Below are positions 1 through 44,849 of a stretch of DNA of 44,849 nt, piece by piece; positions within the stretch are counted from its first letter, which is position 1, and the number at the start of each line of letters is the position of its first letter. Source of the DNA: Desulfamplus sp. (lineage in GTDB: Bacteria; Desulfobacterota; Desulfobacteria; Desulfobacterales; Desulfobacteraceae); contig JADGBC010000009.1 in the NCBI GenBank assembly GCA_015231705.1, positions 1-44,849 on the forward strand. Direction: 5' to 3'. The notes beneath the pieces were generated by a model. It was not told where the DNA came from. It worked only from the letters and a program-made list of their open reading frames with translations, and did not search any database. The position numbers and the translations under genes were made by a program.

Positions 1-474
1 CATGACATTTTTTTTACTTCAGATTCTGTTATCTGTCGAATCTTGTCAATGTTTGATTCAAAAGCTTGCCTCATTTCAGGTTTAATGAGTTCAATGGAAA
101 TCTTGAGTGTAATATAATTAATAGATTGACCTTCCTGCATTCTTATTTTTACAAACTGTTCCAAATCCACAATATCAGGAAAATCGGGCTCCGGAGGTGG
201 TTGCTGATCCTTGACATCCTTATTGGCGGCACCTTCAGTTTTAGTTGGGTCTGCTATATCTGTCGCACTTTCTCTTAAAAGAAAGTACCATCCGGCAAAG
301 GCGGCACCGCCAATTATCAGAAGAATAAGCAGAAATATAATCATAAACTTCAAGCTGAAGATTTTTTTGAAAAATGATCTCTTTTCAGGCTCTGACTCTC
401 CTGACTCCTTCTCTTCAGGTTCAGACGCTGTTTTTTTTATCTTTAGTAGAATTTTTATCTTTTTTTTTAAACAT
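1..474 (-). CDS. fliL: FliL-like flagellar basal-body protein, runs off the window edge; ATG at 474 is out of frame with the body (poly-A tract frameshift)
   Basis: Manual minus-strand translation of the body: SEPEEKESGESEPEKRSFFKKIFSLKFMIIFLLILLIIGGAAFAGWYFLL...PDFPDIVDLEQFVKIRMQEGQSINYITLKISIELIKPEMRQAFESNIDKIRQITESEVKK. Single TM plus FliL-like C-terminal domain, directly downstream of flgE. Confidence 0.7.
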
Positions 475-486
475 AAGGCTTAGGAA

Positions 487-2700
487 TTACCTCTTCATGC
501 CAATCACGGTATTCATCATGTCATCCACTGTTGTAATGGTTTTTGAATTTGCCTGAAAACCCCTTTGGGTTGTTATCATATTGACAAACTCTTCAGAGAT
601 ATCAACATTGGACATCTCAAGAGAGTTGGGGCTAAGGGTTCCAAGTCCGTTTTCGCCTGGCCTGTTGGTAATAGCGGCACCGCTGTCCCGAGTCTCACGG
701 AAAAGGTTTCCTCCAACACTGAAAAGTCCGTTATTATTCAGAAATTTTGCAAGTCCTACACGAAACAGTGGAATAAGCTCTCCATTGGAATACTGTCCCG
801 TAATGGTGCCGTCAATTGAAATATCAACACCTTCAAGACTTCCTGCTGCGTAGCCGTCAGCATCCTGATATACAGTGGTTGATGCCTTTGCAAACTGGGT
901 AGTTGACATGGCATCTTTTGTAAAAGATTGATTAAGATATTGGGTTCCCATATCAAGCTTAATCATGGATTCTGTTACCCCGAACTCTCCACCAAGAAAA
1001 TCTGTCTTGAAATTAAAATATCCTGTCTCTTCAAGTTCTGATTTATCAATTTTTGTCCATGCGTTTGACCCGTCAAGGCTAAAAGAGATGCTGCTTGGAT
1101 TGATTAAAGAGTCCTTAAAGCTGAAAACTATGTCATCAGTGTCGTTATTTCCTTTTATATCAAGATTTACGAGTGCTTTGGTTTTATCTCCAGAAAGAGT
1201 TGCATTAGGATAAAGCAAATCAGGAGCAGTACCGGCAACAGTAGCAGGCACTGCCTGGGTAAAGAGTGTAGATGGAGCCACCGGAGGCGTGAGAGCAGGT
1301 GTATATGTAATAACACCAGGTATATAAGGAGGTCCGGCAACAGGAGCAGTCATCGTGCCCCATACCCACATACCACCATTAGTAACGGGATCCCAAACAA
1401 TATTTACAGGGGCTAAATCTTTTGTAATAACTGTTGGATCATTTATCTGTATGGTAGTATTTCCATCTACGGTATCTCCCTGATATGTATCTCCAGCGAC
1501 GCCCTGAAAATGAATATCTTTTTCAGCACAGATATCAAAATTAATTACGTTACCTGTTGTCGCTGGTTTGTCCAGCTGAACTTCAATGTCCACAGTTCCA
1601 TCATTATCCAGATCAATTAATATCTTTTGTTCACTGCTTCCTGGTAAAATAACGGCAGCATTAGGAGCAGTATTATAAGCTGCAACACCTGCCACAGGAG
1701 CCGTAGGAGGAGTTATTGTCCAGTACGGGGCAACAGTGCCGCTGGATGTCAAGGCAAAATTATAACCATCTTCTTTCATTTTATCGCTGTTGATAATTTT
1801 AAAATGGACATCTGTCTCTTTATTTTCTCCACCATTTGTATCAAGATTTCCAATTCTTCCATCAAACTTGAACATGGTAAGGTCAACAATGTTTCCGCTG
1901 CTTTTGCTGAAAGTAATAGTTCCTTTAGCTAAAAGCCCCTGCCCCTCAGTGCCTTGAACAAGAGCTCTTTTATCATCTATCGGATTAGTGGCAATCATGT
2001 ATTCCCATTCATCACCATTAGCAGATGTTCCTTTTTTATCATAATAAATGGTTACATCATGAGTGCTTCCCAATGAATCATAAACCTTGACAACTGTTTG
2101 ATAGCTGTATTTAGAACTTTCCATGTTTGTTATGGCTGTTAAACTTCCATCCCAGAAATTTGCCATAACATCTGCTTGACTATCTGCCTTGGAATTAAGA
2201 TTTGATATAACCGTCATCTCGGTAGTTTTGGCAGGAGGAGATGTGAAACTTGTCATAATAATATCGCCTATTGCCCCGACATCCTGACCAGTCTCAGAAT
2301 CTAAATTCCATCCCTGCACAATATAGCCTTGTGGGTTTACAAACTGACCTGTATCGTCGAACTTGAAATTACCTGCTCTTGTATATAGAGATCCACCACC
2401 TTCATTTTTAACAATAAAAAAACCATCCCCACCAATTGCAAGGTCTGTTGAATTACCGGTACTTTGCAGTGAACCTTGATCAAAAACTTTGGCAACCTCT
2501 CCTATACCAACGCCTCTTCCCACCTGACCCGTACCTGCCTGGGTTGCAATATTCTGGCTGAGTGTATCAGCAAAAGCTGCGGTACCTTTTTTAAATCCCA
2601 CAGTATTTGAATTGGAAATATTATTACTTATAACCTGCATGGTATTACCCATGTTGATCAATCCGCTGGTGCCTGTATATAGTGAACTTGATAGTGCCAT
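487..2700 (-). CDS. flgE: Flagellar hook protein FlgE
   Basis: N-term SSLYTGTSGLINMGNTMQVISNNISNSNTVGFKKG and C-term LEMSNVDISEEFVNMITTQRGFQANSKTITTVDDMMNTVIGMKR are typical of FlgE. Confidence 0.95.
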   Translation of the reverse strand: MALSSSLYTGTSGLINMGNTMQVISNNISNSNTVGFKKGTAAFADTLSQNIATQAGTGQVGRGVGIGEVAKVFDQGSLQSTGNSTDLAIGGDGFFIVKNEGGGSLYTRAGNFKFDDTGQFVNPQGYIVQGWNLDSETGQDVGAIGDIIMTSFTSPPAKTTEMTVISNLNSKADSQADVMANFWDGSLTAITNMESSKYSYQTVVKVYDSLGSTHDVTIYYDKKGTSANGDEWEYMIATNPIDDKRALVQGTEGQGLLAKGTITFSKSSGNIVDLTMFKFDGRIGNLDTNGGENKETDVHFKIINSDKMKEDGYNFALTSSGTVAPYWTITPPTAPVAGVAAYNTAPNAAVILPGSSEQKILIDLDNDGTVDIEVQLDKPATTGNVINFDICAEKDIHFQGVAGDTYQGDTVDGNTTIQINDPTVITKDLAPVNIVWDPVTNGGMWVWGTMTAPVAGPPYIPGVITYTPALTPPVAPSTLFTQAVPATVAGTAPDLLYPNATLSGDKTKALVNLDIKGNNDTDDIVFSFKDSLINPSSISFSLDGSNAWTKIDKSELEETGYFNFKTDFLGGEFGVTESMIKLDMGTQYLNQSFTKDAMSTTQFAKASTTVYQDADGYAAGSLEGVDISIDGTITGQYSNGELIPLFRVGLAKFLNNNGLFSVGGNLFRETRDSGAAITNRPGENGLGTLSPNSLEMSNVDISEEFVNMITTQRGFQANSKTITTVDDMMNTVIGMKR

Positions 2701-2787
2701 GATGATACCCTCCCTTTTATTTTTTAATCACACGGCCATTTATTATATTATAACATGCCGAAATGAATAATAGTCCTTAATTTTTTG

Positions 2788-3897
2788 CTATTTAATCTCT
2801 GTTACAGACGCCATACTTACCAGATCACCATCTTTACCAACCACAAGATACTGAGTACCGTTTACATATTTGATTCCAGTCACGTCCCCTGATTCAGACA
2901 TTTTTGCCTCCCCTGATCCTGATTTAATAGAATAAGAGTAGAGTCCGTCTGAAACAGGGTTGCCAGAGCTGTCTGTGCCATCCCATTTGACCTCATTCTG
3001 ACCAGCAACTGTATTTTCTGCAAGGATCTCAACAGTGTTTACAACATTACCCTTTGAATCAAGAATATTAATAACAACATTTTCCTGCTTTGTCAGGTCA
3101 AATTTCATACCACTTCCAGAGACACTATTTGCACCAACCGAGAAAAGATGGCTTGAATACGAAATGTTTTTACCAAGATAATCAAGTGCTGTCATTGATG
3201 TCTCCGCGGCATCCGCCTTGACATTAGAAACCTTAGTAATTGCATCTGGACTAAGAAGTACACCATCAATGTCAAGATAAGCCTTGCCATTCTGGTACGT
3301 AATCCCGTCCACTTTGCCAGTAATTGTTGTAGGAAGTGCAGCATATCCAGATCCGCTATTGGCAAGCACCTGGTAGGTATATGAACCATCTTCAACTATA
3401 TTGCCGCTATTATCTTTTCCGTCCCACTCAAGGCGATACTCACCAGCAGTTTTCTGTCCTGGATAAAGGGTTCTGACAACATGTCCTTGAGCATTGGATA
3501 TCGATACCATAACTTCAGAGGGGTTTGACAACTTGTAATATCCACCTGAAGGAGCACCTGATGTTACCTCTACAAAGTTAACATTTCCTGTAACTTCCTT
3601 TCCTATATAGGCTGATGCGTCAGTTTCAGAACTACTTGCAAAAGCGTCAGCCATGGATTGCATTGATTTATTTAAACCGATCAACTGCTCCAGTGATGAA
3701 AATTGAGCAAGTTGAGCAGAAAAATCACTTCCTTCCATAGGGTTTAAGGGATCTTGATTCTGCAACTGAGCAACCAGCATTTTAAGAAACGCCTCCCTTC
3801 CAAGATAATCGTCTGATTTTTCCTTTTCAACATCATTGCTTTTGTAGGAACCGGCAAGTTTTGCAAGGCTGCTGTTACCTGTTGCGTCTATTGTCAT
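2788..3897 (-). CDS. flgD: Flagellar hook assembly protein FlgD
   Basis: FLKMLVAQLQNQDPLNPMEGSDFSAQLAQFSSLEQL motif; FlgD Ig-like/Tudor region. Confidence 0.93.
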   Translation of the reverse strand: MTIDATGNSSLAKLAGSYKSNDVEKEKSDDYLGREAFLKMLVAQLQNQDPLNPMEGSDFSAQLAQFSSLEQLIGLNKSMQSMADAFASSSETDASAYIGKEVTGNVNFVEVTSGAPSGGYYKLSNPSEVMVSISNAQGHVVRTLYPGQKTAGEYRLEWDGKDNSGNIVEDGSYTYQVLANSGSGYAALPTTITGKVDGITYQNGKAYLDIDGVLLSPDAITKVSNVKADAAETSMTALDYLGKNISYSSHLFSVGANSVSGSGMKFDLTKQENVVINILDSKGNVVNTVEILAENTVAGQNEVKWDGTDSSGNPVSDGLYSYSIKSGSGEAKMSESGDVTGIKYVNGTQYLVVGKDGDLVSMASVTEIK

Positions 3898-3920
3898 CTC
3901 TTAATCCTCCCTTAACCATA

Positions 3921-6236
3921 TCAGGCAACAAAGTGAAGCATGCCATCTTCATCTGTCAAAAATTCAGAAGCTGAAGAACCATCACTATTACCCGTAAATA
4001 TTGAATCATGCTGGCCAGAATCCCTATTTCTCCCGGAGCCACTGTTTGACTGATTGGACTGGTTAGAGTGCTGACCCGAGTCTGCCAGGGACTGCCTGAA
4101 ATCACTGCCCATCTCAACATCAAAACTCTCAATTTTAATCCCACTATTTGCCAAAGATGCCTTAAGCTCATTGGCATGCCCTAAAAGGATATCTTTTGCA
4201 GCCTGATTCTCAGTCACAATACTCACTTTAAGTGTATCACCCAAGGTCTCTATTGTCATAAGAATTCGACCAAGCTCGGCAGGTCTTAGCTGGAGTTTTA
4301 TCTCGCTCTCCCCTCTGCTTAACGCCCTGGCAATACTCCTGCCTACCTGATTGGTAACATATGATGGAAGCAGTGATGAAGTTGCTTTGTCTTTAGCCAG
4401 GCTCGACGTACCATCTTTAGGGTCTCTTCCATCTGAGAAATTGCCGCCTGACTGATTGGAATCAAGTATATTGATTGTCTGTTTTCTCTCGATTCTGGAG
4501 GTCATCAAATCAACTTCTTTTTCATTATGACCTGATTTTGTATCCTGACCCATTCTTTTACCTGAAACCAGGGCCTCATTGTTATTGATCATATTGACAA
4601 GATCAGATAGTATCTCGCCGTTTCTGGCCCCTTCCGCGGCTGCTTTTCCTATAATTATATCAGATGATGTTTTAGCATTTTGCTCGTCTTGAACTTGAGA
4701 TAAACTCATTATTTTTTTCTGAAGTGTCTCATTCAACATATCAAAGGAGTTTTTTAATTTGTTTTTACCGGTATCTGCCTGAGAAGAAGCAAGATCAGAT
4801 TCAGAGGACGAAACACTTTTAGAGTCACTATTGAGTTTTGTCATTAGTTTATCTAACAGATGTTCCATCTCATCTGTATTAGTTGATTTTAGTGAACCGC
4901 TACTGTCATTTCCAAAACTATTTTCACCAGGCTGCTTAGTTCCAGATAAATTCATTGGCAACTGATGGTTAGATTTTTTCAAACTCCTGGAATCCATATC
5001 GGAATAGATAGACGCTCTTTCGCTATTGCCACTGTGTGCATCAATCTGACTTATGACTTTATTATCAATAAGAGAAAATGAATTGTTTCTGCTTTGATTA
5101 AAACCATTAATTGAAAGTTCATTCGGCAACCCTGAAAAATTGCTAGTTTTAAAAGAGTTGAGTGAGTTGTGCAAAGAGAGGCTATGACCAGTCAATACAT
5201 TACTACCACCCTTTTCAGATACACTTTTTTGCCTAAAATCCTCAAGAACAGACACAAAATCTCCTAGATTGATCTTTCCATTAACAGCACTCTTTTCTGC
5301 AGAGAGGCCAAGCTGATTGAATTGTCCATTAACAGCACTCTTTTCTACAGAGAGGCCAAGCTGATTGAACATGCCTTTTATGGATTCGGAATCAGATGAA
5401 GCCTTAAAGGTTGTACCTGTAAAAAATGCATTTTTCTGGAGTTTCTGGAGATCCAAAATCAGAGTGTTCAGATGAATCCCTTCTCCTTTTACCTCTGAGT
5501 CTGAAATAATAGAATCTGCAACGTCGTCAGGAATTCCAAGCGATTTCATAATAGAGGTAAAAAATGGGATTGATGATATATCCATTAAAACATCAAAATT
5601 CTTGCCATTGGAATCTGAACTGGTATCGTCTTGATCATCTTTTATATCTATAGAAAAAGCATCAATATCCATTGGAGAATCTGATGAGAATAGATCGTCA
5701 GGATCAAGGTTTAACAGTCCATCCATAAGATCTGACATAAATACATTACCGTCATCAGACTCGGATCTCAGCGTCTTTATGAGATCCGCAATCCTTGATT
5801 GGGGAAAGCCAGCCTTAATAAGCATTGACTTTATTGTTTCAAGTGCATCTTCATCCAGAGATATTGCTTTCAAGTCATTATGCCCGGATGCCATCAGGTA
5901 TTGTTTAAACTTTGTTAAAAACTCAAATCCCTGTGTATTCTTTACATCTTTCAAAAGATCCATTTTGGCATCTTCTGATAAAACATCAATCTCAGAAGAA
6001 GTTGCCCCTACAGTTGGATTATTACTGCCTGTCAGAGCTCCTTGACCACCAACGGTTGATAGCAAATTCTGCTTAATGCCATTCTTGGCAAGCATCTGAT
6101 GAAGTTTGTTCAAAAAAAGGTTGGAAGCCGAATCACTGTCAGCAAAATTCTGACCGGAAAGGGAAGAAGAGTCAACTGATCCTGATTTAAAACCTTTGTT
6201 CATGAATAGTTGAGGGGTAACAAAATCGAAATTCAT
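3921..6236 (-). CDS. fliK: Flagellar hook-length control protein FliK
   Basis: C-terminal ESEIKLQLRPAELGRILMTIETLGDTLKVSIVTENQAAKDILLGHANELKASLANSGIKIESFDVEM; position beside flgD. Confidence 0.88.
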   Translation of the reverse strand: MNFDFVTPQLFMNKGFKSGSVDSSSLSGQNFADSDSASNLFLNKLHQMLAKNGIKQNLLSTVGGQGALTGSNNPTVGATSSEIDVLSEDAKMDLLKDVKNTQGFEFLTKFKQYLMASGHNDLKAISLDEDALETIKSMLIKAGFPQSRIADLIKTLRSESDDGNVFMSDLMDGLLNLDPDDLFSSDSPMDIDAFSIDIKDDQDDTSSDSNGKNFDVLMDISSIPFFTSIMKSLGIPDDVADSIISDSEVKGEGIHLNTLILDLQKLQKNAFFTGTTFKASSDSESIKGMFNQLGLSVEKSAVNGQFNQLGLSAEKSAVNGKINLGDFVSVLEDFRQKSVSEKGGSNVLTGHSLSLHNSLNSFKTSNFSGLPNELSINGFNQSRNNSFSLIDNKVISQIDAHSGNSERASIYSDMDSRSLKKSNHQLPMNLSGTKQPGENSFGNDSSGSLKSTNTDEMEHLLDKLMTKLNSDSKSVSSSESDLASSQADTGKNKLKNSFDMLNETLQKKIMSLSQVQDEQNAKTSSDIIIGKAAAEGARNGEILSDLVNMINNNEALVSGKRMGQDTKSGHNEKEVDLMTSRIERKQTINILDSNQSGGNFSDGRDPKDGTSSLAKDKATSSLLPSYVTNQVGRSIARALSRGESEIKLQLRPAELGRILMTIETLGDTLKVSIVTENQAAKDILLGHANELKASLANSGIKIESFDVEMGSDFRQSLADSGQHSNQSNQSNSGSGRNRDSGQHDSIFTGNSDGSSASEFLTDEDGMLHFVA
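5278..5371. repeat. 48-bp tandem duplication inside fliK
   Basis: CCATTAACAGCACTCTTTTCTGCAGAGAGGCCAAGCTGATTGAA repeated at 5326 with one mismatch (peptide NQLGLS[V/A]EKSAVNG). Confidence 0.92.
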
Positions 6237-6459
6237 GGCATCACCTTTATAATAGTTATTGTGTTGGAAGATATTAAAAGCAATGATTGTGCCACATCAA
6301 TAAGAAATATTTTTAATCATAAAATCAAGTCATTACACATTCCACTATCACTAATACTATCAACACAGAGTTGACTTTCATGAAGAAATTGCCTGTTATA
6401 GAGCCATATGGGAAAATACTGCATCCTGAAATAACTTCCAACACGTCTTACGGTTTGTC

Positions 6460-7164
6460 TCATTTTTTCTTTTGAGCAAGCCTGGCACTGATCTTTGATG
6501 CCTGCTCCATCTGGACAGCAGCAAGAATTTTTGAGGCAGGCTTAGGAGGCATACGGGCAACTATTTCTGCCGCCAGCTCCACATCCATTTTATCAAGAAT
6601 AGCAGCCGCATTTTTTATGGGCATTTTAGTATAAACTACTGAAAGGCTCTGTATCTTTATTTCGTATTCAGCCTCTTTTTGCTTTTCTTTATCTGACTTT
6701 ACCTTCTGGATAGCAGCTAAATCGTCCTGTATCTGCTTTTTCAAAGTTTCAAGTTTTGCAAGATTCTCATCAATTTCCTCTTTAAACTTGTCAAGTTCTT
6801 TTTTCTCCTGTTTAAGTGCTGCCTCTTCCTTTTCAAGCTTCTGTTTTCTCTCCTCAAGACCAATCAGCACAAACTTTGCAGGATCAGGGCATTCAGGACA
6901 TTCAGGGCATGGGGATGCACCTTCTGCCTTATCTTTTTCATCACCTTTCCCATCCGCTTTCTTTGCATCTGCCTCTTTAGAATCCTTTTTTTTGGCATTC
7001 TTATCACCTTTAGATTCTGTTTTAGCCTTGTCGTCAGCGGCAAAAGCAGAAACAGGAAAGCAGGCACTTAAAATAACACCTCTCATGGATAATTGAAATC
7101 CATATTGCGACATGAAATTGACTGTAAAAAGTACCGTCAATCCGACAGTAACCTTATGAAACAT
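6460..7164 (-). CDS. MotE/MgtE-N-like flagellar periplasmic protein (ORF track start at 7278 probably too long)
   Basis: Signal/TM, coiled coil, then YTKMPIKNAAAILDKMDVELAAEIVARMPPKPASKILAAV; overlaps the fliJ 3' end. Confidence 0.7.
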   Translation of the reverse strand: MFHKVTVGLTVLFTVNFMSQYGFQLSMRGVILSACFPVSAFAADDKAKTESKGDKNAKKKDSKEADAKKADGKGDEKDKAEGASPCPECPECPDPAKFVLIGLEERKQKLEKEEAALKQEKKELDKFKEEIDENLAKLETLKKQIQDDLAAIQKVKSDKEKQKEAEYEIKIQSLSVVYTKMPIKNAAAILDKMDVELAAEIVARMPPKPASKILAAVQMEQASKISARLAQKKK

Positions 7165-7612
7165 TCTCAGAAACCTCTCTTGCTTTCTTAAGAGAAGCGA
7201 TGTCGTCAGCTCTTTTTTGCTCTTCAGCTTGAAACTCTTCAAGATATTCACCCCTTTTTTTCTCCCTGAGACGTTCAATTACTTTTTTAGCTACGCTTTT
7301 ATTTGTCAATGCCTGCTGTTTGACTGCCTGCACTCTTTGAAGCTGTTCAAGTTCTTTACGTTTCAGCTCTATATCACTTTCAAGTGAATCAAGATAATCA
7401 TTGTACTGCCTAAACATCATTGAAGAGATCCCAGTGATCGTCTCCTGATCCACCTTATCTGCCAGAATCTGGAATGCCTGCTCCATCTGTAAAATCATCT
7501 CCTGTGCAGTCTTGACATCCATATATGCTTTAACATATTCTTGTTTGGCAATATTTTCAAGGTGTTCTCTGTATTTAAGAACCGGATGGAGCTTGAAATT
7601 AAATTTTTTCAA
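7154..7612 (-). CDS. fliJ: Flagellar export protein FliJ
   Basis: 152-aa coiled coil, FNFKLHPVLKYREHLENIAKQEYV, adjacent to fliI. Confidence 0.85.
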   Translation of the reverse strand: MKKFNFKLHPVLKYREHLENIAKQEYVKAYMDVKTAQEMILQMEQAFQILADKVDQETITGISSMMFRQYNDYLDSLESDIELKRKELEQLQRVQAVKQQALTNKSVAKKVIERLREKKRGEYLEEFQAEEQKRADDIASLKKAREVSENVS

Positions 7613-7627
7613 CCCTGATCCCCTCTG

Positions 7628-7698
7628 CTATTTTTTACCCTTTCAAGGAGAGGCATTTTCTACTATCTTTTACCCTTTGAAGGAGAAGCATTTTCTAC
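7628..7698. repeat. 35-bp period tandem repeat spanning the fliI stop codon
   Basis: CTATTTTTTACCCTTTCAAGGAGAGGCATTTTCTAC / CTATCTTTTACCCTTTGAAGGAGAAGCATTTTCTAC (33/36). Confidence 0.92.
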
Positions 7699-9009
7699 TT
7701 TAAGAACACTGGTGAGTTCCGCAATTCCTGTCTCCAGATCTATTCTCCGGTTCATATCCTGTCTTAAAAAATTGTCAATCGAAGGCATCAGTTTTTTTGC
7801 TCGGTCAATTCTCGGATTTGAGCCATCAACATAAGCACCTATAGAGATCATATCTTCTGCCCCTCTGTAAGTTGCCATGATATCAATTGCCTGCTGCCTT
7901 AGTTGAACATGATCCGGTTTTGCCACATCACGAAATACCCTGGAGACGCTTGCAAGGACATCAATAGCAGGATAGTGTCCTTTATTGGCAATGTCTCTTG
8001 ACAGAACAATATGCCCATCAACAATAGAACGAACCGTATCTCCTACCGGATCGTTAAGATCGTCACCCTCTACAAGCACCGTATAAATTCCGGTAATAGA
8101 GCCGCTGCCCTCAACATACCCTACGCGTTCGAGAAGTACCGGGATCTGAACAAAAAATGACGGGGTATAGCCTCTTGAGGTAGGAGGTTCTCCTGCAGCC
8201 AGCCCGACATCTCGTGAAGACATTGCAAAACGGGTGATAGAGTCAATAATCAAAAGCACATGCTTGCCCTGATCCCTGAAATATTCGGCAATAGTAGTTG
8301 CAAGATACGCCCCTCTCATCCTGACCAGAGGAGGCGTATCAGAAGTGGCTGCCACAACTACAGAACTTTTCATCCCTTCTGAGCCCAGAGTATGGTTGAC
8401 AAAATCCTTAACCTCTCTGCCACGCTCCCCTATAAGCCCTATCACTGTAACATCAGCACTGGTATGTTTGGTCATCATGCCCATAAGTACGCTCTTTCCA
8501 ACACCAGAACCTGCCATGATAGCCACACGCTGCCCCCTGCCAAGAGTAATCATAACATTAATGGCTGAGATACCGACATCAAGGGGTTCGTCAATGGATT
8601 TACGCTCCATTGGGTTCATTGGTTTGCCATAAAGAGAATATTTTGCAGTAGGGTAAAAAGAGCCTTTCCCATCAATAGGGTTGCCCATACCATCCACCAC
8701 CCTGCCAAGCAGACCATCTCCAACATCAGCAAGCGGGAGGTCAGCAAGAGGAATAATTCTGCTACCAGGCCCAATCCCCCTCATATCTCCATATGGCATT
8801 AAAAGCACCTTCTCTTCCTTAAAGCCGATAACTTCAGCACGAATCTCACTGCCATGATCATTTTTAATAGTGCAAAGACTCCCGATGCCAAGGCCAAGCC
8901 CATCGCCTTCGGCAATCAACCCGATTACCTTCGTGATTTTACCTTCAGGTTTCACAGTCACACAACTATCCACAACATTAAAATATTTCTCCCAGTTAAT
9001 TTCCATCAC
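7663..9009 (-). CDS. fliI: Flagellum-specific ATPase FliI
   Basis: Walker A MAGSGVGKSVLMGMM; LIGERGREVKDFV; DSITRFAMSSRDVGLAAGEPPTSRGYTPSFF. Confidence 0.97.
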   Translation of the reverse strand: MMEINWEKYFNVVDSCVTVKPEGKITKVIGLIAEGDGLGLGIGSLCTIKNDHGSEIRAEVIGFKEEKVLLMPYGDMRGIGPGSRIIPLADLPLADVGDGLLGRVVDGMGNPIDGKGSFYPTAKYSLYGKPMNPMERKSIDEPLDVGISAINVMITLGRGQRVAIMAGSGVGKSVLMGMMTKHTSADVTVIGLIGERGREVKDFVNHTLGSEGMKSSVVVAATSDTPPLVRMRGAYLATTIAEYFRDQGKHVLLIIDSITRFAMSSRDVGLAAGEPPTSRGYTPSFFVQIPVLLERVGYVEGSGSITGIYTVLVEGDDLNDPVGDTVRSIVDGHIVLSRDIANKGHYPAIDVLASVSRVFRDVAKPDHVQLRQQAIDIMATYRGAEDMISIGAYVDGSNPRIDRAKKLMPSIDNFLRQDMNRRIDLETGIAELTSVLKVENASPSKGKR

Positions 9010-9052
9010 AATTGATCCTGATTTGTTTCAAAATGCTTGAACATTTTGAAGA

Positions 9053-10189
9053 TCATGATAACCTGGCTCCCATGACACTTGTGAATACCTGCTCAAGCCT
9101 CGTTTGGATATCTGTCTCAACTTTGGCTTTTGAAGATTCAAGTTTGCATCCACCACGTTTCACCGAAGGGTTTGAGACGACGGCAACGCTTTTAAGACTC
9201 TTGACACGCTCAAAAAAGTCATCTTTTATCATCTCGACATACTCATAATCATCAGGAGCGATATTTAAAATGATCTCTTCCGGCTCCGGCATTGTCGCCA
9301 GGGCATTAAGTATAGATTCTCTTACTATTGTTTCATCCAGTTCGACCTTTGCAAACACAACTTTTTCAGCAATTTTGCAGATCAGCGAGAGCATTTTGGA
9401 CTCATGAGTTTTAACGGCATTGTGCCAGGCCTGATCCATTTTTTGAAAAATATCCTCAAGAGAATTGATTATTTCAAGTGCCTTTGCATCACTGACAACC
9501 CTGCCATCCTCCTCGCCCTTTTGAAAACCTGCATCATAACCCTCCTGCTCTCCTTTTTCCTGACCTGATTTATACCCCTCTTCCATGCCTCTGGCCAAAC
9601 CATCTTCATATCCTTTAGATGATCCCTCTTCCATGCCTCGAGATATACCCTCATCATATCCTTTGGCACTCCCCTGCTCAAATCCGTTTTGATAACCCTC
9701 TTCAAATCCCCGTGTAATCTCTGCAGCAGCATCGGAAGAAAGTGTTACCGCATCTTTATCTTCATGGTTAACATCGGCATTATCAATATTGTGAATATTT
9801 GCACTTTCCTTTGAATCAAGGGCACTCATCCGGTGATCTTCCATCAAATTTTCATCCAGGCGAGTTTGACTGTCTATTGTGGGTTGATCAGTCAACAAGA
9901 TCATACCACTTTTGGCAGCCATTCTGTCGTCGAAATTAGTGATACCGGTCTTAAATGGGTGGAACTCATCATCAATATCCTGCTGGGTGCTTACAGACTC
10001 TTCGTCTGAACCATAAATCCTCATGAACTCATCAGATTCGCCTGTGGGAGTCTGTTCATAAAGCACTTTAAAAGAGTCTGAATCTTCAAAATTTTCCTTG
10101 TTTTCTTTATATTTTTCGCTTCCACATTGATCAAATACTGTAACATGCCACGGGTGGAATGAGTCATCATCTTGATTTTTATCAGCCAA
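9053..10189 (-). CDS. fliH: Flagellar assembly protein FliH
   Basis: GxxxG-type repeats followed by ALEIINSLEDIFQKMDQAWHN...EKVVFAKVELDETIVRESILNAL; located between fliG and fliI. Confidence 0.85.
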   Translation of the reverse strand: MADKNQDDDSFHPWHVTVFDQCGSEKYKENKENFEDSDSFKVLYEQTPTGESDEFMRIYGSDEESVSTQQDIDDEFHPFKTGITNFDDRMAAKSGMILLTDQPTIDSQTRLDENLMEDHRMSALDSKESANIHNIDNADVNHEDKDAVTLSSDAAAEITRGFEEGYQNGFEQGSAKGYDEGISRGMEEGSSKGYEDGLARGMEEGYKSGQEKGEQEGYDAGFQKGEEDGRVVSDAKALEIINSLEDIFQKMDQAWHNAVKTHESKMLSLICKIAEKVVFAKVELDETIVRESILNALATMPEPEEIILNIAPDDYEYVEMIKDDFFERVKSLKSVAVVSNPSVKRGGCKLESSKAKVETDIQTRLEQVFTSVMGARLS

Positions 10190-10218
10190 AACAAACCTCC
10201 TCTGTCTGATGCACCAAG

Positions 10219-10318
10219 TTGATATCAGACAGATAGATACTCCTACATATATTGAACTGAGTTGTTATCAGACAAGAGACATATCCCTCTATCTGATTTA
10301 TTGACTTGATATCATACA
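10219..10318. repeat. Three direct repeats at 43-44 bp spacing, the last overlapping the fliG stop
   Basis: TTGATATCAGACA (10219), TTGTTATCAGACA (10262), TTGATATCATACA (10306). Confidence 0.7.
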
Positions 10319-11334
10319 AGCACATCATCCTTGCCCTTACCACCTAATGTAATGGTTCCATCTGCTTCAAGTTCCTTGGCTGCACGTACAATTGCCTGCT
10401 GAGCCTCTTCAACCTCAGCCAGCCTGACAGGCCCCATGGAGTCCAGATCATCCTTGAGCATCTCTCCTGCACGCTGGGACAGATTGGAAAATATCTTCTT
10501 TCTCATCTCTTCGGTTGCTGTTTTCAGAGCATATGTAAGTTGTTGTCCCTCAACCTTCTTGAGAATTTCTCTCATTGCACGATCATCAATTGCAACCAAA
10601 TCCTCAAACACAAACATCATCTTACGAATATCATCTGCCATATCCTGACTATCTTCTTCCACCTGCTCCATGATAATATCTTCTGTAGCCTTATCCACAC
10701 CATTGATAATATTCACAAGTACACCAACACCTCCAACCTTTCCACCAGGCCCGACAGCTCCGCTCAATTCCATCTTAAGTGCCTCATCAACATCACGGAC
10801 AACATCCTCAGAAATTTGACCAAGTTTTGCAATTCTAAGGGCGATATCTCCCTTTTTATCATCTGGGACCGCCATCAAAATCTCGGATGAAATTTCAGCT
10901 GGCATATGGGCAAGAATCATGGCTATTGTCTGGGGATGCTCACCCACAATATAACCGGCAAGCGTGCCGATATTGACATCTCTGCTCCAGATAAACGGTT
11001 TGGCACGCCTTTTTCTGGCAAGATCTTCAAGAACAGCGTGTGCCCTGTCACCTGGAAGGCTTTTGGTAACCACCTGCCTGAGAAATGATTCCCCTTCAAT
11101 CAGCATTTTAAGCTCACCTTCAAACTTAACCACAAAGTCCTTAGAAACCACCTCAAGCATCTCCGGCGTTATCTCATCAATACGTGACATCTCCAGGGCA
11201 ATACTGCTCATCTGGCTCTCATTCATGGTGCTGAAAATATTTGATGCGTAATCTTCACCCATAGCAATCAGAAAAACAGCAGACTTTTGTGCTCCATTCA
11301 TTTTTGCAGGATCAATTTTGCCCGCTTTGGCCAT
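10312..11334 (-). CDS. fliG: Flagellar motor switch protein FliG
   Basis: GAQKSAVFLIAMGEDYASNIFSTMNE; EHPQTIAMILAHMP; MFVFEDLVAIDDRAMREILKKV. Confidence 0.97.
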   Translation of the reverse strand: MAKAGKIDPAKMNGAQKSAVFLIAMGEDYASNIFSTMNESQMSSIALEMSRIDEITPEMLEVVSKDFVVKFEGELKMLIEGESFLRQVVTKSLPGDRAHAVLEDLARKRRAKPFIWSRDVNIGTLAGYIVGEHPQTIAMILAHMPAEISSEILMAVPDDKKGDIALRIAKLGQISEDVVRDVDEALKMELSGAVGPGGKVGGVGVLVNIINGVDKATEDIIMEQVEEDSQDMADDIRKMMFVFEDLVAIDDRAMREILKKVEGQQLTYALKTATEEMRKKIFSNLSQRAGEMLKDDLDSMGPVRLAEVEEAQQAIVRAAKELEADGTITLGGKGKDDVLV

Positions 11335-11367
11335 CAGTAACCCTCCTTATTTTCCTTACGACTTCAA

Positions 11368-13134
11368 TCATTGTCCATCTTTCTTTTCTTCCACTTCGGT
11401 CAGCCACCCTTTTATTATATTGGCCGAACGTTCAATATTGGACTTGGCCAGATAGGCTGCTTTTTCAGAAACTTTGATACTGGACAGATATATTTCTCGA
11501 TCTGCAGATGGAAGTGCGGCAATAAAGGCATCTCTCTCTTCGAGTGACATGGCATTAAGAATATCCTTCTGTGCCTGGGGATCAAGCTCAATAAACGTGG
11601 GCTCTGGCTCTTCCTCCTCTTCTTTGGCAGCCTGTTCAAGCAGCTCCATCTCCTTGGGATCGGGCTGGGGAAGTGCCGCCTGCTCCGCACTTGTCTGAAT
11701 ATCCTTTGCTGTTTTTATAATTGGTCTGATAACAAAAAGGAACAGTAAAATAATAAGCAGTACGTTTGCAATTGTTCTGCCATACTCTTTCTGCACAAAA
11801 CGCCATCCCCCGAGGTCTGGTTCAGCCTTACCCATCTCATCAATCGATGCAAAAGGAAAGCTTTCAACAGAGATTTGGTCATCCCGATCCTCATTGAATC
11901 CTACAGCTTTTCCCACAACATCTGAAAATTGCTTCATCTCTTCATCTGATCTTGGTACATAGTTTTTTACACGATTACCGCTTTCATCGGTTTTATATTC
12001 ATACTTTCCATCAATAACTGCAGCAACAGAGACTCTTCTTATAACAGCCATAGGCTTGATTGTCTCGCTTACTCTTCGGCTTATTTCATAGTTGACCGTA
12101 TCATCAGATTTTTTAACTTCTTCTATGTTTTTGGTTGCGTTTGGATCCTCATTTGTAATTGGATTTACACTGGATGGTGTTCCTTTATCTTCGCTGCCTT
12201 TACGGGCAGCCTCTGTCATCTGCTTCTTGCTTCTTATAAATGTATTGTTTTTATCTAACGGGTCATATATCTCTTCATTCATGCTGTTGGTGGTAAAATC
12301 CATATCAGAAACAACACGGACAATTGCCTTGTCTTTACCTACAACCCGTTCCAGCATGGTCTGAATACGGTCAGCAAGCTCTGTCTCATAACGCTCCTTA
12401 TATTGATACTGGGTATCTGCAAGCTTCTTTACTTTATCTTGCTCCTCTTGTTCTTTCTTCTGTGCCCTTTTATCTTCCATGGTTTTTGCTTCAAAAAGGA
12501 TTCTGCCTGTGGTATCGACAATGGTGATAAGCTCTGGTGTCAAATCCTCGATTGCACTTGCAACAAGATGGGCAATTGATGCTATCTGTTCATCTTCCAG
12601 ATCAGATTTAAGTTCAAGAAGGATTGATGCCGAAGGTTTTTTTGTCTCCTCCACAAAAACAGAATCCTTGGGCAGAACAATCATTACCTTGGCATCCTTG
12701 ACCTCTTCAAACGCACGTATAGTTCTGGCAAGTTCTCCTTGAATAGCACGCAGTTTATTTACTTTCTGAACAAACTCGGTTGTTCCGAAATCTGTTTTGT
12801 CAAAAATTTCATATCCCACACCAGAACCTTTAGGAATCCCCTCCTTTGCCAAAGCAAGACGCACATCATACACCTGGGCCTCAGGAACAAGAATAGTTTT
12901 TCCCCCATTCTGGAGTTTATAGGGGGTCTTGTTCTCTTTGAGTTTTGCAACTATGGTGGATGCATCCTCTTCTGACAGCTCTGCATAGGCGGCTTTAAAC
13001 TCTACCTTGTTTGCCCAGACAAACATGGTTATAAAACCGGAGATCATAACCAACACCAGAGAGCCCAGGGCAATTTTTTTATAAAGAGACATCTCCTTAT
13101 ATATTTTGACAACTTGTTCAAAAAAAGGATTCAT
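11368..13134 (-). CDS. fliF: Flagellar MS-ring protein FliF (ORF track start at 13170; likely start MNPFFEQ at 13134)
   Basis: VGYEIFDKTDFGTTEFVQKVNKLRAIQGELARTIRAFEEVKDAKVMIVLPKDSVF. Confidence 0.96.
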   Translation of the reverse strand: MNPFFEQVVKIYKEMSLYKKIALGSLVLVMISGFITMFVWANKVEFKAAYAELSEEDASTIVAKLKENKTPYKLQNGGKTILVPEAQVYDVRLALAKEGIPKGSGVGYEIFDKTDFGTTEFVQKVNKLRAIQGELARTIRAFEEVKDAKVMIVLPKDSVFVEETKKPSASILLELKSDLEDEQIASIAHLVASAIEDLTPELITIVDTTGRILFEAKTMEDKRAQKKEQEEQDKVKKLADTQYQYKERYETELADRIQTMLERVVGKDKAIVRVVSDMDFTTNSMNEEIYDPLDKNNTFIRSKKQMTEAARKGSEDKGTPSSVNPITNEDPNATKNIEEVKKSDDTVNYEISRRVSETIKPMAVIRRVSVAAVIDGKYEYKTDESGNRVKNYVPRSDEEMKQFSDVVGKAVGFNEDRDDQISVESFPFASIDEMGKAEPDLGGWRFVQKEYGRTIANVLLIILLFLFVIRPIIKTAKDIQTSAEQAALPQPDPKEMELLEQAAKEEEEEPEPTFIELDPQAQKDILNAMSLEERDAFIAALPSADREIYLSSIKVSEKAAYLAKSNIERSANIIKGWLTEVEEKKDGQ

Positions 13135-13217
13135 GGCAGTATTTCCCCGTTTTTTTAAATCTTGAATCACTGATCAAGTGGAAAACTACAGTCCGTAATT
13201 TAGGACGGTTTTGAAAT

Positions 13218-13290
13218 TTCTTCCAACTTTTCTTGCAACTGTTTCTTGCAGCTTCCTTACACCTGCTTCTTGCAGCTTTTTTACAACTGC
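13218..13290. repeat. 24-bp tandem repeat (about 3 units) spanning the fliE stop codon
   Basis: TTCTTGCAGCTTTTTTACAACTGC (13267), TTCTTGCAGCTTCCTTACACCTGC (13243), degenerate TTCTTCCAACTTTTCTTGCAACTG (13218). Confidence 0.85.
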
Positions 13291-13607
13291 ATGTTTATAA
13301 TCTCTTTATACGCCTCCATTGCCTTTGATTTAACCTGCATCAGAAGCCTTAAAGAGGTATCTGCCTTGCCAATTGCGAGCATACCCTCGTGAATCCCCAC
13401 TTCATCCTTCATAACTCCCTCGGTTGCCTCATCTGCTAAGTTTTGTTTTGAATTCACATCCTTGACAGCAAAATTAAGCCGCTCGGCAAAGGAGGGGTCA
13501 CGCCTTCCCACCCGAAGGTGAAGGGGCTCAGTATTCAACGAAATTTTCCCGATGCTTTTATCTATACCATTACTTATATTATTTTTAATACCTGATATGG
13601 GGGTCAT
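13281..13607 (-). CDS. fliE: Flagellar hook-basal body complex protein FliE
   Basis: FAERLNFAVKDVNSKQNLADEATEGVMKDEVGIHEGMLAIGKADTSLRLLMQVKSKAMEAYKEIINMQL. Confidence 0.93.
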   Translation of the reverse strand: MTPISGIKNNISNGIDKSIGKISLNTEPLHLRVGRRDPSFAERLNFAVKDVNSKQNLADEATEGVMKDEVGIHEGMLAIGKADTSLRLLMQVKSKAMEAYKEIINMQL

Positions 13608-13631
13608 GATAATTACCTTTATTGTTAAAAA

Positions 13632-14156
13632 TTATGATTTTCCGATCTCAAGAGCTTTAAGTATCATACTTTTTGTATTTGATAGAGCTGTAACACTTCC
13701 CTCATAAGCTCTTTTGGCCACAACCATATCTGCAACTTCGGTCAGATGATCCACGTTTGGCATCTTGACATATCCGGTGTTAGGATCAGCATCAGGATGA
13801 GCAGGATTATAAACCAGCCTGAAATCCTCTTGGGATTTTACTATTTCAACAACCTCCACACCAGTTCCGCTGCTTGGTTTGAATGGCTTGAACAGCTCTA
13901 TTGGTTTTATTTCAATATTAGCCACTCTATGTTTTTTAAAAAATTCCTCTTCCCTGATTTTTTTTTCAAGAACAGTCTCAAACTGATCAATATCTTTTCC
14001 CTTGAAGATAACCATCTGCCGACGATAAGGGCCTCCCTCATCAGTACGGGTAGTCTCCACATTAGCAAGGTTCTGAGCTATCAAATTCATTTTAGTCCGG
14101 TGTGCAGCAAGACCTGTGGCACTTACTCGCGATGCATTTAAAAGATCTGTAGCCAT
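13632..14156 (-). CDS. flgC: Flagellar basal-body rod protein FlgC (likely start MATDLLNA)
   Basis: LLNASRVSATGLAAHRTKMNLIAQNLANVETTRTDEGGPYRRQMVIF; MPNVDHLTEVADMVVAKRAYEGSVTALSNTKSMILKALEIGK. Confidence 0.95.
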   Translation of the reverse strand: MATDLLNASRVSATGLAAHRTKMNLIAQNLANVETTRTDEGGPYRRQMVIFKGKDIDQFETVLEKKIREEEFFKKHRVANIEIKPIELFKPFKPSSGTGVEVVEIVKSQEDFRLVYNPAHPDADPNTGYVKMPNVDHLTEVADMVVAKRAYEGSVTALSNTKSMILKALEIGKS

Positions 14157-14326
14157 ATTTACCACCTTCCTTTTCAATTCCACTTTATTAAATTCTTATC
14201 TCTGATTTTAGTGTTATTTTGGCAAGAGAATCTGAAAATCCTCTTTGGTTCTGGCTTGTCCAGTTTAGGTTACTGTTTTAAATTGCCTGTAATTGCAAAA
14301 AATTATCTACCAACCTCTTGAATCAA

Positions 14327-14406
14327 TTTATGTGAAAGTCTTTTAAAATAGCTGTAGTCATGGGACTTTCATTCTTCGTTGTGCCCACAAGAGCATGAGC
14401 GTTATC
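14327..14406 (+). repeat. Dispersed repeat family R1, short form (between flgB and flgC)
   Basis: TTTATGTGAAAGTCTTTTAAAATAGCTGTAGTCATGGGACTTTCATTCTTCGTTGTGCCCACAAGAGCATGAGCGTTATC; matches the other R1 copies. Confidence 0.85.
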
Positions 14407-14827
14407 TACCGCCCTCTTGAATCGAATGTTTTAAAAGAGTCATTTTTCTTAACAACATCTCGGTTGTGGAGCGATATTTGATGTTATTCTCTACAATGTT
14501 GTTCATCTCAGTATCAATATCAACAGAGTCCAGATGGTTGATATCCACAGATTCACTGATATACTCCTTTATGGAGAAAGGCTCATAAATTTCAGTTACG
14601 CCTGGAAAATGTTTAGGATTAGTCATACTCATAATTGGCGACGACGGAGGAGGAGGCTCTTCCATTGATTTTTTTAAAGTGGAGTTAAAATCAAGATCAA
14701 CAGGTTTATATCCTATTGTATTCATATTGGAGATATTTCCTGATATCAAATTGTGCCGTCTTGCAGATATATCAAGAGCATTAGAGAGCATTTTAAAGGT
14801 TGTGTCATATATTCTGGAATTGCTCAT
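14402..14827 (-). CDS. flgB: Flagellar basal-body rod protein FlgB (likely start MSNSRIYDTTF; upstream part of the ORF lies in a dispersed repeat)
   Basis: TFKMLSNALDISARRHNLISGNISNMNTIGYKPVDLDF; DIDTEMNNIVENNIKYRSTTEMLLRKM. Confidence 0.93.
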   Translation of the reverse strand: MSNSRIYDTTFKMLSNALDISARRHNLISGNISNMNTIGYKPVDLDFNSTLKKSMEEPPPPSSPIMSMTNPKHFPGVTEIYEPFSIKEYISESVDINHLDSVDIDTEMNNIVENNIKYRSTTEMLLRKMTLLKHSIQEGGR

Positions 14828-14849
14828 ACTGCCTCCTTTAAATATGTTC

Positions 14850-14944
14850 TTTATGTGAAAGTCTCTTGAAATAGCAGTAATCATGCGACTTTCATTCTTA
14901 GTTGTGGCCAAGAGCAATACCTCGCTCCGGCCGTGCCGGTTATT
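14850..14944 (+). repeat. R1 long form, upstream of flgB
   Basis: TTTATGTGAAAGTCTC...GCGACTTTCATTCTTAGTTGTGGCCAAGAGCAATACCTCGCTCCGGCCGTGCCGGTTAT. Confidence 0.9.
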
Positions 14945-15054
14945 CAGGAATTTCAATCCAACAGCAATTGCAGCAAAGCTGCTTATGTTCTTAAAAACTG
15001 GTAAAAAAACCTGGCCCTTAGAAGCAAATTTTCTATGTTAGAATAAATATATTT

Positions 15055-15092
15055 ATTCATGGACAGGTAAACTATTCATTGACTGGTAAACT
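15055..15092. promoter_or_regulatory. 19-bp tandem repeat in the region upstream of flgB, candidate activator site
   Basis: ATTCATGGACAGGTAAACT ATTCATTGACTGGTAAACT; a third ACTGGTAAA box at 14997. Confidence 0.45.
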
Positions 15093-15223
15093 CAAAGGCA
15101 ACTTATATGCCATCGCTCTTATATATTCACAATTTTTTCAGAACAGAGGCAGCCCAGTATTTAGGGAAATATTAAAATGCAGAAAGGGGGATAAAAAAGC
15201 AGGGGAATAAAAAAGAAGTTGGT

Positions 15224-16750
15224 CTATCTTTTTTCTTTGTATTCATTCAATTTGTTTCTCAAGGTTCTTACGCTGATTCCAAGCAGTTTTGCCGCGTGAG
15301 TACGATTTCCTTCAGTGTGATCAAGTGTATGATAGATCATACGCTCTTCCATATCCTTCAGAGGTGTTGGCTCAATCCCGTTGAGAACTCCGTTTAACGA
15401 TTTGTCAGGATCATCGTCTGTGTCCGAGTCTTCTGAGTCTGATATCTGCTCAGATGGCAAATCTGAATCTGATCTGCTCCGGTTAGATGAACTGCTTAAC
15501 TTAAGCTTTTTACTGCTAGGAATCCTGTTTTTGCCAGAGTCAGCAAAGTCAATATCTTCAGAAGAGTCCTCGACAAAATCTTCCATCAGCAGATCCTCCG
15601 GTTGAATCAGATCATCTTCAGCAAGCAGGACAGCCCTGTGAATTATATTTTCAAGCTCTCTGACATTTCCGGTAAATTTTTGGGAACTCAAGATCTCAAA
15701 AGCTTCAGGCGTCATTCCTTTGACATCTCTTGCGTCAATATTACTGTACTTTTTTATGAAATATTCACAAAGCAGCTTCAGATCTCCTGTCCGTTGCCGA
15801 AGCGGGGGGATGGTCAGAGGGATGGTATTAAGACGGTGATATAGATCCTCCCTGAACTCACCACGACTGATGGTCTCTTTTATATCACGGTTCGTTGACG
15901 CGATAATTCTGACATCTATTTCGACAGGCTCAGTACCCCCAAGCCTGTCGACAATTTTTTCCTGAACAACCCTTAGCAGCTTTGACTGAAGATGATACTG
16001 CATTTCAGTTATCTCATCAAGAAAAAGAGTACCATAGTTGGCAAGCTCAAACTTACCCTCTTTTCTTGATATCGCTCCTGTAAAAGCTCCTTTTTCATGA
16101 CCAAACAACTCGCTTTCAAGAAGATTTTCAGGCAGGGCTGCACAGTTAATTGCTACAAAAGGCATGGTATTTCTTCGGCTGTTCTGGTGGATAAAACGGG
16201 CAAAAAGCTCTTTGCCTGTACCGCTCTCACCCTGAATCAAGACAGACGCAGTACTGTCAGCCACACGCTTTGCAAGATTCAAAACTCTCTGCATACCCTT
16301 ATCACTGGTTATAATATCAACAACTGCCTGTTTATTTGAACTGACAGTTTTCCTTGAATCAATGGCACTCTTTTCAAGTTGACTTTTTTTAGAATAGAGT
16401 CTTTTAACAGACAGTTCAAGTTGCTCCAGAGAGAGAGGTTTGACGATGAAATCAAAAGCACCATGTTTCATCAGTTCCACTGCCTCCTCAACCAGAGGTT
16501 CTTGCGAAATAATCATCACTTCTGTAAGAGGATTACTATTTTTAACCTTTTTAAGGAAATCAAGAGCAGCAAAACCAGGAGTATCAATATCAGCGATCAC
16601 AAGTATAAAATCTTTGTCCAGAGTGGCTGCAAGTGCATGAAAGCCATCCTGTATGGAATCCACTTTACATCCTGTATCTTCAAGAAATCTGGTAATCTCC
16701 ATACGTTCCCTGAAATCATGCTGTATAATCAGAATCCTCTGTTCAACCAT
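15224..16750 (-). CDS. Sigma54-dependent response regulator, NtrC/FlrC type (receiver + AAA + Fis HTH); likely start MVEQRILIIQ
   Basis: Receiver DFILVIADIDTPG; GESGTGKELFARFIH; GAFTGA; Fis-like HTH NRTHAAKLLGISVRTLRNKLNEYK. Confidence 0.93.
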   Translation of the reverse strand: MVEQRILIIQHDFRERMEITRFLEDTGCKVDSIQDGFHALAATLDKDFILVIADIDTPGFAALDFLKKVKNSNPLTEVMIISQEPLVEEAVELMKHGAFDFIVKPLSLEQLELSVKRLYSKKSQLEKSAIDSRKTVSSNKQAVVDIITSDKGMQRVLNLAKRVADSTASVLIQGESGTGKELFARFIHQNSRRNTMPFVAINCAALPENLLESELFGHEKGAFTGAISRKEGKFELANYGTLFLDEITEMQYHLQSKLLRVVQEKIVDRLGGTEPVEIDVRIIASTNRDIKETISRGEFREDLYHRLNTIPLTIPPLRQRTGDLKLLCEYFIKKYSNIDARDVKGMTPEAFEILSSQKFTGNVRELENIIHRAVLLAEDDLIQPEDLLMEDFVEDSSEDIDFADSGKNRIPSSKKLKLSSSSNRSRSDSDLPSEQISDSEDSDTDDDPDKSLNGVLNGIEPTPLKDMEERMIYHTLDHTEGNRTHAAKLLGISVRTLRNKLNEYKEKR

Positions 16751-16777
16751 AACAATCAAGCATCCTCTATTCTGCCA

Positions 16778-16858
16778 TATAACAAACATGCCCTGATGGA
16801 CACAACTAAAAATAAAAAATTCCATTATTACAACTACTTAAAAAGATCTACATACAAC
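16778..16858 (-). repeat. R1 short form, degenerate, upstream of the NtrC-type gene
   Basis: ATAACAAACATGCCCTGATGGACACAACTAAAAATAAAAAATTCC...; resembles the copy at 43341. Confidence 0.55.
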
Positions 16859-16868
16859 AAAAGGGGCA

Positions 16869-19502
16869 TTATGAACTCGAAACCTTTTCGGCAAGTGCCA
16901 ATGTGGTCAAACGCTCCTTTGCAAGACGTGCCCATATGGAATCATCAGTACCTGCAACTTTCTCAAAAGCCTCCTTTGCCTTTTCAAGAGCATTAGCCTT
17001 CTGGTAAGAATCTCCCAGCATGAATACAATATCAACAGAATTATATCCTGCAGTGTCAGATATTTTTAAGGCCATGGTAAATGCTTCTGCTGCCTTTACA
17101 AAAGATCGCTGTTCCAGATATGATTTACCAAGTGATTTGTATGCTCCAGAAATCAGATCATAATTTTTTCCTGTTGCAGAGGCGTATTCTGTTATGGCTT
17201 TTTCAAAAAGTTCTGAAACCTTATTCCATTCATTGAGTTTCTGATAAACTTCAGCTTCACGACTCAGGGCATTTCCCTTTTCTATTCTATCATTACTTGA
17301 TTCATAGGCATTTCTAAAACTTTTTGATGCTCTGGACAATTCCCCCTTATCAAAAAGGATATTGCCTATACGGAAATGAGCTTCCACTTTTCCTGGGAGC
17401 GTCTCACCACGCTCGGCGTATGATTTTAAAATATTCAATGCGTCATCTTGTCTGCCAGATTCATCCATGGCAACGCCCAGTCCAAAAAGAAGCTCAGGGG
17501 GTCTTTCGTTCTGCTTGTACTGTTTATATGACTCCATCAACTGGTTAAATGCCTGCTCATAAATGTGGGCATCAAGATAAGCAAGTCCCGTGCTCAGAAA
17601 GATTTCTCTGCTCTCCAACCTGTCCAAAAGAACTTTTGCCCCTTCGTAAGTCTTTAAAACATCAGGATATTCACCTGATTTTAGTTTTTCTCTAAAAAGA
17701 GATTCATAGGCACTTTGCATAAGTCTTACTGCATCATATCTCAAACCAGCAGGGTGAGTTGCAAGAAGATTTTCAATCTCTTCTATACACTTTTCGTACT
17801 CTCCATTTTTATTGTAAAGTTCAGCAAGACGCATCATTGCAACTTTGGAGAGTCTGTGGTCACCGAAATCTTTTTTGACCATATTATAGATCTCTTCAAT
17901 CTTGACTTTGTCTGTCAGACATAGTGCAATTCCCATTGCACTGCCAAGAAAACCGTCTGTACCAGGAAATTTATCCATAACAAATTGATATACCACTTTT
18001 GCACGATCCATATTCTTTTCATAAAAGTAGGTATCTCCTACCTTTGTCATAATCATATCTTTATCACTGATATCAGAAAAAAGATTATATACACGTGTCA
18101 AATTCTCTCTTGCAGGTACACTTCTTTGAAGTGCATACTCAGCCTCACCGATACTACGAAGCACATCAGGAGAATCATATATTATCTCTGGATTACTCTG
18201 AACAAGAGAGGTTAGAATATCTCTGGATTCAATATAGTTTAATTTTTTAAACAATGCCTTGCCAAGCCCCACACCAGCATCAACAGCATAAACACTGTCT
18301 GAATAGTTATCAAAAACTTCTCTGTACTTTTCAATGGCTCTCTCGTTATATTCCTTATCAATATTTCCCTTTTCATCATAAATAATCGCAAGATGGTAAA
18401 GCACCTCAGGCATTCCTATATAGAATTTATAACTATCCAGAACAATGGTAAAGTAGCCTTCTGCAGCAGCAGTATTTCCAAGCTTAGAATAAATAAGACC
18501 TAAAGAAGCATGTGCAAAGGGGACAAGAGGAGATGATGGCAAGTTCACAAGAAGGTTGTGAAAATAGGACTCTGCCTGAAGCAACTGTTGAGCGTCAGTA
18601 CTGTCAATAGATTGATAAAAAGCATATGCTCTGAGATACTCGACTGTTTCAATACACTCCTTTGTGCCTTTTTCGGTATATCCATTCAGAAGCTCAAAAG
18701 CACCACTCCAGTCAGCCTGCTTAAGAAGCATGTAGGCTTTTTTGAGATCATTGTCACTGCATGCAGTTAAATCTGCTGCTGCAACAATATCCGTAATATC
18801 ACCGGCAATGTCTGACAACCTCTTTTTCTTTGAGCCATATATCTTTTGTTTTCCCTTCTCAATTTTAACTGCTGTGCTGGTTGTTTGAGGGGATTCAGCT
18901 TTTTTTGTGTTCAGTTCAACGTTTCTTGTGGACTCCTTAATCTCCTGTTGTGTCTGAGTTTTCTGGGTTATCTTTTTTTCTGAACTTGATTTTGATCTTT
19001 CATCTGACTTTATTTTTGACTTGGCTGGATCTATATAATGTTGATTTGCCTTGGAGGCTTTTGATCTGGATTTCAATTCTTCACTGGCAGAATATCCATT
19101 CAATCTAACAGTCAAGTTCAAACCGCTTTTATCCCAGCTATGATTTACCGATTTAAAAGAAATTTTTCCTGTAAGAACAATTGCCAGTACATTTCCAGGA
19201 AGCTCTTCAACCTCTATTTTTCGAATTATATCGCTCCTGTTACTCCATCTATTCATCCCCTTTACAGGACGTATATTTTTAAGGGCAATAAGCAGTTCGT
19301 TATCATCCACCATAATTATTTTACCTGGAACTCTCTGTGTCACACTAAGCTTTACCTCATATTGACTATCACCGGAGAATATACCCATAAGCTGAGCATC
19401 CCCAGCAAAAAGCTCCTTTGCCGGAAACAAAATACAAATCATTATTGACATGCAAAATAGCAGTGAGTGCATAAAGCCCTCTACTATATTGAAGCTTTTC
19501 AT
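16869..19502 (-). CDS. Exported TPR-repeat protein with N-terminal AMIN-like domain
   Basis: Signal peptide, beta-rich N-terminus, then many TPR-like units (AESYFHNLLVNLPSSPLVPFAHASLGLIYSKLGNTAAAEGYF etc.). Confidence 0.8.
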   Translation of the reverse strand: MKSFNIVEGFMHSLLFCMSIMICILFPAKELFAGDAQLMGIFSGDSQYEVKLSVTQRVPGKIIMVDDNELLIALKNIRPVKGMNRWSNRSDIIRKIEVEELPGNVLAIVLTGKISFKSVNHSWDKSGLNLTVRLNGYSASEELKSRSKASKANQHYIDPAKSKIKSDERSKSSSEKKITQKTQTQQEIKESTRNVELNTKKAESPQTTSTAVKIEKGKQKIYGSKKKRLSDIAGDITDIVAAADLTACSDNDLKKAYMLLKQADWSGAFELLNGYTEKGTKECIETVEYLRAYAFYQSIDSTDAQQLLQAESYFHNLLVNLPSSPLVPFAHASLGLIYSKLGNTAAAEGYFTIVLDSYKFYIGMPEVLYHLAIIYDEKGNIDKEYNERAIEKYREVFDNYSDSVYAVDAGVGLGKALFKKLNYIESRDILTSLVQSNPEIIYDSPDVLRSIGEAEYALQRSVPARENLTRVYNLFSDISDKDMIMTKVGDTYFYEKNMDRAKVVYQFVMDKFPGTDGFLGSAMGIALCLTDKVKIEEIYNMVKKDFGDHRLSKVAMMRLAELYNKNGEYEKCIEEIENLLATHPAGLRYDAVRLMQSAYESLFREKLKSGEYPDVLKTYEGAKVLLDRLESREIFLSTGLAYLDAHIYEQAFNQLMESYKQYKQNERPPELLFGLGVAMDESGRQDDALNILKSYAERGETLPGKVEAHFRIGNILFDKGELSRASKSFRNAYESSNDRIEKGNALSREAEVYQKLNEWNKVSELFEKAITEYASATGKNYDLISGAYKSLGKSYLEQRSFVKAAEAFTMALKISDTAGYNSVDIVFMLGDSYQKANALEKAKEAFEKVAGTDDSIWARLAKERLTTLALAEKVSSS

Positions 19503-19641
19503 TAGTATCTTTTTAAAGTGCATCCTTGTATATACCATTTTACACCTTTACGAATCCAATTCGGATACAATGCTCGTAATCTGTTGAGCATCGGGCCAAT
19601 CTCTTATTTATGGAGTTTTAACAGTGATTTTGTCAATTTAA

Positions 19642-19739
19642 TTTATGTGAAAACCTATTTAAATGGGCTGCACTTATGCAACTTTCATTTTTCATTGTGG
19701 CCAAGAGCCAATATCCCGATCCGGCCGTGCCGGTTATCT
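19642..19739 (+). repeat. R1 long form, upstream of the TPR gene
   Basis: TTTATGTGAAAACC...CAACTTTCATTTTTCATTGTGGCCAAGAGCCAATATCCCGATCCGGCCGTGCCGGTTATC. Confidence 0.88.
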
Positions 19740-20142
19740 GGTAAAATTATAGATCAAATATGCAATATATATGCCTCTCAAAATAGCACATATGACATAA
19801 TAGAAAAACTATACTCTGTAATAGTTAATATTGGAGCGGTTACTCGGAGAGGGGTGAAAAAATCAAAATCTGAAAATGAGAAAGATAGTGTGGGGAGGGG
19901 ATAATAATAAATCAAAGGACAGGTTGTTTGAGGTTATTTCTAAAATTTACAAAAATAAATTCACCTGTTTTTAAAGGTTGCAAATACGCTAATTGGGTTT
20001 CTGCCTAGTGCTCTTTCAAGGTTTGATTGTTGGGTATAAAAGTACTTAAAATCATGAATTGCTTTGAAATCCACCCGACAGTTTAAGCTTGAAGAAGTGC
20101 TAGATCATTTTCAGAGATTTTTTTAAAAACGGCCTAAAGAGG

Positions 20143-21180
20143 CTACAAAAAAGGAAAATCCTGTTCCTGCTCGATATTCATTTTCTTGATTTTCTCTACA
20201 AGTGTGGTTCGATTCATTTTTAGAAGCTCTGCTGCCCTTGCCTTTACCCAGTGAGTCTGGTCAAGGGCATAAATAATAAGGCTCTTTTGATACTCATCAA
20301 CAGCCTGGTTAAAACCTATCCCCTTTTGGAACACGCCAGATACGGATGTTGTATCTAACGTAGAAGATTGACAGACAATATATTCTGGAAGATCAGGCGG
20401 TACGACAATATCTGTCTCAACCATGACAGAGAGCCTCTCAACAAGATTTTCAAGCTCCCTTATGTTTCCCGGCCAACTGTAACTACTAAGCACTTTTATT
20501 GTCTCATCAGAAAAAGATTTCTTATTATATCCATGAACCCTCTGGCTAATTTTTTCCTGAAAATGGTCAATCAAAATTGATAAGTCTTCAATACGATCCC
20601 TGAGAGGTGGGACATGAAGTGGAATTACGTTGAGTCTGTAGAAAAGATCTTCACGAAAAGTACCCTGAGCGATAGATGCTGCAAGATCCTTATTAGTTGC
20701 GGATAAAACTCTGATATTAACATCGGTTGTTGCAATACCACCGACACGCTCAATCTTACGTTCCTGCAAGGCCCTGAGCAGCTTGACTTGGAGATCTGGA
20801 CTCATATCACCAATTTCATCAAGAAAGACTGTACCTTTGTCAGCAAGTTCAAATCGACCTGTTCTTGCCTTATGAGCCCCTGTAAAAGCACCTTTTTCGT
20901 GACCAAACAACTCACTCTCAAGGAGTTCGCCAGGAATTGCCCCACAATTGATTACAACCATTGGCTCTGAGCTTCTATAACTATTATTATGTATCGCCCT
21001 GGCAACCAGCTCTTTTCCAGTACCGCTCTCACCTGTTATAAGGACAGATGCATCAGAAGCTGAAACCTTTCTTATGGTATTGAGCACCTGCTTGATAGCA
21101 TCGCTTGTACCTGCAATTTCTTTGCAGCAGAATATACTTGTAGGAGTAGGAAATTTTATATCCATAGTTTTTGGGAACAC
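20143..21180 (-). CDS. Sigma54-dependent activator, AAA + Fis HTH, no receiver domain
   Basis: GESGTGKELVARAIHNNSYRS; ESELFGHEKGAFTGAHKARTGRFELADKGTVFLDEIGDMSPDLQVKLLRALQE; C-terminal AAELLKMNRTTLVEKIKKM. Confidence 0.92.
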   Translation of the reverse strand: MFPKTMDIKFPTPTSIFCCKEIAGTSDAIKQVLNTIRKVSASDASVLITGESGTGKELVARAIHNNSYRSSEPMVVINCGAIPGELLESELFGHEKGAFTGAHKARTGRFELADKGTVFLDEIGDMSPDLQVKLLRALQERKIERVGGIATTDVNIRVLSATNKDLAASIAQGTFREDLFYRLNVIPLHVPPLRDRIEDLSILIDHFQEKISQRVHGYNKKSFSDETIKVLSSYSWPGNIRELENLVERLSVMVETDIVVPPDLPEYIVCQSSTLDTTSVSGVFQKGIGFNQAVDEYQKSLIIYALDQTHWVKARAAELLKMNRTTLVEKIKKMNIEQEQDFPFL

Positions 21181-21257
21181 CTAATTTATACTGTTTGAGC
21201 TCGATTTAACTTCTATCTAAGTTCCCAGACTTCTAAAAGGAGCTCTTGCTCTTCTAA

Positions 21258-21632
21258 TCACTTTAATATCTTTTTTAATTTGTCCGAAATTGCTTCAGCC
21301 GTAAAGGGCTTAACGACATAATTGGATACTCCTGCCTGTACCGCTTCAATAACATTTTGTTTCTGTGCCTCAGCAGTTACCATTAGAAAAGGAGTTTTTG
21401 CGTATTTCTTACTTGCTCTAACCGACTTTAGAAGCTCAAGACCAGTCATTTTGGGCATGTTCCAATCAGAAATCACAAGGTCAATATCATTCTTTTCAAG
21501 TGCATCCAGTGCAGTTGTACCATCGTCAGCTTCCAGAAGATTTTTAAAACCAATTTGTTTTAAAATATTTTTTAAAATTCTGCGCATGGTTGCAAAATCG
21601 TCCACAATCAAAATTTTGATGGATGTATTCAT
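21258..21632 (-). CDS. cheY: Chemotaxis response regulator CheY
   Basis: ILIVDDFATMRRILKNILKQIGFKNLLEADDG...LVISDWNMPKMTGLELLKSVR...VTAEAQKQNVIEAVQAGVSNYVVKPFT. Confidence 0.93.
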   Translation of the reverse strand: MNTSIKILIVDDFATMRRILKNILKQIGFKNLLEADDGTTALDALEKNDIDLVISDWNMPKMTGLELLKSVRASKKYAKTPFLMVTAEAQKQNVIEAVQAGVSNYVVKPFTAEAISDKLKKILK

Positions 21633-21670
21633 TTGGTCAAAACCTCCTTATTCTCTCATCAGGAAAATAT

Positions 21671-22132
21671 CTATCTTTCAAAACATACCTCTATGGTGAA
21701 TTCACCATCATCAGTAAAAAATGGAATAGCAATTCTTGGACCATTTGTGTAATGGGCAATACTATGAGACCGTCCCATGATAACAGAAGGAATGGCCGCC
21801 TTGAAGATTCTTCCTAACTCCTCCAGCTCCTTTCTGGCCTGCCCAGACACCATGTTCGTAAGTTCTCCTACTGCATCGGCGATATCCCCATTTAAATGCT
21901 CCATCTTCTCTCCAAGCATGTTAGAAACAATGGCTAAAATACATTTTTCCTGAAAAGTGACTGATATCGTTCCATTAGCAACACCGGTCAATCCAATAAC
22001 TCCTGTAACATCACCCTTGGCAACCATATCCTTCTTCAAATAGGGTTTTCCAGGCCTCACTTTAATAAAAGCCATTGTTTCCAGAACATGCAATGTGGCA
22101 TTAATAAAAGGGTTAATTAACTTAGCATCCAT
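21671..22132 (-). CDS. CheX-like chemotaxis phosphatase
   Basis: DVTGVIGLTGVANGTISVTFQEKCILAIVSNMLGE...DIADAVGELTNMVSGQARKELEELG. Confidence 0.88.
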   Translation of the reverse strand: MDAKLINPFINATLHVLETMAFIKVRPGKPYLKKDMVAKGDVTGVIGLTGVANGTISVTFQEKCILAIVSNMLGEKMEHLNGDIADAVGELTNMVSGQARKELEELGRIFKAAIPSVIMGRSHSIAHYTNGPRIAIPFFTDDGEFTIEVCFER

Positions 22133-22215
22133 TGTTCAGTACTCCAAATTGTTTCAACTGTGGTATTTTAGATTTCATTATATGCATTCGCAGCTTCTAC
22201 CACTTGAATCATAAT

Positions 22216-22346
22216 ATTAATAAGTGATGTTACGCATTAAATCCGTAAAATGAACGCTTACGGACTTTTCATACTCATGAAAAATCCTCATTTATTAAAG
22301 GGATTGCGTAACAGATTAAGGGGACTGCATAACATGACTTATTAAT
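22216..22346 (+). repeat. MITE-like element family R2 copy A (131 bp), directly downstream of the PilZ gene
   Basis: Imperfect 20-bp TIR: ATTAATAAGTGATGTTACGC and GCATAACATGACTTATTAAT (18/20); internal hairpins. Confidence 0.8.
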
Positions 22347-22351
22347 CAATG

Positions 22352-22705
22352 TCAGTCGCCGTCTGCACTGTTATACTGTACAATATTTTTTAAGTGGGTG
22401 TAAGTCTCAAGATCCATTGCATCAAATACAATGCCCATTCCGTTATCTTCAACCCTGGTGACCCTGGCATGAATCAAAAGCTCAATATCAGCAATTCCCC
22501 CTGACAGTATTATTTTTACCTTGCAAGCCATACCTGGAGCTACCTTTTCTTCTACTTTTACAAAGAGCCCTTTGAGACTTAGATTTGCTGAACTACCCGT
22601 GACATCAACTTCATTATCTTCATTATCACTGAAGATCAAAATAATTCTGGTTGAAAATAGTACTCTTTGGTAATGTCTTCGCCCATCATTTTCAATTATG
22701 ACCAT
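22352..22705 (-). CDS. PilZ-domain protein
   Basis: RRHYQRVLFSTRIILIF...DVTGSSANLSLKGLFVKVEEKVAPGM...ARVTRVEDNGMGIVF. Confidence 0.8.
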   Translation of the reverse strand: MVIIENDGRRHYQRVLFSTRIILIFSDNEDNEVDVTGSSANLSLKGLFVKVEEKVAPGMACKVKIILSGGIADIELLIHARVTRVEDNGMGIVFDAMDLETYTHLKNIVQYNSADGD

Positions 22706-22800
22706 GAAAATAACCTTTTTATAAAAAATTTCAAAATCAGCTCATTGAAGGAGCAACTCTAGAGACTGTAACATGACATACACAACTGATTATAAATTAT

Positions 22801-22972
22801 AATCACTAAGTGATGTTACGGAGTAAATCAGTAAAATCAACGTTTACGGACTTTTCATACTCATGAAAAATCCTCATTTACCATGAAAATGCATTTTGAT
22901 TTTCATGGTTCGGAGTGGCCACACAACGGCCATGAAAATTTATTAAAGGGACTGCGTAACATGACATATTGA
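22801..22972 (+). repeat. R2 copy B, upstream of the PilZ gene, carrying a nested R3 insertion
   Basis: AAGTGATGTTACGGAGTAAATCAGTAAAATCAACGTTTACGGACTTTTCATACTCATGAAAAATCCTCATTTA | insert | TTATTAAAGGGACTGCGTAACATGACATATTGAG. Confidence 0.82.
22881..22937 (+). repeat. Hairpin repeat family R3, nested inside R2 copy B, flanked by ATTTA duplication
   Basis: CCATGAAAATGCATTTTGATTTTCATGGTTCGGAGTGGCCACACAACGGCCATGAAA; ATTTA at 22876-22880 and 22938-22942. Confidence 0.85.
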
Positions 22973-23050
22973 GACAGTTAGAATATTTGCCTTACAGAAT
23001 GACAACATAGCAGCAAGGATATTTGGCAGGTTTAAATATATCCTACAATT

Positions 23051-24577
23051 TCAGGAATCATGTGGCCATACGTCATCTACAATAGTCATAAAGACATCAA
23101 CAACCTCTGGATCAAATTGGGTGCCTGAACATCCTTGTATAATAGAGATAACCTTAGCTTTCTCCATTTTTTTTCGATAAGCACGGTCAGATGACATGGC
23201 ATCAAAAGCATCACCCACAGAAAGTATTCTGGCAAGTTTTGGAATTTCATCTCCTTTCAATCCATCAGGGTAACCTCTGCCATCAAAAAATTCATGATGA
23301 TGCCTTATAATCTCCTGCTCTCTGTCCCACAAACCGAGCTTACCGACAATATCGGCACCAATAGCCGGATGCTCTTTTATCTTTTCAAACTCTTCATCTG
23401 TAAGTCGGCCTGGTTTCAAAAGAATGTCATCTCTAATACCAATTTTGCCGATATCATGAAGCTGGCCTGCAAAACTTAAAATATCCAGCTCTTCTTCAGA
23501 ACACCCCATTGCCTTACCAACAACATAAGCAACTTCAGAGACACGGGTTGAGTGTTTCCGAGTATAGGAGTCTCTTGCTTCAAGGGCAGCAACAAAGGCA
23601 TAGAGTGTAGAAAAAAGATTATCATAAATATTTTCATATAAGGCAATGTTTTCAATGGCTGAAGCAGCTTTCCGTGCAATAAAGCTCATGTAATAGATAT
23701 CTTTCTCAGTAAACCTATTTATCTTATCTATATTGGCTTTATCTACAATGCATGCCGTAACAACACCAAATGGTTTTTCCCTGATTTTGACAGGCACAAC
23801 CATAAAGGATTGTATATGCTCTGCAAGACCAACAGCACCGCAATTTTTTGAAATCAGACATGGTTTGTCATCTGCAATGACATCCAGAAAAAAGTCCCGA
23901 AGCTCTAATGAAAGCTCCTCTGCGATATTATCATGGTAATTGGTACTGGCGATAGGAACAAAGGACATTTCCTGCTCTGAATTGATATAGAAATTAACCT
24001 TATCTGCTTTGACAACCTCCATACCAATTTTAACAACTTTGTTGAAGATGCCATATGTTGAGTCAGAAAAAGAAAAATCTTCCATGATCCGGTTTAAAAC
24101 ATTTAGTTCATCCACACGGGCAAGCAATTCATCATTAAGGGATTTCAGGCGTGCCTTGCGCTCAATCTCCTCGCGAAGAATAAGATTTTCAACGAACAGC
24201 CCCCTTTCCCGCATGATACGCCGGAGGCTTAACTCCATCTGTTCAAGGTTTACAGGTTTAACAAGATAATCCACAACGCCATTTTTTAAAGTGCGTATGG
24301 TGTTTTCCAAAGAGGGATATCCTGTCATAACGATAACAGGAAGAGTATTGTCGAGGCTCCTTATGTGCTCTGCCAGCTCAAGGCCGTCCATTTCCGGCAT
24401 ATTAATATCTGTGAAGCAGCACCCTATTTTTACAGATTCGATTATCTTAATGGCTTCAATCCCATTACTGGCAGTATAGACTTCATACCCTCTGCGTTCA
24501 AAATACTCTTGTGTAATCTCAAGAATACCTTCTTCGTCATCTACTACCAAAATAGTATTTTTACTGTTGTCCGTCAT
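23051..24577 (-). CDS. Response regulator with GAF-like and HD-GYP domains
   Basis: Receiver ILVVDDEEGILEITQEYF; HDIGKIGIRDDILLKPGRLTDEEFEKIKEHPAIGADI; HHHEFFDGRGYPDGLKGDEI. Confidence 0.95.
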   Translation of the reverse strand: MTDNSKNTILVVDDEEGILEITQEYFERRGYEVYTASNGIEAIKIIESVKIGCCFTDINMPEMDGLELAEHIRSLDNTLPVIVMTGYPSLENTIRTLKNGVVDYLVKPVNLEQMELSLRRIMRERGLFVENLILREEIERKARLKSLNDELLARVDELNVLNRIMEDFSFSDSTYGIFNKVVKIGMEVVKADKVNFYINSEQEMSFVPIASTNYHDNIAEELSLELRDFFLDVIADDKPCLISKNCGAVGLAEHIQSFMVVPVKIREKPFGVVTACIVDKANIDKINRFTEKDIYYMSFIARKAASAIENIALYENIYDNLFSTLYAFVAALEARDSYTRKHSTRVSEVAYVVGKAMGCSEEELDILSFAGQLHDIGKIGIRDDILLKPGRLTDEEFEKIKEHPAIGADIVGKLGLWDREQEIIRHHHEFFDGRGYPDGLKGDEIPKLARILSVGDAFDAMSSDRAYRKKMEKAKVISIIQGCSGTQFDPEVVDVFMTIVDDVWPHDS

Positions 24578-24892
24578 GCCTCACTTTCCAAAGTCTAAAA
24601 ACAACGCCAGATAACAATGTCTCAGACATTGCTATAGATATCTTCCACCATCATGCAATAATAACACAAAGCAATAATTATCCTCCCAAAAGCTTCGAAT
24701 TGCAAGAGTAACGCCCAGAACTATAATATAATGATATCTTATAAAGGTCTATCATTATACCAAACCTTTTCTTTTTTCAATGGAAAATAAATTAAAACCC
24801 TACTTTCCGAACTGTGATTTTAACACTTACCCTATCAATATTTCACAAGTGCAAACCAAACATGAATAAAAACCACACAAAAACACCTTATA

Positions 24893-24938
24893 AAGAATTA
24901 TATTCTTGACATTATATATAAATAAAAATTATATTCTT
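24893..24938 (+). promoter_or_regulatory. Candidate sigma70 promoter with overlapping repeated operator upstream of the lrp-like gene
   Basis: AAGAATTATATTCTT inverted repeat (24893-24907); TTGACA at 24906 with TTATAT 17 nt downstream; TTATATTCTT at 24898 and again at 24929 (31 bp apart). Confidence 0.5.
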
Positions 24939-25084
24939 TAAAAATTGTTTTTTTACGATAAATAGTCGTATATATTTACTGATCACTCTGTGCCTTGAAA
25001 AGAGATCCAGAAACGATCAGAACAAAGCTGACAACTCCTCTTTATAACCGGATAGAGCATGGCGGCTACATATGGAGAAAAAAT

Positions 25085-25546
25085 ATGGATGATACTGATT
25101 TTAAAATTTTAAAAATACTACAGGAAAAGGCGAGAATACCGAATGTAGAAGTTGCACGTGCTATTGGCATGGCTCCATCAGCTGTACTTGAAAGAATCAA
25201 GAAACTTGAGTCCAGAGGAATTATATCAGGCTATGAAGTGAGGTTAAACCCTGAATGCTTTAACCAATCCATGATTGCATTCATCCAGATAAAACTAATA
25301 TCATCTGGGCAGACACAGCTCATGGCTGAAGCTTTGTGCAAATATGAGGAGATCCAGGAGATTCACTATATCTCGGGAGAAGATTGCCTTTTGGCCAAAG
25401 TGCGTGTCAGCAATGGTACCGAACTTCAAAAAATTATCAGTGAAAAAATAGATTCTATTCAAGGAGTTCACTCCACTAAAAGTTTTATTGCACTTTCAAC
25501 ATACAAAGAGAGTGCAAAATTTCCGTTATCTGAGGCATTTCAGTAA
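25085..25546 (+). CDS. Lrp/AsnC-family transcriptional regulator (likely start MDDTDFKILKIL)
   Basis: DDTDFKILKILQEKARIPNVEVARAIGMAPSAVLERIKKLESRGIISGYEVRLNPE + RAM domain. Confidence 0.92.
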   Translation: MDDTDFKILKILQEKARIPNVEVARAIGMAPSAVLERIKKLESRGIISGYEVRLNPECFNQSMIAFIQIKLISSGQTQLMAEALCKYEEIQEIHYISGEDCLLAKVRVSNGTELQKIISEKIDSIQGVHSTKSFIALSTYKESAKFPLSEAFQ

Positions 25547-25550
25547 ACTT

Positions 25551-25606
25551 TCATGACCTACGCTATTCTGCCCCCCAAGCATGAAAATCATGATCTATTT
25601 TCACGG
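25551..25606 (-). repeat. R3 copy, degenerate, 4 bp after the Lrp gene stop
   Basis: Reverse complement begins CCGTGAAAATAGATCATGATTTTCATGCTTGGGGGGCAG. Confidence 0.6.
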
Positions 25607-25645
25607 CAAACAAAAATATAAAAACACCAAAAGGAGATAAAAAGT

Positions 25646-26902
25646 ATGCCAATGTCAATCGAATTCAAAACAAGATTATCACCAGTACTTAAAAAAGCGG
25701 TAAAACATTTTGGAACCCCCTTTCACATTTATGATGAAACAGGCATCATTGAAACATCCGAACATCTTAAAAAAGCATTTTCAGGCAGAAATGGATTCAG
25801 GGAGTTCTTTGCAGTCAAAGCACTTCCTAATCCGTCTGTAATGAAAATAATGAAGGATCAGGGTTTTGGTTTTGACTGTAGCTCTTCACCTGAAATCATG
25901 CTTGCCAGAAACATAGGCAGCAGAGGCGAAGATATTATGTTCACATCAAACAACACAAGTATGGAACAGTTTGAGACTGCAAATGCCGATGAGGGTTCAA
26001 TCCTGAATTTAGACGATGTCTCATTAATCGCCAAAGTCCCAGTTATGCCGGAGCTTATCTGCTTCAGGTATAATCCAGGCCCACGAAGAAGAGGAAACAA
26101 AATAATTGGGAATCCCGTAGAGTCAAAATATGGTGTAAGCCACGAAAAGATCACCGATGCATACAAAGAGGTTATCAAAAGGGGGGCAAAAAGATTTGGC
26201 ATGCATACAATGCTGGCCTCCAATGAACTAAATTACGAGTATATGGTTGAAACGACACAGATGCTCCTATCCATGGTAGAACAGGTCTCTTATGCTCTGG
26301 ATATTAAATTTGAGTTCATCAATATTGGTGGCGGACTTGGCATTCCATACAGACCTGATCAAAAAAAGATGAACATTGATGCCCTTGGAAGTGAAACAAC
26401 GGCACTGCTTGATCAGTTTGAACAGAAAAATGGATGGTCTCCCAAACTCTTTATGGAGAGCGGCAGATACATGACAGGCCCCCACGGAGTCCTGGTTACA
26501 ACTATAATTAACCACAAAGATATCTATCGCAAATATGTAGGCGTGGATGCATCGATGTCTTCTCTTATGCGTCCAGGTATGTATGAAGCTTATCACCATA
26601 TACATATTCACGAAAAAGAAGACCTGACACAACATGAAACTGTTGACGTGGTGGGGTCTTTGTGCGAAAATATTGACAAATTTGCCGTACAGCGAACCCT
26701 ACCTGTAACATCTGAAGGAGATATTCTAGTAATCCATGATACCGGTGCCCACGGACATGCAATGGGATTCAACTATAACGCCAACCTTCGCCCCAAAGAG
26801 CTTCTCTTGAGAACCGATGGAAGTATTGAGTTGATCCGAAGGGAAGAGACCGTAAATGATTACTTTGCAACACTCAATTTTGAAAAAAATATTTTATGTT
26901 AA
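25646..26902 (+). CDS. Fold-type III PLP-dependent decarboxylase (diaminopimelate decarboxylase-like)
   Basis: FFAVKALPNPSVMKIMKDQGFGFDCSSSPEIMLA; FINIGGGLGIPYRPDQ; FMESGRYMTGPHGVLV; ENIDKF; HDTGAHGHAMGFNYNANLRPKELL. Confidence 0.85.
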   Translation: MPMSIEFKTRLSPVLKKAVKHFGTPFHIYDETGIIETSEHLKKAFSGRNGFREFFAVKALPNPSVMKIMKDQGFGFDCSSSPEIMLARNIGSRGEDIMFTSNNTSMEQFETANADEGSILNLDDVSLIAKVPVMPELICFRYNPGPRRRGNKIIGNPVESKYGVSHEKITDAYKEVIKRGAKRFGMHTMLASNELNYEYMVETTQMLLSMVEQVSYALDIKFEFINIGGGLGIPYRPDQKKMNIDALGSETTALLDQFEQKNGWSPKLFMESGRYMTGPHGVLVTTIINHKDIYRKYVGVDASMSSLMRPGMYEAYHHIHIHEKEDLTQHETVDVVGSLCENIDKFAVQRTLPVTSEGDILVIHDTGAHGHAMGFNYNANLRPKELLLRTDGSIELIRREETVNDYFATLNFEKNILC

Positions 26903-26952
26903 AATCATTTGTGTAACATGAAATCCGGTAAACAATTTTTTAAACCAAACCT

Positions 26953-27007
26953 TCATGGTCGTTGTCTGGCCACCATGAACCATGAAAATCAGAATGCATT
27001 TTCACGG
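26953..27007 (-). repeat. R3 copy, downstream of the PLP decarboxylase
   Basis: Reverse complement CCGTGAAAATGCATTCTGATTTTCATGGTTCATGGTGGCCAGACAACGACCATGA, close match to 22881-22937. Confidence 0.87.
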
Positions 27008-27084
27008 CAAAAAAATATTTTTGTGACGCTCAATCTTGAAAAGGACTTTTTTACGTTAACACTTAAATTTTAAGGGAAAGAATC

Positions 27085-27435
27085 ATGATCAAAATATGTT
27101 CCATCACTTGCCCCCAGGAAGCGGCTGACACTGTCGCACAATGTTATGCATCAATTCCTGCACAAGAAGGGGGGAAAATTAGACTTTTAGATACCTATAT
27201 TTTTACAGAAGGTGTTACCCAAGGTGATAAAGAGTATAAAGCTTTTTCTATATTTGAGTACGACGATGCTGATGAAGTTATTGTCCAGAAATATCTGGAA
27301 AGCAGATTTTCAGCTTTTTCAAAGATACCAGGGGTTACATACAAAATAGAGGACTGGGGAAGGGTTGACGATGCTCTCAAATTGCTTGCAGATGGAAACT
27401 TTGATGCCAATTTGATTTTCAGCACCAGTTTGTAA
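27085..27435 (+). CDS. Small protein of unknown function (116 aa)
   Basis: ORF with own start downstream of the decarboxylase; family not recognised. Confidence 0.55.
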   Translation: MIKICSITCPQEAADTVAQCYASIPAQEGGKIRLLDTYIFTEGVTQGDKEYKAFSIFEYDDADEVIVQKYLESRFSAFSKIPGVTYKIEDWGRVDDALKLLADGNFDANLIFSTSL

Positions 27436-27481
27436 ATCTTATTTGCCAACCTGTTTTTTCACTTCTGTTTTTAAACTGTTC

Positions 27482-27516
27482 AGGTTTGACAGCGTTTTAA
27501 AACAACTGTCAAACCT
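27482..27516. terminator. Perfect 11-bp inverted repeat between convergent genes, possible terminator
   Basis: AGGTTTGACAG-N13-CTGTCAAACCT; no strong T tract. Confidence 0.4.
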
Positions 27517-27553
27517 CAAACATCTATCAAGTTACATCAAAGCATAAATATCA

Positions 27554-29833
27554 TTATACTTGTCCTGATGAGCTTAATGCAAAAATAACCATTTTCTGCA
27601 TCATGCGCTCCTGAACAGTTTTGGGACTATCAAGATCCATTCTTTTAATATAAGGCATTAATTTTTCAGGTACCCCACCAAGACTCTTGCTTATAAGCCC
27701 CTGCATTATGGCAAACTTGTTCTGAGCCGCAAGTTCCTTAAAGCCTCTCAAGGCCTTTCCAAGAATAATTTCCTCTTTAGTTAAAGCTGTGCCAAATGGG
27801 AATGCCGCAAAGAATCCCTGCATCCTGTAAGGCCCAAGCCTTGTCTCCAGAACCTCTGGCAGGTTATCTCTGAACTGTTGTGGAATCTGCCACTCTGCAT
27901 CTATTTTTCCTGCTTTTTTTGCCTTGGCAAGCAACTCCTCCTGAAACCTGGAATCTGCTATACAGATAAGACGTTTCATAACTTCACTATCTGGCCTGCC
28001 TCTAACGTCGGCAATACCGTACTCTGTAACCACTATATCCCTCAAGTGTCTTGGGATAGTGGTATGGCCATACTGCCAAACTATATTTGACACTGCTTTT
28101 GAGCCTTCGCCCCTGTAGCTTCTTATCATGGTAATTGCACGACCATCTTTGAGCTCGTGTGCCATTGAGACAAAATTATACTGCCCACCAGGTCCGCTTA
28201 TAATCCTGTTATCGTCAAGACAATCCGCTACAACAGCTCCGGTCAAGGTGGCCATGAGACCTGCATTGATAAATCGGCCATGTTTTCGTTGGAGCCTTTT
28301 AATCTCCTCGTTCCCATAAAGATGGTTGACATAATCAACGCTTCGCATATCAATAAGTTTGAGGCGTTCTTCATCCATATTACGAAGATCCTCATAAAAT
28401 TGATGAGGACCTATGAAGAAACTTGAATAAAGTGCAATTCCATTTTTAAGTTTTGTTCCAAGACATGAGGCCACAACTGCTTCAAAATTTTCATTGTTTG
28501 ACATATCAAGTGAATAAGATTTACCGTCCAGAGTGACACTACCGTTTTCATAAACAAGTTCCGACTTGAAAATACCGAACTTCTGAAAAAAGTCAAACTC
28601 ACTCTTTTTTATTCTGGTATGAACCAGTTTTTTTCTCACAATCTCTATAAATATCTCTTTAACCTGGCTCTCATTGAAGTCATTATCGTTTATTACTGAC
28701 TGCAATCTGACATCTTCATAGACCTTTCTCTTGATTATGTCCGCCTTGAACAGCTCAATCAAGCTGTCAACAAGCATTTCGGAAGAGCCAAGAAGCCCTT
28801 TGTCAAATGCTTCTGTACCTCCGACAGAGTCGATCAACTCCTGAAACTTTGTATAAATGCCAGAGCTGTTGAGAAAATCCTTATATATCTTGTTATGTTT
28901 ATGGCGCATCTCAATACCGGCAACAATGGCATCTCCAAGCGACCCGATACCAACCTGAATGGTACCGTCATCTTTCACAAGAGTGCTGGCGTGCATGCCA
29001 ATCATCCAGTCAACAGAATTAACAGGTTCCTTTGGTGCTCCAAAGAGCTTGAAATGATAATCAGGGCTATCAATTACCATATCGTAGAAATCAGGTTTTA
29101 CCACAGCATCTCCATACATAAAGGGCATGTCTTTATGCACTTGAGCAATTATGGCAACCTTTTTACCCTTTGCCCGTTCTTGTTTTAAAAATATTCCGCC
29201 ATCACGATGCGTATCTGGGTTTGAACCCATACTGAACATTATATCACCGTTTATCTCTTTTCTTGCCACAAGTTGGGCAACCACATTGCAGTCATTAATA
29301 AAAGCATCACGGATAGCATGGGTATAGTTAGAGCCAAGATAGTGTTGGGAAGCATGGGCATTGCCCATCCATCCGGCAGCTTTATTAAAAAACTCCATGA
29401 GGACAAAGTTGGGCGGGATCTGTTTCTTCCTCATATCAAGAACATAGTCCAGATCTGGAAAATCCTCCCATATACGCTCAACTAATGGTTGCATAAAGCG
29501 TCTTTCAAGTTCGCTTGACCATGTTGGTTTTTCCAAGGAGACGGCTGTAATCAAAGTAAAATGGAGGGTTTGATCGAGCTTGGTTCTCCTGTATAATGCA
29601 TTAAGAAGATGATTTGGCTTTGCAAGGGCCAAGGGAGCAGCAAGTACAATTTTTTTTCCGACCTTTGCAATGAGATCATCAACACATTTTTCGACATCAG
29701 AATAATATTCAGGCACTTTATTTTCCAACACTGTTCCGATCCCCCTTTTTAAAAAATAAGTTTTTTTGGCATGCTTCATTTGCCGGTTTACACTTTTTGA
29801 AACATTATCCCCATTTTTAGGCGAGTTTCTCAA
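27554..29833 (-). CDS. Acetyl-CoA hydrolase/transferase family protein (start could be ATG at 29779)
   Basis: GIGSLGDAIVAGIEMRHKH; FVSMAHELKDGRAITMIRSYRGEGSKAVSNIVWQYGHTTIPRHLRDIVVTEYGIADVRGRPDSEVMKRLICIAD. Confidence 0.82.
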   Translation of the reverse strand: MRNSPKNGDNVSKSVNRQMKHAKKTYFLKRGIGTVLENKVPEYYSDVEKCVDDLIAKVGKKIVLAAPLALAKPNHLLNALYRRTKLDQTLHFTLITAVSLEKPTWSSELERRFMQPLVERIWEDFPDLDYVLDMRKKQIPPNFVLMEFFNKAAGWMGNAHASQHYLGSNYTHAIRDAFINDCNVVAQLVARKEINGDIMFSMGSNPDTHRDGGIFLKQERAKGKKVAIIAQVHKDMPFMYGDAVVKPDFYDMVIDSPDYHFKLFGAPKEPVNSVDWMIGMHASTLVKDDGTIQVGIGSLGDAIVAGIEMRHKHNKIYKDFLNSSGIYTKFQELIDSVGGTEAFDKGLLGSSEMLVDSLIELFKADIIKRKVYEDVRLQSVINDNDFNESQVKEIFIEIVRKKLVHTRIKKSEFDFFQKFGIFKSELVYENGSVTLDGKSYSLDMSNNENFEAVVASCLGTKLKNGIALYSSFFIGPHQFYEDLRNMDEERLKLIDMRSVDYVNHLYGNEEIKRLQRKHGRFINAGLMATLTGAVVADCLDDNRIISGPGGQYNFVSMAHELKDGRAITMIRSYRGEGSKAVSNIVWQYGHTTIPRHLRDIVVTEYGIADVRGRPDSEVMKRLICIADSRFQEELLAKAKKAGKIDAEWQIPQQFRDNLPEVLETRLGPYRMQGFFAAFPFGTALTKEEIILGKALRGFKELAAQNKFAIMQGLISKSLGGVPEKLMPYIKRMDLDSPKTVQERMMQKMVIFALSSSGQV

Positions 29834-29846
29834 AAAAAGTGTAAAC
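29786..29846. repeat. Inverted repeat upstream of or inside the 5' end of the acetyl-CoA hydrolase gene
   Basis: GTTTACACTTTTTGAAAC (29786) ... GTTTCTCAAAAAAAGTGTAAAC (29825). Confidence 0.7.
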
Positions 29847-29903
29847 TACTTTTGAGGTGATATGAAGGATGCCGTTTTTTTAAATAAAAGATTTTTATCG
29901 CTT

Positions 29904-30004
29904 GTTATAAACGGCACGACCGACCGGAGCGGGTATTTGCTCTCGGCCACAACGAATAATGAAAGTTATATAATCACGGCTTTTTAAAGAGACTTTCACA
30001 TAAA
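29904..30004 (-). repeat. R1 long form, between the acetyl-CoA hydrolase and enoyl-CoA hydratase genes
   Basis: ACGGCACGACCGACCGGAGCGGGTATTTGCTCTCGGCCACAACGAATAATGAAAG...AAAGAGACTTTCACATAAA. Confidence 0.88.
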
Positions 30005-30033
30005 AATTTCTTCAACAGGACTAACACACACTA

Positions 30034-30756
30034 TCATCCCTCAATAAAAAGCTTTAGAGATTCTATATATTCGGTATCTTCCTGCTCCATAACGGAAATA
30101 ATACTTCTATACATTCTTTTTTTGTGTTCTCCGAATATCCCACGCTTTTTTTGAAATGTGCGGGCAAATGCCATAACATCAGAGTTGAGCTCAGATAGAT
30201 CAGTGCAGGCTTTTTCTATAATATGATGCTGTTCCAACTCCTCTGCTCCAACTCGCCTTCCGCTAAGCTTCAATTCATTGAACTTATATTCAGGAATGGC
30301 TTTGCGAACAAAGGCAATCATGCCGGGCAGGAAGGGGATATTTATATCTACCTCAGGAAAACAGAAAAATCCACGATCTTTTTTCATAAATCTGAAATCA
30401 CATGCACAGCTTAACATTGCACCATTGCCAAATGCGTGGCCATTAATTGCAGCAATAACGGGAATGGGCATGGTCAGAATTTTTTTAAACACACTGTTCA
30501 TACCATACATAAATGCTTTAATACTATCAAAATCCTTTGCATTCAGTCGTCCAAGCATCCACTCAAGGTCAACGCCCTGTGAAAAATTTTTTTCATCTGA
30601 TGAGGTCAAAATCAGGGAAGAGACTGAATCATCTGCCAGTACTTCATCAAATATATTATTCATTGTCTGGGCAAAGGTAATATTTTGACGATTTGCCCCA
30701 TTACACATAGCAACAACTGCCACAGTTTCATCTTTTTTCCATTCAATCACAGACAA
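30034..30756 (-). CDS. Enoyl-CoA hydratase/isomerase family protein
   Basis: SSLILTSSDEKNFSQGVDLEWM; PIPVIAAINGHAFGNGAMLSCACDFRFMKKDRGFFCFPEVDINIPF. Confidence 0.9.
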   Translation of the reverse strand: MSVIEWKKDETVAVVAMCNGANRQNITFAQTMNNIFDEVLADDSVSSLILTSSDEKNFSQGVDLEWMLGRLNAKDFDSIKAFMYGMNSVFKKILTMPIPVIAAINGHAFGNGAMLSCACDFRFMKKDRGFFCFPEVDINIPFLPGMIAFVRKAIPEYKFNELKLSGRRVGAEELEQHHIIEKACTDLSELNSDVMAFARTFQKKRGIFGEHKKRMYRSIISVMEQEDTEYIESLKLFIEG

Positions 30757-30786
30757 GAAACGAACTCCTTATAAATTAGTTTTATT

Positions 30787-30866
30787 TTTATGTGAAAGCC
30801 TTTTGAAATAGCTGCAATAATGAGACTTTCATTCCTCGTTGTGCCCATCAGGGCATGGCCGTTATC
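30787..30866 (+). repeat. R1 short form, upstream of the enoyl-CoA hydratase gene
   Basis: TTTATGTGAAAGCCTTTTGAAATAGCTGCAATAATGAGACTTTCATTCCTCGTTGTGCCCATCAGGGCATGGCCGTTATC. Confidence 0.88.
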
Positions 30867-31179
30867 TTGGCAACCTTCAATACCCAGATTAATTTTACGA
30901 TATTCAGACTTGAAGACTTAAGTTTATCAATAAATTTTTTGTTTCACTACTACATACCTAAATTTTAATCAAGAACGTTTCTCTCATTTTTCTCATTATT
31001 TGTATTTGATCAATACTCTAACTGGCTTTCATCAAAATATGATTGACATAATTTCTGTTTTCTGATTATCTCACAAGTTAATATTATATTTTGATACAGA
31101 TTCATTCCTTTAGTATAGAGCTTTAGAAAAAGACATTTCACAGCATATTTCTTTACATTTTAATACACAGGAAAACGCC

Positions 31180-32910
31180 ATGATAATTGGACTTGATGTT
31201 GGCGGAACCCACACCGACGCCGTTCTATTAAGCGAAAACGGACTTGAACGAGATATAAAAGTCCCAACTGATACTTCAAACCTTTTTAACACTGTTCTTT
31301 CCGGATTTGACCTACTTCTTGACGGAATAGATTCCGCAAAAATCAAGAGAATTGTCATAAGTACCACTCTCACCACTAACAGTGTGGTGCAAAAACAGCT
31401 AAATCCTGTAGGTATTATTGTCTCATCAGGCCCTGGTATTGATCCTGAGTTGTTTCGCAGAGGTGAACATTTCTATGCAGTCTCTGGTTCGATAGATCAT
31501 CGAGGCAGAGAGAGGCAGCCCATTAATAGAAATGAGATCGAACAAATATCAGAAAAAATGCAACATGCTGGGATTGAGTATGTGGGTGTAATAGGAAAAT
31601 TTTCACCCCGGAACCCAGCTCATGAAATTGAGATCTGCGAAATACTTAAAAAAAATTTTCCCACCGTCTTTCTTGGTCACCGTGTATCTGGAAATCTCAA
31701 TTTTCCGCGTAGAATTTCTACGGTACATCTCAATACCGCTGTCTACAGTATGCATAAAAATTTCTTTAATGCTGTCAATGATACTCTTAAGCAAAAGGGG
31801 TTGACAGCTCCTATTCAGATATTAAAAGCTGATGGCGGTACTATGAATCTGCGAACATCCATGGAATTTCCTGGACAAACCATTCTGTCTGGGCCTGCAG
31901 CAAGTGTCATGGGATCCATCCACCACGCACCTGCCGACAAAGATGTTTTGGTTCTTGACATAGGAGGAACGACAACTGATATCGCCATTATTGTGAACAG
32001 AGCCCCACTACTGGAACCTGTAGGTATCGGGCGTGGAAAATATAAGAGTCTGATCAGAGCACTTCAGACGACATCAAGAGGCATCGGTGGCGACAGCCAA
32101 GTAACTGTTATAGAAAAATATATTGAAAAAACAGATGTGGAGCAAAACGGTAGCGAAACAATTTCCCGGAAAAAAATCAAGGCACTCAAAATAGGACCAG
32201 ACAGACAAGGACCTGCTTTGGCATTCGGAGGCCCTGCACTCACCCCCACCGATGCTATGATCTGGCTTGGTATCATGGATGGCGGAGACAAAAAACTGTC
32301 TGAAGAGGGGTTAACCTTGCTTTCAGAGGCACTTGAGCTCTCAATCGATCAAACTGCTGAAAAAATTTTTTACCAGACTTGTACCACCATTGTCAACCTT
32401 GCAAACCAGATGGTTGAACAGATAAACAGCAAGCCTGTTTATACTGTACATGAATTTCTTGAAGGTTATCAGATTAAACCTCAACTGATATTGCTCCTAG
32501 GAGGACCTGCTTCCCATTTCTCAGATGCAATTCAAAAGATCTCTGGCATTCCAACCATGGCTGTGCCTCACAGCTCTGTTGCCAATGCTATTGGAGCAGC
32601 GTTAGCAAGGACAACCTGTGAAGTCTCACTGCTTGTAGATACGGAACGAGGTGTTGCCACGGCACCGGAAGAGAACTTTACAGCAACTGTTTCTACTTCA
32701 TATCGAAAAGATGATGCCATTAACACGGCCCTTGCCTTGCTCGAAAAAAAGGCGGTAAATTCAGGTGCTGATCTTAAAAACTTTGAAGCAGAAGTAACTG
32801 AGTTTCAATCATTCAATATAGTACGCCAGTTCGCTCCACGTGGTAAAATATTCAGAATCAAAATGCAGGTAAAACCAGGCCTTATAAAAGGTTTTTCTCA
32901 TGGATTTTAA
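31180..32910 (+). CDS. Hydantoinase/oxoprolinase A-like protein
   Basis: MIIGLDVGGTHTDAVLLSENG; TTLTTNSVVQ; ILSGPAASVMGSIHHAPADKDVLVLDIGGTTTDIAII. Confidence 0.88.
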   Translation: MIIGLDVGGTHTDAVLLSENGLERDIKVPTDTSNLFNTVLSGFDLLLDGIDSAKIKRIVISTTLTTNSVVQKQLNPVGIIVSSGPGIDPELFRRGEHFYAVSGSIDHRGRERQPINRNEIEQISEKMQHAGIEYVGVIGKFSPRNPAHEIEICEILKKNFPTVFLGHRVSGNLNFPRRISTVHLNTAVYSMHKNFFNAVNDTLKQKGLTAPIQILKADGGTMNLRTSMEFPGQTILSGPAASVMGSIHHAPADKDVLVLDIGGTTTDIAIIVNRAPLLEPVGIGRGKYKSLIRALQTTSRGIGGDSQVTVIEKYIEKTDVEQNGSETISRKKIKALKIGPDRQGPALAFGGPALTPTDAMIWLGIMDGGDKKLSEEGLTLLSEALELSIDQTAEKIFYQTCTTIVNLANQMVEQINSKPVYTVHEFLEGYQIKPQLILLLGGPASHFSDAIQKISGIPTMAVPHSSVANAIGAALARTTCEVSLLVDTERGVATAPEENFTATVSTSYRKDDAINTALALLEKKAVNSGADLKNFEAEVTEFQSFNIVRQFAPRGKIFRIKMQVKPGLIKGFSHGF

Positions 32911-32927
32911 AAAGACAAGAGGATATC

Positions 32928-34238
32928 ATGCTCAAATCAAATAAAAAAACAGGTCTTGTATTCTTTCCGGCATTTGACTGGGCAATTGATCCCACACACC
33001 CTGAGAGAGAGGAGAGACTTTTATATACACAGGATCAGGTCTCGGAAGAGGGAGTATTTGATATCAAAGGCATTAAGGAGTACAAACCTGACCTTGTTAC
33101 AGCACATGAGATCAGACGTACACATTTCTGCGTGCCTGACGAAGCAACAATCACCACTAAGTCCCATTTGATAAGTGCTGGTGGTGCCACTGCCATTGCC
33201 AGGGCTGTTATGGAAAAGAAAATAGATAATGGTTTCGCATTAGTAAGACCTCCTGGACACCATGCCATGCGTATTAGCCATGGAGGAAGAGGATTCTGCC
33301 ACATTAATATGGAAGCCGTCATGGTGGAGATGATTCGTCAGGAGTACGGGGTAAGGCGAGTCGCAATTGTGGACACAGACTGTCATCATGGTGATGGCAC
33401 CAACGATATTTACTGGCATGATCCAGATACACTTTTCATCTCCTTGCATCAGGATGGCAGAACCCTCTATCCAGGATCAGGATTCACCGGAGAACTTGGG
33501 GGACCTAACGCAAAAGGGACAAATCTGAACATACCTCTTCCTCCGACCACAGCTACAGAGGGCTATCTATATATAATACGAAACACAGTACTTCCGGCAC
33601 TTGAGGAATTTAAACCTGAAATTATTGTCAATTCAGCAGGCCAGGACAACCACTACACAGATCCTCTTACAAACATGAAATTTTCAGCTCAGGGATATGC
33701 CGAACTTACCACACTTCTAAAGCCAGACATTGCTGTGCTTGAAGGTGGTTACTCCATTGAAGGTGCCCTACCCTATGTAAATCTTGGTATCATTCTCGCT
33801 CTTGCCGGCATGGATTATTCGAGGGTGGTTGAGCCGGATTATGATGAGGAAAGATTAAAACAGTCTGCCCATGTTACTGACAGCATAAAAAAAATTTCGG
33901 ATGTTATTAACGGATACTGGCACAGGCGTTATGAAATGAGAGAAAAAGCGGGCAGACACGGCGAAATTCAGGAGCGTCACAGAGAGATATTTTATGATAC
34001 AGACAATATCTTTGAGCGGCAAAAAGAGAAAGTCAGGGTATGTAGAGACTGTGCAGGTGCTATTGAAATTGACTCAAAAGCATCTCCTGGATTGCACATA
34101 ATGGCTATACATATCCCTATAAACGCCTGTAATGCTTGTAGAGAAACAGGATATGAGATGTTTGACAGGGCACAAAAGAAAAAATATGATAAAATTTTTC
34201 TACAGGATAGACCCAAGGATTCATATATTATCAAATAA
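32928..34238 (+). CDS. Histone deacetylase/acetylpolyamine amidohydrolase family protein with C-terminal CxxC...CxxC extension
   Basis: RPPGHHAMRISHGGRGFCHINMEAV; VAIVDTDCHHGDGTNDIYWHDPDTLFISLHQDGRTLYPGSGF; VCRDC...ACNAC near the C-terminus. Confidence 0.9.
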   Translation: MLKSNKKTGLVFFPAFDWAIDPTHPEREERLLYTQDQVSEEGVFDIKGIKEYKPDLVTAHEIRRTHFCVPDEATITTKSHLISAGGATAIARAVMEKKIDNGFALVRPPGHHAMRISHGGRGFCHINMEAVMVEMIRQEYGVRRVAIVDTDCHHGDGTNDIYWHDPDTLFISLHQDGRTLYPGSGFTGELGGPNAKGTNLNIPLPPTTATEGYLYIIRNTVLPALEEFKPEIIVNSAGQDNHYTDPLTNMKFSAQGYAELTTLLKPDIAVLEGGYSIEGALPYVNLGIILALAGMDYSRVVEPDYDEERLKQSAHVTDSIKKISDVINGYWHRRYEMREKAGRHGEIQERHREIFYDTDNIFERQKEKVRVCRDCAGAIEIDSKASPGLHIMAIHIPINACNACRETGYEMFDRAQKKKYDKIFLQDRPKDSYIIK

Positions 34239-34308
34239 ACATGCTCAGAACTGTGTCGTTAAAAATATTTCTTTCATAAAAGACAACTTTTTTCAGGAAA
34301 AATAAATT

Positions 34309-35289
34309 TTGAAACAACTTGAAAAACGAGCACAGATGATTCGTGCAATACGAGATTTTTTCACTATAAAAGGTTATCTTGAGGTTGAGACCCCACTGAG
34401 AATCCCGACTCCAATACCGGAGGAGTATATTGAACCTTTTGAATCAGAAGATTGGTATCTTCAATCCTCACCTGAAATCTGCATGAAACGACTTGCTGCA
34501 AAGGGGTATGCAAAAATATTTCAGATATGCAAATGCTTCAGAAAAGATGAGCGGGGAGATCGCCATCTTACTGAGATGACCATGTTGGAATGGTACAGAA
34601 AAGACTACTCATATATGGAAATAATGGATGAGTGTGAGGAGATGATCAAACATGTTGCAAAAATATTTTCTAATATTACAGACGCTAATAAAACTTTAAC
34701 AAACAAACTTGAGTATGGCAGCCACAGAATATCCATTCATCAGCCATGGCAGCGTATTACTGTTAGTGAGGCGTTTGATAAATATAGTAGATTGAGCATG
34801 AAAGATGCCGAAGAAAATGGCTCTTTTGATGAGAAAATGGCTTTTGATATTGAGCCCTGCCTTGGCATTGAAGTGCCGACAGTTATATACGATTATCCAG
34901 CTTCCAGAGCAGCTCTGGCAAAATTAAAATCAGGCGAATCCGCATCAGACAACTCTCTTGCAGAACGCTTTGAGGTGTACATTGCAGGCATTGAGCTTGC
35001 AAACGGATTTACGGAGCTTATCGATCCGGTGGAACAAAGAGAACGATTTGCAAAGGCAATAGACAAAATCGAAAAACTGTACACTACAGAGAAGAAAAAG
35101 ATAGACATCTATGTGCCAGTAACACCAATTCATAAAAAAAGCATATTAATGCCTGAAAAATTCATTCAAGATCTGGGGAAAATGTCTCAAACTGCCGGCA
35201 TCGCCCTTGGAATAGATAGACTTGCCATGCTTTTCACCAACTCACCAACTATTGATCAAGTTGTGGCATTTACACCAGAAGAACTTTAG
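34309..35289 (+). CDS. epmA: EF-P lysine ligase EpmA (PoxA/GenX)-like, TTG start
   Basis: Class II LysRS-like: RAIRDFFTIKGYLEVETPLRIPTPIPEEYIEPFE...LQSSPEICMKRLAAKGYAKIFQICKCFRKDERGDRHLTEMTMLEWYR; no anticodon-binding domain. Confidence 0.88.
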   Translation: MKQLEKRAQMIRAIRDFFTIKGYLEVETPLRIPTPIPEEYIEPFESEDWYLQSSPEICMKRLAAKGYAKIFQICKCFRKDERGDRHLTEMTMLEWYRKDYSYMEIMDECEEMIKHVAKIFSNITDANKTLTNKLEYGSHRISIHQPWQRITVSEAFDKYSRLSMKDAEENGSFDEKMAFDIEPCLGIEVPTVIYDYPASRAALAKLKSGESASDNSLAERFEVYIAGIELANGFTELIDPVEQRERFAKAIDKIEKLYTTEKKKIDIYVPVTPIHKKSILMPEKFIQDLGKMSQTAGIALGIDRLAMLFTNSPTIDQVVAFTPEEL

Positions 35290-35304
35290 ATCCAGCTACA
35301 AACC

Positions 35305-35712
35305 TTATTTTCTTGTAATTTCATCATATTGACATATAGGACAGCCTTGGGGGCGACCGGTTCCAGGCGGCTCTTCCCACTCGTGTTGACAGGAGTCACA
35401 GATAAAAATTCTCTCCCTGATAACAATCTCATAGTTACCCCCCTCAACTTTGATAGCCTTGCCATTTATAATTGCATCGGCAACCACTCTTCTGGCATTT
35501 CTTAAAATTCTGCCGAATGTGGCTCTGGATACAGCCATAAGTTCACCGCCCTCTTCATGTGAAAGACCCTGAAGATCCGCAAGGCGTATAGCCTCACGTT
35601 CATCTACAGTCAGGGATACCTCCATCAGATCGAGCAAAGGGATTCCTCTGGGTTTAAAGTAACTCACTTCAGGTTTATATCCTACTTTTCTACTGATTAC
35701 GGGCCTGACCAT
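35305..35712 (-). CDS. DUF134-family DNA-binding protein with C-terminal zinc ribbon (likely start MVRPVISRK)
   Basis: FKPRGIPLLDLMEVSLTVDEREAIRLADLQGLSHEEGGELMAVSRATFGRILRNARRVVADAIINGKAIKVEGGNYEI; CDSCQHEW...GCPIC. Confidence 0.88.
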   Translation of the reverse strand: MVRPVISRKVGYKPEVSYFKPRGIPLLDLMEVSLTVDEREAIRLADLQGLSHEEGGELMAVSRATFGRILRNARRVVADAIINGKAIKVEGGNYEIVIRERIFICDSCQHEWEEPPGTGRPQGCPICQYDEITRK

Positions 35713-35747
35713 ACTATCCTTTTTCTTCAAGTTATATTGATATTTTT

Positions 35748-35844
35748 TATAACCGGCACGGCCGGAGCGAGGTATTGGCTCCCGGCCACAACGAATCATG
35801 AAAGTCCAATAAATACTGCTATTTCAATAGACTTTCATATAAAA
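35748..35844 (-). repeat. R1 long form, between sat and DUF134
   Basis: TATAACCGGCACGGCCGGAGCGAGGTATTGGCTCCCGGCCACAACGAATCATGAAAGTCC...ATAGACTTTCATATAAA. Confidence 0.9.
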
Positions 35845-35872
35845 ACACAGCAGGGTTAAAAACTAAAAATCA

Positions 35873-35909
35873 AAAGAGGGGCGTTCTCGTTTATAGAACC
35901 CCCCTCTTT
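35873..35909 (-). terminator. Rho-independent terminator downstream of sat
   Basis: Minus strand AAAGAGGGGGGTTCTATAAACGAGAACGCCCCTCTTTTGATTTTT: long stem followed by T-rich tract. Confidence 0.75.
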
Positions 35910-35948
35910 ATTAATCATAAGCAATCAAAACATAAAGTTTTGTCTATC

Positions 35949-37226
35949 TTACATTTTTGAACCTTCTGCATGGCTCTGAAGTTTAACTTCTACTTTCTCT
36001 GTCAGGCTTGCATAGTATTCGCGCAGAATTACAAGAACTTCCTCACGACCAAAGTGGTCAACAACTGGCTGGTTATTAGAAAGAGCATGACGAAGTTTTG
36101 TACCGGAAAGTACTACACGATCTGCTTTGTCATGTGGGCAGGTTCTCAAAGATGCCATGCCATCACACTTGTAGCAATAGAATGTCCAGTCAATTTTGAG
36201 TGGCTCGCAAAGCAGAGCTTTGCCAGGTTCAGCAGGAGTTGGGATTTTATCAAAAATCTCCTGAGCCTCAAACAGTGTGTAGAAGTCGCCAACACCTGCA
36301 TGGTCACGACCGATGATCATCTTGTTTACACCATAGTTCTGGCGGAATGTGGCATGAAGAAGTGCCTCTCTTGGACCTGCATAACGCATATCAAGAGGAT
36401 ATCCACCCTGAACAACATGATTTTCAACAAAATAACCTTTCACAAGAGTATCGATACATTTCACACGAACATCTGCGGGAATATCACCTGGTTTAAGGTT
36501 ACCAATAAGGGAATGAATCAGAACACCGTCGCAAACATCAATAGCTATTTTACACAGATGCTCATGTGATCTGTGCATGGGGTTTCTGAGCTGAAGAGCA
36601 GCAACAGTTGCCCAACCCTTTTCATCAAACATAGCTCTGGTCTGGGCTGGTGTCAGATAAATCCCTTTAAATTTTTCGGGAAACTCACCCTCAGAAAGAA
36701 CTTTTACAGGGCCTGCAAGGCAGAACTCTTTTCTGGCCATTACCATCTGAACACCTGGGTGATCTTTTAAAGCAATAGTCATAAATTTGTCATCTGCTGA
36801 CTCTTCTCCCTGACCTTTGTAAACTTTTTCACTTTCCCATTTTTTGTCATCTTCGGTCATCTGAAATTTTTCAGTAACCTTCATAGTGGCATAGATCTGA
36901 CCGTTTCTTTCAAGGGTAATTTCATCGCCTTCTTTAATGGCATCTGCATCTTCTTTTGAAGCATCAAGCATTACAGGAACTGGCCAGAAGGTACCATCAG
37001 CCAGAAGATAATCGGAACATACACCTTTCCAGTCTGCTTTGGTCATAAAACCATTAAGTGGGCTGAATCCACCAATACCCATCATTATAAGGTCACCCTT
37101 TACCTGTGAGCTTATCTCAATTTTCTTAAGACCTGCGGCTTTTTTAAGTTCAGCTTCAAGTGCAGCACCTTCAAGTTTGCAGCATACCAGACCTTTTCCA
37201 CCGTGAGGAGCAACTAATTTAGACAT
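35949..37226 (-). CDS. sat: Sulfate adenylyltransferase
   Basis: [70 protein letters not shown]. Confidence 0.96.
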
Positions 37227-37432
37227 GTAACCAACTCTCCTTAAAATTTAATATTAACCCAAAATAAATGTCTCTACCAGACACTTATACAAATTCAATC
37301 TATATCTATAAATAAAACTCTCTTCAAGTAATGATGATTGAGATTTTTGTCAAGAATAATTATCAATCTTGTGCATTTTTTATAAATATTACGGTATCTA
37401 TAGTAGATTTAATCAATCAATTATATTTAAAG

Positions 37433-38092
37433 TCATTTTATTTTCAAGCTAAGCATATTTCCCAAATCAGCCATGCTCACGGCATGATAATGAGCAATTA
37501 ATGCTGGATTCTTAAAAGCGGTAAACCATGTGCCTGCCCCTTTAGCGGCAAGCTGATCATATTCTGAATCCCCTACAAATAAAATTTGTTCCGGTTTTAA
37601 ATTCAGAGCTGTCATTATTTTAACAAGCTCATCCGGTGCCGGTTTTGGATTTTTTACATCTGCGGCTGTAACCACCATCTCAAAAAGAGATTCCATGTCA
37701 TGTATTTTCAGAACATCGGCCATTGTATTTGTCCTGTTTGTAGCAATACATCTTTTGTATCCGCAACGCCTCAAACTCTCCAGAAGTTCATTTAATCCTG
37801 GTTCAACATTCATATACTGGACGAACCCGTGATAACCCATATCTTTCATAAAAGCATATACGCTCTCCATGGAGTCCATTTCAGGAAAAAGGTAGTTAAG
37901 AGCCTCCTTTACAGTGAACATGTGGACAAGCCTGAACTGATCATCACTGAGATTTGGCTTACCGAAATGGTCAAGTAGAGTATTATAGTACATCCGGTTA
38001 GCTTGGGCAGTATCAAAAAGAACGCCATCGCAGTCAAAAACCACAGCCTTTATTTTTTTTATATCTATCTCTAATTTGTTAGACAATGACAT
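37433..38092 (-). CDS. HAD-superfamily phosphatase (phosphoglycolate phosphatase-like)
   Basis: KAVVFDCDGVLFDTAQANRMYYNTLL; CIATNRTNTM; KPAPDELVKIMTALNLKPEQILFVGDSEYDQLAAKGAG. Confidence 0.88.
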   Translation of the reverse strand: MSLSNKLEIDIKKIKAVVFDCDGVLFDTAQANRMYYNTLLDHFGKPNLSDDQFRLVHMFTVKEALNYLFPEMDSMESVYAFMKDMGYHGFVQYMNVEPGLNELLESLRRCGYKRCIATNRTNTMADVLKIHDMESLFEMVVTAADVKNPKPAPDELVKIMTALNLKPEQILFVGDSEYDQLAAKGAGTWFTAFKNPALIAHYHAVSMADLGNMLSLKIK

Positions 38093-38131
38093 ATCAATAC
38101 TTTCAATATTTTGTCCGTCAACAAACGGACA

Positions 38132-38917
38132 TTATTCAGTTATATTTCCAAATACATTAATTTTAATTTCAGGCTGAACGCTGCTGTCAGTTTCAAGTAG
38201 AATCGAATCAAAGTAACGACCAGCATTTTCCCTTATATTTAGCACAATTAGCTCCCAACTTCCGACGGGTATTTTTGATTGTCTAATCTGAACAGAAACA
38301 TTGGTACCATCGCTCAATTGCAATGATTTTACAGAAAACTGGTATTTTTCAACTGGTATTATTTTAACTGTCATCCCAATATGTTGAGATACAGAACCAG
38401 TAAGCCTGACCACATTTGGAGAGATACTTACCAGGGTCTCTACAGTACCGGAAATTTTCAACTCCTTGACCGAATTTGTAGTATCGTTTGTGTAAATCTT
38501 GATTATTTTGCTTAATGTTTTGCCCAGATAACCCTTTGTGTCAACCTTTATCTGTATCTTGCCCTCCCCACCCGGGGGAATTTTTCTGTCATAGGAGACA
38601 GCGGTACAACCTCAATCGGTTTTGACTTTCTTAATAAACAAAAAATCATTACCAATATTTCTAACTATAAAATCATGAACTACCAGAGCACCATCAGGTA
38701 CAGGTCTAAATACGAACTCAGGGTCTTTAAATTCCGCCTTGGGAGCTCTAATTTTCGCTTCTCCTGCAATTGCTGATTTAGATTCCACAAGATCTAAGCA
38801 AAGCATCGTTACAAGAGCAAATAAGGTAGCTGAAACGACAAAAGACACAAGCGACCCTGGTAAAATTCTTGTTTTATTTACACTTTTTGTTCTATTTACA
38901 CTTTTTGATGAACACAT
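38132..38917 (-). CDS. DUF1573-type exported protein, candidate selenoprotein: in-frame TGA (38614-38612) at the first Cys of the CGCT motif
   Basis: ORF-track pieces 38612..39121 and 38132..38461 are in the same frame and join as ...DFIVRNIGNDFLFIKKVKTD[TGA]GCTAVSYDRKIPPGGEGKIQIKVDTKGYLGKTLSKIIKIYTNDTTNSVKELKISGTVETL...; signal peptide near the N-terminus. Confidence 0.7.
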
Positions 38918-39044
38918 AACAGGCTTCTTTGCAATTATAGTTTTTAAGGCAACATACACAACAGAATACTCTGTCACCAACAAAAAAAATAAAGTCTCGT
39001 TATTACAAATAGTTAAAAGGATATATTTTGCTGATGAACTTTTT

Positions 39045-41429
39045 TTATAACTCAATAAGAAGTCCTCTGTTAAGCCAGCCGCACAGCTCCTTATCAGTAT
39101 GTATAATTTTTCGACCATCAATCGAAATAACTCTAACTGCCCCCATCAATGAATTTAACACCAGAATATTTTGCATTGCATAAAGTTCGGCAGGCATAAT
39201 CTTTTTTTTCACCACATCATAACCTGCATTGGTAAAAAGCGATAATGCCGCATTCAAGGTTACGCTTGGAAGAACATAATCTGAAAGAGGTATCATTACC
39301 TGACGATCCATAACAGATATCAGGCTTGTACTGTTTGTTTCAGAGACTGTGCCATCAGAATTGCATATAACAGCCTCATCCCGGCCATGTTTTTTTGCGT
39401 AAAGAGATGCTAAATAATAATACAAATAATTAAAAGATTTATGGACAGCCAACGGAGAGTGCCGCCTTTCCGGAAAAGTAATAAGATCAAGGCCATAATC
39501 TCTATATCCATTACAAGGTGACAGATCCTTATATTTAACCATGAGGCGATGATTGTAGGGACGTGCAAAAGCTGCTATAAAATCAGATTGTCCATCCACT
39601 GAGGGCATTAATTCACCCCCTTCCCCACGCTCTCCTCGTGCAAGCATAAGCTTTACTGCGGCAATCTTATGCTCAAGCCTGTTAACACAGATCAGTTTAT
39701 CAATCACCTCATGCCAGCTAATGCAGGGCAACTTTTCGTTAAACAGAGCATGCCAGCTTGAAGTAAATCTTTCAAGATGCTCTTTCAGGCGTAACACCCT
39801 ACCCTTTTGAACTCGTATGGTTTCAAACAGCCCCGCACCATATTGAAATCCTGTAAAATATGCTGGCACCATAACCTTGTTTTCATCCACAATTTTGCCA
39901 TTGAACCACGCTTTTCTCTCAGGCAGATCGATTTGAGACAAAGAGTTGGCAGATGTGGCCAAAGAATCTGTGCAAGAAGTCAGGGTATCCATAAGAGTCT
40001 TACCCTTGTGAAGGGTCTCTTCATACTCCTTTTCAGGGTCAGAATCAAAGACAATGCCGCCCCCTACTGAAAAGCCTATCTTGCCGCCTGCTACCACAGC
40101 AGTCCGTATTGCAATGGAAAGATCAAGCGTGTCATGAAAACTTATATAACCCACAGAACCTGTATAGACATGCCTTCTGACACTCTCCATTTCATCTATG
40201 ATCTCCATTGACCGGATCTTGGGACATCCGGTTATTGAGCCTCCCGGAAACGTGGCTCTAATAAGGTCCACGCTCGACTGACCGGAATCAAGGGTTGCTT
40301 CAACAATAGAAACAAGATGAAACACATTGTCATATGGTTCGAGACGTTTATGTTCTTTTACCTTTACAGTTCCACCTTTAGCCACTTTTCCAAAATCGTT
40401 TCTCATAAGATCCACAATCATGGAGAGTTCCGCATCATCCTTTAAACTGTTAAGAAGTGCATTGCCAAGAGCATTGTCATCAGTCTGGTTTGCCTTTTTA
40501 TTTACACCACGAGGCATGGTTCCCTTTATGGGACGAGTTTCAATAAGATTACCATTACGCTTGACAAACCGCTCAGGAGATGTGGAGACAACCTGATGGT
40601 CTCCGGCATTTACAAATGAAAAAAACGGGGCAGGATTCTTTTCAAACAATTCCAGAAACAATGTGTATGGGTCACCATGAAATTGGGCACTAAATCGCTG
40701 GGAGAGATTAACCTGATAGATATCACCGGCTTTAATATAATCAATTATCTTTGCAACAGCCTTGACATACTCCGGCTTTGAAAAATTTGATGTAAATCCA
40801 GAAGAGGATATGGAAAAATCTTTTATACCTTGTTCATCAGGCATGGAAGCAATGTCAATAGAATCAATATCAGAAGAATAGATATTCTGCATGCTGTGCC
40901 TGCGAGATAAAATTAATTCAATCTTCTCTACGGTATCTGTATGACGGTCATGGACAAGGATAACAGAAGGGGCACAAAGGTAGAGATTTGGCAGATTCTG
41001 GTCAATACATGTATTGGGCAACTGCTCTATTCTCTCTTTGAGATCATAGGCAAGATACCCGAAAAGCCCGGCTGTTACCGGACACAAGGATTCTTCCCAT
41101 GGAAATGAGCAAAGAGATACAAGTTCATCAACAACTTCAAGAGGATCTCCTGTAAAACAGAAACTGTCACCCCCTGTAGAAATATGTATACTATCATTTT
41201 TGGCTGTGATGGTAAGCCAGGTTTTTGCGGCAAGAATATTGTATCTTGCACAATCAAGCGAGGTGCCACTTAGAAGGATAACCGTACCCGGCTCATGAGC
41301 AAACTTTCTGACTGCCTCTGAAAAAGGCTTGGATAAATGCACCTGTGAACGTTTAATTGTTTCAATACGTGGAATAATATCAGCAAGATACGGAGGTGCA
41401 AACAAATGGTGGGCAGTAGAATCAGTCAT
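39045..41429 (-). CDS. pabBC: Fused aminodeoxychorismate synthase component I / 4-amino-4-deoxychorismate lyase (PabB-PabC)
   Basis: AGDIYQVNLSQRFSA; STSPERFVKR; ETRPIKGTMPRG; GSITGCPKIRSMEIIDEME; then class IV aminotransferase domain YGAGLFETIRVQKGRVLRLKEHLERF; VSETNSTSLISV. Confidence 0.9.
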   Translation of the reverse strand: MTDSTAHHLFAPPYLADIIPRIETIKRSQVHLSKPFSEAVRKFAHEPGTVILLSGTSLDCARYNILAAKTWLTITAKNDSIHISTGGDSFCFTGDPLEVVDELVSLCSFPWEESLCPVTAGLFGYLAYDLKERIEQLPNTCIDQNLPNLYLCAPSVILVHDRHTDTVEKIELILSRRHSMQNIYSSDIDSIDIASMPDEQGIKDFSISSSGFTSNFSKPEYVKAVAKIIDYIKAGDIYQVNLSQRFSAQFHGDPYTLFLELFEKNPAPFFSFVNAGDHQVVSTSPERFVKRNGNLIETRPIKGTMPRGVNKKANQTDDNALGNALLNSLKDDAELSMIVDLMRNDFGKVAKGGTVKVKEHKRLEPYDNVFHLVSIVEATLDSGQSSVDLIRATFPGGSITGCPKIRSMEIIDEMESVRRHVYTGSVGYISFHDTLDLSIAIRTAVVAGGKIGFSVGGGIVFDSDPEKEYEETLHKGKTLMDTLTSCTDSLATSANSLSQIDLPERKAWFNGKIVDENKVMVPAYFTGFQYGAGLFETIRVQKGRVLRLKEHLERFTSSWHALFNEKLPCISWHEVIDKLICVNRLEHKIAAVKLMLARGERGEGGELMPSVDGQSDFIAAFARPYNHRLMVKYKDLSPCNGYRDYGLDLITFPERRHSPLAVHKSFNYLYYYLASLYAKKHGRDEAVICNSDGTVSETNSTSLISVMDRQVMIPLSDYVLPSVTLNAALSLFTNAGYDVVKKKIMPAELYAMQNILVLNSLMGAVRVISIDGRKIIHTDKELCGWLNRGLLIEL

Positions 41430-41457
41430 TGATTAATCAAATCATCACAGGTGGTAA

Positions 41458-41552
41458 ATAACCGGCACGGCCGGAGCGGGATATTGGCTCTCGGCCACAA
41501 CGAAGAATGAAAGCAACATAAGTAGAGATATTTAAAGAGACTTTCACATGAA
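41458..41552 (-). repeat. R1 long form, between pabBC and the MBL hydrolase
   Basis: ATAACCGGCACGGCCGGAGCGGGATATTGGCTCTCGGCCACAACGAAGAATGAAAGC...AAAGAGACTTTCACATGAA. Confidence 0.9.
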
Positions 41553-41567
41553 TAAGGAGTTACATTG

Positions 41568-42188
41568 CTATCTAAGAAATGGATTGGTTCTCTTTTCCTT
41601 TGCAATGGTAGTCTCAGGGCCATGTCCGGTATAGACTATGGTATTATCAGGAAGGTGAAAGATCTTCTCTCTGATACTTGAAATCAAGGTATTGTAATCT
41701 CCTCCAGGAAGGTCAGTACGCCCAATTGATCCTGAAAATAGTGTATCTCCCACAAAAACATGACCATCTGCATAAAGGCAAATCCCGCCTCTGGAGTGGC
41801 CTGGAGTATGGATAACTTTCAATGTTATTTCACCAAAAGATATTTCATCACCATCTTTTAAATGGCTGTCTGCACCAGGAGAGTTTTCCGCAGAAAGACC
41901 AAAGGAAGCAGCAGCACGTCCAAGCTGGGAAAGCATGGGTTCATCTTCAGCATGAATCATTATTTGTGCCTTGGTTACCTCTTTCATCCTCTTGTTGGCA
42001 CCTACATGATCAAAATGACCGTGGGTATTGAGTAGGTATTTTACCTTGAGGCCAAATTTTGAAAGGGCCATAAGAATATCATCGGCATCATCTCCAGGAT
42101 CAATTACAACCGCCTCTTTTGTCTTCTCACATCCAAGAATATAACAGTTGGCCATAATTGGACCCACCTCAAGTGTCTTGATTATCAT
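41568..42188 (-). CDS. MBL-fold metallohydrolase (glyoxalase II-like)
   Basis: VIDPGDDADDI; NTHGHFDHVGANK; HTPGHSRGGICLY; GHVFVGDTLFSGSIGRTDLPGGD; YTGHGPETTI. Confidence 0.93.
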   Translation of the reverse strand: MIIKTLEVGPIMANCYILGCEKTKEAVVIDPGDDADDILMALSKFGLKVKYLLNTHGHFDHVGANKRMKEVTKAQIMIHAEDEPMLSQLGRAAASFGLSAENSPGADSHLKDGDEISFGEITLKVIHTPGHSRGGICLYADGHVFVGDTLFSGSIGRTDLPGGDYNTLISSIREKIFHLPDNTIVYTGHGPETTIAKEKRTNPFLR

Positions 42189-42242
42189 AATATCACCTTA
42201 AATAATGCTGTATTCATTAAAATAATGAATTAAATTTGATTG

Positions 42243-42294
42243 TCATGAAATTCAATTCTAATTTTCATAATTCAGAGTGGCCAAAAATGACCAT
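42243..42294 (+). repeat. R3 copy between nusB and the MBL hydrolase
   Basis: TCATGAAATTCAATTCTAATTTTCATAATTCAGAGTGGCCAAAAATGACCATG. Confidence 0.72.
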
Positions 42295-42315
42295 GCTGCT
42301 TTTAAGAGAGAAATT

Positions 42316-42798
42316 CTATTCAATATTTTTAAGTTGTCTGATACGGTCAAGTATCCCGTTAACAAATGGACCAGAGTCTCTAGTCCCATATTTTTTTCCG
42401 ATATCCACAGCCTCGTTAATGGAAACCTTTGCCGGTATATCAGGACAGTACAGAAGTTCATACACGGCAATCCTCATGATATTTCTATCAACAAGAGGCA
42501 TTCGTGATATTTTCCAGTTTTTTGAGCTGGAATGGATCAATGAATCAATCTCATCAATGTAGTTGACCACACCTTCAACCAGATTAATAAAAAAATCTTT
42601 CTGATTTTCAGGAGATGTCTTCTCTGAATGGAGATGTTTTCCACTTGTCATCTTGTCAAAATTGAGATGATTTCCATTTATCATCTCCTCGAAATTAAGA
42701 CAAAAAAGTTCGAGGAGCTCCCAAGGTTCACCTTTATTAACATCAAAATAGAAAAGTGCCTGAAGTGCCAGCTCCCGCGCATCCCTTCGATCTCCCAT
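42316..42798 (-). CDS. nusB: Transcription antitermination factor NusB
   Basis: RRDARELALQALFYFDVNKGE; LVDRNIMRIAVYELLYCPDIPAKVSINEAVDIGKKYGTRDSGPFVNGILDRI. Confidence 0.93.
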   Translation of the reverse strand: MGDRRDARELALQALFYFDVNKGEPWELLELFCLNFEEMINGNHLNFDKMTSGKHLHSEKTSPENQKDFFINLVEGVVNYIDEIDSLIHSSSKNWKISRMPLVDRNIMRIAVYELLYCPDIPAKVSINEAVDIGKKYGTRDSGPFVNGILDRIRQLKNIE

Positions 42799-42801
42799 GT
42801 T

Positions 42802-43290
42802 TTAGTTTGCCTTTTTGTCCGAAGCCGAAATCTCTGACATGAGATTTGCCATCTCAATTGCAGCAATGGCCGAATCAAAACCTTTATTACCGGCTTTAGT
42901 CCCTGCTCTTTCAATTGCCTGTTCAATAGTATCTGTAGTAAGGATTCCAAAAATTACGGGAATACCAGAATCAAGACTTACAGAAGCTATCCCCTTGGAA
43001 ACTTCAGCACAAACATAATCATAATGAGAGGTTGCACCTCTTATAACAGCTCCAAGACATATTACAGCATCATATTTTCCTGTTTTCACCATTTTTTGGG
43101 CTGCCAAAGGAATTTCAAACGCTCCCGGTACCTTCAGAAGGGTTATATCATTATCAGCAGCACCGCTTCTAATAAGTGCGTCAAGTGCACCGCCTACGAG
43201 TCTCTCTGTAATAAAATCATTAAATCTTGAAGCGATGATTCCAAATTTTTTCCCATCAGTCCGAAGTCCGGCTTCGATCATATGTGGCAT
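42802..43290 (-). CDS. ribH: 6,7-dimethyl-8-ribityllumazine synthase
   Basis: [89 protein letters not shown]. Confidence 0.97.
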
Positions 43291-43340
43291 ATTAAAATCC
43301 TTATAATGTGCATAATTATTATTTATCTCAACTATTTCCT

Positions 43341-43420
43341 GATAACAGTCATGCCCTTATGGGCACAACTAAGAATAAAAGTCTAATAATTGCAGATATT
43401 TCAAAAGGCTTTCACATAAA
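43341..43420 (-). repeat. R1 short form, between ribH and ribBA
   Basis: GATAACAGTCATGCCCTTATGGGCACAACTAAGAATAAAAGTCTAATAATTGCAGATATTTCAAAAGGCTTTCACATAAA. Confidence 0.88.
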
Positions 43421-43436
43421 CACGCAACATGCGGCT

Positions 43437-44663
43437 TTATTTTTCAGAAAGGTCTGCCCTACACTCTTTGAAAACATGGCCCATTTTAAGCTGTTTGCAT
43501 CGAAGATATCCTTTGTTGTACCTGTTTGGCTGAATCTCAATAGGTACCTGTTCCACAACTCTCAAACCATATCCTTGAAGGCCAATCATCTTTGTAGGGT
43601 TATTGGTCATCAATTTCATTTTTCTGACACCAAGATCTGCTAGAATCTGTGCCCCAATACCATAATCTCTCATGTCTGCCTTAAAACCAAGCTTAAGATT
43701 TGCCTCTACAGTGTCACACCCCTGTCTTTGAAGCTCATAGGCTTTAAGTTTATTGACAAGACCAATCCCTCGCCCCTCCTGCCTCAAATATAGAATTACT
43801 CCGCACCCTGCCTCATCAATCATGTGCATGGCCTTATGAAGCTGGGCAGCACAGTCACACCTCATTGAACCAAAAATATCACCCGTCATGCATTCTGAAT
43901 GAACTCTTACCAGAATCGGCTTCTCAGAATCAATATCCCCTTTGACCATAGCGATATGTGTCAAATTGTCTATATCATTCTCATAGGCAATGATTTTAAA
44001 GTCGCCTCCAAATTCAGTGGGGATAGTGCTCTGAGCAGCCTTACGGACAAATGACTCATTTCTAAGGCGATACTCCACAAGATCTGCAATTGTACAGATG
44101 CCGATTCCGTGTTTTTCGCTGAATTTTTCAAGTGCCGGCATCCTTGCCATAGTGCCATCCTCATCCATAATCTCACAGATGACTCCTGCCGGCTTACATC
44201 CGGCAAGCTGTGCAAGATCAACAGAACCTTCTGTCTGTCCGATCCTAACCATTACCCCACCATCTTTTGCCCTCAGTGGGAAGATGTGTCCGGGCCTTGC
44301 AAGATCATCAGCAGTCGTTGTATCTGCCACAGCCACCTGAATTGTTGTTGCCCTGTCAGCAGCCGATATCCCTGTGGTGACACCCTTTTTAGCCTCAATG
44401 GAGACTGTAAATCCCGTCCCAAACTGAGATGTATTGTCCCTCACCATCATGGGCAGGCCAAGTCTGTCTGCCATGGCACCGGTCATGGAAAGACATATGA
44501 GTCCTCTTCCATATTTTGCCATAAAATTGATGGCCTCTGGTGTCACTGCCTCAGCAGCCATAGTCAGATCTCCCTCATTTTCCCGATCTTCATCATCCAC
44601 CAGAATAACCATTTTACCGGCTTTTATATCCTCAATGGCCTGTTCAATTGTAATATGCGGCAT
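43437..44663 (-). CDS. ribBA: Bifunctional 3,4-DHBP synthase / GTP cyclohydrolase II
   Basis: [95 protein letters not shown]. Confidence 0.97.
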
Positions 44664-44746
44664 CTGTTTTATATTTTCACTCCTTAAATGCTATAGAAAA
44701 CTTAACGGTATAAAAAACCGACTTTATATTTCACTGCTGGTGAAAA

Positions 44747-44766
44747 CCCCTGAACTTGTTCAGGGG
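44747..44766 (-). terminator. Perfect 9-bp stem hairpin upstream of ribBA, terminator-like on the minus strand
   Basis: CCCCTGAAC TT GTTCAGGGG; minus strand followed by TTTTC. Confidence 0.45.
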
Positions 44767-44849
44767 ATGAAACCAGTATGTAAACTTTGACAGATACTCG
44801 CAAGTTCTGTCCCTCTTTACATTGAGGTTGATTCACTTCGGGATTGTTA

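Follow-up and report, generated by a model that had tools for sequence, protein, structure and literature searches.

A Desulfamplus member of the OS_HP2/DUF1573 selenoprotein family with two tandem RNA hairpins downstream of its in-frame UGA

Two reviews count the domain PF07610 (DUF1573) with the motif UGC among the selenoprotein families, and a 2008 ocean survey enters it as OS_HP2 (UxC). In its passage on the family, PMC13188914 credits OS_HP2 to Zhang and Gladyshev (2007) and to the Delta1 symbiont of Olavius algarvensis, and OS_HP2 also appears in passages of PMC9312934 and PMC2398784. The bacterial SECIS (bSECIS) model given in Fig. 2 of PMC13188914 has a loop of 3 to 9 nt with G in the first two loop positions, a stem of 4 to 16 bp, a spacing of 16 to 37 nt, and an MFE of at most -7.5.

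The window analyzed here is a stretch of 44,849 nt from a Desulfamplus sp. genome, a 3.6-Mb draft that is 75% complete. On its minus strand, the frame 38917-38132 contains one TGA (38614-38612) and, when this is read through, encodes 261 amino acids and ends with TAA, while under the bacterial code the DUF1573 frame is split at the TGA. The following features of the gene were identified:

38132..38917, minus strand: DUF1573/OS_HP2-family gene, predicted selenoprotein of 261 residues with Sec102, matching PF07610 and NF041425
38132-38134, minus strand: stop codon TAA of the gene in the read-through frame
38612..38614, minus strand: in-frame TGA, predicted selenocysteine U102, first residue of U-G-C-T
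38606..38614, minus strand: U-G-C (UxC) motif with U102 and C104, the sole conserved Sec/Cys residues of the mature protein
38441..38734, minus strand: PF07610 Ig-like (ASH/HYDIN-type) domain with the UxC motif
38795..38845, minus strand: N-terminal hydrophobic helix, residues 25-41 (AlphaFold2), putative export signal or membrane anchor

Re-reading of this frame reproduced the sequence and coordinates reported in the initial annotation, which had also claimed that the TGA takes the place of the first CGCT Cys in a DUF1573 protein with intact sequence on both sides. The motif region of the read-through product is TD-U-GCTAVSYDRKIPPGGEGK, the TGA lies at the position of that first Cys, and the PF07610 match (residues 62-159, E = 3e-19, 69.3 bits against a cut-off of 26.1) runs across it. 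The protein also scores 134.4 bits against the NCBIfam model NF041425, "OS_HP2 family (seleno)protein," which has a cut-off of 100. Judged by its sequence, the window gene is a further member of the known OS_HP2/DUF1573 selenoprotein family, which is itself not new; the domain, the Sec position (first of U-x-C), and the phylum are all those of OS_HP2, although the locus is absent from the examples named in the consulted parts of the literature on the family. The UGA at 38614-38612 of this predicted exported protein is almost certainly read as selenocysteine, a reading that draws on the TGA at the motif Cys, on the presence of selA, selB, selC, and selD, on the hairpins 3' of the UGA, and on the alternation with Cys in orthologues. 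SelB with Sec-tRNA(Sec) would bind the RNA 3' of the UGA, and Sec would be inserted at the UGA.

Two RNA hairpins lie 3' of the UGA:

38586..38601, minus strand: RNA hairpin A, CUGUC-UCCUAU-GACAG, at +11..+26 after the UGA with the loop at +16..+21
38564..38580, minus strand: RNA hairpin B, UUCCCC-CGGGU-GGGGAG, at +32..+48 after the UGA with the loop at +38..+42

Both had been proposed in the initial annotation and are seen as given in the centroid structure of the window RNA. In the folding of the 60 nt after the UGA, which it had suggested as a check, the energy taken alone is ordinary compared with dinucleotide shuffles (z = -0.04). The RNA evidence is comparative. Folding energies were calculated in 30-nt windows and compared with those of shuffles in which the protein sequence and the codon set of each gene are preserved. 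The Sec genes (n = 114) are more stable than their shuffles at +7..+36, with a mean ddG of -5.28 ± 0.22 kcal/mol, and again at +25..+60, with a ddG of about -3.6 to -3.9 ± 0.2 kcal/mol, the value for hairpin B being -3.92 ± 0.19 kcal/mol; the 30-nt window between the two stable regions (+0.60) is without excess stability. Hairpin A is selected at least as strongly as hairpin B. In the same shuffle test, the Cys homologues (n = 26) showed no comparable stability signal in either hairpin region. Both hairpins are present in 101 of the 101 Sec genes with constant spacing, a count of related sequences and not of independent events, and the main control is the contrast with the Cys homologues and with selD and fdhA. 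Pairing is kept through base changes in the commonest register of hairpin A, in which column 14-27 is U-A in 35 genes, C-G in 24, and U-G in 9 and column 15-26 is C-G in 50 and U-A in 15; in other lineages, the register of both hairpins shifts and the pairing is retained. The same two stability peaks recur in 11 Sec genes that lie outside the order. The selD genes (n = 30) and the fdhA genes (31 sites, 29 with the expected motif) of the order resemble OS_HP2 in having a single TGA and a selected RNA structure 3' of it and in being decoded by the same machinery, but they have one structural peak after the UGA in place of two. These comparisons show that the Sec genes, and not the Cys homologues, are under selection for two tandem hairpins beyond the demands of the protein and of codon usage.

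The two hairpins differ in their fit to the bSECIS model. Hairpin B of the window (6-bp stem, 5-nt loop CGGGU, G at loop position 2) satisfies the model at its distance limit, with a spacing of 37 and -7.9 kcal/mol, and hairpin A does not, its loop being without G. For hairpin B, this goes against the initial annotation, which had regarded neither hairpin as textbook. If stems have to be contiguous, 31 of the 114 relatives agree with the model at spacings of 16 to 37, rising to 42 of 114 if the spacing is allowed to reach 42; in most relatives, the loop of hairpin B begins at +38 to +41 and reaches or slightly exceeds the 37-nt limit. In most of them, this loop contains GGY/GGA flanked by CC and GG and is similar to the fdhA and selD loops (GGU and GGA) of that lineage. 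However, the likeness is partly dictated by a conserved Gly codon and is thus a lead to, not a proof of, SelB binding on hairpin B. Compared with a bSECIS, the OS_HP2 genes have in addition the strongly selected hairpin A, which lies at the usual SECIS distance without a loop G.

The OS_HP2 genes may, as a tentative reading, carry a two-hairpin insertion signal, with hairpin A at the SECIS position but without loop Gs and hairpin B, which has a GG-containing loop as in the SECIS of selD and fdhA, about 20 nt further. The folding of hairpin A could shorten the path, allowing SelB on hairpin B still to reach the ribosome; alternatively, hairpin A itself might act on the ribosome or on a release factor. 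If true, the two-hairpin signal would define a separate class of bacterial SECIS across the phylum. Within the selenocysteine reading, it is also quite conceivable, although not what we would expect, that only one hairpin matters for recoding, the other resulting from the conserved PPGGEG codons or from shared ancestry. Hairpin B sits on conserved, GC-rich Pro/Gly codons and is the only one in the window to follow the published loop rule, and a single hairpin suffices for selD and fdhA. However, A and B each exceed the synonymous-codon shuffles across the 114 genes and neither signal is found in the Cys homologues, both occur in every fixed-spacing Sec gene with pairing kept through the register shifts between lineages, and the two-peak pattern is repeated outside the order. 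The tandem arrangement is the less expected and more informative part of the system: no description of a double or tandem bacterial SECIS, in OS_HP2 or elsewhere, was found in the accessible portions of the open-access literature, a search that did not extend to the source paper of Zhang and Gladyshev (2007). The tandem hairpins offer a test case for bacterial Sec signals outside the single-hairpin model.

The window genome encodes the Sec machinery that the initial annotation had named as a check: profile searches found selA (581 bits), selB (359 bits, 641 amino acids; locus L003), selC, which is a tRNA-Sec with the anticodon UCA (73.8 bits), and selD. The selD gene has an in-frame TGA of its own, and fdhA also contains one. 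There are two DUF1573 genes in the genome, and in both the reading frame is interrupted by a single TGA, located at the same motif codon. The second is as follows:

805-2022 of L002 (L002 / L052, contig C110), minus strand: paralogue, second predicted DUF1573 selenoprotein, 406 amino acids

The paralogue shares 47% identity with the window protein over the aligned part and scores 135 bits against NF041425 (cut-off 100). It has an additional low-complexity tail at its C terminus and adjoins type II secretion genes (a gspG-like pseudopilin), which in the related locus L048 are followed by gspE/gspF. The UGA could instead specify cysteine or another standard residue if the Sec-type tRNA were altered or the codon reassigned throughout the genome. 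Many homologues have Cys at this site, and some bacteria have Cys-charged Sec-type tRNAs. This explanation is nevertheless highly improbable, given that the genome has a typical tRNA-Sec together with selA and selD, that in-frame TGA is limited to one codon per gene at established Sec sites (fdhA, selD, and OS_HP2), that congeners use ordinary Cys codons, and that a reassignment would not require a SECIS-type structure.

DUF1573 was found in 264 of 291 sampled genomes of the order, with a single TGA in most of the matches listed. The listed matches that are interrupted nearly all have one TGA and no second stop, the exception being one genome (G161) with a TAA besides the TGA, and the TGA is at the first motif Cys in every interrupted gene examined. 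Almost all named relatives are Desulfobacterales or Deltaproteobacteria, including Desulfospira joergensenii, Desulfobacter latus, and Desulfamplus magnetovallimortis; the Sec OS_HP2 genes L048 and L049 very probably belong to the last of these. Across the phylum, NF041425 is above its cut-off in 45 of 395 sampled genomes, mostly with one TGA. Gene callers that treat UGA as a stop split or truncate OS_HP2 proteins across much of the phylum, and an exported Sec protein of many sulfate reducers is therefore easily missed. Searches of viral contigs with the window protein gave no relative.

When 181 stretches were re-read at the DNA level, the motif codon was TGA in 127 genes and TGC/TGT in 26. 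The Cys-DUF1573 proteins, from the order and beyond, share the domain and motif with the window protein but have TGC/TGT in place of TGA and are without the selected hairpins; two of them are same-locus orthologues from the same genus:

L046:4149-4961: Cys orthologue, same genus and locus
L050:5692-6489: Cys orthologue, same genus and locus

These are the two closest orthologues of the window gene and have the same gene order, and the next closest have TGA. In a tree of 137 proteins with the motif residue masked, the window protein groups with L046 and L050 (support 98), and this clade joins the Sec proteins L049 and L179 (support 99). Parsimony gives 12 Sec/Cys changes on the tree, at least 7 of which are forced by well-supported branches. 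The window, L046, L050, L049, and L179 have a common gene order, (ribH/nusB region) - metallo-beta-lactamase-fold gene - pabBC-like fusion - DUF1573 - HAD, which indicates that a single chromosomal locus carries Sec in some genomes and Cys in others. The Cys/TGA alternation that the initial annotation had looked to is thus borne out, with Cys orthologues from the same genus placed inside a group of Sec genes, and the pseudogene outcome that it had considered is contradicted by orthologues that are full length, the Cys ones included, and free of frameshifts. Alternation of this kind with full-length Cys orthologues is a selenoprotein signature and argues against a decaying gene. On comparison with the paralogue and homologues, an in-frame TGA by chance is excluded. 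A nonsense mutation or sequencing error, making the gene a pseudogene or the TGA a misassembled TGC/TGT, would suit a metagenome-type draft assembly and the Cys of L046 and L050, but it is the least credible explanation of all since the paralogue and well over 100 homologues have TGA at the same codon, the window gene has no second lesion, and the 3' RNA is under selection only where the TGA is present. Selenocysteine is not indispensable at this site, as two congeneric species have Cys at the motif position, and so tight a Sec/Cys interchange inside one genus lets the contribution of selenium be compared cleanly in a natural setting.

The AlphaFold2 model of the protein (73-sequence alignment, mean pLDDT 87.9) is confident and consists of the helix at residues 25-41 followed by two beta domains, the PF07610 domain and a second one at about residues 163-260, with U102 immediately ahead of the strand that bears C104. 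An N-terminal hydrophobic stretch is present in 114 of 124 Sec relatives, and past residue 45, Cys other than that of UxC is absent in 102 of 124 Sec proteins. The structural matches from Foldseek are Ig-like domains of the ASH/HYDIN type and PDB 2qsv, a protein without known function; they reflect the generic ASH/HYDIN Ig-like fold only and carry no catalytic hint, and no solved structure was matched when the PDB was searched with the sequence profile. The N-terminal helix would export or anchor the protein, placing two Ig-like beta domains beyond it. These sequence features are best read as those of an exported protein whose UxC pair is redox-active or binds metal. Its likeness to thiol/selenol oxidoreductases is by motif alone, a U-x-C with no other conserved Cys, and the case for a redox role of the U102/C104 pair is evenly balanced. 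In such a role, a selenenylsulfide between U102 and C104 would probably form reversibly and serve to reduce disulfides, oxidants, or some other target in the periplasm, while the alternative would be the binding of a metal or metalloid.

The neighbors of the gene in the window are as follows:

37433..38092, minus strand: HAD-family hydrolase (PF13419), separated from the DUF1573 gene by a 39-nt gap on its 3' side
39045..41429, minus strand: upstream neighbor, pabB/pabC-like fusion, by reading of the sequence

Of the 127 Sec genes, 83 are followed on the same strand by a HAD gene at a distance of no more than 1.5 kb, and priA lies upstream of DUF1573 in 42 loci. Although conserved, both look cytosolic and housekeeping; they were set aside as functional clues and are treated as synteny only. 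The synteny of the pabB/pabC-like neighbor is kept in orthologous loci, Sec and Cys alike. An Rfam scan of the window gave no matches. The region 487-14956 of the window holds a long flagellar-like gene run (flgE-, flgD-, fliK-, fliI-, fliG-, fliF-, and flgB-like, from the translations).

Some relatives have neighboring DUF1573 copies. In L056, a Cys copy (6700-7809) adjoins a Sec copy, and its domain is apparently split in the motif region by a repeated insert (TKEDIPPDGEE-like). In L095, L138, and L103, tandem neighboring DUF1573 genes of one family (f67) occur as Sec and Cys or as Sec and Sec pairs, which suggests duplication followed by a Sec-to-Cys change.
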